DNA of 64,000 nt. Source: Arenicola marina (Eukaryota; Annelida; Polychaeta; Arenicolidae). The stretch spans positions 31,970,133 to 32,034,132 of the forward strand of contig OZ025263.1 in the NCBI GenBank assembly GCA_964019135.1, in the 5' to 3' direction. Each line of letters begins with the position of its first letter. The first letter of the stretch is position 1. Below, piece by piece: positions 1 to 64,000 of this stretch. The notes under the pieces were generated by a model. It was not told the origin of the DNA, made no database searches, and saw nothing but the letters and a program-made list of their open reading frames with translations. The position numbers were made by a program, and so were the translations under genes.

Positions 1-878
1 AGACTGTACCGTCTGAACATTCAGGCTAATCTATGGCTAAAAGTAAAACAGATTAAACATGCAGACTTTAGGCTATCTGACTTGTTTTAGCTTGGACTTA
101 AAATTAGTTCAAGATCAAAATTAGCCAAAGCTGTCAAGTTAGATGGTTTTATATCAAAATACCAACCTTCAATCTCAACAAAACGTACTGACAAGTCTAG
201 ACGTCAACAAATCAACGACTAAGTCAGATTTGACCAGGGGCAGCATTGACAGTTTGAAAATAATAATTGTAGGCGTATATTCTGTTATATATTCTGGAAC
301 TTTCTGAAATGGCTCCTATTATCGCCTTCACTCGCCGCCAGGACGGCGGTTGACGCTTTTTTAATCGTATAGTATGGCAATGTATGGCAAGCCAAACGTA
401 TCATTTTTGATGCATCCGCATATAATTAACAATAACAATGAATATGGTTTGTTGCACTGTTGCGTCGACATATATTATGGGAAAGATTGAAGAAGAGGCG
501 GAATTGATATAGTTGAAGTACAGGTGGTACACATTTGAGACAGACGCTTTTGCATTAGAGGTGACATAGATATATTTAAAGTATAAGTGACATAGACACT
601 TTTGCATTAGAGGTGGCATGATTATACTCGAAGTTTAGATGTGAATGACATAAATGTATTTGGTGTATAAGGGGCAGGAATATATTTGAACTACTAGTGG
701 CCTAAAATCTTTAGTGTAGACGCGACAGAGGAAAATAGCTACATGAATGAATCAGTGATTGTAAATCAAGCTTCCACCTCGCATGAGATATCGCATGAGT
801 TTCTTGAGTGTGTGGTAGTGACCGCCATATGCACCTGATTATATTACCGTAATACTAGCGTACGTCTTCTTTCCCTAG
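1..878. other. AT-rich non-coding DNA upstream of the transmembrane exon
   Basis: I see no convincing exon or repeat here. The stretch ends in a splice acceptor (ttccctag, AG at 877-878), so at least its right part is intron of the membrane-protein gene whose 3' exons follow. Confidence 0.5.
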
Positions 879-978
879 ATGGCGCCATAGCGGGAATCAC
901 CATCGCCTGTATCGTGCTGGTAGTCCTCATCGTCCTTCTCATCGTCTGCCTCTGCCGGAAAACGCCGGAGAAGAAACG
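879..978 (+). CDS. Transmembrane exon of a type I membrane protein
   Basis: A 100-nt internal exon bounded by an acceptor (ttccctag) and a GTAAAC donor at 979. Read in the frame that joins the next exon, it encodes about 24 hydrophobic residues rich in Ile, Val, Leu and Cys, starting near GAIAGITIACIVL. A basic stop-transfer sequence (RKTPEKKR) follows. The final two bases, CG, plus the first base of the exon at 1683 form an Arg codon, so the frames agree across the junction. Earlier exons, which should encode the extracellular part, lie upstream of the window or were not recognised. I do not recognise the family. The membrane topology (N-terminus outside) is inferred from the basic cytoplasmic side. 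Confidence 0.72.
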
Positions 979-1682
979 GTAAACTGACTTTGGTATTCTA
1001 GTGGAAATTTATCGTTATCTATATACTCCCAGGGGGGATGGGGACTTATGCTTGTCCTCATTACCTGACACCGGTAAATTCTGATGCACCCGTTGCACAG
1101 TATTACATGTGTCTGTTTCACTTCCCCCAAAAAACCTCTTTTTGTTTGAGTAATTTCCCAAATAACCCCCTTTTTTCGTGTGGCAAGAATTGGTAATCAG
1201 TTTTCTGCACCACAAACAACTTATTCTGAAACAAACAACTTATCCCATTTTGGCCCGTTTTCTGATCAACTCAAAATAATATAAAATAAAATAAAAAAAG
1301 AAAAAGCTGCGGAAAACCTCAGTTCCCCCACTTAAGACCCTCACTCACTCTTTTTTGAAGTGGCCACCATTTTAACCCCTGCCCCCCACCCTCCCTCCCC
1401 CGCCCTTCACCTCCAAAACGTCACGTCTAGGCACATATTCTGCAGCAGCAGCAGCGTAACTACAGGCACTAAAATACCGACCCCCCCCGCCCCCGAGCTT
1501 CGCCAAGTAGGGTTGCCCTTGGCCGGACCACTATCAAAACCCTACAGAAGTTCGGCAATAACACGTATAGTCGTAACATATTTACTGACGTATTTACTTA
1601 CGTCGTCATGTTCTCTGTCTTTCACGAGATATCATCGTCGCACGTTAAACATCAAGCAATCAGTCAATCCACTATTTTTCAG
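979..1682 (+). other. Intron of the membrane-protein gene
   Basis: GTAAAC donor at 979, AG acceptor at 1681-1682 after a pyrimidine-rich run. It contains C-rich low-complexity DNA around 1375-1495. An open frame runs through from 1360 into the exon, but it crosses the acceptor and is not needed to explain the protein. Confidence 0.65.
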
Positions 1683-2238
1683 AGATGTTTACTACACCAG
1701 TTTTGACGAGGAATCGAAGGACAAAGGCGGGGTGAGAGGCATCAGCCAGAGCGGTCCAGCGCCCGTGGATGAGGCCACCTCGGACTACCACTTCACGAAC
1801 CCTATGTTTGAGACGTCACCGCAGCCCACAGCGGAAAGCAATGTGCTGACCACAACTTCCGATGACGTCATTTACAGCCAGGCCATTAAACCTGTCCGTC
1901 ACGACCAACCCAAGGATCAGTTCGGCGTGCGCAGCATGCTAGGGAGCGCGCCTCAGAATGGTGACATCTACCACGGGTCGCCGCCGATACCAGACAAGAC
2001 ACAGATCGGTAAAGACGAGACCGACCCCGACCTTGACAGCTTGGGGTCACTTCCGGCCACAGAGGTCACGCATGTATTTGACGCCGAAGAACCGGAACCG
2101 GAACCTGACGTTTTTCCGCAAAATCGCTCCATCGTGGCGGTTACTCTTGATGACATCACGCCGCCCGTTAATGACGTCAGCGAACCTATTATACGTGACG
2201 GCTCGAGAATCGTGACCTCTATCTTCATACCGCCGTGA
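1683..2238 (+). CDS. Terminal exon: cytoplasmic tail of the type I membrane protein
   Basis: This 556-nt exon encodes about 185 residues and stops at TGA 2236-2238. The tail starts with RDVYYTSFDEES and is acidic, Pro/Ser/Thr-rich and of low hydrophobicity, as expected for a cytosolic signalling or sorting tail. Visible short motifs are FTNPMF (an NPxF-type sequence like those bound by PTB-domain or clathrin adaptors), several Tyr contexts that could be phosphorylated (VYYTS, DVIYSQ, GDIYHG), and a run of alternating Glu-Pro. It ends in IFIPP. No catalytic domain is present. The reading frame is clean and contrasts with the repeat-like flanks. I cannot assign the family; sorting-receptor or adhesion-receptor tails would both look like this. 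Confidence 0.7.
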
Positions 2239-2263
2239 CGTCACCAGGCCTACGATGACGTCA
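1863..2263 (+). promoter_or_regulatory. Cluster of four perfect CRE octamers (TGACGTCA)
   Basis: TGACGTCA occurs at 1863-1870, 2172-2179, 2236-2243 and 2256-2263. The third copy overlaps the stop codon of the membrane-protein gene. The octamer is the CREB/ATF palindrome. Whether these copies bind anything is unknown; three lie wholly or partly in coding sequence. Confidence 0.35.
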
Positions 2264-3944
2264 TGCATGGACAATCATCCCCGTCATTTGGGATTTGATG
2301 GCGTATTAGATCGAGAGTCATACCGTCGAGAACTAAGTCTTCCCCAGAACTGTTTTTACTAGTGAGACCCGTGTTAAATGTTTGCTGGACTTAATTCGAC
2401 AAATGACATCTAGTTTACACTGTAACATACTTACACTAATTTTGTTTGGATGGGCCGCGTGATTCGATAGTCGGTAAACGAACGTTTGGCTGAGACGGCT
2501 GATTCGAAGCCTATTTACGGCGTTTCGATATGCAGTGGAGGATAGTTGGGCGGGGTGAGAGGGAGGCGGGGGGGGGGGGGGGTCTTGTAAAGGGACACTT
2601 CCTGGCAGTATTTGATTTCTTTTTTTTTAAAGATATTTCCTAGGGGGGAATGTGCAGTATGAGCAGCTTTAATATTTTAGGATCTGTTAATATATTATAA
2701 GAATTGTAATGTGATGGTAATGTGTTTATGTAGTAGCCACGATGAAAACAATATATAGAAATGATAATTATGGAGGAAATGTTAGCCTACCATAAATAAT
2801 GCCTGACCACAGTTTTAGTGACAAATAGGTAGCTATATGGTGTTCGAGGCCATCAGACCCACAAAACATGCATATTTGTGACTTACAACATGGTAACACT
2901 GGTTGAAGTAAACACGTTTTGATTATTTTAGTGGGTAAAATGAAGTTGGGTTTGTGTTGGGTTTTATGTATGCAGTTCTCTTATGTCAAGCTTTCCATAT
3001 ATAGAAGTTAGAAATTATGGAGCATCAATTGCTGTTTGGATGACATTAATTCCGTAACGTTCGTTGGCTGGGTCCAATACTTCGAGTCTAAGTAGTCTCG
3101 TCGGTGACCGTTTGCATTATGACATTGATAAGGTCGCACATGCTGAATGCATTATGACATACATGGCCCGTGCCCCGTCAGTCGTTACCCCAACCACCGA
3201 TTATTGCTCATGGCGCTATGTCGCGGACATTTTTATCAATATTATAAGGCTTCATGACGATTAAAAGGCACTAACCACAAGGTGTTATCTGTTTGTAATG
3301 AGATTGTGCTTAGATATAATCATTAACAGTGTTTTCCTGACATTTTCGGTATAATTATTTAAAGTGGATATAATAATCCTCCTGGGGGAGGGGTACTTAG
3401 TACATTGCTGTTTATTTATTTATTTTTTATTTCCCCTCCCTTTTTCACCACAATCCGTTCGGAAGGGGTATTTTTTGCGGTAACCCTACCTATGAATTCA
3501 AATTGTCAGAGATCCCTCCCCCCCCCCCCCTGGGGATTTAAATATCCGTTCTATAGGGGTATCTTTTTCATCGTAAATGTCCGCTCTATAGCTCTTTTTT
3601 TGTCCGCTCCCCCCCTCCCCCACCCTCCACCTACCAGATTTGTATAATAGTGCCCCCCTCCCCCCTCCCCTCACCTCCTCCGGGATAATGTCAGTGCACG
3701 ATATCTGCCGCAAACACTATCGCTAATATTGGCCGATCTATACATGGCCTCATGTTAAAGCGAGACGCAACGGCGCGGCAAATAGTGGGTAAAAGTGACA
3801 GGATTATGCGTCCAATCCAAGTCAAATTGATTTTAATGGATGCCGGCACGGGTCATCAGAATGGTCTGTCGCGCTGGCCTGGGTGGTGAGAGCGCTACCA
3901 CCAGATCCGCTGCTACAAGCGGGGCGGAATGTTGGGGGTATGCG
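2239..3944. other. 3' flank and intergenic DNA
   Basis: It probably contains the 3' UTR of the membrane-protein gene. No canonical AATAAA was seen close downstream; an ATTAAA variant lies at 3260-3265. There is a G tract near 2568-2582 and a C-rich low-complexity stretch at about 3505-3690. No further gene was seen. Confidence 0.4.
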
Positions 3945-4078
3945 GGGGCGGATCCACGACCAGGGGGGGGGGTCCACTGAAAACTTGCGACCGGGCGTGG
4001 GGGGGGGCGGGGGGGTCCACGCCGCATCAGATAGCGTTGTTCCTCGAACTCAGATGGCCTAAATTTTGGTATGAGTCC
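3945..4078. repeat. G-rich 'GGCGGATCC' MITE-like repeat
   Basis: It shares with other copies in the window the opening gggcggatcca, the internal phrase aaaacttgcgaccggg next to long G runs, and a segment cagatagcgttgttcctc. It is degenerate and its ends are not clear. Confidence 0.5.
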
Positions 4079-4389
4079 CACTGTGCGAATGTTGTGCAGG
4101 ACTGAGATACCATGTATTTTGTCAAAAGTGATATTATTTTCAATGTGTCCTTCTCATGCAAGACAACTTAACCTAATGGGTTGCACTATATGCCAAAATA
4201 GACCGTAGTAGTATTTGCATGAGCCCTTGGTATGGTGATAAACAATTAGGCGTAACTCGACAACATAATTTCTGCGTTTCTGTTCAGCGTATTATCTCAT
4301 GCCGGTAGCAAAAGGCACTTTCATTTAACCACTGGCCTCCCATACAGTGCTGAGATCATTGTGATCTCACAAAGAGTACCGAAATCAGG

Positions 4390-4635
4390 GGGGCCGCACC
4401 AATAGCTCAGTGGGTTAGAGCGCTCGCCTTGAGTGTTCTGGCCACCTGAGAGCCTAACGGCACGCGGATCGATGGTTCGAGCCCCGCTGTGGCCAAACAA
4501 ATCCCATGTCCTTCTTCGCAAAGAGTAGTGGGTTATCCCCGGGGACATGGCTCCACTGTCCCTTCCTTCTCCCATTGACGCATTATTACCAAAAGTGGTT
4601 ACCGCGCCCTGAATATACAACCAACCAACCAATCA
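4390..4635 (+). repeat. tRNA-derived SINE, family A
   Basis: The head is tRNA-like, with an A box (tagctcagtgggttagagc) and a B box (ggttcgagcccc). The body is conserved with the other copies here (tccttcttcgcaaagagtag, cccattgacg, accaaaagtggtta) and the 3' end is gaatatacaaccaacc. Six or seven other copies occur in the window. Confidence 0.85.
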
Positions 4636-4828
4636 AAATCAATCTGCGAGGAAAGGTACGATTTTGTTCCGGGTGCAATTATGACATTATAAAGAGCCGG
4701 AAGCCTTTCGAGGACAATCGGTGAGAACGTTTCCATAAGAGGTCAATGAGGGGGGGGGGGTGCAGTGGCGGGTCGGGGGGGGGGGGGGCAGGTGAAAGTG
4801 TTGCTTATTAACATCATTGGATTGCATA

Positions 4829-4932
4829 TAAGCCGGGCGCTTATTTAACCCCGACCGCTTATTTATTTTTTGTGTCTCCTTGACCGGGCGCTTATTCGAA
4901 CAGGGGCGCTTAATCGAGCAACTACGGTAATT
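4829..4932. repeat. Short repeat with iterated GGGCGCTTATT motif
   Basis: The motif gggcgcttatt and close variants occur about four times within 100 bases, ending near ctacggtaa. It looks like a decayed MITE. A preceding G-rich tract covers 4749-4790. Confidence 0.35.
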
Positions 4933-4935
4933 TTA

Positions 4936-5751
4936 AAAACACACAAAAATAGTTTTCTACATAGCTCATGGGACATATCAATGGTATCTTTTTACGCATT
5001 TTACAGCACAAATTTGTATATTAGTTTTTGGTAGCATTTCAACGCACGTTTAAAAAACGTGTAGGTTATTGCGAAGAAAAGTTCATGAAATGGATAGCTA
5101 GTCGTGATTGACGTCCCATGACATGAATCCGCCTGCCATTAGCATTGTAATTCACACCCGGGAGGGGTGCCTACTTTCAAACCGCGCAGGCAGCGGTACA
5201 TCCCACACAATGCCATATACCCTTGTACATGGGGCGGATCCGGGCAAATCACAAAGACGACATTTAAGCGTGAAACAGTTGTTAATGCATACTTCTATTG
5301 TTTCTTCGGAGTCGTGTTTTGCCGGTAAGGACCACGACGGATCGTGAGCAGGAGGTCATTATTGTACCAGAGCGGGTCATTATAGTTCCGTCACAATAAT
5401 GACCCATCGCTCACATACTCCATGCCATCGCGTTTATTATTGGGATCATCGCGTTTATTATTGGGGTCATTATTGGGATCGAAGAACTTCGAGGCGAAGC
5501 CGAGAAGTTGTGAGAAAGTAATACAACTCATTCCTTATCTAATACGTAGTGGGGGGTTATTGCGGGGTTCGGGCAGGTGTACCAGCTTACAGCGGTACCG
5601 GGAAGCAGGAATATTGTAGGGGACCATTCAGTTAACGTGTTGACAGATTTCCTGCACGATCTAACGAGGATAGGAACTCCTATTTGGGTGGCCGCCACCT
5701 TATTCGCTCATTTATGCTCCACTGACCACCCAAATCACTGTGTCTGGTAAG
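4936..5751. other. Intergenic DNA
   Basis: No gene recognised. A short direct repeat (catcgcgtttattattggg, about 1.5 to 2 copies) lies at 5425-5480. Confidence 0.4.
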
Positions 5752-5849
5752 GAGAATGCCCATGTTACAGTACATTCTTGAAAAAGAATGTACGAGGCGC
5801 AAGTGGTGTACATATCTTTTCAAGAATGAACTGTTACACGGGTATTCTC
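5752..5849. repeat. 98-bp hairpin MITE, copy 1
   Basis: The arms are inverted: gagaatgcccatgttacagt at the left and the near-complement actgttacacgggtattctc (written on the + strand as ...gaactgttacacgggtattctc) at the right, with an internal inner palindrome around cattcttgaaaaagaatg. A second copy lies at 12475-12572, with shared flanks (ggtaa before, tgacttaaagtacggt after). Confidence 0.7.
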
Positions 5850-6369
5850 TGACTTAAAGTACGGTCGGTGAGCCTCACCTGGTCCAGGTAGCGTGAATAA
5901 GAGTTCTTTTAAGATGTACATTGCAGCTCTCGCTTCCGAAACCAATGAAATAGCTGACTGAAGTCGGTTCATATTCTATCTGAGAACCCACGAAATGTAT
6001 TGTTGTGGCAATGGTAAACTTCAGTCATACGTGAGCTAAGCTGAAACAGTGGTTCGCTCTGACACGGAAGAACGTCGGACGCTGCAGCCACGAGTCAGTT
6101 TAGTTCATCTTTAAATTGCAAGAATGAAGTCGTGTTTCGCATCAAGGCACGTAGGCATGGATTATGTGTCATTACGGTTATTTGAATGTGGAATATGATA
6201 CAATCGTTCAAATTATTGGATACTGAAAAGATATGATACGCAGCGATGTTGCCATTGTGTTTGGAACAAGTAACACCCAGTGCGTTGTTGATGGATAGGA
6301 TACGCTTTGCAAACGAGTTTCGTGGGATTCACGAGAAAAGCTTCCAGTTCATCATCCATTGTGGTTGTG

Positions 6370-6556
6370 GGGGGCCTCCCTGGTGTAGTGGTTAGCGCAC
6401 TAGACCGCAGATCAATAGGTCCTGGGTTCGAATCCGGGCTCGGGCACCTAATCCGGGGCATGTTTCATTCCTTCATCCTTCATCGTCTCGGGAGGTTCCT
6501 TGGCCCAATTTAGCCTGTATGTGCACAAAAGTGGCCTAAAACACCAACATTCCATT
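6370..6556 (+). repeat. tRNA-derived SINE, family B, with target-site duplication
   Basis: The tRNA-like head has an A box (tggtgtagtggttagcgc) and a B box (gggttcgaatccggg). A different body from family A ends in cattccatt. A perfect 14-bp target duplication, CCATTGTGGTTGTG, flanks it at 6356-6369 and 6557-6570. Confidence 0.85.
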
Positions 6557-6779
6557 CCATTGTGGTTGTGACCTGTTTAAGACAAGCTCACGTATTGCTC
6601 ATGATTGGCATTGACTGCGGTTGTCGATTTCGTAACAGAAGCACGATTGTTCAACAGAAACATTGTTTGGTCTCTTTGAGTCAATCGCAATTGATCAACT
6701 TGCTAAATTAATGTACAGATTAGACAATAGAATGATGTCATAGCAGTACTTTAAGAGGCGGATACCTTAATACCTTCCT

Positions 6780-7140
6780 CCGTACCCCCCTGCTCGACGC
6801 TGTTGTCCCCCTCACCGTACCCTCACCTTCACGACGTTGTTGCCCCCCACACCGTACCCCCCCTAGCGTACCCCCCATTCTCTAAGATGTTTCTCCCACA
6901 CCGTACGCCCCCACCGTACCCCCCGCCCCTTCCGGCGATGTTGCTCCCCCCACCGTACCCCCCACCGTTCCCCGCTGCACGACGCTTTTGCACCCCGCCA
7001 CCGTATCCCCTGCACCACGCGGTTGCCCCCCCCCCCATACCTCCCTGCTTCACGCGGTTGCCCCCCCCCTTCAGCTTACCCCCTGCTTAACGCTCTTGCC
7101 CCCCGTCGCGACCCCACCGCCCCCCTCCCCACACCGTCTT
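6780..7140. repeat. C-rich minisatellite built on 'caccgtacccccc'
   Basis: Irregular repeats of accgtacccccc and gttgccccc elements give proline-rich pseudo-ORFs. I see no coding constraint. Confidence 0.6.
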
Positions 7141-8530
7141 CCGTACGTCTCACATTGTATCTCCTCTCGAGAAGGATAACGGGTCAGACAGGGAAGCGGA
7201 TTGAAAGCACAGGCCGACAAACGACCCTCAAAATAGTATATTAGCAGAGTCGGTCAACAAACATCCCATCCTGTTCTAAGTGGTCCTCTTACTCTTCACC
7301 TGCCACCGCCTCGCCCTCCCCCCCCCCCCCCCACCCCCCGCCTCGGCCACCTACTCTCTCACCGAGACCGGATCTGCTGACCAACGCGGGTCAAAGGAGC
7401 CAAAATGTGATTGCCGCCGTTAATCCGCGTCAAGAGAGAGAGCGCGAAAATCGAACGGCAGGAGGCGCTTTCAGTCTGTGGAGTCCTCGCCTGCTCCCCC
7501 TCCTCCCTCCACATGCCCCCCTCCCCCTGTCCGCCGCATCCCCCCCCCCCACCCACCGGTGAGTCGGCAACACTGGTCGCTCAAAATAAGGGTTAATATT
7601 AATTCCCCGGGGGTGACACACGAAGAGAAGGCGGGGGGGGGGGGAGTGGGATTTTACCAGCATCGTTGCACCAGAGAGACAGGATATGATGACGGTGACC
7701 CTTCAGGGAGTGTGGAGGGTTCGGAAAAAAGGGGGATGTGGGAGGGAGCGGCCGGGAGTGAAGTGGAGGGGGGGGGGGACGAAGGTTGGTAGAGTAGGGG
7801 TGAATTGTTGCGATGTGGGATAGGACCATTCGCGGGTGGGTGGGTGGGTGGTGGGGGATCAGAGGGGGTGGTACCTACCTATATAATGGGAGTGTTGCTG
7901 GCTTGACGAGCGGAAATATGAAAGAGGATCAAGAGCCTAGTTAATTCCCCGTCCGCTTGTTGGAATCGACTTTAGATTGTTGAGTCTTACCGGGCTGTTT
8001 GGTGTGTACAGTGGGGCTTACGGCCGCCCCGCCACGCCGCCCGGACCATTCACACCGCGCCCACTGAAGGACTCCTAATCTGGAAATATCGCCTCCCCCG
8101 GCGCCGAAGTCCTCACGGAGAGTAACGGGGATTAGATGGCCGCCACATTTGTCAAATGAGACTCCCGGGGACTGGCGCTGACATGGCACCCTCTCCCTGT
8201 CACACACACAGACACACACACACACACCGACCGTGCGCAGGTCGATTCTGTCTCTCGACGTGGGGGGTAGTGGGGAGCGGGGTGGGGGGGAATCGCAGGG
8301 GATAGGTGGGTAAGGGGTGGTGGAGGACCGATGGGCAAAGAAGTGGGGGGGGGGGTGGAGGGGTGAAGGGATGTAAGGGTGACCGAGTGGGATGGTTGAG
8401 GGTTGGAGGAGTGCGGCCGCTGCGTCACTTTGTCCTCATTTCCTCTGTAATGCGGCTACCCTCATCCATACATCCCCACCCTCTGTCTACCCCTTAGCCC
8501 CCCCCACCCCCCCTCCACCAATCTACTCTC
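7141..8530. other. G/C-tract-rich intergenic DNA
   Basis: Long C runs and G runs alternate (7315-7345, 7540-7560, 7630-7650, 8285-8365, 8500-8520), with a CA microsatellite at 8204-8226. The part at 7970-8200 is CpG-rich but not simple sequence. It carries two TAAT-type homeodomain-like words (taatctgg, ggattaga) and could be regulatory, though nothing proves it. No gene seen. Confidence 0.4.
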
Positions 8531-9715
8531 ACCCTCCGCTGCATGACCACCCAATGAAAGATGCACTTTCTCTATGAATATATTTCGGATACTCTCCATA
8601 AATCGCTCCATGCGCCCATGACATTCCTCCCATACCATCCTATACTTCGGAGTTTCCTAACCTCCGAGAATAATAAATGGAATGAAATGGGTCCACTGTA
8701 GCCTCCCCCCCCCCCCACCCCACCCCAAACCCGCACCCCTTGCACTTCATCCCCCCTCTTTCACCCTTTCTTGAATGGGTCACACATGCATGCCATCCGG
8801 GGGGGTGGGGGGCTAGGGGTCATAGATCTTCGTCGCAAGTAAATGGTACCATAGAAAAAGCAAATGGCTTAATGCGTGTAAAGTCTCAACTAACAATACA
8901 TTAAGATTAAACTTTTCGAACAAGTAAGAGGTTGAGATATACCCCGGAGTACGCTTACCATCATGGCATATAAGTCGAAGCGTCATGCCCCATGTTTCTT
9001 GCAAAACATGCGAATTATAGAACAATGCAACAGAAACGGCGCTTTGCTTCATAATCTACAATATTCCAAAGGCAGAACAGGCAGAGTTATTTGCTTTCAG
9101 ATCTACTTAAACCTGCGACAGACTCCACACCTACATCCCAGCAACCTCTCTTCAACACACTGCTCATGGTGCTGCGTAAACCCGAGGAAACCCGCAATAA
9201 GAAGTCCATGACTGGCCCTGTAACTCGGTTAGCGCTACCATTGGGGAAATTTACAGGTGTGGCAAACGCCAATTCTGACGGGCAATGACGTCACTCATGA
9301 GACTGATGGGGGCGGAGCGAGGGGTGGGGGGGTCAGGTGGGAGGAAGGAGACAAAGCAATGACCCAAATTCCCAGCCTACGTATTTGCTCATCTTAATGT
9401 AACATGTCAGAAACGCATCCGAGTAACCAAAAACAATAAAACATTTCATTTTTATAAACATTTCCCATGACCGCAAAGAGATAGATGATAGATCAGTAGA
9501 AACAGGTTTGAATATGCACTTGGGTTATAGCATAAAGTTTAGTCATGCCCGTGAGTTTTCTTTAGTTAGACACGCCACACTGACGTCTTAGATTTCCCCT
9601 ATGTTTAGCTTTGCACGTTGTACATTACAGCCACAGAGTTATAAGCAAGAGTCATTCGTGTAAATACGAGTTTTCGAGAGATCAAAGAGTGCCATGAGGT
9701 AGCGTGGCATCCACC
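8531..9715. other. Intergenic DNA
   Basis: No gene or clear repeat recognised. One TGACGTCA octamer lies at 9286-9293. C/G runs lie at 8707-8725 and 8800-8815. Confidence 0.4.
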
Positions 9716-9786
9716 CGTGACGTCACGCACTTCCGACCAATGTGATCGATGAGCCGTGACGTCCGCGGGTCGGCTACGTGACGTCA
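9716..9786. promoter_or_regulatory. CRE cluster with CCAAT box (possible promoter/enhancer)
   Basis: A 12-bp palindrome CGTGACGTCACG lies at 9716-9727. A one-mismatch CRE (TGACGTCC) is at 9757-9764, a further perfect TGACGTCA at 9779-9786 and CCAAT at 9737-9741. CRE plus CCAAT close together is typical of CpG-type promoters, but I found no convincing gene immediately downstream. Confidence 0.4.
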
Positions 9787-9889
9787 GAGAGGGGAGGTGA
9801 AGCCCACGTTAACTCAAACATGCGCGATGCGTTGCTGTAATTTCCTGCTTTCAGCGGATCCCTCGATGGTGGTGTGGCCCGCAGTGTGT

Positions 9890-9922
9890 GGGAGAGGAGA
9901 GGAGAGGAGAGGGGAGGGGAGT
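9890..9922. repeat. GGAGA microsatellite
   Basis: Short run of gagga/ggaga units. Confidence 0.7.
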
Positions 9923-12474
9923 CGCGCTGCCGGGGCTCGGTATCAGTTGCCAGTCCCACGATCAATACCTGACAAGTGGCAGAATTTAGACGGATCTGAT
10001 TGTCGTTCTCACACCTGCCACTTCCGTATTATTGGACTGACATCCGCCGCCAGGGCACCGAGCGAAACGTACCGTACCCACCAGCGGAAAACATTCCGCT
10101 GTCGCTGGTATCAAATATACGGATCTCTCAGGGCGCAGATAAATAATTGATGAATGGCTTATTTTACGAGCTGCTCATGCCGGTCAAAAGAGGGTCTTAC
10201 TGGACCCAGTTAAACATTGACACGGGACTTACACCAATCAAATACCAAGAAGTCCCTTATTGTGTCATTACCAGGCGTATGTTTTGTCATTTGGATCAAT
10301 TAAAACTAAAGATAAAGTTTGACAGTACTGGCGAATTAAGAGGGTGGGCTGTAGGTGGTCAATAAAATCAGCTGAACCATGCAAGGCTCTCAGTTATTTT
10401 GAAGTGCACTTTTCATTCAGAGAAATGTATGTATCGATTGTGGGACACATTTCGCTGAAATGTCATTTTTATTCATTATCTGGTATCGAACGGGTTAATA
10501 TTTGGTCTTGATGTGTCTATAAATAAGAGTTCACGAGAAAGAACATAGAGAATACACTATTTGTCTTATTGTCAATATTTACATCTATGTATAATGACAC
10601 AACTTGGTAACCGCCCGAACTCTAATTCAAAGTAAACACATGTTACGTCATATTTGGCGACCCAGTTTCAGATTATCAATTTCGAAGAAAATTATGCACT
10701 TTGATTGTTCCTTTATCAATTAAATAAAAAAATGTAACATATCGATTCAATTGAAAGACGATTCTTTGTTCATTCTAACGGATACTGGTAAAGTCACAGG
10801 GGTAATCATCGGAATCCAGAGCTTTCCGCGAGAAGAAGTGATACATAAAAAATGGAAATAGGTATTTCGTAGAACATGTCACCTGTCATGTCACTAAAGC
10901 ACGCACACCTGTATACTTGGCACGGTTCCCAGCCAGTGGCGCCCTCACCCGGCCGTTGGTCCGTATCAATCTTCTACTTCCGGTTCAGCTTCTCGCGAAG
11001 TGTCGATAAACAAACATCTCGCGCCCGATAATCTCGTTTGTCAGAAGATCAAGTTGCAGTTTCGGAATCGGTGTGCAAACAACCGAAAAAACAGAAAGGC
11101 CAGAGGATTGTTTCCTTGGTGAATAGGGTGGCGGGGGGGGGTCTAGGGGTTATCTGCGCAACGGTAAACCCAATAGCTGGCCCGTGATATATACGTGGGC
11201 GATATTCGGCGCAGCGTGAAACTGACCCTCCTGTCCAATGAATTGATTAACACGGTATCTGGCGGGTTCATGTCAGATGTGTCATGTCTACTATGGGCGG
11301 AGGAAGGATTTGGGCGGCCAAAAAGGCGGAGGGTTTACTGTGATGCACCCCGCTCACAGCAATGTATTAAGGTCCCCCCCCCCCCTCCCCCGAGGTATTG
11401 TGTTTCTACTATTTGGACTTACAGCTGTGTTGTCAATAGCTTAGCTGACAATATTGTGCGGGTCCAGGACTTCGACAGGGTTAAGGTCTATTTTCTAGCT
11501 ATCCGGAATCAGACGGGACAAGCCACCCCCCAAAACACTGGATCCGCCCTTGATAAATAAAACATGACAAATGCTCCATGTACTAAGGTATTTGAGAAAA
11601 TAAAATAAAAAAGATCTTGAGTCACTGAGCTCACATACAAAGCAGCGCGTACAGATTTTAAGGAGCGCTGTGCGTTTGGGGTCAGATGGAAAGGAGTGAG
11701 GCGGGGGGGGGGGTGGGGGGTGGATATGAACATGGTGTGCTCTGTATCTAAGGTCCTATACCTAGCCTGTATGTCAAGGTAGAAGATAGCGTACTTGCAC
11801 TATTGCATAGGAATGGATTAACATATGAATTATGCGACCCGCTATTGACAGCAACTCTTTCTCTGTCCGTGTTATATGGAGTCGTAAATAGTATAGAAGA
11901 GGTTGGTCAATGGTGAGGCTGGCTGAGTGCTGCTATAGCCTATATAAAGTACCGAGGTGTGGCATGTATGGTGCGGCATAGCATAGGATGCCCAAGCAGC
12001 TTGTGTGCTTGGAAGTCAAGGGACTATGCTAGCCTAGTAGTGCATGTAGCATGTAACAGTTATGAATTGTGTACTGACCACGTGTTTATTTTTTCCCGGT
12101 TCACTTCCGTCAGTTAAGAACCGGAACCTATTTCAGAGGGTGATGTCACTGGACTTTTGGGGCGTGGAACTATCGAGAGAGCTGGGTCCGTAACTAATTT
12201 AGAGAGTCCAATCGCGGGTAGAAAATGAAACAGACGGCATATTTATGCCGGCATAACTTCATGGGCACATGGCCATAATTAAATACATGCTGAAACTGTA
12301 GACAAACGAAACGATGCGTTCGGATCTACGTGGACAAACCATTGAAACCGGTTTCAAAAAGAGTTTCGGTTTCCCGTCAGTTTCAGGTAAATCGAACACG
12401 CCCTCAGTTTCATATTTGACCTACATTATGTTTGGTTCAAACGGTGAGCGCCAATATGTTTGGAATATGGTAAA
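9923..12474. other. Intergenic DNA
   Basis: Mostly unique-looking AT-rich sequence. G or C runs lie near 11130, 11378 and 11703. No gene recognised. Confidence 0.4.
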
Positions 12475-12572
12475 GAGAATGCCCATGTAACAGTGCATTC
12501 TTGAAAAAGAACATACGACGCGCCAAACGAGTACATATCTTTACAAGAGTGAACTGTTACGCGGGTATTCTC
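12475..12572. repeat. 98-bp hairpin MITE, copy 2
   Basis: It begins gagaatgcccatgtaacagt and ends actgttacgcgggtattctc. It matches the copy at 5752-5849 over its whole length, including the flank tgacttaaagtacggt. Confidence 0.7.
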
Positions 12573-12647
12573 TGACTTAAAGTACGGTGAATCTGACAAT
12601 ATACAATTTTGACGTCAATAAATATTGACAGTCTGGAATGTTTTTTT

Positions 12648-12989
12648 TAGTACTTCTCACTTTTACCTACCATAAGCTATGATTGTCAATTTCCTACTCA
12701 CGATTAACGAAAAAGGACTCACGCGTGGGCGGGACTTAGCTCGGAGTGTGGCAGGGGCGGATCCAGGAATTTGCCAAGGAGGGGGGGGGGGGTGGGGGAG
12801 TTGCTCTCTGAAAACTTGCGACCGGAGGGGGGGGGGGTGCTCTCTGAAAAACTTGCGACCGGGGGGCGGGGGTCCTCGGAGAAGCCGACTTTAACAGTGT
12901 ATGTTCAGGTTCCCAAGGGGGGATGCAATCCCTGTAACCTGTAACCCCCTCCCCCCCGTAAATCCGCTCCTGTGTGGGATGGTGGTATA
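12648..12989 (-). mobile_element. Partial TA-flanked MITE (family of 44013 and 53653), interrupted
   Basis: The segment at 12648-12745 matches in reverse the middle of the elements at 44013-44275 and 53653-53900 (shared tatgattgtcaattt, acgattaacgaaaaaggact, gtgggcgggacttag). It is split by the G-rich element at 12752-12971 and resumes at 12978 with gatggtggtata. Just before it, 12605-12640 resembles the other end of the same family in the opposite orientation, so the locus is rearranged. Confidence 0.6.
12752..12971. mobile_element. G-rich 'GGCGGATCC' MITE inserted in another MITE
   Basis: It begins caggggcggatccagg and ends taaatccgctcct, an imperfect terminal inverted repeat. GTGTGG is present on both sides (12746-12751, 12972-12977), consistent with a short target duplication. 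Inside are two copies of cttgcgaccggggg next to G runs. A hAT-like origin is possible from the terminus, but the duplication is shorter than the usual 8 bp. Confidence 0.6.
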
Positions 12990-15900
12990 ATTTTGAATTT
13001 ACTTGTCGAAGAACATGCGATGGCAATGGATACAAGATACTAGCACACTACTAAGTCCCATAAGTTAAATATCACCGTCATCGTCACCATGATACTATTC
13101 TCATATGAAACTTGTTAGGAAAGACAATTTTAGCCGACCACCATGGTCTCAGCATCACTCTTATGAAATGTCATGATCATGATGTCACTCAAGTCACTAT
13201 TAATGTGGTCATCATTGCATGATACTCATCCCCAATATCACCATTATGTCACTCAGCATCACGACCGTGATTATCACGTTATACTACTTGCGTCAGCGCC
13301 ACCCTCTCTTGCCCTCCTCCGCTCCATCCTCTTCTTGCCCACCCCCCACCCTCCATCCTCGTAATCCTCCCACCCCCTGCCATCCACCCATCCTCTTCTA
13401 AGCCATCACCCAGGGCTATAAACTCTCACTCCCATCTCACTCGTATTATTGTCACAAACACTGGTACCTCAGATGGTGACATTTAACTGAAGATGCATTG
13501 TGCCCTTTTAGCTTATCATCCTTCGCCCTCATCAAGCACCACATTTGTCAACCTGTAAACCTAATCCCCCCTCTCCTTATAACGTTTAGCGCTGCCAACA
13601 CAACGAAACAGAACAGAAGCGAGATAGCAACAGAAAAAAACGGTCATTAAATCTGATAAATAAAGAAGAAAAATGGACAATAATATATCCCCATTTTTTT
13701 TCACAGAATGGAAGTGTAAAGCCTAGATCTGGGAAACGATGTTGCTGCTGCATGACACATAAACCTGCCTTCTGCCCACGGAAGCCCTAGCCGTAGCCGT
13801 AGCCCTTGGCCTGCAGTGACTTTTTCATTGACAGGCAGGCGAGGGGGTCCTCTTGTGTTAATGCCGCCATCATATTAACACGGGGATTACCCGGGGCGGT
13901 GAATCGGCCCACTCAACGTCTCCGCCCCGGGGCAATTAACGCTGATTGCTCTCGATATGGGATAGGCATGGATTATTGGACGTCCATTCTCACCCAGGTG
14001 CCTCGCAGATTGCTGTAACGGATGAGGAGCCAATTACTTCTATGAATCAGCGCATGCGCATTAAACGTCGATTGTGAGCGATAATACCGGTTGTAACTTG
14101 TCTTGACCGTTTTTCGTTGCCCTGCAGGGTGCTGCTATAGACGTAGGCTGTAGGCCGCTATCGATTCCGCCGCCTGTTTGTCCAACAAATGTAGGTGTGT
14201 TTTTTCACATTTGCTTCCGGGGGCGGAATGATACCGTATTTCATAGACAACGGTCTTTACATGTGATGGTCCATTGCTACAACTCAGGGACGACGTCACT
14301 TCGCATGCGTTTCACGCTTTTGTTCCAGTCTCGCTGGCTCTCCCTCCGCCTGGTTGTCGACTGTGGTCTGCTGGGTCTGCCAAAGCGGCCGGTGCGTCGT
14401 TCGAGCCCAAACTGTGCAAATGTTTGTGAAGGATAGATCTCAAGTATTTATTCGTATAGAATAGGGAGGTTACTCCCGGAGATATGGCTTCTATTTTACC
14501 TTGACCTTTCGCATTGTCGCCATATGGCCTACACATGTTTAAGTGTCCTACTTACACAAACCGAACCCTCCTCCTGGTTATGGCATTAATACTATTATAA
14601 AACATGAGGCATAGTTTTGGCGTAGTTTCCTAACTATTTCGAGCGATCTTCATTATCATATAAAGACTATGCCGCAATTTATTGTGTCAAAGCAAAAGAT
14701 GCGGCCAACCGTCATCAGTTAACTAGTCTTGACAGTTTGGATGTGAATGTTTCACATCGCGATCGTCATTAAATAACTGACATGTTACATTGCACTGTAA
14801 CATCACAAAAAGAAGATGCTGCAAGAGACTTCATCGGCCAAATGTCCCTGCAAAAATTACGCCATTGAAATACGGACATAGAAATGTCAATGTCAGTTAT
14901 CACATATAGTAATGTACACATTGTGGGCTACATGAGATGATAGCATCTGACCTGACAAAAAACAATGTGAAAAGTATTTTTTATTTAATTCATTATTTAG
15001 ACGGTACAAAGGCTCCTAGAGCTGACGTTCGGCAAGGCGCTGTGGGCTGAGTTTTTCTTTATGTAACACGTCGCCACTCATCTCTCTCAGCCAACGACCC
15101 GGCACCACGGGCGTTGATTAGAGAGGCAGGCCGAGGCCGGAACACTTGGGAAAAGTCGTTTGTGCCTTTGAAGGTGGAGCAACTTGAAGGTCAGCTGAAC
15201 CCCATTGGGGTGCGCCCGGGGGGGGGGGGCGGGGGTGAGGGTGGGGAGAGGAGAGATGAGGGCGGAGGGGTTAGAAATGAGGGCGGGGGAGAGGGGGGTG
15301 CGGGGGAAAGGGCTGGCCACATACCTATATGGGTCAGGGTGTTGCTGGCTGCGTCCATATATCTATGCATGGCTACTGACCGCACCTTTATGGTCGAGGC
15401 GGGCCCTTTGGATCCGGGACAGGCCATCACTAAACGCTTATTACCGGATGAGAATGAAGGTCTCCGTTGCCCGCTATGGTAGGCTGGGGACCGACCTGTC
15501 ATACGGCCAAGGCTGGAGCTGGCATTGCATGTCCGGGCAGAGGCGGGACAACGTAAGGTGCTGGCGTGGGTGGGGTGGTTGTATAACGGATAATTTGTCC
15601 ATCCCGCCTTTTATCATTTGTCATTTGGGTGGGAAAGGCAAGGATATCTTATGTTTGTTTCTGACTGAATGGGTGAGTTAACGGGATGGCTGCCAATTAC
15701 ACACGACATCGGTGACGCTTTATCTCTCTATATATACTTATACATAAGGCAGAATCACATTGCCAGGTCCATGGGGGCATTCCAAGGATCCCAATGGTCG
15801 GGAACAGTTCGCATCCACCCTAAAACTGTTAGCAGATGGCTGTACCGCCCTCACGCACAACAGAGGCCATGCTCAAGTAAATGTGAAACACGTACAGGAT

Positions 15901-16200
15901 GGGGGGGGGGGTCCCCATGGCGAATGTGCTCCGCTAGGGGTGGGGGGAGGGGACCTGTTCCGATCTAGGCGATTGGCATCCAGACATTCTTGGAGATTCG
16001 TGATCGGCTGTGGGCAGTTTTGGGGATCGCACAATTCCTGCTTCAACGCGAAGACCTTTGCCATATTTACCGCGATCCGTTATTATAATAGCAGTCTGCG
16101 AATTCATTGATACTCGTGATCTCACCATTAAGGCATTTGTTTTCGCGCCCAGGTGTAACATGTACTAATCTTGAAAATTCGATATTGCTCTTCTTAATTT
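12990..16200. other. Intergenic DNA
   Basis: No gene recognised. At 13860-13950 there is a GC-rich, non-simple stretch with an imperfect inverted repeat (ccccggggc-type words). A decayed family A SINE-like segment may lie at 14380-14530 (gttcgagccc, ggataga, gggaggttactcccggagatatgg). G runs lie near 15218-15235 and 15900-15910. Confidence 0.4.
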
Positions 16201-16277
16201 GGGAAGATTAGCGATTCAGAGGGAGTCCCCCCCCCCCCTTGGGAAGATTCGCGATTCAGAGGGAGTCCCCCCCCCCT
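16201..16277. repeat. Two-copy direct repeat of about 38 bp
   Basis: gggaagattagcgattcaga followed by gggagtccccccc occurs twice in tandem with one or two differences. Confidence 0.75.
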
Positions 16278-16829
16278 AGACTAACCCAAGTGGTCGGATC
16301 GTGGTTTGAATTACATATGCCCAAATGTCTGCAGTTTATGCAGAATAAAGATCCTAATCATTTGCAAATAGCATGGGGCTACTGCTGGATTTGTTTGGTT
16401 TGTGTGTAATGGTCTTATTTAGCCTGTAAGGCTGAACCGTATTTCACCCGACTGCTCCGCATATCGACATAAACCGCCTGATTATAAACAATGGGATTCG
16501 CCTTTATTGTGAATTCGTAAGAAACTATCTTTCCTCCAAGCCTTCCGGAAGTTACACAATACCCAAATAAAAAACGACTGAAGGTTACTACGTCACAAAT
16601 AAAAGGCTATATCGTTACATGATCACGCATGGAAACATGGCTCCTCTGTCCATTAACCTTTCCCGTTGTCGTGATATGAACAGGCTACATGCTACAAGTA
16701 CGCCTTAGGCCGATCCTATCTTCACCTAACCCTGTCAAGGACAGGGCGCGCCGCCTCGCCCAGTTGGACACGGAATTCACCCCAAAGAATTATGCTGGAG
16801 ACAAAGGGTGAAATGGGAATCAAGGGGTT
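16278..16829. other. Intergenic DNA
   Basis: No gene recognised. A decayed SINE body fragment may lie near 16625-16690. Confidence 0.35.
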
Positions 16830-17550
16830 TATATGTGTTACACTTAGGCCCTCGTGTTACACGATAGCTCTCGTTCTACACTTAGGCCCTCGGGTTACAC
16901 TTAGGCCCTCGGGTTACACTTAGGCCCTCGTCCTACACTTAGGCCCTCGGGTTACACTTAGGCCCTCGTGTTACACTTAGGTCCTCGTGCTACACTTAGG
17001 CCCTCGTGCTACACTTAGGCCCTCGTGCCCTCGTGAACACAGTTCCTGACGTTATTAACACTCCTACACTCCTGCCCCCCCCCCCCGGCGAACGACCCCC
17101 CCCCCCCTGCCCCATCGCCAGATACTGTCATTGACAAACTGCGTGGGTCTACCTGAAACCATGTCGTTGTAATCCGCTAAGAATAGAAAACGGCGGTGAA
17201 ATATGTCGCAGTGATCTCATGGGGCCTTATGATAAGGAAGTGGTCAGTAAATTGCGGTGCCATTCTCTGCCTATTCCACCTTTCTCCCATTTACCCTATG
17301 CTATCAGACTCTATATATCGCTCAGTCTTTCTCTCTGCATATATATTTCCCGCTCTCTCTATCTTTGCCTCCCGCTCTTTGTACTTCAAATCCTTTTCTC
17401 TTCCTTCACTCTCTTCTTCCCGGCGCGTTGTCTTTGTATGCAACTATATACTCATTATTCACCCATCTATGTCTCACAATCTCCCTCCGTTTACTCTATC
17501 TGATACTCTCCTCGTTATCAATGAATATGGCATTTTTTTCCTTCAAAAAA
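16830..17550. repeat. Tandem duplication, copy 1 (minisatellite plus unique part)
   Basis: It starts with about ten copies of a 19-bp unit (ttacacttaggccctcggg, 16838-17034). A C-rich stretch and about 400 bp of pyrimidine-rich sequence follow. The second copy at 17554-18228 has the same order and nearly the same sequence; in the non-satellite part the offset is 678 bp. Confidence 0.85.
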
Positions 17551-17553
17551 GTG

Positions 17554-18228
17554 TATATGTGTTACACTTAGGCCCTCGTGTTACACGATAGCTCTCGTTC
17601 TACACTTAGGCCCTCGGGTTACACTTAGGCCCTCGTCCTACACTTAGGCCCTCGGGTTACACGTAGGCCCTCGTGTTACACTTAGGCCCTCGTGCCCTCG
17701 TGAACACAGTTCCTGACGTTATTAACACTCCTACACTCCTGCCCCCCCCCCCCGGGCGAACGACCCCCCCCCCTGCCCCATCTCACTCCACGCCGCCAGA
17801 TACTGTCATTAACAAACTGCGTGGGTCTGCCTGAAACCATGTCGTTGTAATCCGCTAAAAATAGAAAATGGCGGTGAAATATGTCGCAGTGATCTCATAG
17901 GGCCTTATGATAAGGAAGTGGTCAGTAAATTGCGGTGCCATTCTCTGCCTATTCCACCTTTCTCCCATTCACCCTATGCTATCAGACTCTATATATCGCT
18001 CAGTCTTTCTCTCTGCATACATATTTCCCGCTCTCTCTATCTTTGCCTCCCGCTCTTTGTACTTCAAATCCTTTTCTTTTCATTCACTCTCTTCTTCCCG
18101 GCGCGTTGTCTTTGTATCCAACTATATACTCATTATTCACCCATCTATGTCTCACAATCTCCCTCCGTTTACTCTATCTGATTCTCTCCTCGTTATCAAT
18201 GAATATGGCATTTTTTTCCTTCAAAAAA
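17554..18228. repeat. Tandem duplication, copy 2
   Basis: It repeats copy 1 but has fewer 19-bp units (17561-17700). A short additional phrase, tctcactccacgc, precedes gccagatactgtcatt. Differences from copy 1 are few, so the duplication is recent. The open frames seen in both copies have no coding signature. Confidence 0.85.
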
Positions 18229-19245
18229 TTACTTTCACTATAATGTATTTCCTAGAATTGTATTATATCTCTCGATAATTATGTTTATTTCCCTGCATAA
18301 TTATGATATATATATCTTTCTATAATAGTGTTTATTCTCTCAAGCCTGGTGTCTATCTCCTCTCCATACTGATGGTTATTTCTCTCCACAATAATATTTA
18401 TTTTCCTCAATAATTAGTTCTTTGATGTTTCGCTATTTAGACAGTTTGTTACAATTCGCTCTTTGTCTGCCCGTAATTATGTCTCATTCTCCCCAAAATA
18501 GTTCGTTCATTCTCTCCTTATCTCTGTCGAATCAGGAAAGTTACTGTTTCCCTTAGTTTCCCTTAATGTTTTTTCCCTACCCACATTTCCTCGCAACCTG
18601 CCTATATCGCTTTCTTCCCAGTGGTACCGGAAGGACAGATTGAATGTGAGCAGACGCCTGACAGCTACGTTTTTACATTTGTTCTACACCCTTGGCTCAT
18701 GGGCATGGCATGCCACCTTCCCAACACAACAATTCCAGCTAATTATCTCTGGCTACAAATGTAGTTAGGTAATATATTGTTTCGCGCGTTAGACTCACTA
18801 ACGCAATTGCAAAAAAGGACTAACATAAAACGAAGCCTTTGAGCAAGAGGCGGACGCATTACCAGGTGCTATGGCAAGCCGTATGGTGATAAAGGCAAAC
18901 GGGTGTGTGTGTGGGGGAGGGGGGGGGGGGAGGGGTGCATAACTGCGATGTGGGAATTGGGGGAAACATTGTGACAATATAAACGATTACATGGAGAGGA
19001 CGGTATTATGGTAAAGCCACTTCCACAGTCCAACAAATGAAACATATCGTCATATCTGTGTCATCACCGGTCATAGCTTGAGTGCCCTGGTGATATGATC
19101 GCTGAAAGCGCTATTGCAAGTATCAAACCAGGGAGTTATTTTGAGGATAAAATAGCGGTATGGACATCATCTGTCTGTTATCAAGAGCCGAAACCCTTTC
19201 ATGGTGTGGTAAGACATGACATGTTTTACCAGTTGGTTAATACAG
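18229..19245. other. Intergenic DNA
   Basis: AT- and CT-rich with no gene recognised. A G-rich run lies at 18906-18935. Confidence 0.4.
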
Positions 19246-19257
19246 CCGCATTTCGAG

Positions 19258-19504
19258 GGGCCGGCCTGGTAGCTCAGTGGGCTAGAGCGCTCGCATTGAG
19301 TGCTCTGGTCACCTGAGTGCCTAACGGCACGTGGGTCGATGGTTCGAACCCCACTGTGGCCATGTCTGTGAGATCGAAGGATAAAGATCTCATGTCCTTC
19401 TTCGCAAAGAGTAGGGGGTTACCCCCGGGGACATAGCTTTACTCTCCCTTCGTTCTCCCGATATGACCAAAAGCGGTTAAAGATTGCGGAAAATATACAA
19501 CCAA
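19258..19504 (+). repeat. tRNA-derived SINE, family A, with target-site duplication
   Basis: Full-length family A copy: A box tagctcagtgggctagagc, B box ggttcgaacccc, shared body, 3' end atatacaaccaa. A perfect 12-bp target duplication, CCGCATTTCGAG, lies at 19246-19257 and 19505-19516. Confidence 0.92.
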
Positions 19505-19705
19505 CCGCATTTCGAGTGGTGGTACAACATCGCCAGTCTTGCATTGTAAGATGCGATTCTTTACTCGGTGATATATTGCCACAGGCCAATTCACATCTCC
19601 AAAGATGTTACTGTGTACACAATGTCATGATTCATTGCTGATGTTTGAATCGTCGATGATTATGCTATCACGATGAATGGCGAGCGTAAGTACATGCATC
19701 GTGTG

Positions 19706-20112
19706 CAGTAGCAGGTTCTGTACCAGTGTCGCACTCACAGTCCCTGTAGCAGTGTCGCAGTAACAGTTTATGTAGCAGTGTCGCAGTAACAGTTGATGTA
19801 GAAGTGCCGCAGTAACAGTTTCTGTAGCAGTGTCGCAGTAACAGTATATGTAGCAGTGTCGCAGCAACAGTTTATGTAGAAGTGTCGCAGCAACAGTTTA
19901 TGTAGAAGTGTCGCAGTAACAGTTTCTGTAGAACTGTTACAGTAACAGTTGATGTAGAAGTGCCGCAGTAACAGTTTCTGTAGCAGTGTCGCAGTAACAG
20001 TTTATGTAGAAGTGTCGCAGCAACAGTTTATGTAGCAGTGTCATAGTAACAGTTTACGTAGCAGTGTCGCAGCAACAGTTTACGTAGCTCTGTGACGGTA
20101 ACAGTTGCTGTA
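19706..20112. repeat. Minisatellite with a unit of about 26 bp
   Basis: About 15 copies of a unit containing gtagcagtgtcgcagtaaca followed by gttt/gttg and at. Variants (gtagaag, gtgccgc) alternate, suggesting small higher-order blocks. Confidence 0.85.
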
Positions 20113-20514
20113 TCAGTGCAGAAGTAGTGTTGCAATATCTGTGGTAGTAGACATTATGTAGAGTAACATCATTGGTATCAGTGTAGACGTTTGCAGTAGC
20201 TCAAACCTGGCAGCATGTGTAACAGTTGACCCGTATAGCAGTTATGGGAATTGGTCGTAGTGTAGGAGGAATATTATTGGTCTTTCTGTAACGGCACCCA
20301 CCAGCTTTTGTATTAGTGAAGTAGTGGCAATATCTGTAGTATGGTAACAATAGCGGTATGGACAGGAGTGAAACAACAGAAATATTACATTATTATTAGC
20401 CATATTAATGCATTGGTCATAACAACAATAGTGTGGAGTGACGGTCGCAACTGCAGTAGTAGTGGTGGCACCAAGATAATACATGACCCGGTCCTTATCC
20501 ATATCAACAGTCTG
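20113..20514. other. Intergenic DNA
   Basis: Contains decayed continuation of the cagtag-type repeat. No gene recognised. Confidence 0.35.
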
Positions 20515-20727
20515 TGGCGGATCCAGCGGGGGGGGGGGGCACCGGGGGGCATGTGTCGCCCTATCCCCTTATTGGTGGAAAGTAGGCGAAAAAAGGAGCG
20601 CCCGCCCCCCCCTTTATCTCATAAAGGGGGCTCATGGGGCACATCCACTATTATTTCTGCACTACCTCACCAGCACCCCCTTTCTCCCGCCCCCGGTCGC
20701 AAGTATCTTACTGGATCCGAGCCTAGA
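20515..20727. repeat. G-rich 'GGCGGATCC' MITE-like repeat
   Basis: It opens gtggcggatccagcggggggg and closes with ccccggtcgcaagtatctta then ctggatccg, the inverted counterpart of the family's start. A related end fragment (aaattcctggatcggccact) lies at 20923-20942. Confidence 0.55.
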
Positions 20728-21114
20728 TAGTACTGTGGGGCTCACATGCTAGCGACTGCCCAGTAGTCTTAATGTGAGTCTCCTCGGTCAAGCAACCGTG
20801 TTTATGCATTGCAACAGTGTGTCTCTGTTTTTCTTCTTTTTTTTTGTTTGTTTTGTATGTTTGACCAAATAACACGATTCTGATTCTGATTATTAAATAA
20901 ATGATGCCCCCGCCCTTTCGTAAATTCCTGGATCGGCCACTGGCAGCGGTAATAGTGTTGCACTAGTAATGGTGACACAGCAGAGGTAATAATTGTGCCA
21001 GAAGTAGAACATGTTATTACAATTTTCACAACTAGAGAACATTCATGATGTAGAGATGTAGAGAGTTTGGCAGTAGGTAAACACAGGACAGTGAGAGAAG
21101 CGGCGAATCTGCAA
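20728..21114. other. Intergenic DNA with a retroelement-like tail
   Basis: The short gattctgattctgatta run near 20877 resembles a LINE 3' tail (a similar aatctgaaatctgaatctg run lies at 35532-35552). No gene recognised. Confidence 0.3.
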
Positions 21115-21345
21115 CGCATCCCCATCCCCACCCCCTACACCCCCACCCCTACACCACACCCCTACCCGCCACCGCCATCTCCACCCCACCCCATTCTCAA
21201 CCCGACACCCACCCCCATACCACCCCGCCCCCACCCCCACCCCCCGACCTAACCCCATACCCATAGCCACCGCCAACCCCCATCCCCACCCCCACCGGCA
21301 TCCCCACCCCCACCCCCACCCAACACCCAGCCCCGCACCCACATC
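21115..21345. repeat. CCCCCA-rich low-complexity DNA
   Basis: Irregular ccccca/ccccat repeats; the G-rich complement could form G-quadruplexes. Confidence 0.7.
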
Positions 21346-22508
21346 ATATCTTTTCGAGAGAGCTGTACCAAGGGGTATGCGCTTGCAGATTGCAAGAAAC
21401 GTATAAGAACGTTACAAGAGGCAAGCCGCGGTATGTTTTTATGGCACCACAACTGGCTATTCAAGCACCGTTGTGGTGATGGGGTGGTTGGGGAGGGGGC
21501 AGGTGGAGTTGAACCCATTCTTCCACAACATTGATCCGCACCAATAAACCAGTGTGAATAATTACACAGTCGCGGCTTTGAACTGTGTCGGATATTCATT
21601 CCGATGTGTCTCGCACGTTCCGTGACGGGGCAACAACTGTTTTGTTCTGCCTATTTAACATGCAACAGCGCATGCGCGAAGGACTCCAAGACGGTTTATG
21701 ATCCGCTGAGTTGTAAAAATGAAGGAATATCGTTTGGATATGCGCATTTACATGGAGAAATCCACGTTTAGAAGTTGACCGCGGGGCTGCATGCTTTCAC
21801 CCCTGTCCCACTGTGCCTGGCCGGGTCATAGGGGGGTATTCCGGCGTCCTGGGCTCTTTAATAATTGACGGCGGGTTGGCGAGGTTGAAAGGTGTCACAG
21901 TAAGCTAGGTTACTAGGAACGGTTGGGCGCCACGCTGCCTTGAGGGCTAACCTCCATGTTCCTCGGGGGCAAAATTGTTGTAGGAGAAGATATCTGGGTC
22001 GGAAAACAGCTATTACGAAATGTATATATTGAGCACTTGTTTGTTTACTTACTAGATATGTAACGTATGATGTGTACTCATCGACCCAGTACTTATATAA
22101 ACTCCTAAAAAACACATATATTCACTATAATGGTCTTAACTTGTTATATTGTTTACGCCTTTATGCGTATCACATTATTGTAAATGAGACGTTGGGAAAC
22201 ATATCAATACTATCCTACTTCAATGCAAAAATATCACGTTATTAATAAGACAATCGCCACTTTATGGGACCATATAGAGTCTTGCTTCAAAATTGTTGCC
22301 AAATGGCCCACTAGATGGATGCTCAATTCAGTAGTTAGCCATTCAACACATCTCCCTAGAGGCAGCCTGTCTGGTTCTAGTGAGTATCTGTCTCGAGAAG
22401 TGGCAAGGATGGCGTGGAGACAGTGGCACCGCGCAAGAGGGAGTAGCATTGGTGGTGCACTTTCGTGCTTAGTTCATCCACGATAGCTGGTCGACATATC
22501 TATATCAT
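21346..22508. other. Intergenic DNA
   Basis: Unique-looking sequence. I found no supported exon; short open frames at 21858-22115 and 22184-22486 lack splice or family support. Confidence 0.4.
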
Positions 22509-22658
22509 GCCCACACTCCAGGCCTGCGCCCACACTCCGGGCCTACGCCCACACTCCAGGCCTGCGCCCACACTCCATGCCTTCGCTCACACTCCATGCC
22601 ATCGCCCACACTCCATGCCTACGCCCACACTCCATGCAAACGCCCACACTCCATGCCA
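22509..22658. repeat. Minisatellite of 18-19 bp
   Basis: About eight copies of cccacactccaggcctgcg and variants with atgcctacg. Confidence 0.85.
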
Positions 22659-23036
22659 TGTTCTGGTTTCTATCCCCTTCCTCCCCGCCTACGCTTGAGT
22701 TAATAAACCATTCAGGTAGTTGAACCCTTCTCTTTATTAGGTCTTTTCGTCGTTTCACGTTGCAACCCCCCCCCCCTCCATCACCCGCAGCGTGCCCCGA
22801 GCTATATTTTGCATGATTGTAAATGCGTTTCTTCCGCCCAAATTTTCCTTTACCCCATAGTGTTACCTCTGTGTAAACGTCACACAATGGAACGTCAATC
22901 GGATGGGATTTAGCTGTGCTCAACATCACTCATGAGCAACACAAATCTCCATGGGTCGGCACGGCTTCGGTCGTTAACATATCGCGTCTGGCTGCATTTA
23001 GTCCCACCACCCTCACCAGACGTACTGCTCACAACC
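22659..23036. other. Intergenic DNA before the 36-bp satellite
   Basis: No gene recognised. Confidence 0.35.
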
Positions 23037-26000
23037 CGATTCCGCTTACGAGCTCCCTCTTCTGGCAGAGGGCGTTCCGCTTACGCGCTCCCATCTACTG
23101 ACAGAGGGCGTTCCGCTTACGAGCTCCCTCTTCTGACAGAGGGGCGTTCCGCTTACGAGCTCCCTCTTCTGACAGAGGGCGTTCCGCTGACTAGCTCCCA
23201 TCTACTGGCAGAGGGCGTTCTGCTTACGAGCTCCCATCTACTGGCAGAGGGCGTTCCGCTTACGAGCTCCCATCTACTGGCAGAGGGCGTTCTGCTTACG
23301 AGCTCCCATCTACTGGCAGAGGGCGTTCCGCTGACGAGCTCCCTCTTCTGGCAGAGGGCGTTCTGCTTACGAGCTCCCATCTACTGGCAGAGGGCGTTCT
23401 GCTGACGAGCTCCCATCTACTGGCAGAGGGCGTTCCGCTGACGAGCTCCCATCTACTGGCAGAGGGCGTTCCGCTTACGAGCTCCCATCTACTGGCAGAG
23501 AGCGTTCCGCTTACGAGCTCCCATCTACTGGCAGAGGGCGTTCTGCTTACGCGCTCCCATCTACCGACAGAGGGCGTTCCGCTTACGAGCTCCCTCTTGT
23601 GACAGAGGGGCGTTCCGCTTACGAGCTCCCATCTACTGGCAGAGGGCGTTCCGCTTACGAGCTCCCATCTACTGGCAGAGGGCGTTCTGCTTACGAGCTC
23701 CCTCTTCTGACAGAGGGGCGTTCCGCTTACGAGCTCCCATCTACTGGCAGAGGGCGTTCTGCTTACGAGCTCCCATCTACTGACAGAGGGAGTTCCGCTT
23801 ACGAGCTCCCATCTACTGGCAGAGGGCGTTCCGCTTACGAGCTCCCATCTACTGGCAGAGGGCGTTCTGCTTACGAGCTCCCATCTACTGACAGAGGGCG
23901 TTCCGTTTACGAGCTCCCATCTACTGGCAGAGGGCGTTCCGCTTACGAGCTCCCATCTACCGGCAGAGGGCGTTCCGCTTACGAGCACCCATCTACTGGC
24001 AGAGGGCGTTCCGCTGATGAGCTCCCTCTTCTGACAGAGGGCGTTCCGCTTACGAGCCCCCTCTACTGGCAGAGGGCGTTCCGCTTACGAGCTCCCATCT
24101 ACTGGCAGAGGGCGTTCCGCTGACGAGCTCCCTCTACTGGCAGAGGGCGTTCCGCTGACGAGCTTCCATCTACTGGCAGAGGGCGTTCGCTTACGAGCTC
24201 CCATCTACTGGCAGAGGGCGTTCCGCTGACGAGCTCCCATCTACTGGCAGAGGGCGTTCTGCTTACGAGCTCCCATCTACTGGCAGAGGGCGTTCTGCTT
24301 ACGAGCTCCCATCTACTGGCAGAGGGCGTTCTGCTGACGAGCTCCCTCTTCTGGCAGAGGGCGTTCTGCTTACGAGCTCCCATCTACCGGCAGAGGGCGT
24401 TCCGCTTACGAGCTCCCATCTACTGGCAGAGGGCGTTCCGTTGATGAGCTCCCTCTTCTGACAGAGGGCGTTCCGCTTACGAGCTCCCATCTACTGGCAG
24501 AGGGCGTTCCGCTTACGAGCTCCCTCTACTGGCAGAGGGCGTTCCGCTTACGAGCTCCCATCTACTGGCAGAGGGCGTTCCGCTGACGAGCTCCCTCTAC
24601 TGGCAGAGGGGGTTCCGCTGACGAGCTCCCTCTTCTGGCAGAGGGCGTTCTGCTTACGAGCTCCCATCTACGGACAGAGGGCGTTCTGCTTACGAGCTCC
24701 CTCTTCTGGCAGAGGGCGTTCTGCTTACGAGCTCCCATCTACTGGCAGAGGGCGTTCCGCTGACGAGCTCCCTCTACTGGCAGAGGGGGTTCCGCTGACG
24801 AGCTCCCTCTTCTGGCAGAGGGCGTTCTGCTTACGAGCTCCCATCTACGGACAGAGGGCGTTCGGCTTACGAGCTCCCTCTTCTGGCAGAGGGCGTTCTG
24901 CTTACGAGCTCCCATCTACTGGCAGAGGGCGTTCTGCTTACGCGCTCCCTCTTCTGGCAGAGGGCGTTCCGCTTACGAGCACTCATCTACTGGCAGAGGG
25001 CGTTCCGCTGACGAGCTCCCTCTACTGGCAGAGGGCGTTCTGCTTACGAGCTCCCATCTACTGACAGAGGGCGTTCCGTTTACGAGCTCCCATCTACTGG
25101 CAGAGGGCGTTCCGCTTACGAGCTCCCATCTACCGGCAGAGGGCGTTCCGCTTACGAGCACCCATCTACTGGCAGCGGGCGTTCCGTTGATGAGCTCCCT
25201 CTTCTGACAGAGGGCGTTCCGCTTACGAGCTCCCATCTACTGGCAGAGGGCGTTCCGCTGACGAGCTCCCATCTACTGGCAGAGGGCGTTCCGCTTACGA
25301 GCTCCCATCTACTGGCAGAGGGCGTTCCGCTTACGAGCTCCCATCTACTGGCAGAGGGCGTTCTGCTTACGCGCTCCCATCTACCGACAGAGGGCGTTCC
25401 GCTTACAAGCTCCCTCTTCTGACAGAGGGGCGTTCCGCTTACGAGCTCCCATCTACTGGCAGAGGGCGTTCCGCTTACGAGCTCCCATCTACTGGCAGAG
25501 GGCGTTCTGCTTACGAGCTCCCTCTTCTGACAGAGGGGCGTTCCGCTTACGAGCTCCCATCTACTGGCAGAGGGCGTTCTGCTTACGAGCTCCCATCTAC
25601 TGACAGAGGGAGTTCCGCTTACGAGCTCCCATCTACTGGCAGAGGGCGTTCCGCTTACGAGCTCCCATCTACTGGCAGAGGGCGTTCTGCTTACGAGCTC
25701 CCATCTACTGACAGAGGGCGTTCCGTTTACGAGCTCCCATCTACTGGCAGAGGGCGTTCCGCTTACGAGCTCCCATCTACCGGCAGAGGGCGTTCCGCTT
25801 ACGAGCACCCATCTACTGGCAGAGGGCGTTCCGCTGATGAGCTCCCTCTTCTGACAGAGGGCGTTCCGCTTACGAGCCCCCTCTACTGGCAGAGGGCGTT
25901 CCGCTTACGAGCTCCCATCTACTGGCAGAGGGCGTTCCGCTGACGAGCTCCCTCTACTGGCAGAGGGCGTTCCGCTGACGAGCTTCCATCTACTGGCAGA

Positions 26001-27958
26001 GGGCGTTCGCTTACGAGCTCCCATCTACTGGCAGAGGGCGTTCCGCTGACGAGCTCCCATCTACTGGCAGAGGGCGTTCTGCTTACGAGCTCCCATCTAC
26101 TGGCAGAGGGCGTTCTGCTTACGAGCTCCCATCTACTGGCAGAGGGCGTTCTGCTGACGAGCTCCCTCTTCTGGCAGAGGGCGTTCTGCTTACGAGCTCC
26201 CATCTACCGGCAGAGGGCGTTCCGCTTACGAGCACCCATCTACTGGCAGAGGGCGTTCCGTTGATGAGCTCCCTCTTCTGACAGAGGGCGTTCTGCTTAC
26301 GAGCTCCCATCTACTGGCAGAGGACGTTCCGCTTACGAGCTCCCATCTACTGGCAGAGGGCGTTCCGCTTACGAGCTCCCTCTACTGGCAGAGGGCGTTC
26401 CGCTTACGAGCTCCCATCTACTGGCAGAGGGCGTTCCGCTTACGAGCTCCCTCTACTGGCAGAGGGCGTTCCGCTTACGAGCTCCCATCTACTGGCAGAG
26501 GGCGTTCTGCTTACGAGCTCCCATCTACGGACAGAGGGCGTTCTGCTTACGAGCTCCCTCTTCTGGCAGAGGGCGTTCTGCTTACGAGCTCCCATCTACT
26601 GGCAGAGGGCGTTCCGCTGACGAGCTCCCTCTACTGGCAGAGGGGGTTCCGCTGACGAGCTCCCTCTTCTGGCAGAGGGCGTTCTGCTTACGAGCTCCCA
26701 TCTACGGACAGAGGGCGTTCGGCTTACGAGCTCCCTCTTCTGGCAGAGGGCGTTCTGCTTACGAGCTCCCATCTACTGGCAGAGGGCGTTCTGCTTACGC
26801 GCTCCCTCTTCTGGCAGAGGGCGTTCCGCTTACGAGCTCCCATCTACTGGCAGAGGGCGTTCCGCTGACGAGCTCCCTCTACTGGCAGAGGGCGTTCTGC
26901 TTACGAGCTCCCATCTACGGAGAGAGGGCGTTCTGCTTACGAGCTCCCTCTTCTGGCAGAGGGCGTTCTGCTTACGAGCTCCCATCTACTGGCAGAGGGC
27001 GTTCCGCTGACGAGCTCCCTCTTCTGGCAGAGGGCGTTCTGCTTACGAGCTCCCATCTACGGAGAGAGGGCGTTCTGCTTACGAGCTCCCTCTTCTGGCA
27101 GAGGGCGTTCTGCTTACGAGCTCCCATCTACTGACAGAGGGCGTTCCGCTGACGAGCTTCCATCTACTTGCAGAGGGCGTTCCGCTGACGAGCTCCCTCT
27201 ACTGGCAGAGGGCGTTCCGCTGACGAGCTCCCTCTTCTGGCAGAGGGCGTTCTGCTTACGAGCTCCCATCTACGGACAGAGGGCGTTCCGCTGACGAGCT
27301 CCCTCTACTGGCAGAGGGGGTTCCGCTGACGAGCTCCCTCTTCTAGCAGAGGGCGTTCTGCTTACAAGCTCCCATCTACGGACAGAGGGCGTTCTGCTGA
27401 CGAGCTCCCTCTTCTGACAGAGGGCGTTCTGCTTACGAGCTCCCTCTTCTGGCAGAGGGCGTTCCGCTTACGAGCTCCCTCTACTGGCAGAGGGTGTTCC
27501 GCTTACGAGCTCCCATCTACTGGCAGAGGGCGTTCTGCTTACGAGCTCCCTCTACTGGCAGAGGGCGTTCCGCTTACGAGCTCCCTCTACTGGCAGAGGG
27601 TGTTCCGCTTACGAGCTCCCATCTACTGGCAGAGGGCGTTCCGCTTACGAGCTCCCATCTACTGGCAGAGGGCGTTCCGCTTACGAGCTCCCATCTACTG
27701 GCAGAGGGCGTTCTGCTTACGAGCTCCCATCTACTGGCAGAGGGTGTTCTGCTTACGAGCTCCCATCTACTGGCAGAGGGCGTTCTGCTTACGAGCTCCC
27801 ATCTACTGGCAGAGGGCGTTCTGCTTACGAGCTCCCATCTACTGGCAGAGGGCGTTCTGCTTACGAGCTCCCATCTACTGGCAGAGGGCGTTCTGCTTAC
27901 GAGCTCCCATCTACTGGCAGAGGGTGTTCCGCTGACGAGCTCCCTCTTCGGACAGAGT
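23037..27958. repeat. 36-bp satellite array, about 137 copies, with higher-order repeats
   Basis: Head-to-tail units of 35-36 bp contain cgttccgcttacgagctccc then atctactggcagaggg. Three unit types recur: ...catctactggcagaggg, ...tctactggcagaggg and ...tcttctggcagaggg, the last with hairpin potential (ccctct/agaggg). A block of more than 1 kb recurs at an offset of 1820 bp (23551 pairs with 25371, 24061 with 25881), including a shared one-base deletion (gggcgttcgctt at 24181 and 26001). Because 36 is a multiple of three, several frames stay open and give spurious 12-residue-repeat ORFs on both strands. Each unit contains GGCAGAGGGCG, close to the CTCF core consensus. Confidence 0.95.
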
Positions 27959-28110
27959 ACTCACAACCTTGCCTTTAATCCACACACATTGGATTATTTA
28001 CTCTCCAACTTCAGTCCCCAAGGTGGAAGAGCAAGCTGCTCGACTGCTGCTGATGCTTGCGCATTCAATCCCCACCCGTGGCATGGCACAGTTTTGCTGT
28101 GTCAAGGATC
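27959..28110. other. Short unique segment between satellite and SINE
   Basis: No gene recognised. Confidence 0.3.
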
Positions 28111-28262
28111 AGATGATGGTTGGTTGGTTATTCAGGACGCTTTACCCACTGTTGGTCATATCGCCTCAATGGGAGAAGGAAGGGAGAGTGGAGCCATGTC
28201 CCCGGGGTAACCCTCTACGCAATGCGAGCGCTCCAACCCACTGAGCTATCGCGCCGGCCCCG
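28111..28262 (-). repeat. tRNA-derived SINE, family A, internally deleted
   Basis: Reverse-strand copy. The 3' end (ggttggttggttattcagg on +) leads into the body, and then the sequence jumps from gtccccggggtaaccctctac directly to the tRNA head (gctccaacccactgagctat on +), so much of the middle is missing. CAAGGATC on both sides (28103-28110, 28264-28271) looks like the target duplication. Confidence 0.8.
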
Positions 28263-29514
28263 CCAAGGATCGGGTGAATCATCCTTGCCCAATAAGTAGT
28301 TGAAGGTGAGGCCAAGCCATAGTGCACCAGTGTCTGAAACGTGGATACCTAACGTGTGGAGTGAAAATGAGGACCTTAGGTATTGTTACAAAGTAGCTTC
28401 GATTCACATGTCCACAATATAAATGCCGGCGCCATTATCGGTGGAGGGGCACCATGTAGTGAACATCAAGCAAGGTTCCAGCACCCCAAAGACAATTTCT
28501 GTTCGCGTGGGTGTAAGGAAGGCCAGAGGGAGTGATTGGTGGGCGGCGATGCCAAATATGACGAGAGAGGGTAGAAAAGGCAAAAAACAGACGACTAAGT
28601 TTGTGGATGGGGGGGGGGGGGTACAAGACGACGCTCCAATAAACTGACCGGCGAAGGTTGTCAACGTATTAGCGTGGGATGGGGGTGGGTTGGGGGTGGG
28701 AGTCAGGGGGGTGGGGGCGGGGGGGCGGGGTGTATTACAGCTTTAGCATGGGGTGTCACTCGCCCCCGTTCGATCGGCCCCTGATAAGGAGGTACATAAC
28801 AAATTATGCCGGAGACAGTGAAACAAGGCTGTGTGATCTGCGAGGCGGGGTCGGGAGGAACTGCGGTGGCTCTGACTTCCCTGGCCCGATCGGTCGGGGA
28901 AAAAGTGGGCGTGGCCTCGGCAATCACTGGCCAATGGGGTGAGTGGGCGGGAAGCCATGAAGAACAAGTGTGGGTGGGGTGGGTGGATAGGCGCCTGGGT
29001 AGCGTGGGTACTGATGGGGCTGGAGGAGAGGGAGGGGGGCAAGGGTCATGAGATGGATGGACAACGAAAGAGACGGGGGGGGTGGTGGATGGGGGTAATG
29101 AGGGTATGTTTAGGAAGAGTTGACAGACTGGATTACCGCCTATAGAGCGAAGCACCCGGCTCGCTGGTAAGTCGCCCACTCTCACCCACTGCCACACCCT
29201 GTGACCCTCACCCAACGCCTTTCACTTGCAGGTAAGGGGCGATAACAACCCTCTCGGCTAGCTTCCCATCCATAGGAACATCGTAACATTTGCATTACCA
29301 CCTCACCCCAAGCCCACCCCCACACCCTGCCCCCGCCTCCCTACCCAACCACCCCGCCACCTCCTTAAACCCGCGTGATAACACCAAGCCACAGGACGGC
29401 CCCGCCAGATTCGCGTGTTTGAGCTTCGCCGCTAGGAGTCGCCAGCCGGGGGCGTGGGAACTGGAAGCTGAGGACGCAGCGTCATCAGTCGACACGTCAC
29501 GACAGGACCGATTC
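28263..29514. other. Upstream flank of the peptide-precursor gene
   Basis: G-rich tracts at 28608-28620 and 28678-28735, then CpG-richer DNA towards the promoter at 29515. C-rich low-complexity sequence at 29300-29370. No exon supported. Confidence 0.4.
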
Positions 29515-29590
29515 AGTCACGTGACTCCCGCTGGTGACGCAGACGCCGGCCTGGGATATAAGGGAGCGGAGAGAGGTGTCAGCCGTGACG
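29515..29590 (+). promoter_or_regulatory. TATA-type promoter of the peptide-precursor gene
   Basis: A TATAAG box lies at 29557-29562 (context gggatataaggg), so transcription should begin near 29580-29590 in tcagccgtgac. Just upstream is a perfect 12-bp palindrome, AGTCACGTGACT (29515-29526), centred on a CACGTG E-box, with a CRE-like TGACGCAG beside it. The predicted 5' UTR is about 315 nt if unspliced. Inferred from sequence only. Confidence 0.5.
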
Positions 29591-29900
29591 GACACTCAGC
29601 CGTGAAGGACCAACAACTGAAGTCAGATATCCGGATGCTCAGCACGTCGCAACAACTTTAAGCGACCAGAAAAGATAACGAGATAATTTTGCGACAATCA
29701 ATTACGTCCGGCTGTGTGAACACTTTACACTTTTCCGGGAAAACAAAAACTCCACGACAATAGAGGAACTTTTGGATAATTGGCTGGTGATTCGTCCATC
29801 AAAAACGTCAGCGAGGAAAAGTCATTGAAAGGACATTTGTTTTGGTTTTGGTTTTGGCTGGAGTTAAATTCATCTGCTTAACAGCGAGTCTTTTAACCAG

Positions 29901-30442
29901 ATGGCGCTAGCAGTGGCGAGAATATCATGTAAGGGGACGATGATGGGAACAGGACTGCTATGTGTATTGCTGGCGGCGGAAATGACCTCAGCTTTCGAAT
30001 ATTCCGCCTACTGCAATATGCAGTGCATGCGCGGGATGGGCGGGAACTTGTGCAAGTGTAGCGCCGTGCACTTCGCCGGCAAGCGCGCCAGGGAGCGCTC
30101 CAGAGATGGGGGTCTAGGACAGCCCTACGTCGTCCAGCCGGGCCCAGCGGACACCTCCTTCTCCCGCACCCTGCCGTCCTCCCTCACCGCAACCCTCCCC
30201 GGGACACCTCGCTCCCTGCTTTTCTCGCATTGGGCTCAAGCCGTGCGTGACATGGAACCAGCTAACCGGATCCCGGAAGTCAGTCGCCACATTCACTCAC
30301 CACCAGATGGCGCTGGCGACTTCGATGCTGACGGGCACGAGCAGTACGAGCGGGGCGCCGACTCACCTGACGAGCGACCTCTGGCGGAGGATTCCGCGCT
30401 GCGGCAAGTTCTGGTGCGACACCTAGCGTCACTGCGTCTCAG
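29901..30442 (+). CDS. Secreted peptide-hormone-like precursor, first coding exon
   Basis: The ATG at 29901 opens a frame coding a signal peptide: hydrophobic core GTGLLCVLLAA at residues 16-26, likely cleavage after TSA at residue 31 (initiation at Met14 or Met15 would give a more typical length). Immediately afterwards comes a 28-residue peptide with four cysteines (38, 42, 51, 53; spacing C-x3-C-x8-C-x-C, core CNMQCMRGMGGNLCKC). It ends HFA before Gly60-Lys61-Arg62, the classic signal for dibasic cleavage and C-terminal amidation. The remaining 119 or so residues are a Pro/Ser- then Asp/Glu-rich region without further Cys, as in prohormone spacers. The frame meets a TAA at 30444, but a strong donor (CAG|GTAAGA, intron from 30443) precedes it, so another exon probably follows. 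It was not found. I cannot name the hormone. Orexin A also sits directly after its signal peptide, has four Cys ending C-x-C and is amidated, but its cysteine spacing differs. Confidence 0.68.
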
Positions 30443-30909
30443 GTAAGAGAGTGATTCTGGTGACACAGTTCCTAATATTTAACCGTGTCGGTAAACTTAA
30501 ACATTTATAATTCCGAAAACATCACCTTTATAATGCAGAATTACTCGGATGCTTGCAGCGGTCGAAGTATATATATGGCCTCTTTGTACAGAACGCGACA
30601 AATATGGTTATATATCCATAACAAAAACGCTTCCCAGCTAATGATTTCCACCTTCTAATACAGGGTACATCCGGCGTAATATGGCCCTAAAATAGTCATG
30701 TATGAAAAATCGCCATACATATGTTTTACCCTCGTCTCACCGTGTCCATCGTCTAGCATTGTTCTACCATTGATCGATCCCCTTTTGTTTTGATGGGCCT
30801 TCTATATATATACGTGGCGGACCCGTATTTCCGGACGTTAACGTAACTGCAGTTAATGGATTGTTGAATCAATAGTTTGGCAACGTCTCTTCGGAATATT
30901 TGAACCTGC
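30443..30909. other. Presumed intron of the precursor gene
   Basis: GTAAGA donor at its start; no matching acceptor or second exon recognised. AT-rich. Confidence 0.35.
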
Positions 30910-31790
30910 TATAAGATAAGATAAGGTTTTATTTAACGTCGGTATGTAAAAGTCAACAATAAACCTGATCACACGTGCTATTGACCGACAATGATAAAAT
31001 GACATGAGCGGATGAGATATATGTACATATGACAATGAAAGTATAACAACCTTTGCATCTCATAAAACCTTACACATTAGCTATGTTACATAATGTGCAC
31101 GAATTACAGTGACACAAGAACACATCCGAAGATGACAGCGTTGTTTTAAATTCCTTGGCATTCCTTGGTATCAATCTTGTTGATACTCGTGTAAACTTCT
31201 AATGACATGCAGCGCAATCGTTTAACATATAGCAATGGTCTACCTGCTCTCTTCCTCAACTCTGCGTATTCTGATCTAAAGTCATTAAACACATACCTCA
31301 ATGCCCGCTCCTGTATCTTTTCAATCTTACGCATATTTTTCATATCCCAAAAATGCCATACAACAGGACAATAATTAAAATGTGAAAGAATAAAAGAATG
31401 AAATAACGTAAGTTTGCTATCAACATCCATTGATTTAGAAACTCTAGCTAAAACATTGAGACTTTTTCCAGTTTTCTTGCATAAACTTAATATATATATG
31501 GTTGCCGAAAGTTAACCTAGCGTCCAGTTGAATACCTAGTAATGTTACTTCCTGTTGTGCTGCCAGTTCTGTTCTAGAAATCGAAAACGATCTGTGCTGA
31601 CTTAATTCGTTTCTCTTTTCAAACACGATTGCCTGGTAATTACTTGGGTTCGCTTTCATGTAATTGTCGACGAACCACGTTGTTATCTCCGATAACGCCT
31701 TCACTAGAATTACTTTAACCTTGTTAAACTCCTTACCTTGAGCCGCCACAGTATTATCATCAGCATAATTATACTTATTATGCTATCACG
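30910..31790 (-). mobile_element. LINE (non-LTR retrotransposon) 3' fragment
   Basis: On the minus strand, translation gives the reverse-transcriptase core Tyr-Ala-Asp-Asp (YADD; + strand 31756-31767). Then come the downstream segments WFVDNYMKANPSNYQ and VTLLGIQLDARLTFGNHI. Next, in another frame, are FILSHFNYCPVVW, KIEKIQERALRYVFND and PLLYVKRLRCMSLEVY, the conserved C-terminal RT region of jockey/CR1-type LINEs. The element is 5'-truncated. Frame changes near 31440, and stops upstream of YADD, show it is dead. The 3' end appears at about 30910 as a short gataa repeat beside aaggttttattt. Confidence 0.85.
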
Positions 31791-32229
31791 CCATAAATCT
31801 GGTTGTCTCCTACAGAATCAAACATATGTGTCTATAACATAAATCAAATTTTACCCAATCTTCTTCAAGCATTGTGTTCCTGTCAGGAAATGTTATGGCC
31901 TGACTAATGGACAAAATAGTATATTCACGTCACTAAAATTTTGTACCTGCACCTCAAACGCAGTAATATATAAGACTAAACACAAATTGTTAAGCAAAGC
32001 CATTTTTCTGGTCTTTTCCATACTATTTGAAGCATATATTACAATATCGTTAAACTAAATCTTTCATTTCAGCATATAATATCTCGAATTGGCGGGGAAT
32101 ATCTGCATTCGTTATTTGAATTCCTCTACCTAGATAACGTCGGATTATATTACAACCATAGCATTCTGTACATATGTATATTTTATGAAGGCTCATGAGG
32201 TAATAACGTATTAAATGTCAGATGTGTTC
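31791..32229. other. AT-rich intergenic or intronic DNA
   Basis: No gene recognised. It may include decayed upstream parts of the LINE. Confidence 0.3.
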
Positions 32230-32535
32230 TCATAGGGGAGGATCCAGTAATTTGAAAAGGGGGAGCGTGGTTCCATTGAAACCTGCGACCGGGGGAGGGC
32301 AGGCTCTGAACAAATTTGCGACCTGGGGATCCACCAACTTTTTGACGGCCGGGACAAGGTTCGAGGGCGCTCAGATAGCGTTCTTCCTCAAAAAAAGGGG
32401 GGGTGGGGGGTTATGGTCCACGCCTCAGATGACCGAAATTTTGCATTGCAAAACGGTATTCTTCCTGAAAAAGGGGGGGGGGGGTGGGGAGGAGTCCGGA
32501 TCCTGTAGACACCGCCCTTGGATCCGCCCTTGTCT
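32230..32535. repeat. G-rich 'GGCGGATCC' MITE-like repeat
   Basis: It starts ggggaggatccagtaatttg and ends cttggatccgcccttgtct, an inverted pair. It contains cctgcgaccgggggag, ctcagatagcgttcttcctc and two G runs. Confidence 0.65.
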
Positions 32536-32554
32536 CCCCACGTGTCTCTCAATG

Positions 32555-32635
32555 ATGGTCTAACTTTGAAGGACGATGATGATATGTAGAAACCATTTTA
32601 CATGTCGCACTTCCGCTCATGCGAGAAGATAACGG
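32555..32635 (-). repeat. Dispersed repeat shared with 38590-38690
   Basis: The reverse complement of gtagaaaccattttacatgt and cgcacttccg recurs at 38615-38660, as ggaagtgcgacatgtgaaat and ggtttctacat, with similar flanks. Unclassified. Confidence 0.5.
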
Positions 32636-34042
32636 GTTTGAAAATTAGCGTGTTTGATTTCTCATCACAATGTAGGTTTAATTAAAGTCATGGGCGAAGT
32701 GATGACCCAGTATCAATGCAGAACCAGTAATTTCGCCAAGAGAACAAAGCATGCAAGCCCGCGTCGCGACAGTTGGCACTCCACGGTTTGCAGGGGTTGA
32801 ATTTAAAGGATGATATGTGGACGCCATGCTGAGAATTACCGAACATGACATATCCGTACATAGCAGTTTAGCAGTTGTAATGATTAAGGACTGTAGATAT
32901 ATATGCACACATCTCCTTCGCCGTGCGATCAATTACAACAAAAAAAATAGAACAAATAATTGGTCCCATTCTCCGCTCGCGAGATGTCGCCGAATGCGTC
33001 TATCTCCGACCCGAGCGCACTGGTCAATAAAACAGCGAGAATTGATTTACCGCAAATACATAGACCTGCCGAATATTTGCCCTCTTTTGCCGGATTATCA
33101 CTCCTCTGTTTACCGACTGATTCTCTGCGGAGCACCGGTTAACGAGAGGGCAGGACTAGCCCATTGCGAAGGTTATGGAGTGAATTTTTTTCAGTGATTG
33201 TCTGATATATATATATGTGTATATGTGCAACACTGCAAAGACGAAGGATCGATTAATGGACTACGGGGGCAAGGAGGAGGCGTGTATATGAGGTTTCTTT
33301 GGGTGTTTTACGATTTACAGTTTATTCATTGCTCGATTCATACATGGATGTCACGGACACACGTTATAGGTACATGGCATAGGCACATTACAGAAGCAAA
33401 ACAATTCAATAAGCATTAAATAAGGTTATCCTGTGCATCACACAAATTGTCCCCATACTCTTTGAAATTTACAATTTCTTTACACAGCTATATATTTCTC
33501 ATAAATTAAACATTCTGGGCCACAGCGTCAAAAACTCCAAAAGTGTGGAATATAATTACTGGAGTGTAAATAAAGTGTCTGTCTATTAAACACATGTTAT
33601 CCAGCGGTGGTTCATAACCGCCAAGAAGTAATGTAAGTAAGTAGGGAGGAGTGAGAGTTGATGTAGTCGATTGCACAGGGCATAATGGCTAAACCCACAA
33701 CGTGTGACATTACTTTGACAAGGGCTTGCTCGTATTGCTATTGGCTTTGTCCTTTTCTTCCCCGATTAATGTATTGGTGTGAACAAAAGGACAAGACATG
33801 ACCTGTGCCTATCCTCCATGATGCTTTTCCAGCTCTCCTCCCCTTGCAGCATGGGCCGAACCCAAGCACAGGTTGTCTTGTTGCCGTCCGCCACTATTGA
33901 ATTAGCATTGCCAGAGTTCTTGCTGATGTCAACATACACAGGTATTCAACGTTGCTGTTGATTCGGGTCTTCAACGCAGCAGACATATAAAAGTTATGAG
34001 TTACTTTAACACTTAGGAATGAATGGAGAACCAAGTTGCATA
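32636..34042. other. Intergenic DNA
   Basis: No gene recognised; unique-looking AT-rich sequence. Confidence 0.35.
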
Positions 34043-34385
34043 TCGAGCTGTTTCTCGCCAAAACTGAAGAGGTCAAAATACAAATAACAGTTCTTGAATT
34101 ATCCAAAATTTCTTTTTGTCTATACTTCACGCGTGCCAGACTGCCAAATGGAGTCTCGTAGCCTTGCCCGTGATATCAATATACCACAGGTTTTCAACTT
34201 AGTGGTAAACGTCATCAGTTTTCGTGCTTCACGATGTTTTTTATAAGTAGCAATGCCGCGAGTTCTGAGGTGTCCCGGGATAGACAGGTTTGCCATATCA
34301 CAGCCGAAACGGCGATGTTTATTAGGTTTCGGCAAATTGTGATATATCTATGGCGCCAGGGCTTAGATATGGCGGGAAAAGCTCG
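34043..34385. mobile_element. MITE with TCGAGCT...CCCGCC termini, copy 1
   Basis: Termini tcgagctgtttctcgccaaa and (in reverse) atatggcgggaaaagctcga are imperfect inverted repeats. The body matches 42458-42800 (shared aaatggagtct, agacaggtttgccatatcac, aacggcgatgtttattaggt). No coding content. Confidence 0.65.
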
Positions 34386-35128
34386 ACAGTCAGCTTTGAG
34401 GTTTTGTGCTTTGCTGACACGGTGACACCAAGGAGTTAATATATAGGTCACATATGTGATTCGTTTACTTTTGATGAGGTCATAAGCATGACGTCATAAT
34501 GTTATTGATGCTGGTGTCAATATAGCGCAGCTTACACCGGCAAGTGGAAGTCGGGGACACCCTCTCTGGCTGGGGGGTGAGGTAACTAATTCCTCTATTT
34601 TGGTATGGCCTTGGTGGAACAGTGGTGCCTGTCAGCAGGAGAACATCTCCCATAGGATGGGATGGGGTGCGGTGAGGCTGTCCGGTACTAATATCTCAGC
34701 GTGTACTGTGCCGCAAGCGGTGTGTGTGTGTGTGTGGATTATGGACGGTGGCCCGGGACTGAGGGGTAGAGATAGGGGAGTAGGAGAAGAAAAGGGAGGG
34801 GGTGGGTGCAGGTGGTGGTCTGTACCAGGTCACCAGAGCGTGACCAGGGGTCTCAATCAACTCACTACGTGCAGGGTCCACACAGCAGACTGCAGCCCGC
34901 CAGGCGTCAATACTCAGCCGTCACTCCACCCCTCCATAGTCAACACTCCACCCCCGAACTCTGAGTCAACACTACGGGGTGTCAAAGTACAATCTGTCAT
35001 GTCGCGACCATGATAATGGCTCCTTAATTGAACTCCGCACAATTGAAGCAAAGGCTTCAATTCTACGAAGGCCTTGAAGGGATACTCGGCAATATCCTCT
35101 CTGAAGAATGTCAGAGTTGAATGAGTGC
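34386..35128. other. Intergenic DNA
   Basis: Contains a GT microsatellite at 34721-34735 and a TGACGTCA octamer at 34489-34496. No gene recognised. Confidence 0.35.
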
Positions 35129-35140
35129 GTGGGTCGGCAA

Positions 35141-35345
35141 AAGGGAGAGAGAGAGAGCTCGAGAGAGCGATATTAGGGGATATAAACAAAGAGAGACGAG
35201 AGATATACAAAGGATTGGATATATAGGAAAGAGACAAGCACACACTGGGAGAGAGTTAGAACAAAGTGAGGGCGGGAGAGATAAAGTGAGGGCGGGAAAG
35301 ATAGACAGAAAAAGTATGCAAATGAGCAAGCAGAAAGACCATACA
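35141..35345. repeat. GAGA-rich purine tract
   Basis: Irregular gagaga repeats interspersed with agggcgggagag phrases. Open frames here are Arg/Glu/Ser low complexity. Confidence 0.6.
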
Positions 35346-35708
35346 GTTGGCGGGAGAGAGCGATCAAAATGGAGAGGTAGTGGGAGAAACAGACATAGTT
35401 TCAGCTGACGTCATGCGGGCATCGGGAGATTGTGGCTCCTATGCTAGTGGCCTTCGTGGTCGTGTCTACGTTTTTATGTTTTTGCCTTTAATGTTGTTTG
35501 TATTGGTTCTTATTGCTCCATTAAATGATATTGAATCTGAAATCTGAATCTGAAATGAAATTGTGAGTATCCAGTCGACATAGTGTTATCTCATAACGTT
35601 CCGACATAGATAAAGGACGAGTTTCGATAGGAAAGCAGAACTTATCCGAGAAACATAGCACCGAGGATTGTCAGGTCTGCTAATCTATAGTTTGGGCGTT
35701 ATCTTTCC

Positions 35709-35967
35709 GGGGCCGGCGCGACAGGTCAGTGGGCTAGGGCGCTCGCGTTGCGCGCTCTGGTCACCTGAGAGCCTGACGGCACGTGGGTCGGTGGTTCGAG
35801 CCCTGCTGTGGCCATATCTGTGTGGTCGCCGGATTAAGATCCCAGGTCTTTCTTCGTAAAGAGTAGGGGGTTACCCCCGGGGACATGGCTCCACTCTTCC
35901 TTCCTTCTCCCATTGACGCGATATGACCAAAAGTGGTTAAAGCGTCCTGAATATACAATCAACCAAC
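35709..35967 (+). repeat. tRNA-derived SINE, family A, with target-site duplication
   Basis: The head is ggggccggcgcgacaggtca, the B box ggttcgagccct, and the full body and tail gaatatacaatcaacc are present. Near-perfect 12-bp target duplications CGTTATCTTTCC (35697-35708) and CGTTATCTCTCC (35968-35979) flank it. Confidence 0.9.
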
Positions 35968-35979
35968 CGTTATCTCTCC

Positions 35980-37109
35980 CACTGCGACTTAACTGAGTTT
36001 GCACATCGTTGCCTAAGATAGTCAAGCTTTTGTCCAACAATATGGCCATTAAATGTATTAGGTTTTTTTCGTGACTTAAGTACGAATCTGTGCTTCATTA
36101 GTCAACGATAGACGCTGTTTAAGCGTGTAAAATATATAACCGCTAACAACCACTCAACGGGGAAAAAAAATGACACAGGACCGGCACGCTTTATAGCATT
36201 ACATACCATGTGTTTGGCCATTAGCAACGGGGCTTCTGTAAACATGCCGAGCATGACGGTTTTCCCGAAGAAAACGCTGTGTCATTACCAGCCGAAGTAT
36301 AATTGGCACATCGTTTCTTTCTCTCTCTACTTCTTCATCTCGTCTGTCAATATGGTGGGGCCAGTCACCGCCGTTTGTATCCATTGACAGTACTTCAGGT
36401 CGCCGTGTTCGCGGAGTTTTCATGTCCAGGGCAAGTGATCAATCAATCAATATCTGTGTAAATTTACTTGCTTTACACGAGAACATGCCACGTGTGTTGC
36501 TTTATGAGTAGACAAACTATGTACGTAATAACTGTAAAACCGTGTTTACAATATGACTAAATGGCGAAAGCGAACGAGTGAAAAATAGACACCGTTATAT
36601 AGATCCGTGTCTTGCCTTGACTATTTATTTTTGGTTATTAATAAATAGAAGCTAAGAGTAGGTCCATGGTCTGGCACGTAGCGCGTTCGGATATGATTGA
36701 GTGTTCTCTGCTAGGAAAGACCAGCGGCCGCCCTGAGGTTCGAAGCGCAGCGGTGCAAATATCTATGCTGTCCAGGATAAAGATCTCATATCTATCTTCG
36801 TTATGAGTCTTTGCATGGTTACTCCCGACGATATGACGGGTCTCTCCTGTGACCTTCCCCTGATCGCGACGAGATCTGCAGAGGTTAAATCAATCTATCA
36901 CTCAATTAATAGACACTAAATTCGTGCGAAATTGTGTTGCCATATGCTCTAATAGTTAAAGCTTTGCTAAAGTATCCTGACTTACGAGTAACGTTGGTTA
37001 TCTTGAGAGGTCTTGTTAACTTATCCAGCCATATCGTTTCAAGTCACGTCCATGGGTAGCCACTGACGACTTTGCGAGAAGAATACAGAACCTACATCAT
37101 GTATGTATG
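35980..37109. other. Intergenic DNA
   Basis: No gene. A diverged SINE-like segment lies at about 36710-36890 (gaggttcgaagc, ggataaagatctcat, gttactcccgacgatatg). Confidence 0.4.
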
Positions 37110-37362
37110 CTACCACCTGGTAGCTCAGTAGGTTAGAGCGATCACCTTGAGTTCTCTGGTCACCTGAGAGCTTAACGGCACGTGGATCGATGGTTCGAGT
37201 CCGCTGTGGCCATGTCTACGTGGTCGTAGGATAACGATCCTATGTCTTTTTTTCACAAAACTAGGGAAATACCCCCGGTAACATGGATCCACTCTTCCTT
37301 CCTTCTCCCATTGACGCGATATGACCAAAAGTGCTTAAACCAGTATACAATTAGCCATCCGC
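37110..37362 (+). repeat. tRNA-derived SINE, family A, older copy
   Basis: A box tagctcagtaggttagagc, B box ggttcgagtcc, body with cttccttctcccattgacg, ending near agtatacaattagccatcc. It is more diverged than the other copies. Confidence 0.8.
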
Positions 37363-37730
37363 AGGGTAGGGCGTGAACCCCCAGTTCCGGCGGCCTGGCT
37401 GGCATTGCAGAGCTTAATCCTTATTGCCGATAAACAGTGATAAGCGGCAGACCTCTCTATTTGACACCAGGACGGCTGTCCTATCCTATCGATAGCCATG
37501 CTGCGGAGGCCGGTAAGCACTCTTGTGCGACATGCGAAGGTTCCACTTACCGTCTACTTGCAGCGGCCGACCTTTTTGGTTACAATGCGTGACTTATTAT
37601 TATTGCGATGGAAATAGTGTCATTAGATACACTCCTATAATAGGGATAAGTAGGGAAGATGCGCAGAACTAATTTTACAACAAACAGGGTTACGTGAATT
37701 GGCAGTGAATGGGCGATTCGTTCACCAGGA
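37363..37730. other. Intergenic DNA
   Basis: Nothing recognised. Confidence 0.3.
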
Positions 37731-37917
37731 CCATTGTCGGTTCTACGGCGGGTGGAACACAATCGATGCACCCATTGTCGGTTCTACGGCGGGTGGAACA
37801 CAATCGATGCACCCATTGTGGGTTCTACGGCGGGTGGAACACAATCGATGCACCCATTGTCGGTTCTACGGCGAGTGGAACACAATCGATGCACCCATTG
37901 TGGGTTCTACGGCGAGT
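37731..37917. repeat. 41-bp minisatellite, about 4.5 copies
   Basis: The unit is ccattgtcggttctacggcg followed by ggtggaacacaatcgatgca and c. Copies differ only at g/c in tgtcgg versus tgtggg, and cgg versus cga. Confidence 0.9.
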
Positions 37918-39261
37918 GTTGGGGAGAACACATATCTACTAACGACATGAGTCGCATTATAATGGTTTCCATTAATTTGTAATTAAACTTGTGCATTCAA
38001 AGTGGCGAATCACCCATGTTTGTCACTGTCATGAAACATATTGTACTCTGGTCGGTGCTTCCTAATATACCCATACACGACTTCGCAATTATACGCCATC
38101 TTAGAAAAAGCGTGACTGGCGCAAAGAGTTCTGGGAAATGTTTTGGTGTTATCTTTTTCTAGGGAGGTAAATAAAATAAATCCAGGTTATTGATAAGGCA
38201 GGTATACAGTTAACGAGCATGTCTAAATTACATCCAGATGACATAACTTTTCCTTTACATTAATGAAAATATCATGTGTTTAGTTGTCTGCAGAATACGT
38301 TGTCATGCGATGACGCCATCTTGTCATCTTGCAAAGACCAAACTAATACCCAGAATGCATTGCACATGCATTTGCGCCCCACAGTGGAAATAATCTGAAC
38401 TATGATTTGCGAAGTCGTCTATTGCATAGTATTACTGTGCGATTAATTACATTGAACAATGTGAGGCTTACGTGGGAGAAATGTGTGTTGCTAAACTCAA
38501 TATGTGATGAATAATACGTAACTTCTGATTTTCAAGCAGTGACCATTATCAGTAGAAAGATGGCCTGGCATGTGAAATCAAACACTCTAATTTCCACACC
38601 CGTTTTTTTTTCTCATAGTCGGAAGTGCGACATGTGAAATGGTTTCTACATCCCATCATCGTGTTTCAAAGTCAGACCGTCTTTGATAGATGCGCATCTG
38701 ACATTAAATACGTTATTACTTCATGGACCTTCAAAAAATATACAGAAATACAAAATGCTAAAGGTTGTAATAGCCTCCGACTGTATTTAGGTAATGGAAT
38801 TCAAGTAATGAATACAGATATTTCCCGGCCAATTCGAGATAATATGGATAATTGGCTGTAATGAAAGATTCATATTTCATGAAATTGTAATATATGCTTC
38901 AAATATTATGGAAAAAGAGCAGAAGATGGATCCAGAGGAATTCGCTTCCTGCCACCTAAAAACGCGCTCTGACCCACTTCCTGGTGTCCCCGTGATGAGA
39001 GGTCCATCGCTCCCAGACTCCCAAGTGACTATGGAAAGATTCAGGTCACGCCCAGATGTTCTTCCGAAATCCTAGAAAATGGACGACTTATGGGAACTGG
39101 GGCAGAAGCATGAAGATCTATTCCGCGCCGCGGAAAGAGATGGAGGCTCAGATATCAAAGGGATGTGTTCTTTTTCTGGGTATAATTGATTGCTGATCAT
39201 TTGCTTCTCGCTTCTAAGCCAACTGCTTCACACCACGGGCGTAAGGAGCCTGTGAGTAAAT
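37918..39261. other. Intergenic DNA
   Basis: A segment at 38590-38690 is shared in inverted orientation with 32555-32635. No gene recognised. Confidence 0.35.
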
Positions 39262-39366
39262 GGAAAGCGTTGATCAGGTTTCTGAACTTAGAATGAAACA
39301 ATCGATTTTTCTGCAAATTTTGATGTAAATGTCGCCTGGGCTTGGTTTTGGCGGGAAAGAGCTCGA
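39262..39366. mobile_element. Fragment of the TCGAGCT/CCCGCC MITE
   Basis: It matches the right end of the copies at 34043 and 42458 (caggtttctgaacttagaat, aaacaatcgatttttctgca, ttggcgggaaagagctcga). Confidence 0.55.
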
Positions 39367-39462
39367 TATGCAACTTTAAACAACTTGCAAATCCAGTCTC
39401 AGTTCGCAGACAGGTCCATTTGTCCAATTGGTGACGCGCCAATACAACTTCAGCTCAGACTT

Positions 39463-39560
39463 CAGAGTTCAGAGTTCAGAGTTCAGAGTTCATTTCATTT
39501 ATTTAACCAAAACAAATAAATCTGTTGTTACATGAATACGTACGCATTACAGAGGTATTG
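39463..39560 (-). repeat. cagagtt microrepeat next to a LINE-like 3' end
   Basis: Four copies of agagttc lead into atttcatttatttaacc, resembling the 3' tail of the LINE at 30910. Coding content was not found beside it. Confidence 0.35.
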
Positions 39561-40189
39561 CAGGTTGGGAGACACAGGCTAAAATTAATTAATCGCTAAC
39601 GCCTGGCCACCTTATCATATCAGTTCACACAAAAAAATGCTTAGATGGCGGAACACGCAAGTAGAACATAAAAACAAACAAAACGTATCATACAAAGGGT
39701 ACACGTTTGGACTAAATTTTAACGAACCACCCCCCATCCTTAGACCCCCCTCCCCAAAACAAACACTTACCCCTCCATAAATAAATGTTGATATCGGCAT
39801 ATGTAGCAGTTTTCAATGGTACAGTGGTAGGAGTAATTATCTAGAATAATGATTTTGTTGTAGTTTGCGAATCCATGTATGCTGTGCGTGTCTATTTTAG
39901 AGAGAACACTGGTGGGCTCATTATTAATTAGATCAACAGGACTATGTCTGATACACTTAAGGGCAAGGGAATGTCTGGCTGTACTGGCTCATATTATTCT
40001 AATGTGTTTACCCGCTGATATGTTTTATGTAACAGCTTACACTGCTGACCACCAATGCCGAGAGGTAGCCCATGGCATCCATGCTCACATTGGCAGCCGG
40101 GTTGAAGGTTTTCACCCTCCGTCAATAGTGCGTAGGCCTATAGGGTGCTTACGGTGGCCCGTCGCCAGTGAGTTGCAGCGCCACACGGC
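39561..40189. other. Intergenic DNA
   Basis: No gene recognised. Confidence 0.3.
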
Positions 40190-40426
40190 GGAGTGAGAGT
40201 GCTCGCTTTGAATGCGCTGGCCACCCGATAGCCTAACGGCACGTGGATCGGTGGTTCGCGCCCCGCCGTGGCCGTGTCTGTGTGGTCGCCGGATAAAGAT
40301 ACCATGTCCTTCTTCGCAAAGAGTAGGGGGTTACCCCCGGGGATATGGCTCCAATCTCCCTTCCTTTTCCCATTGACGCGATATAACCAAAAGTGGTTTT
40401 AAGCATCCTTAATATATAATCAACCC
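40190..40426 (+). repeat. tRNA-derived SINE, family A
   Basis: The head is diverged (gcggagtgagagtgctcgc). The B box region is ggttcgcgcccc, the body is well conserved (gtccttcttcgcaaagagta), and the end is aatatataatcaacc. Confidence 0.8.
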
Positions 40427-42457
40427 TGTTTAGACATTGTTTTATCAGCATTGTTTTTATCAGCATGTTATACATGGTTTTGGTCCTAATTTTCAGAGAC
40501 CACAACGAGTCGGATCTCGGTAACCGCCTGGAATCTCTAGCCAGGAAGTGGGCCGAGTCGGAAGAAGTCCGGAACGACGAATGATGAAGAGATCCTGGTC
40601 CCAAGAAGATCCGGACGGAAAAATCTCTTCTACGCAAAGTCAAGTGACCAGGATTCATTTCAAGTTCCGTTTGCCGGATTTGGGACTCGTATATGTTACA
40701 GGGTCTTAATATTATATTAGTTGATCGCATTTCTTGGCTTCATTATTATTATGAAATGTATGTCGGTGGTCGCTCCCCTGCCCACCCCTCCCCACTCACC
40801 ACCGCCCACCCCCTCTTCCCCGAACTCGTTGTCTGGGCGACATCAGACAGCGAGTGATTATTCGCTTCGGGATCACTATCTAAAGCCATTTCGATAAATA
40901 TTAGAAGATAAACCATGTGATCCGGAGAGCGCATCACAAATATTTCCAACCGTCGCCTCAGCTTTGATTTTAAATTTCACGGCGGTCCCGTCCGTTACGG
41001 GCAGTATCAATAGGCGTTTCACAATTGTTGTCAGTATACAGCCGAATATAATGCGTTTTATCTGAGCAATATTATTTAATTATGTTAAGATCTGCAAGAT
41101 CTGTTTGATTTATATCACATCTATCGTTCCGCTCCTTACGATTCAGTAATTGCGTATGTATTAATGACCTTGCAAAAATAAATGAAGGTGTCATAAAACT
41201 GAATTTTACCAGCGTTTGTGACGCGATTTTGGTTAAATCACCCCTTGAACATCACGCTCTGGGTGACATGTACATGGAACCAGTGCAGAACTTAGGAAAG
41301 GTTATAACCACTTGAGGTTTTTGCAGCTGTTGTCAACCGATAGGCTAGACGAGGCAAGTTCGGTGCGATTGCAGTAACCATAATTACCGCCATGGATTGG
41401 TGTTTAGGCCAAAAAAGCAATAGATACCAAACGTTGGTTTTGCCAGCAGTCAGCCAGTGTATTGAATGACATTGCGAAAAATCAACCCCTATCATACATC
41501 ATGTATAATATTAATAATATATGAATATAGCAAGTATAATGAATGGAATAGGTTAATTACGCAATTAATAAACCGGTAAACTATAATCAATTCCAGTCAG
41601 ATTTTTTAATATTTGGAATATGTGGCGCTCGTAGCTTAACCGGTGAATATGAAATTTGTTCAAGGACATCTAATTATTATAATAAGATTAATATATTGCT
41701 GGCTCGTGCTGTGACCGAGCGCAAGTTCCTCGCGGCTGGTATGGACAGACATATGGTCAAAGGGGGCACCTTCATCATGGTTCCAATTATATCGTGTGAT
41801 AAAAAGCGTTGCATGGATGCACCTTTTATGCCGAGTGGTCCGGCTATAAACGGACTGGATATTCCATGTTTCATTTCGCTGTTTACAGTGCTTCATCTGA
41901 TATGATAGTATTCGTTCTTCTAATGGCCAGTGACCTAAGTTGCTCACGAAAGAATAACATCTGTCAAGTATTTCAAGTGATTTCATTATTTGCATACAGT
42001 AATATTTTTATTGAATGTAAATAAAACTTTTGAAGGCTCGCATTGTGGTACTTGTGATTAGATTTTGAAAAGCCAGAATATATGGATGAATCCCGCTATA
42101 ACGCAATTAACTTCCAACCTAATTTTTATGATTAATTAATAAAAAATAGAAGAAAAACAATATCGAGAAAACTTTATGCAACTCTTCGTTTTTATTAGAC
42201 CACATTGTCATTATTCGCACCAGAGAAACATAAAATGACGTCATTACTGTGATCACCGCACCGACTTCAATGGTGCCTTCCCATTGGTCTGAATTAGGAA
42301 TTGCACTGGAGATGACGGGCCCTATGGCCTTCTCAAAAGTGAAATCGGTCGATTCAAACACAACCACAATATCATTGTGTGCCTTCCCGAGGGAATGTTC
42401 AACATTGTCTAATCAGCAGGCCATTACGACCCGGGCTGTGATGACTGAATCTATTTA
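40427..42457. other. Intergenic DNA
   Basis: No gene or well-defined repeat recognised. A TGACGTCA octamer lies at 42236-42243. Confidence 0.35.
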
Positions 42458-42800
42458 TCGAGTTATTTCCCGCCAAAACTAAAGCGGTCAAAATACAAAT
42501 AAGAATCAGTTCTTGAAACATCCAGCATTTCTTTTGTCTATGTTCCACGCATGCCACACTACCAAATGGAGTCTCTCAGTCTTGCCCGTGATCGTCATCA
42601 CTTTTGCGCTTCTCACTGCTTTGGAATAAGTAGCAGTGCCGCGACAGACTTCCGCGGTGTCCCAGGATAGACAAGTTTGCCATATCACAACCCAAACGGC
42701 GATGTTTATTAGGTTTCTGAATTTACAGCATAAAACAATCGAGTTTTCTGCAAATTGTGATATATAAGTGGCCCGGGTTTAGATTTGGCGGGAAAAGCTA
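42458..42800. mobile_element. MITE with TCGAGCT...CCCGCC termini, copy 2
   Basis: It matches 34043-34385 through most of its length. The ends are tcgagttatttcccgccaaa and atttggcgggaaaagcta. It has an extra internal phrase (ctgaatttacagcataaaac) missing from copy 1 but present in the fragment at 39262. Confidence 0.65.
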
Positions 42801-44012
42801 CAGTGGTCGCTACCTAATATCCACAGGACCGGACCGCCTCGTTCACAACCAAAAGGTCGCGGATCAACACACCATGTTCACATACTTACTTAATTGTCTT
42901 CCAAGCTAAGTTGCTTAACTCTCATTTACAAATGGACCAGCAATATCCTTTTGCGACGCCCTGAATATTTTTCAAACCCGTTTGTAAAGTCGAATTAAAA
43001 CCAAGCAAGAACAATTATCTATCCAATATGCAGGGACGGGATTTATAAGCTTTGCTTAGACTACGCATCACATTGACAGGAGTCGGCTACCGACGCCCTA
43101 GGCCGTATGCGTAGGTTAGAACCGAGAACGTTATATAGTGACGAAAACGTCATACCACACGGTCCGAGCCATCTAGGAGCAAATGTACAGTTTCACAATG
43201 TGCCACGATCGCCGTGTCTATTGACGGGGGCTATGAATATATGAGGCAGTAGCTCTTCAGTTTCAGATGTATTTAAGTGTTTTCATAAAAAATGGAATAT
43301 GGGGCATATATATATATATATAGTCAATTAATCAGTCCTTTTATCCCCAAGTGGCCCCGCCCCGTCTCCTTCAGAAACGTCACGCAGGGTTGTGTGAGCG
43401 ATAACCGGGGTGGTTGAAGTGAAACTTAAAATTGTATACTTCATTCTACCACGGTATGACAGTTTGGTCACTATGACGTTCTGGGTTTTAACATACGTAC
43501 TGGGGTGTTCCACGTATCATTCCAATCAGATTTGATAGCGACCGATACGGTATATGCAATGGTGACGTCATTAACATTTAACGGGCCTGCCAAATGTTAT
43601 GCTGAGCTACGTGGGGTTTTTGAATACAGCCCCATGTGAGTCATGTGATTTATGAATTACAAGTGAATAATGAGTACAAGCCCCGCGGTCTCGGGGTAAC
43701 GGTTACAGTGGTCTCGTATAGAGTCATTAAGCTACTAATGGATATTTGCCTGTGCCACTTTATCCTGAATGGAATGGTCTAGGTGAGGGTCACGGGTTGA
43801 ATACCTGGTCCGCACCCAAAAGCCATGTATAATGTGAAATTGCCTCAATATCAGTCATTTACTAGCTTCCAATTTATTTCAACGATACCCTTTCATGATG
43901 GCAGCACCAACAGGCGTCTTCAGATGTAATTATGGTACTTACATCTGGCAGGACAATAGGGCAGATGAGAGAGCATAGGAAACTGGGACAAACTGTATTC
44001 GACAACAGCCAA
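42801..44012. other. Intergenic DNA
   Basis: TA microsatellite at 43308-43322 and a TGACGTCA octamer at 43563-43570. No gene recognised. Confidence 0.35.
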
Positions 44013-44275
44013 TAGACCGATCCATACTCCGACATTAGGCCCCGCCCACGCTTGAGTCCTTTTTCCTTCAGCGTGATTATGAAATTGACAATCATAGCTG
44101 ATGTTAGGTACAAGTGAGAGGTACTCATCTCTGAAACTGACAAAAAAGCCACACGCTGCTTTGTTTGTCCGACTTGTTTGTCCGACATAACGCACGTGGA
44201 AGACCTTTTCTCACCGCATGATTTGATAAAATCAACAGTGACGTCAGTGAGTGATTGACAGCCTGGATCGGTCTA
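44013..44275. mobile_element. TA-flanked MITE (mariner-like), copy 1
   Basis: Flanked by TA, with inverted termini gaccgatcca and tggatcggtc. It shares its whole length with 53653-53900. It carries a TGACGTCA octamer (44239-44246). TA duplication suggests Tc1/mariner-type mobilisation, which is inferred. Confidence 0.7.
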
Positions 44276-45034
44276 TTGCAGCAATAAGCTCAGCTTTTAT
44301 AGCTCGACTGACTGGTTCTCAATGTGACTAATTTGCTATTTACGAATAAAATGGTGTTGTAGCTATGTTCCCCGGCATGCCTGCCAAAACTTTAAAAGAC
44401 ATTTGTATACACTGCGTTGTATGCAAAACATAAGCTCGCGCGAAGCGGAAGAAATCCAGGATGCACTCAGATAGCCCGACAGATGGCGAATGACAATCAA
44501 AGGAGTACGGCCGGTGCAGCCCAAATGGTGAACTGCAGATAGCGCTGGGGGCCTGTGTGGTGGCGATAATAGAGGCTGTTAATGTGTTCCTTGGGCTGTC
44601 GGCCGACCCTCGATTGTCCTCCGCATGAAGGCCGGGCAGATCGACCACTCAGTGATGCACAAGCCAGGAAAAGGTAAACATACTGACCTAGAGTTCCACG
44701 TGAAGTGAACATCGCTGTTCATTAAATGTGACCCAGTTCATTTTTTTGGGACCGTCTATTAAGTGACAGCGGTACCCTCGCGAGTAAACGTACGAGATGT
44801 CGGTTAGATTTGTCCGCACACCGACTGATGTGTATGTAGGTCACCTGCGAGGTTTTACTCTGGTGGTGGCGACCGAACTGGGTCAAAGTCCGCGTCGGTG
44901 CAGGCCGTGTCAAGCAGTTATCTGCGATGGTAGGGGGGGGGGGGGGGAGAGGAGTCATGTTCGCTGCCCACACGGGACAGCAAAGACAACCCGGGGGTGT
45001 GTGGGGGGGGGGGGGGTGTACTACCATACTATAA
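44276..45034. other. Intergenic DNA
   Basis: G tracts at 44933-44947 and 45003-45017. No gene recognised. Confidence 0.35.
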
Positions 45035-45213
45035 TGGTAAGCAATATTTACAATATAGTGTTTTGCCCATGCCTCCTTCATACTTTGCTAATGTGGAAAA
45101 GAACAGATTTATGTATTCTTTAATTAAGCTCCGAACCTTTAGCCACCGCCTCCGCATTGAAACTGGAAGATGGCACAAGCCAAAGCCACTGCTCGTGAAA
45201 GAGAGGTTGTGTA
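45035..45213 (+). mobile_element. LINE ORF2 C-terminal segment, part 1
   Basis: The frame encodes FANVEKNRFMYSLIKLR, then SHRLRIETGRWHKP, then VKERLC. This is the conserved region before the C-terminal Cys/His knuckle of many LINE reverse transcriptases. It is interrupted at the Cys codon by the transposon at 45214-46411 and continues at 46412. Confidence 0.75.
45205..45213. repeat. 9-bp target-site duplication (left)
   Basis: GGTTGTGTA, repeated exactly at 46412-46420. Confidence 0.9.
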
Positions 45214-46411
45214 TAGCCATACATGACCATTACAAGCAGAGAGCTGTGTAAGGTCATACCAACAAGCGCACGTTTGCTGTGCAAAACGGCACATGACATC
45301 GCCACAAGCATAACAAGCATCCCTTCTGCTAACTCGAAATACTTAATATCTTCTTCATTCTTATTTCTAATGTGGGGTAGGTCTTATAAAGGCTAAACTC
45401 ACGCACAGACTGTACAATTCCGATTCCTTTCCAAGCTTTTTATTTCATATCACTCTGTCTGCCATGACAGTTCTCGCGAGGTTCTCATTATGACTGCGAG
45501 ATGACGTAGAGGTGCTACCGTGCGGTCTGAAATTGGTCGTTGATTTGTTTCGCTTCGTCATGGCCTCTTTGTCGGCGCGAGATTTGATATCGAATGTTAG
45601 CCGTTCTTACAAAAATTAAAACATATATAACATCCATCAAAATAGGATATCAATATTTATGCTACACATTATCACAGGTATGCAGATGACATATTATTAC
45701 GATAATAACTAATTAGTTCATCAACATTATACAATTGTTTGTAGATGAAGTGTCTTAGAAAAATATTTTTCTCCAGAAATGTGAGTATAAAAAAAGTAGA
45801 CCCATATCAATATGTTATTTCATTTTCTTCTCATATTAGACATCTTTAAACGGCCACAGCATGTACACATAGACCAACAAATTGTACATAATTTGGGATG
45901 GGCCAGCAATAAGTTTCCTTATTAACAACATTGTAGCAGTTTTCTCACAAATTAGCTTGTATATATATATCTAACCTGTTTTAGCCGTGTCCTCTTTTGG
46001 AAAATTCATTGTCACAAATAGAGCAAGTTCTATTAGTGACCGTACTAGAGAACATTTTAGATGTAAACAAAGTCTTACTGGCACATCATTGAGAAGCATG
46101 TGACATCTCGTGTACACCTCCATATTTTTATATGTCATGTGACCTAAACGAGAACTGTCATGGCAGACAAAGTGATGTGAAATAAAAAGCTTGGAAAGGA
46201 ATCGGAATTGTACAGTCTGTGCGTGAGTTTAGCCTTTATAAGACCTACCCCACATTAGAAATAGGAATGAAGAAGATATTAAGTATTTCGAGTTAGCGGA
46301 AGGGATGCTTGTTATGCTTGTGGCGATGTCATGTGCCGTTTTGCACAGCAAACGTGCGCTTGTTGGTATGACCTTACACAGCTCTCTGCTTGTAATGGTC
46401 ATGTATGGCTA
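45214..46411. mobile_element. Non-autonomous TIR transposon, Mutator-like, 1.2 kb
   Basis: Long terminal inverted repeats of about 267 bp (45214-45480 and 46145-46411) begin TAGCCATACATGACC. They are nearly identical; in the first 60 bases I see no difference, and only a few further in. A perfect 9-bp duplication flanks it. Long arms plus 9-bp duplication fit the Mutator (MULE) group. The 660-bp interior is AT-rich and non-coding. It interrupts the LINE reading frame exactly at the duplicated site. Near-identical arms mean a young insertion. Confidence 0.85.
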
Positions 46412-46629
46412 GGTTGTGTAGCGAGTGCGGTTTGTTAGATGACGAAGTCCACTTTGTTCTTGTATGTCGCTTGCACGATAATCTCAGGGAGAGCTTAATC
46501 CCACCGTATTATTGGAGACTACCAAATAAAGATATATTTTTAGCACTAGTTATGTCACAGAGCACGAAATTACAGAACAGATTGTCTGAATATGTTTATC
46601 TGGCCAGCAAGATGAGAGAACCGGTGTAA
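46412..46629 (+). mobile_element. LINE ORF2 C-terminal segment, part 2 (Cys/His knuckle)
   Basis: It continues part 1 in frame after the target duplication: RLCSECGLLDDEVHFVLVC (C-x2-C...H-x4-C), then LRESLIPPYYW and LSEYVYLASKMREPV with a TAA at 46627. The knuckle followed by PYYW is typical of LINE ORF2 C-termini. Confidence 0.8.
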
Positions 46630-46747
46630 CATGACCAGCTGTCCCCCCATGACAGCGTGTCCCCCCTGCAGTTCGGGTATACGCGCGGAGGAGGTCACTA
46701 GTTATGAGAGGGACACATTGTCATGGGCTGAATATACCTTGAGCGGA

Positions 46748-46769
46748 CATGGGGGTGGGGGTGGGGGTG
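46748..46769 (+). other. G-quadruplex candidate in the palindrome arm
   Basis: Three GGGGGT blocks followed by GGG; the mirrored C-rich copy lies at about 49616-49637. Confidence 0.6.
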
Positions 46770-48295
46770 GGCATGTTGTCATGGGTTGAATATAGCTAGG
46801 ACCAGAGCCTTTAGCCTAGCATGAGATCACCCATTTACGTGGGTTAAGGGACATAGGGAGGGGGGGGGGGACATGCTGTCACGGGTTAAAATACAGCCAT
46901 GACCAGGTGTCCCCTTAGTTTAGCATTGGATCACTGATCCAGGTGGGTTAAGGGATAGAGAGAGGGGGGAACATGTTGTCATGGGTTAATTATAGCTATG
47001 ACCAGATGTCCCCTTAGCTTAGCGCGGGCTTACCGATATATGTGGGTTAAGGGACATGGGGAGGGGGGGGGGACATCCTGTCACGGGTTAATATACAGCC
47101 ATGACCAAATGTCCCCTTAGTTTAGCATTGGACCACACATCCCGGTGGGTTAAGGGACCCCGGAAGGCGTGGGGGGGGACGTGTCGTCATGGGTTGATTA
47201 TAGCGATGACCACATGTCCCCTTATTCTAGCACGAAATTACCCATATAAGTGGGTTAAGGGATATGGGCAGGGAGGGGGGGGACATGCTGTCACGGGGTA
47301 ACATGACCAGGCGTCCCCCCATGACAGCGTGTCCCCCCTGCAATCTTTATGTATGCGCGCATATTAGGGCACTAGTTATGGGGGGACACATTGTCATGGG
47401 CTGAATATATCTTAAGATACACGGGGAGGGGGGGTGGGGGGACATCCTGTCACGGGTTAATATACAGCCATGACCAAATGTCCCCTTAGTTTAGCATTGG
47501 ACCACACATCCCGGTGGGTTAAGGGACCCCGGAAGGCGGGGGGGGGGACGTGTCGTCATGGGTTGATTATAGCGATGACCACATGTTCCCTTATTCTAGC
47601 ACGAAATTACCCATCTAAGTGGGTTAAGGGATATGGGCAGGGGGGGGGACATGCTGTCACGGTGTAACATGACCAGCCGTCCCCCCATGACAGCGTGTCC
47701 CCCCTACAATTCTAATGTATACGTGCAAATGAGGACACTAGTTATGGGGGGACATGTTGCCATGGGTTGAACATAGATATGACCAGATGCCCCCTTACTA
47801 TAGCACGAGATTAGCGATCTATGTGGGTTGAGGGACATGGGCGGGGGGGGGGACATGCTGTCACGGTGTAACATGACCAGCCGTCCCCCCATGACAGCGT
47901 GTCCCCCCTGCAGTTCTAATGTATACGCGCAAAGGAGAACACTAGTTATGCGGGGACATGTTGCCATGGGTTGAACATAGATATGACCAGATGCCCCCTT
48001 ACTATAGCACGAGATTAGCGATCTATGTGGGTTGAGGGACATGGGCGGGGGGGGGGACATGCTGTCACGGTGTAACATGACCAGCCGTCCCCCCATGACA
48101 GCGTGTCCCCCCCTGCAATTCTAATGTATACGTGCAAATGAGGACACTAGTTATGGGGGGACATGTTGCCATGGGTTGAACATAGATATGACCAGATGCC
48201 CCCTTACTCTAGCACGAGATTAGCGATCTATGTGGGTTGAGGGACATGGGCGGGGGGGGGGACATGCTGTCACGGTGTAACATGACCAGGCGTCC

Positions 48296-48495
48296 NNNNN
48301 NNNNNNNNNNNNNNNNNNNNNNNNNNNNNNNNNNNNNNNNNNNNNNNNNNNNNNNNNNNNNNNNNNNNNNNNNNNNNNNNNNNNNNNNNNNNNNNNNNNN
48401 NNNNNNNNNNNNNNNNNNNNNNNNNNNNNNNNNNNNNNNNNNNNNNNNNNNNNNNNNNNNNNNNNNNNNNNNNNNNNNNNNNNNNNNNNNNNNNN
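48296..48495. other. Assembly gap of 200 N
   Basis: Exactly 200 N, so the length is probably nominal. It falls at the centre of the palindrome, where assembly and sequencing usually fail. Confidence 0.98.
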
Positions 48496-49764
48496 TGTCA
48501 TGGGGGGACGGCTGGTCATGTTACACCGTGACAGCATGTCCTCCCCCCGCCCATGTCCTTCAACCCACATAGATCGCTAATCTCGTGCTATAGTAAGGGG
48601 GCATCTGGTTATATCTATGTTCAACCCATGGCAACATGTCCCCCCATAACTAGTGTCCTCATTTGCACGTATACATTAGAATTGCAGGGGAGACACGCTG
48701 TCATGGGGGGACGGCTGGTCATGTTACACCGTGACAGCATGTCCCCCCCCCCCCTACCGATGTCCCTTAACCCATATAGAACCGCAATCTCGTGCTAGAA
48801 TAAGGGAACATGTGGTCATCGCTATCATCAACCCATGACGACACGTCCCCCCCCGCCTTCCGGGGTCACTTAACCCACCGGGATGTGTGGTCCAATGCTA
48901 AACTAAGGGGACATTTGGTCCTGGCTGTATATTAACCCGTGACAGGATGTCCCCCCCCCCCCTCCCCATGTATCTTAAAATATATTCAGCCCATGACAAT
49001 GTGTCCCCCCATAACTAGTGCCCTAATATGCGCGCATACATAAAAATTGCAGGGGGGACACGCTGTCATGGGGGGACGCCTGGTCATGTTACACCGTGAC
49101 AGCATGTCCCCCCCCCTGCCCATATCCCTTAACCCACTTAGATGGGTAATTTCGTGCTAGAATAAGGGAACATGTGGTCATCGCTATAATCAACCCATGA
49201 CGACACGTCCCCCCCCCGCCTTCCGGGGTCCCTTAACCCACCGGGATGTGTGGTCCAATGCTAAACTAAGGGGACATTTGGTCATGGCTGTATATTAACC
49301 CGTGACAGGATGTCCCCCCCCCCCTCCCCATGTCCCTTAACCCATATATATCGGTAAGCCCGTGCTAGGCTAAGGGGACATCTGGTCATAGCTATAATTA
49401 ACCCATGACAACATGTCCCCCCCGCTCTCTATCCCTTAACCCACCTGGATCAGTGATCCAATGCTAAACTAAGGGGACACCTGGTCATGGCTGTATTTTA
49501 ACCCGTGACAGCATGTCCCCCCCCCCCTCCCTATGTCCCTTAACCCACGTAAATGGGTGATCTCATGCTAGGCTAAAGGCTCTGGTCCTAGCTATATTCA
49601 ACCCATGACAACATGCCCACCCCCACCCCCACCCCCATGTCCGCTCAAGGTATATTCATCCCATGACAATGTGTCCCTCTCATAACTAGTGACCTCCTCC
49701 GCGCGTATACCCGAACTGCAGGGGGGACACGCTGTCATGGGGGAACAACTGGTCATGTTACACC

Positions 49765-49880
49765 TGAATGACGTTCCAGTGTACTATTGTATGAACCCGC
49801 CACATGTCATTATGTGTATTGCATTGTTTCAACACGAGGGCCTCGGGCTCATTGTTGCTTTGAAATAAACTATAATGCCT
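49765..49880 (+). mobile_element. LINE 3' UTR end, displaced by the palindrome
   Basis: It contains gagggcctcgggctcattgt followed by tgaaataaactata (AATAAA at 49864-49869), the style of 3' end seen in LINEs with this C-terminal knuckle. Its position after the palindrome suggests it belongs to the LINE segments at 45035 and 46412. Confidence 0.5.
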
Positions 49881-50404
49881 GATCACATGACCCTGGCTCA
49901 CATGTGCCACGCATGCGCTGGCCTTGCCGCGAAGGACGTCATACGGGTACTGCTAGGCACCTAGCACGGCGTGTTCACGTGTTGGAATATCCCAACTGTC
50001 TGCATCACGTGCGGGTTCCGTGCTAAGTGTATGCCAGGGCCCACCGCAAAGGACAAAACGTCTGCTCATCCTGATATTATCAGAGATACAGTAAGGCTTA
50101 TAAAAAAGGCTAAGGACGGGTTAATCGACAATTCATCCGCTCCTTCCCTCTCTCCCCTCCTCGCTGATATAAACACCAGTAATACCGCGACCCATCCTAG
50201 CGGCACTTCCCCCTGTACTGATGTAGGCTTGTTTTATCTTCCATGATCAGTGATGACTTCAGGTGAATGTTCAGAGGGTCCTATGCCAATAATAGTAAAG
50301 GTGATGCGCATACTGATCACGATGACAAAACGGTTTCAGCTGCAGAGAACGGCCACTTCACCAGAAGGTCAAAAGGTCAAAGCAGGAGGATATAAATCCG
50401 CTAG
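49881..50404. other. Upstream flank of SELENOO
   Basis: It holds the promoter or 5' UTR. A 91-codon open frame at 49971-50246 is unsupported. A TATAAA lies at 50391-50396, only 9 bases before the ATG used here. If that were the TATA box, transcription would start inside the coding frame and initiation would move to the Met codon at 50636. Confidence 0.4.
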
Positions 50405-50979
50405 ATGGCGCGTCTTGCGCCTTTGGGTCGTGCCCTCAGCGGACGCGGGCACCCAGCGGATCATCTGTTACGGACGACAGCTTACAGCACCCAGACGTGG
50501 ACATCGCGCCATCGCAGCCCGGAAGTGGGATCTGTGGGATCATTCTTGGAGCCGGTCCACGGTCGATTATTGACTCCAGGGTACATCAACCGTCGGATTT
50601 TTACTCGCTCGGCTGTTACATGGGATAAAGGTACGATGGGGTCGAGAGACGCCTTCAGATCGCTTCATGAGCTGGACTTCGACAATTACACGGTGAACGA
50701 GCTCCCCATTGATCCCAGCGATGACCCCGAGCCCCGCCAAGCCAAAGGGGTGTACACCAGGGTACCGAACCCCCCACCGCTGGCGAGACCCATTCTCGTG
50801 GCGGCCTCCTCCGGGGCATTGAAGCTGCTAGGGGTGGACCCAGATGAGGCGTCCCCCGAGAGCCTGGCAGAGTATTTCTCGGGGTCGAAACCGTTGCCTG
50901 GCGCCCAGCCCCACGGGCATTGTTACTGCGGCCATCAGTATGGTCAGTTCTCTGGCCAGCTGGGCGATGGAGCCAACAT
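50405..50979 (+). CDS. SELENOO: Selenoprotein O (SELENOO), coding exon 1
   Basis: SELENOO is a mitochondrial protein of the SelO/YdiU pseudokinase fold that transfers AMP from ATP to Ser, Thr or Tyr of target proteins. The first 45 or so residues are Arg-rich, contain almost no acid residues and suit a mitochondrial presequence. The conserved start of the domain follows (LHELDFDNYTVNELP), then VYTRVPNPPPLARPILVA, YFSGSKPLPGAQPHGHCYCG and the family signature GHQYGQFSGQLGDGANM. An in-frame TAG directly precedes the ATG at 50405, so no earlier Met is possible; Met78 (50636) is the alternative start. The donor GTGAGT begins at 50980 and splits a Met codon (AT|G). The five exons seen encode about 368 residues against roughly 670 in the human protein. 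The kinase-like catalytic loop, C-terminal Sec and SECIS would lie downstream of the window. Confidence 0.93.
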
Positions 50980-52113
50980 GTGAGTGTGTATAACTGCAGG
51001 GGCGGATCTAAGAAAAGGGGGGTGGAGTTTGCGGCCGAGGGGGTGGGGGCTGTCTGCATCCTAAAAAAGGGGACGAGGAAGGTTTTTAAAATGGCAGCCG
51101 GTATTCACCATTTGTTTACAACAAGGAAGGAGGGGGTGTCTACAACATTCTTTCTCAATCAGGGTAATTGAAACAATTCGACTTAAACAGTCCCTTAACA
51201 TCCCCTTGCTTAAGGGGTGTGAGTTTAAGCCCCCACCCCCTTAGATCCGCCACTGGGTTGCAGCTGCAAAATGTTACTTTGCGATGTATCTCGTCGGAAA
51301 GCACGATTTCTACCGTGTATGCTCCCCCTGACCTCCCACCGCCCCCCCCCCCTAGATCCGCCCCTGATAACCAAGTAGACCATCGCAGTATTTTGCTATA
51401 GTAAATTTAAGCACAATATAATTATAGTATATCATAAGCAATTTTATATTGGCATTAATATGTAATTATTATTATATAATTAATTAAATAGTTATATGTT
51501 TCTTTGGCACTGTTAGACCACAATTTTGACACATACATTTTGGCCCAATATACACTTTCATTCATTAAATGAAATACCGCGAGAAATCCCAGGCGTGTGA
51601 TAAACAAGTTCACGAAGCGCATGCGCAATTACTTGCAAGTATATATTTCACTTATTCCCCATACACAGTTTGATATGGCTTCCACGAACGGAATCCTTCT
51701 AGCACTCAGACTGATATTTATCTTAGCGCTCGCGTATGCTCGCATATTTTCTTGGTCATAGTTCGCATTTTTGCACGTGCTTCTCTACAATATTATTTTT
51801 TTTAACCCCTGTACGACTGTCTGGCTTCTCTCTGTAGCCTATACATATTGGAGTTTAGTATCTCCATTTGATCTCCTTTTGGGTGCTGAGTCCCGTAGAA
51901 ACCTGTTACACGCATGGGTGACTTTGCATGGCTCAGCCAGTAGAGGACTGCTCTGTACTACGTGATATTCGGGATTCCGCAATGATTTGAAAATAGGCAA
52001 ACCTCCCCCATTTACATCTTTATCAAAATTTAGGATATCATTTTGTTGTTATAAGCAACAAATACAACTCTGTCTTTTAACATTTACCATGGTTGACCCC
52101 TTGTTTACACCAG
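50980..52113 (+). other. SELENOO intron 1
   Basis: GTGAGT donor, CAG acceptor at 52111-52113. A G-rich MITE starts 17 bases after the donor. The rest (51367-52113) is AT-rich with nothing recognised. Confidence 0.85.
50997..51366. mobile_element. G-rich 'GGCGGATCC' MITE(s) in SELENOO intron 1
   Basis: It starts caggggcggatctaagaaaa and ends ctagatccgcccctg, a good inverted pair. A second internal end, ttagatccgccactgg (51241-51256), suggests a composite or nested pair. Flanks show a weak ATAAC similarity, not a clean duplication. Confidence 0.7.
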
Positions 52114-52255
52114 GTACATGGGTGATGTGCGGGGTCCAGGCGGCCAGCACTGGCAGCTCGCCCTCAAGGGGGCGGGCCGCACCCTGTTCGCCAGGGCCGG
52201 CACGGACGGCCGCAAGGTGCTTCGATCCTCCATTAGAGAGTTCCTCTGCAGCGAG
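52114..52255 (+). CDS. SELENOO: SELENOO coding exon 2
   Basis: A 142-nt exon encoding [19 protein letters not shown], then AGRTLFAR and [17 protein letters not shown]. The Lys of LALK (about residue 210) and the Glu of REF (about 234) sit where the family has its nucleotide-binding Lys-Glu pair, so this copy looks active. The donor GTAGGT follows at 52256. The phase fits exons 1 and 3. Confidence 0.93.
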
Positions 52256-52268
52256 GTAGGTCCAGTAG

Positions 52269-52297
52269 CCACTCTGCCGGCAGATGGAGCTCGTTCC
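52269..52297 (-). repeat. Single monomer resembling the 36-bp satellite
   Basis: The reverse complement reads acgagctccatctgccggca then gag, matching the satellite unit at 23037-27958 with few differences. A shorter similar word (acgccctctgccgg) lies at 52749-52762. Confidence 0.45.
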
Positions 52298-53652
52298 TCA
52301 CATCACCTCTGCCCCACGTCACCGCGCACCTCACGGTTGACCCTAACGGTCCTGGGGTCACGAATGGTTTGAGAGGGTTTTTTAGATTGAATATTGAATT
52401 TTCGATGCAGAATTTAAAAAAAATAGACATTCCGTTATCGAATGATCACATGGAATAGTTAAGCGAGAACATATTTGAAAATAACACGGGGTCAAAGTTC
52501 AAAACACTTCACGCCTTTGACATCGACCGCACTCGAAAATATAGTTCTAAAGTAACATGGCTTCAAACTAATCAAACTCAAATGCATTCATGAGGTATGG
52601 TACCAGTGGCACAGTAAATGCTAAACAGTGCTGTATTTGATGCCAAACTGTAAATTTATCCTTGATTAGATCGATTTCAATTTTTGCGTCTGAAGGATAA
52701 TTCTGATGGTTAAATTTGACGTGGGACAGAGGGACTATGGCGCAAGCCTAACGCCCTCTGCCGGAAGATCGCCCTATAGCCTAGGCTCTTACGTACAACC
52801 CTGCCAGGAAAAATACGAAATTTCACCAAAAAAATTTGCAGCTTATCAATCATTTGTTAGAAGAGAGTGCGTACAGTTAGGACAACCCTAATGATATAAA
52901 CTCTTCCGGTGTCAGTGGTGCAAAGAATGTTCGACAATTAAAGTGACATCACTTATCCAACATAAGATATTATTTGGTACAGTGCTCATTTTCCAAGTTG
53001 ATCATACGATTGTGGACGTTGTGTTTCTCATACCCTGCTTCGATTGATCGAGGGAGTTAATGTAATGTTATGTCATAGTTGTGTCATAGTCTAGGATGTG
53101 ACTCCATACTTTGTGTAAACAATATTTTTATTGACTATTGGCAAACAGTACATAATACTACGTTAATGCCTCTAGTGTGACTTCATACTAATGTACCGTG
53201 TAGTTTACTGGTCTTTTTGCATCACTGCTCACACAGTGACATATACAACACAACCCTGCTTTAGTTACAATATATTGCATCTGCCTCGCGACATTTGTGT
53301 CTGAGATCCGGTCTCTTTGTGGTTTATTGACCTGTGCTGGCGCCTGTGGGCGAAATGGCGCCTAAAACAGCAATCCCGATGTAAATCGTTTAATTACAAA
53401 GATGAGCTATTTATGCATACATCATATCTCTCGCTGTGGCAGGTGGAATGAAATGGGTGGGTGTTAAGCCGGTGGTTCTTCCGTGTAAGGGCGAACCATT
53501 GTTTCAGCATAGCTCTCGTATTACTCACGCATAACGTTCACTGTAATAATACATTTCGTGGGTTCTTACCTTTAAGATGGATCGTTAAGCCACTTGTCTG
53601 CAGGCTGAAGATTAAATGCAGGCAAACATGGCAAAGAGAGCTACCGGAAGAA

Positions 53653-53900
53653 TAAACCGATCCATAATCCGACACTAAGCCCCGCCCACGCTGGAGTCCT
53701 TTTTTGTTAATCGTGATTATGAAATTGACAATCATAGCTGATGGTAGATACAAGTGAGAATTACTCATCTCTGAAATTGACAAGAAAGTGACATGCAGCT
53801 TTGTTCGTCGGACTTGTTTGTCGGAATAACTTTTGTCGCCACATGATAGTATAAAAGCAATAGTGACGTCAACAAATGATTGACAGCCTGGATCGGTTTA
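53653..53900. mobile_element. TA-flanked MITE (mariner-like), copy 2
   Basis: TA at both ends, termini aaccgatcca and tggatcggtt. It matches 44013-44275 throughout and carries a TGACGTCA octamer (53864-53871). Confidence 0.72.
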
Positions 53901-54106
53901 TTTGGTGCAACACGCATCAAATGCAGGTTCCATGGTGCGAACCCGTGACCTGTTGCTCTCCAGCTGTGCGTCTTACCGCCCGACCACCGGGGCTGACCAT
54001 GGGGGTGAGAGGTCTGGCGCGACGGAGGCGACACTTAGGGGATCCCCCAGGTGGGCGTGAGATCGTTTTGAGCGGTAGCCACATATTCCCACTCCGGCCT
54101 CTCACC

Positions 54107-54560
54107 TCCCGCCCCCCCCCCCCCCCCCCATGCAGCCCACCCCCTCTCACCTCCCACCTCCCCCTTGCAGCCCACCCCCTCTCACCTCCCACCTCCCCCA
54201 TGCAGCCCACCCCGTCTCGTATGACGCGACCCCTCACACCACTTGACCCAGGCACGTGGCCACAATACGGGCAATAACCTCTCCCCTGGCGTCCATTTGT
54301 CACCGAAATGTAATTAGCGGTCTCCGCCAAGCAGCAAACGGTGTGGTGAATCACCACCCCCTCTCCCGCCCCTCCACCCCCTTCCTCCCCCCGCCTTCTC
54401 CCTCGGTCATCCTCGCACTCTTTTTTACGACTTATGTCAGCTACCATCTTTCCGATCCCGCGGCACTCCTCGCCCCATTCTCCCCCCCCCCATCCTTCCC
54501 CCGTCCCCCCCCCATCCCCAGTCCTCATCCCCTCATGTTAACCCCCCGACCCCATCCCGC
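54107..54560. repeat. C-rich low-complexity DNA
   Basis: Includes two to three tandem copies of a phrase containing gcagcccaccccctctcacc (about 54130-54215), then irregular ccccct tracts. Confidence 0.65.
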
Positions 54561-55779
54561 CCACACCCCAGCTGTGTATGTTGATCTGTGAAGGCGTCAC
54601 TGGTCGTTTATCCTTCCTTGTCCCTCCGACACAGCCAGCTATCTTAGGAGTATACGGTAAATGGTCAGCCCGAGCAGCTTTATATCCAACCCCGTTTAGC
54701 GACTGGGTATATAGTCTCTGCCTGTGGCTTTTGGGCTGTGTCACCGACAATGACAAAGATCAGGGGCGGGTGGGAAGCATGGGATGGGATGCGGTGAAGG
54801 GCCCCACACCTGTGCCGCACTGGAATGGCAGCCGGATGCACACCTACCTATTCGTCAATTGTTCAATATTTCATGAGCAAAATGCAGGCGAAGACCTCCT
54901 TCCATGACCAGGGTATTTACGGACTACTGGCAAGCCCGTTGACGTTAAATGTATTTAAACGATGAGGTGGCCCACACACTTTTGCGGAGGGATTTCGCGA
55001 TGATAAATAGTGAAGAAAAGTGTAGAAAATGTAAAGGTCATGATGAAATATATCTCATACCTTGACGAGTATATCAGGCCTAACGACTCCCATCGGGGAA
55101 TTGTAATGGAACATACGTACTGGCCAAAGTCCTCGCGCTCTGTGAAGCAACGCCTTCCCCCTCCCCCCTCCCCCCTTCCCTTAACCCGCCCCCCCTTCCC
55201 TTAACCCCCTCTCCCCTTACCTCAACCGCCCCCCCCCCCGGCAACACACACCCTCCCACACCCCGGCTGGTCACACAAAGCTATGTGTACCGATGTATGG
55301 ATCAGTGTTGGTAGATTGGCAGGCTATTAACCAGGTATCTCGTGGGGCAATTAATCAGATCAATGAGATGTGTGAATCATACACGAGGAAACATGGACAG
55401 CGATGCAGTCGTGACCAGAGGGATATTTTAAAGCAATATATTCTGAATATATTTTGTGTATTAGCAACCTCTTCCCATGCCAAATAAGTATATTCTGTCT
55501 TCAATTTACATCCTGAAAGCGTGTGGGCTATCAGGAGAGAAGCAATTTGGTCCTCGGAGCAGAAATTGGTGGCCGGCTTTATATCCTTGCGCGCCTGTTG
55601 CTGTTCGGTATTTTCTGTGTGATGTCGACCGCGGCTCGCTATCACGTCCGCGCGCGATATAAATAAACCGCTGTTTTATGTTGAAATTGTTGTTTCACAG
55701 ACTCTCAGAGATATAAAACATATATGCATCATAAGACTTTTAGTCTTGATTCTAAAATGTAAAAAATCTAAAATGGCGA

Positions 55780-55986
55780 CTTGAGAACCTAACTGCACGT
55801 GGATCGGTGGTTCGCGCCCCGCAGTGGCCATGTCAGTGTGGTCGCATGATTATAACGGTCGCATGTCGCATTCTTCGCAAAGAGTAGGAGGTTAACCCCG
55901 GGGACATGGCTCCACTCTTCGTTCCGTCTCCCATTGACGCGATATGACCCAAGGTGGGTGAAGCGCCCTGAATATACAACCTACCA
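55780..55986 (+). repeat. tRNA-derived SINE, family A, 5'-truncated
   Basis: It begins inside the tRNA head (gagaacctaactgcacgtgg), keeps the B-box region and body, and ends gaatatacaacctacc. Confidence 0.8.
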
Positions 55987-56873
55987 ATTTGTGTTAGACC
56001 CGACAAAGTGGATTTTTTAGGGGGATTCTTGAAGGTAAGAGCGATACGTGAGGTATGCTGAAAACAATTGTTCGTCTTAACCTGAATCGTGACCGTAATA
56101 TCCCGGACTGGGATATAATAAGCTGGTAAATAAGCTACTTGTGACAAAACCAAGCGAAAACAATGGCATGGGCGTGTCCACGGGAGGGGCGGGGGGGGGG
56201 GCACAGGGGACATGTGCCCCCTCCTATTAAATTGCAGTGCCTCTTTGCCTCTCCATATATATTACAATGCGTAAAGTTTCGTAGTTTATGTGTTCTTTCG
56301 TTATCTTTCCAACGATTATAAACTGCGCAAATAGTGCACCGCGGTCCCCAACGTCTCAAGCTTTTACACCGGTTGTTTTATGTTTCGCGGAACAATTTAT
56401 TATTATCAGATGCCGACTAGCTAGGTTTCTAATTGATTGACTAGTTCTATATTGGCGAAAAGGCTGATATTAAACCGACGATGAAAACCATCCCAGTGTG
56501 ACCCGACACCACCCATCCCCATAATAATGATTATTGTTCTGGCAGTATAAATATCCGCATGACTGCTATCACCATCTTAATCATTAACATTGGGATGTCA
56601 TAGTCAGGTTCTCCTGTCTATCACATGGTTGCCTCGAGAATTGTCGACTGTTGCAAATTCAATTGTCCATAGCGCGTTTCAGACGACACGTTTAGAGCGC
56701 ACAAGTGTTTCAGTATAGATCACGTGTTACTCACGCCTACCATTTACTACAGTTATATATTTCGTGAGATGTAACATGGCAGATGGACAATCAATGTTGC
56801 GTACTAGGATGGTTTTGAGTGAAGAAGTTTGTGTATGCATGTCTACCGTTACAATTGTTGATTTCTGCCACAG

Positions 56874-57019
56874 GCGATGTTCTACTTGGGCGTGCCGACC
56901 AACCGTGCGGCCACCGTGGTGACAGGTGACGCGACTGTGTCACGTGACGAGTGGTACTCTGGCGTCAGCGTGGCAGAACCTGTAGCCGTCGTGTCACGCC
57001 TGGCTCCTGCCTTCCTCAG
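56874..57019 (+). CDS. SELENOO: SELENOO coding exon 3
   Basis: 146 nt encoding AMFYLGVPTNRAATVVTGD, then TVSRDEWYSG and VAVVSRLAPAFLR. It aligns with the human segment around EAMFHLGVPTTRAG and VVLRVASTFIR. The exon ends CCTTCCTCAG and splits an Arg codon (AG|G) with exon 4. Its last bases and donor are the seed of the minisatellite that follows: using any later donor copy would add an in-frame TAG immediately after this Arg. Confidence 0.93.
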
Positions 57020-60000
57020 GTAGGAACCAGCCTTATCCAGGTAGGAACCGGCCTTCCTCAGGTACGAACCAGCTTTCTGCAGGTAGGAACCAGCCTTCCT
57101 CAGGTACGAACCAGCTTTCTGCAGGTAGGAACCAGCTTTCCTGCAGGTAGGAAGCAGCTTTCTGCAGGTACGAACCAGCTTTCTGCAGGTAGGGACCAGC
57201 TTTCTGCGGGTAGGAATCAGCCTTCCTCAGGTACGAACCAGCTTTCTGCAGGTAGGGACCAGCTTTCTGCGGGTAGGAATCAGTCTTCCTCAGGTAGGAA
57301 CCAGCTTTCTGCAGGTAGGAACCAGCTTTCCTGCAGGTAGGAAGCAGCTTTCTGCAGGTAGGAACCAGCTTTCTGCAGGTAGGGACCAGCTTTCTGCGGG
57401 TAGGAATCAGCCTTCATCAGGTAGGAACCGGCCTTCCTCGGGTAGGAACCGGCCTTCCTCAGGTACGAACCAGCTTTCTGCAGGTAGGAACCAGCCTTCC
57501 TCAGGTACGAACCAGCTTTCTGCAGGTAGGAACCAGCCTTCCTCGGGTAGGAAGCAGCTTTCTGCAGGTAGGAACCAGCTTTCCTGCAGATAGGAAGCAG
57601 CTTACTGCAGGTAGGAACCAGCTTTCTGCAGGTAGGAATCAGCCTTCCTCAGGTAGGAACCAGCTTTCTGCAGGTAGGAACCAGCTTTCCTGCAGGTAGG
57701 AAGCAGCTTTCTGCAGGTAGGAACCAGCTTTCTGCAAGTAGGGACCAGCTTTCTGCGGGTAGGAATCAGCCTTCGTCAGGTAGGTACCAGCTTTTTGCAG
57801 GTAGGAACCAGCTTTCCTGCAGATAGGAAGCAGCTTACTGCAGGTAGGAACCAGCTTTCTGCAGGTAGGAATCATCCTTCCTCAGGTAGGTACCAGCTTT
57901 CTGCAGGTAGATACCAGCTTTCTGCAGGTAGGAATCAGCCTTCCTCAGGTAGGTACCAGCTTTCTGTGGGTAGGAATCAGCTTTCTGCCGGTAGGAACCA
58001 GCCTTCCTCAGGTAGGAACCAGCTTTCTGCAGGTAGATACCAGCTTTCTGCAGGTAGGAATCAGCCTTCCTCAGGTAGGTACCAGCTTTCTGTGGGTAGG
58101 AATCAGCTTTCTGCAGGTAGGAATCAGCCTTCCTCAGGTAGGTACCAGCTTTCTGCAGGTAGAGACCAGCTTTCTGCAGGTAGGAATCAGCCTTCCTCAG
58201 GTAGGTACCAGCTTTCTGCAGGTAGAGACCAGCTTTCTGCAGGTAGGAATCAGCCTTCCTCAGGTAGGTACCAGCTTTCTGTGGGTAGGAATCAGCTTTC
58301 TGCGGGTAGGAACCAGCTTTCTGCCGGTAGGAACCAGCCTTCCTCAGGTAGGAACCAGCTTTCTGCAGGTAGAGACCAGCTTTCTGCAGGTAGGAATCAG
58401 CCTTCCTCAGGTAGGTACCAGCTTTCTGCAGGTAGATACCAGCTTTCTGCAGGTAGATACCAGCTTTCTGCAGGTAGGAATCAGCCTTCCTCAGGTAGGT
58501 ACCAGCTTTCTGTGGGTAGGACTCAGCTTTCTGCCGGTAGGAACCAGCCTTCCTCAGGTAGGAACCAGCTTTCTGCAGGTAGATACCAGCTTTCTGCAGG
58601 TAGGAATCAGCCTTCCTCAGGTAGGTACCAGCTTTCTGTGGGTAGGAATCAGCTTTCTGCAGGTAGGAATCAGCCTTCCTCAGGTAGGTACCAGCTTTCT
58701 GCAGGTAGAGACCAGCTTTCTGCAGGTAGGAATCAGCCTTCCTCAGGTAGGTACCAGCTTTCTGTGGGTAGGAATCAGCTTTCTGCGGGTAGGAACCAGC
58801 TTTCTGCCGGTAGGAACCAGCCTTCCTCAGGTAGGAACCAGCTTTCTGCAGGTAGAGACCAGCTTTCTGCAGGTAGGAATCAGCCTTCCTCAGGTAGGTA
58901 CCAGCTTTTTGCAGGTAGATACCAGCTTTCTGCAGGTAGATACCAGCTTTCTGCAGGTAGGAATCAGCCTTCCTCAGGTAGGTACCAGCTTTCTGTGGGT
59001 AGGACTCAGCTTTCTGCCGGTAGGAACCAGCCTTCCTCAGGTAGGTCCCAGCTTTCTGCAGGTAGGAACCAGCTTTCTGCGGGTAGGAATCAGCCTTCCT
59101 CAGGTAGGTACCAGCTTTCTGTGGGTAGGAATCAGCCTTCCTCGGGTAGGAACCAGCCTTCCTCAGGTAGGAACCAGCTTTCCTGCAGGTAGGAAGCAGC
59201 TTTCTGCAGGTAGGAACCAGCTTTCTGCAGGTAGGAACCAGCTTTCTGCAGGTAGGAATCAGCCTTCCTCAGGTAGGTACCAGCTTTCTGCAGGTAGATA
59301 CCAGCTTTCTGCAGGTAGGAATCAGCCTTCCTCAGGTAGGTACCAGCTTTCTGTGGGTAGGAATCAGCTTTCTGCGGGTAGGAATCAGCCTTCCTCAGGT
59401 AGGTACCAGCTTTCTGAGGGTAGGACTCAGCTTTCTGCCGGTAGGAACCAGCCTTCCTCAGGTAGGAACCAGCTTTCTGCAGGTAGGTACCAGCTTTCTG
59501 TGGGTAGGAATCAGCTTTCTGCGGGTAGGAATCAGCCTTCCTCAGGTAGGTACCAGCTTTCTGTGTGTAGGAATCAGCCTTCCTCAGGTAGGAACCGGCC
59601 TTCCTCGGGTAGGAACCAGCCTTCCTCAGGTAGGAACCAGCTTTCATGCAGGTAGGAAGCAGCTTTCTGCAGGTAGGAACCAGCATTCCTCAGGTAGGAA
59701 CCAGCTTTCTGCAGGTAGGAATCAGCCTTCCTCAGGTAGGAACCAGCCTTCTCTAAGTAGGGACCAGCCTTCCTCAGGTAGGAACCGGCCTTCCTCGGGT
59801 AGGGACCAGCCTTCCTCAGGTAGGAACCGACCTTCCTCAGGTAGGGAACAGCCTTCCTCAGGTAGGGACCAGCCTTCCTCAGGTAGGGACCAGCCTTCCT
59901 CAGGTAGGGACCAGCCTTTCTCAGGTAGGGACCAGCCTTTCTCAGGTAGGGACCAGCCTTTCTCAGGTAGGGACCAGCCTTTCTCAGGTAGGGACCAGCC

Positions 60001-60020
60001 TTCTACAGGACTGGTACGGA
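57008..60020 (+). repeat. 21-bp minisatellite copying the exon 3 splice donor ('mirage' type)
   Basis: About 140 head-to-tail units begin GGTAGGAACCAG and end CTTTCTGCA or CCTTCCTCA. The first unit is the real junction (gccttcctcag|gtaggaacc). Units form higher-order trimers of about 63 bp (ending CTGTG, CTGCA, CCTCA) between 57900 and 59560. Units become more uniform (ggtagggaccagcctttctca) at 59740-60000 and fade by about 60110. Each unit holds an acceptor-like pyrimidine-CAG abutting a donor-like GTAGG. Open frames in it (for example 465 codons at 57795-59192) are artefacts of the 21-bp period. Confidence 0.95.
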
Positions 60021-60422
60021 CAAGGCCTTCCTCCGGTAAAATGAAACGTTCTGCATGTAAGAACCAGCGTTACGCGCATAGGAACCAGCCTTTCTCGGTA
60101 GGCACTATGCTTTCAACTAATATATCGTACATATTAATCTAGCATTTCTTGGGAAAAAATCCGTGGCTGCCATTAGCATTTCACAATGTGGATCATAGGG
60201 ACCATATAATACATGTGAACGATACTTTATACTATACAGTCGGAATATATCCATGTGTGAGGGACCTTAGCGTGTTGTGGATCCTGTTTAACGAAAATGA
60301 TTATTATTGCCATTACAATTAGTACTGTACGATCTCTGTCACAGCGCCTCAGGCTATGAATGTAGCACAGATCTAAGTCGCACTGTGCATTGTAAGCCAC
60401 GTGGTTGCTTGGTCTGCTGCAG
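60021..60422 (+). other. SELENOO intron 3, distal part
   Basis: Unique sequence ending in the acceptor gtctgctgcag at 60422. Nothing else recognised. Confidence 0.8.
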
Positions 60423-60546
60423 GTTTGGTAGCCTCGAGACTGTTAAGACCGCTGATCCAGTGACCGGCAAGAGCGGCCCCAACGCAGGAGATCGGGATCT
60501 GCTGCGAACATTCCTGGATTTCACCTTGCGACATTACCTCCCCGAG
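60423..60546 (+). CDS. SELENOO: SELENOO coding exon 4
   Basis: 124 nt. With the split Arg it encodes FGSLETVKTADPVTGKSG, then RDLLRTFLDFTLRHYLPE, matching human FGSFEIFKSADEHTGRAG and the following helix. Donor GTGAGT at 60547. Confidence 0.92.
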
Positions 60547-60984
60547 GTGAGTCCCGATCAGCGTCGCTTAGCTGCTCCATAAGCAACCCACATGACTGTT
60601 TATTAACATAATGAGGGCAACAGTTGTCGATGAAAGGTCCGCCTTCCGTGCTGGTTTTCGCCTTATCGATGAGATATTTAATGTGTATGATATGATTTGA
60701 CATCGATATTATATATATAACCCACGACATCACGAGTTCATGCGCCGTGATAATATTAATTGTACTATTCGGAATTGCCCTTTAGAGAGCCTGTATTGAA
60801 CGTCTTGAGAAAATAGCATATACAATTTTATGCATGGTTTATTTAATATTAATAGCGAACGAAATGACGGATTGCTTTTGGCCGTTACATGTACATTACT
60901 CACTTTGCTTCTACTGTAGACTGTAATTTGTATGTCATAAATATTATAATAAATATGATAAATTAATGTGAGGTTGTCCTCCAG
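60547..60984 (+). other. SELENOO intron 4
   Basis: AT-rich, with GTGAGT donor and gtcctccag acceptor. No repeat at its donor. Confidence 0.85.
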
Positions 60985-61100
60985 GTCATTGGGCAGCGCG
61001 AACCAGGGTCCGCCGACCTATATCTGTCGCTGTACCAGGAGGTGGTGAAGAAGACTGCTGAGACTGTCGCCCATTGGCAAGCCATCGGCTTCTGTCACGG
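60985..61100 (+). CDS. SELENOO: SELENOO coding exon 5
   Basis: 116 nt encoding [39 protein letters not shown]. The end matches human VAEWQCVGFCHG, directly before the catalytic-loop segment (VLNTDNMS in human), which must be in the next exon and was not found in the window. The exon ends TGTCACGG with donor GTAAGTT at 61101; this junction is tandemly copied in the intron. Confidence 0.92.
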
Positions 61101-61575
61101 GTAAGTTACTGGATAGCTGTTCTCTGGTATATCTCATTCCGTCACTGGTAAGTTACTGGATGGCTGTAATCTGCTGGTGTTCTCTCCTATAACTCATTCT
61201 GTCACAGGTAAGCTACTGAATGGCTTTAGTCTGCTGCTGTTCTCTGATATATCTTATTCCGTCACGGGTAAGTTCCTGCATGGCTTTTATCTGCTGTTCT
61301 CTGGTATATCTCATTCTGTTACCGGTAAGTTACTGGACGGCTGTAATCTGCTGGCGTTCTCTGGTATATCTCATTCTGTCACGGGTAAGTTCCTGCATGG
61401 CTTTAATCTGCTGTTCTCTGGCATATCTCATTCTGTCACGGTTAATTTACTGGCCGGGCTTTAATCATGCTGGTTTTCTCTGATTTATCTTCTTTTGTCT
61501 CGGTTAAGTTGCTGAATGGCTTTAATCTGCGTCTGGTATGTCTCCGTTTGTCGCGGGCAAGTAGCCCATTTCTCA
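61088..61575 (+). repeat. Minisatellite of about 60 bp copying the exon 5 splice donor
   Basis: About eight units, each with ttctgtcacgggtaagttac followed by tggatggctgtaatctgctg and ttctctggtatatctcat. Donor-like GTAAG copies lie at 61101 (real), 61148, 61208, 61268, 61325 and 61385; later units decay (gttaat 61441, gttaag 61503, gcaag 61559). The first spacing is 47, the rest 56-62. As in intron 3, the next in-frame codon after the junction is a stop (TAA). Confidence 0.92.
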
Positions 61576-61679
61576 CTGGTAACCGATAGGAATCTGTTAG
61601 GAGTAAGTTAACTAATTTCCCATGTGCAAACCATTAGATTTACAGTAACGTTACATGTTCATGTATCATCATCATCATA

Positions 61680-61922
61680 TGGCGGATCCAGGAAATTAAA
61701 AAAGGGAGGGGGTGGGGGGGTCCACTGACCGGGGGGGGGGTCTCTGAACAAAGGTCCTCCTATTAGTTATGACCGGGGGGGGGGCTCATCACCGCCTAAG
61801 ATAGCGTTCTTCCTACGCCTAAGGTGGTCTAAATTGCGCTTTGAAAAACAGCATTCGTCTTTAAAAAGGGGGGTCCAGGGGTTCCGGACTCCCCCCCCCC
61901 CCCGCCCCCATCCGCCCCTGTC
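61680..61922. repeat. G-rich 'GGCGGATCC' MITE-like repeat in SELENOO intron 5
   Basis: It starts ggcggatccaggaaattaaa and ends cccccatccgcccctgtcat. It contains agatagcgttcttcc and three G or C runs. Confidence 0.65.
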
Positions 61923-62095
61923 ATCACATGGCGGATGAGAAAAATCGCCCCTCCTGTCCCTACTATCCTAGCACATCACTGCATATCTACTAATAACGGA
62001 TGTCATTATTTTCGCTCTTCGGATATTACTTTAGAGACTCTGTCGGCACAGGCATCGGACAGTAGTTTTTGGGGTCCGCTCCACCCCGCACCCTG

Positions 62096-62253
62096 ACCCC
62101 AGTTCTGTGGCTGTAGGACGGGCAACACTCGGACAGGGCCCGTCCTACAGCCACGGAACTAGGGCTACCCTCACCCCACCCCGCCCCCTGGCGCCCGTCC
62201 TACAGCCACAGAACTAGGGCCACCCTCACCCTACCCCACCCCCTGGCGCCCCA
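62096..62253. repeat. 23-bp stem hairpin plus direct repeat of its right arm
   Basis: The left arm at 62101-62123 (agttctgtggctgtaggacg then ggc) pairs with 62138-62160 (gcccgtcctacagccac then ggaact) across a 14-base loop, with one mismatch. The right arm plus about 35 following bases is repeated at 62194-62253. Intronic. Confidence 0.75.
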
Positions 62254-62329
62254 TGATTACAGTATCTATGTTGGTGTTGGACACATACTCAATGCCCCAT
62301 TTCAAAAAGAACATGGGTTAACAAGGGGC

Positions 62330-62650
62330 TGATTTAGGGGCCGGCGGGGATGCAAAGTAATAGTCAGGCTTTCCGACGAAATATATCGGAAAGTGACATT
62401 TTGTAGATGCAACCTAAAGGCTGAACCAAGACGGGGAAGGGGGTGTTGTTTAAACCCATCCACTCAATCAAGCGGTTGTTAAGGACTGTTAAAGTCGAAA
62501 AAAAATTCGACCCCCCTCTCCCCGTTGTAAACTTAAAATTGGTGGACACTTACGGTCGTTTTCATCCCCTCCCCCCCCCCCCCCCGGTCGCAAGTTTTTT
62601 AAGAGAGCCCCTCTTTAAGAGAGTATTTCCAGATCCCTAAATCCGCCCCT
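62330..62650. repeat. G-rich 'GGCGGATCC' MITE-like repeat, reverse orientation
   Basis: It ends cctaaatccgcccctgg and includes ccccggtcgcaagttttt, the reverse of the family's internal phrase. The left end (gctgatttaggggccgg) is less certain. Confidence 0.5.
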
Positions 62651-62684
62651 GGTTACCATTGCTAGGCTCTATCCTTTATCCTGA

Positions 62685-63120
62685 GGGGCCGCCTCGATAG
62701 CTCAGTGGGTTAGAGCGCTCGCTTGAAGTGCTCTGGGGCCGTATTACTAATCGCCACTTGGGCTACGCCAGTAGACTTAGCGCTAGGTGGAAGACTTGTC
62801 AAGCGATTGTCGGGTTCAAAATACATCAGTAGTCACCCAAGATGTGGATTTTTTTAATTAGGAAAGGGCTAAAGTTATATTGAATTAGATTGAAGAATTA
62901 TGAATACGGCCCCTAGCCATCTGAAAGCCAAACGGCACGTGGATCGGGGGTACGAGCCCTGCTGTGGCCATGTCTGTGTTGTCGCAAGATAAAGATCCCA
63001 TGTCCTTCTTCGTAAAGAGTAGGGGGTTACCCCCGGAGACATGGCTTCACTCTCCCTTCCTTCTCCCATTGACGCGATATGACCAAAAGTGGTTAAAGCG
63101 TCCTGAATATGCAACCAACC
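62685..63120 (+). repeat. tRNA-derived SINE, family A, split by a MITE
   Basis: The head at 62685-62734 (tagctcagtgggttagagcg) and the body at 62914-63120 (cacgtggatcggg, ccttcttcgtaaagagtagg, gaatatgcaaccaacc) are separated by the insertion at 62735-62913. Confidence 0.85.
62735..62913. mobile_element. 179-bp MITE inserted in a SINE
   Basis: Inverted termini GGGGCCGTATT and AATACGGCCCC. The GGGGCCGTATT end resembles PIF/Harbinger-type MITEs, but a clear 3-bp target duplication is not visible. Confidence 0.7.
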
Positions 63121-63894
63121 CTAATCCTGATCCCAACAGAAACGATGCGAACGTCGTAGGTCAATGTGCTGCTCAGACAGACCAACCAATCAACAACCTT
63201 TGTTGTTGTTATGATCACTCCATGTATGGCTCCAACTAAAGGCCATTTTATGACCACAGCTAATTCCCTGAAATTGAATTGCATGGGGCAAAAAACAAGA
63301 TGACAAAGGACTGGAGCTGTTCTTTGTGTAACAGTCATTCCTGCTTCCTATAATTTCCTGTTTACAGCCAATTATTAGCACTTTCTCCGTGTGATGGGGC
63401 GATAGGTTTCCTGCCCATCATGTCGTCGTTTCACACCAGGCGAACACCGGTCATTTCGCTCTTCTCGTCAGTTTAAGTAGCTGTGATTATGATTCATCGT
63501 TCAGAAGTCAGATCTTTCAGATCGAATATGTGTCAGATAAAATCAGCTGTACTCAGCTGATGCTAATGTACTGCCGTATATTAGTGTGAGTTATGGGCTG
63601 TGTTGGCTACCCGTGAGAGGGTGTGTGTGTGTGTGGGGGGGGGGGGTTGCTCAAACAGGTTTAATTCTGTTAAGTTACATAGGTGGAATGCTTCCACTCG
63701 CCCGCATTGTTTTTTAGGCCAGTTGAACAGCATTTTCCATGGTAACATTATACATGTGCCATTGCCTGCGTGTATATTAGATTGTACTGGGATGCGACAT
63801 AAATTTCTGCCATGTGCACCCTACACCCCCCCCCCCCCCCCACCCCACCCACCCGGCCCCACCCCGCCAAGTGTCTTTATTGCATCAGCAATCA
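63121..63894 (+). other. Presumed SELENOO intron 5, distal part
   Basis: GT/G tract at 63621-63648 and C tract at 63824-63845. I searched for the exon encoding the HGVLNTDN-type catalytic loop and did not find it. Confidence 0.4.
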
Positions 63895-64000
63895 TTTCTG
63901 CGGGTAGGAATCAGCCTTCCTCAGGTAGGTACCAGCTTTCTGAGGGTAGGACTCAGCTTTCTGCCGGTAGGAACCAGCCTTCCTCAGGTAGGAACCAGCT
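63895..64000 (+). repeat. Exact copy of part of the intron-3 minisatellite
   Basis: These 106 bases equal 59369-59474 base for base, including a variant (ctgagggtaggactcag) that occurs only once in the main array. The window ends inside it. Confidence 0.93.

Follow-up and report, generated by a model that had tools for sequence, protein, structure and literature searches.

A mirage-type minisatellite spanning a splice donor of a SelO gene in an annelid

Most of intron 3 of a SelO gene in this annelid consists of a 21-bp minisatellite that begins inside exon 3 and reproduces the end of the exon, together with its splice donor, in 142 further copies. It is quite likely that the array is a passive minisatellite of the mirage type, a by-product of a short tandem duplication across the donor, and that it is removed with intron 3. 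The gene lies in the window, by which we mean the whole analysed stretch of 64,000 nucleotides (C18:31970133-32034132 of an 867-Mb assembly); positions are those of the window unless a contig or locus is named, and a slash within a sequence marks a splice junction or a copy of one.

The SelO gene and the exon origin of the array

The gene, which we call SelO-A (SELENOO type), is on the + strand; it starts near 50.4 kb and extends beyond the window, with exons 1-5 inside. The family assignment had been made from the sequence alone and is borne out by the hand-joined SelO-A exons 1-6, which match Pfam SelO (PF02696, E 1.4e-71, residues 49-324). Members of the SELENOO family have a selenocysteine near the C-terminus. 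Two further SelO loci are present in the genome, a second gene on the same contig (SelO-B) and a third locus, C11:9408843-9410720, that has long coding stretches and no interruptions. The junctions give lengths of 4.6 and 3.4 kb for SelO-A introns 2 and 3, and the features referred to below are as follows.

50405..50979, + strand: SelO-A exon 1, from open reading frame, homology and junction; open frame from 50405; donor AACAT/GTGAGT
52114..52255, + strand: SelO-A exon 2, from homology and junction
56874..57019, + strand: SelO-A exon 3; last codons CCT GCC TTC CTC AG, coding P-A-F-L-R
57006..60009, + strand: 21-bp array of 143 units, the genuine exon/donor unit and 142 copies
57020-60422, + strand: SelO-A intron 3, 3.4 kb, about 88% array
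60010..60110, + strand: degenerate distal copies of the unit, from direct reading of the sequence
60423..60546, + strand: SelO-A exon 4; acceptor TCTGCTGCAG/GTTTGG; donor CCCGAG/GTGAGT
60985..61100, + strand: SelO-A exon 5; donor TGTCACGG/GTAAGT
61090..61530, + strand: second donor-spanning array, bearing the exon 5 tail and donor (TRF 61118-61530, period 60)
63895..64000, + strand: about six 21-bp units in intron 5, continuing to 64022, 22 bases beyond the window end; best match 97.8% to 59359-59496

TRF reports the intron 3 repeat as a single array (57017-60009, period 21, 142.2 copies), and wrap-around alignment from 57007 resolves it into 143 units, 134 of them of 21 bp, seven of 22, one of 20 and one partial unit of 15. 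The roughly 140 tandem sites that the sequence-only reading had traced to the exon 3 donor are real, and they begin 14 coding bases before the end of the exon. The same reading had every unit as CAG/GTAGG, which overstates their uniformity: AGGT is present in only 106 of the 143 units and GGTA in 137, CAGGTAGG occurs 87 times, and the A at -2 of AG/GT is retained in 111. The two GT columns are conserved in 141/143 and 142/142 units, and three non-splice columns in 143/143 each. The splice bases are not specially conserved within the array, and the -2 A is among its more variable columns. Two main unit types, exon-like CCTTCCTCAG and changed CTTTCTGCAG, are intermixed, often as E-I-I triplets, while almost all units at the distal end are exon-like. 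Exact 200-bp blocks recur inside the array at spacings of 546 and 483 bp, and these internal duplications, with the E-I-I pattern, point to ordinary minisatellite turnover.

The exon 3 tail CCTGCCTTCCTCAG (57006-57019) and the corresponding part of the unit, CCAGCCTTCCTCAG, are identical at 13 of 14 bases and both code for P-A-F-L-R. Because the exon residues also align with another SelO protein without a gap (junction LAPAFLR/FGSLE, hand-joined exons against the solved SelO 6eac), exon 3 is the source of the unit. The unit does contain the exon's last bases and the donor, as had been claimed: the 21-mer at the junction, 14 exon and 7 intron bases, matches the unit consensus at 20/21 positions, and among 21-mers with their start in 1-57000 or 60121-63880 the best match is no higher than 14/21. 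The description of the array as a junction-spanning minisatellite made from the exon, a mirage, is upheld, since the unit spans exon and intron and its copies have the strength of donors (see below). An intron matching SelO-A intron 3 in place and phase is present in SelO-B, with the donor AAG/GTAGGA and no array there, so the intron predates the array unless SelO-B has lost its own. SelO-B (C18:19080189 onward; L033, L034) contains several large arrays, situated within its introns or close to them (25 bp x 62 and 39 bp x 96 are examples), and none of them is at the tested junctions.

We envisage that the array was founded by a short tandem duplication across the exon 3 donor, taking in 14 exon and 7 intron bases, and that slippage, unequal exchange or block duplication would have carried it to 142 extra copies. 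Selection on the protein would block growth into the exon, and the spread would thus have been into the intron. An origin elsewhere, with a dispersed or shared repeat unit landing at the donor, is extremely improbable. The units in intron 5 and the weaker matches that a genome search with the 21-bp unit returned (at least those on contigs C3 and C743, among 4 candidate places scored) speak for such a mobile unit. The unit, however, includes the coding tail of the local exon, the sequence of the intron 5 piece is most readily understood as copied from the main array, and C3 carries another unit, a 23-mer similar to the end of the open reading frame upstream of it. The look-alike on C743 was discarded, its consensus having no GT on the matching strand.

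The C3 array (L027, 4586-5706) has 49 copies of 23 bp with CAG/GTGAGGAACCAGCCCACCCC and directly follows an open reading frame whose end resembles the unit at 15/18 positions, as judged by eye; this open reading frame has no Pfam hit, and the array is a possible candidate for a further large donor-spanning array. A minisatellite core common to the arrays, GGAACCAGC, was also considered and set aside as too weak, since it occurs 6 times in the 187 kb covered outside the SelO arrays, where 1.2-1.4 would be expected, and one locus accounts for three of these. Tandem arrays make up 21% of the window (TRF, score 50, period 9 or more), or 16% without the SelO arrays; a 36-bp array of about 137 copies occupies 4.9 kb at 23040-27944, and six arrays at 16835-37918 have open reading frames beside them.

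Splice-site strength of the copies

Sites were scored with general splice-site frequency tables instead of trained models. On this scale the true exon 3 donor reaches 4.74, close to the median of 4.52 for 51 sampled donors (see the survey below), and 87 of the 156 donor-like sites in the array (20 of which are the second of a close pair) score at least as high, the true site included. An AG/GT core, the AGGT arrangement of dual-specific sites, is found at 126 of the 156. As acceptors these 126 sites are poor, with a median score of -0.04 against 3.6 for 47 sampled acceptors, whose median is reached by two and whose lower quartile by four. The AG-free run is 10 nt at 96 of the 126, compared with a median of 35 in the sampled acceptors, one of which (1/47) has 12 or less, and a scan of the array for branch points found no CTRAY and five occurrences of the looser YTNAY. 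The proposal that each unit looks at once like a 3' and a 5' splice site is thus correct for the donor half and fails for the acceptor half.

These figures bear directly on the suggestion of a recursive-splicing track or series of zero-length exons, in which each AG/GT would serve first as an acceptor and then as a donor and intron 3 would be removed stepwise. The abundance of AG/GT cores of donor strength speaks for this, and dual-specific AGGT sites do exist and are often weak by motif score, according to the available part of one study (PMC10809524). The genuine acceptor of SelO-A exon 5 is weak as well (score -0.3, AG-free run 12), so the acceptor score is not absolute. A ratchet point, however, joins a strong acceptor with an AG-free zone and a branch point to a donor, and the array offers low acceptor scores, short AG-free runs, no CTRAY and a variable -2 A, in an intron of just 3.4 kb, while fly ratchet points lie mostly in long introns. 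We therefore do not retain the ratchet interpretation, to which we give very little probability.

A second possibility is a poison-donor ladder, in which use of a later donor would bring in an in-frame stop and nonsense-mediated decay, and copy number would tune SelO output. The observation that TAG directly follows the true junction is accurate: TAG is the first whole codon there, the donors of the next units would add it in frame, and the exon 3 frame meets 33 stops through the array. With copy donors that match the true one in strength, the ingredients of such a ladder are present, but like arrays in myosin and kinesin genes differ in their units and frames, and we consider the ladder improbable.

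It is scarcely probable that the array acts as a U1-binding platform, with about 140 donors recruiting U1 and thereby guarding the transcript from early polyadenylation or enhancing exon 3. The sites are dense and of donor strength, but their columns are not preferentially conserved, and they are predicted to be less accessible in the RNA (median 4e-4) than sampled true donors (2e-3). Predicted folding of four 210-nt pieces lies 1.5-2.0 SD below mononucleotide shuffles. The idea that folding hides the copies finds no support: accessibility is lower at the array donors than at sampled donors, but it is low at the true donor too, whose value of 3e-5 does not favour donor 1, and counts against the passive reading.

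In the passive mirage that we favour, the copies would be donor-like merely from being copies and harmless while the first donor is in use; that donor, anchored to the exon, would be spliced, and the whole array would leave with intron 3. Exon definition would favour an upstream donor where introns are long, and the lengths of SelO-A introns 2 and 3 fit this. Among near-equal competing human donors the upstream one wins about 60% of all events, with upstream preference where the flanking introns are long, in the part of that study available (PMC9225289), and a rate of this size would be a weak basis for picking one donor of 143. Amphioxus mirages appear to be compatible with regular splicing, as reported in the accessible part of their description (PMC3087553).

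Arrays at other donors and acceptors

The exon 3 array is not the only one of its kind in SelO-A. The exon 5 donor array comprises ten sites, the genuine one included, in steps of 46-62 bp, the last at about 61602 and beyond the TRF end. Scores are 6.4-7.1 at sites one to six and 2.2 at the last; the three sites between have lost GT. In all, 2/8 donors and 0/6 acceptors of SelO-A are tandemly copied, and 0/1 donors and 0/2 acceptors of SelO-B.

A wider view comes from 61 myosin and kinesin exons chosen from profile-hit tables, blind to the sequence: 21 lie in four stretches selected by exon density and 40 are single exons selected by rank, with hits containing stops and genes already taken left out (C4:2704980 was omitted as probably the same gene). 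Junctions were set by script near the ends of the profile hits, so some may be off, and the upstream flank of L072 is 11 bases shorter than assumed. Donors scoring below 1.0 (10/61) and acceptors below 0.5 (14/61) were dropped, leaving 51 donors and 47 acceptors. A junction was counted as copied if 20/24 bases matched within 130 bp, and control positions that were incomplete or of low complexity were dropped (three at +30, one at +50, one at -70).

By this measure 7/51 donors and 2/47 acceptors have a tandem copy (p=0.16, in two motor families only). Intronic controls on the donor side are copied in 8/48 (+30), 10/50 (+50) and 9/51 (+70) cases, and on the acceptor side in 4/47 (-30), 3/47 (-50) and 4/46 (-70); exon-interior controls give 5/51 on the donor side against 0/47 on the acceptor side (p=0.057). 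On the donor side TRF cover amounts to 11-13/51 per 20-bp bin from +20 to +200 and 7/51 at 0 to +20, then 7/51 in the last 20 bases of the exon, 5, 3 and 0 of 51 further inward, and 1 and 2 beyond. Upstream of acceptors it is 10/46 at -200, 5-9/47 between, 3/47 at -40 and 2/47 at -20, and past them 1/47 where the exon begins, 0/47 over the following 40 bases and 1-2/47 deeper inside. Arrays apparently extend across donors almost as readily as they occupy introns and become sparse at acceptors, although the single comparisons are not significant. A special attraction of arrays to junctions is not supported, as donors are copied no more often than the intronic control at +50 (p=0.44); the pattern is one of tolerance at donors, not of targeting.

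The seven sampled donor arrays repeat in steps of 32; 36-37 (one 32); 62; 71-73; 97-98; 99-100; and 119 bp. These are mostly not multiples of 3, which argues that the copies are not maintained as coding sequence. The full donor score of the true site is kept in every copy, or in all except the last, which could reflect youth or homogenisation, and also constraint. Among acceptors, one of the two cases is a kinesin array of 52 bp x 5.7 (L052, C14:38581000-38584800, reversed, 1775-2068).

We suppose that the process outlined for SelO-A would be widespread in this annelid, with introns rich in arrays, donors tolerating them and acceptors having fewer, since copies at an acceptor would place additional AGs and branch regions ahead of the true site and may be selected against. 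Should the sample prove representative, roughly one donor in seven would be followed closely by a tandem copy of itself, exact or nearly so, and the genome would amount to a natural competition test, across many genes, of how the spliceosome chooses the exon-proximal donor among equals. Such arrays would also keep providing raw material from which new introns, longer exons or microexons could arise, and mirages, described for a few genes of amphioxus, would prove general in another phylum. At donor arrays, standard gene prediction and the mapping of short reads probably misplace the junctions.

One sampled array differs in character from that of SelO-A. In L051 (C7:32806500-32815000, reversed, 852-1087) a myosin-head exon tail recurs at seven sites, the genuine one included, just before the exon coding for GESGAGKT. 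Poly-C and CACAG precede most of these tails, and four exact units have acceptor scores of 1.8-4.4 and AG-free runs of 24-25 nt. To judge from their sequence, the units resemble 12-nt in-frame microexons, and the dual-site idea, unlike in SelO, is plausible there. This leads to a bolder reading, which we think unlikely as a whole: donor-spanning arrays would be a widespread, splicing-tolerated class in this annelid whose copies are truly spliced in some genes. With AG/GT units in the same register, a splice from unit to unit would restore the exact junction and be self-healing against the choice of a wrong donor, and the L051 units, CACAG/TGTCATCATCAG/GTACGT before the P-loop, could supply variable microexon inserts.

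The annelid host and known systems

The host had been taken for an amphioxus, Branchiostoma, an assignment contradicted by its mitochondrial gene order and globins. On the 15.9-kb mitochondrial contig C762 the recognised protein genes (named from their translations) are all on one strand, as are 21 of the 22 tRNA calls, in what we take to be the Lumbricus-type annelid order. Two globin pieces find their best matches among giant extracellular haemoglobins (1yhu, 3wct, 1x9f), presumably those of Riftia, Lamellibrachia and Lumbricus. The GFP family (PF01353), which is abundant in amphioxus, has no hit in this genome, nor in any control genome, and is weak evidence alone.

Amphioxus mirages, invoked in the sequence-only reading as the precedent, are nevertheless the right one as to kind. 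In the available parts of their descriptions they are found in Adh3, the globins BflGb6 and BflGb9, troponin C and PGBD5 (PMC3087553, PMC3902484), as tandem repeats over an exon/intron boundary, many with a repeated AG/GT, with intronic copies and an ordinary coding exon retained, and all of this applies to SelO-A, whose array, judged by its sequence, falls under the definition of a mirage; the kind is known, the phylum new. The differences are of host and scale: the SelO-A array is annelid and has 142 extra copies, where the two BflGb6 haplotypes have 6 and 3 units, and two mirages occur in one annelid gene and at 7/51 donors of a blind sample. Splicing and length variation were examined for the amphioxus mirages, whereas the annelid arrays are known here from the sequence of one assembly.

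Other systems share single features with the array, as far as the accessible portions of the sources go. The view of one site as both acceptor and donor, put forward as unreported, has been published as 'dual-specific splice sites', and the UBC tandem array in the same paper (PMC10809524) likewise consists of tandem AGGT units whose whole-unit removal keeps the junction exact; the UBC units, however, are coding and were shown to be spliced both ways, whereas those of SelO-A are intronic, contain stops in the exon frame and score poorly as acceptors. Ratchet points, too, have abutting acceptor and donor motifs, but those of flies are highly conserved and predominantly in long introns (PMC8605326), unlike the weak acceptor halves and 3.4-kb intron of SelO-A. 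Intron gain by tandem duplication of AGGT or boundary segments (PMC4974935) resembles the putative founding duplication across the boundary and differs in that the SelO-A intron, shared with SelO-B, already existed. Earthworm metallothionein genes provide large intronic tandem arrays in another annelid, with units of 25-216 bp in intron 1; the available part of that paper describes none that spans a boundary (PMC12783039), whereas the SelO-A array does. In the open-licence literature we found no report of junction-spanning minisatellites in annelids. What may be new relative to the amphioxus mirages is the scale, with 142 extra copies at one donor, and the apparent frequency of such arrays across genes, with its asymmetry between donors and acceptors.
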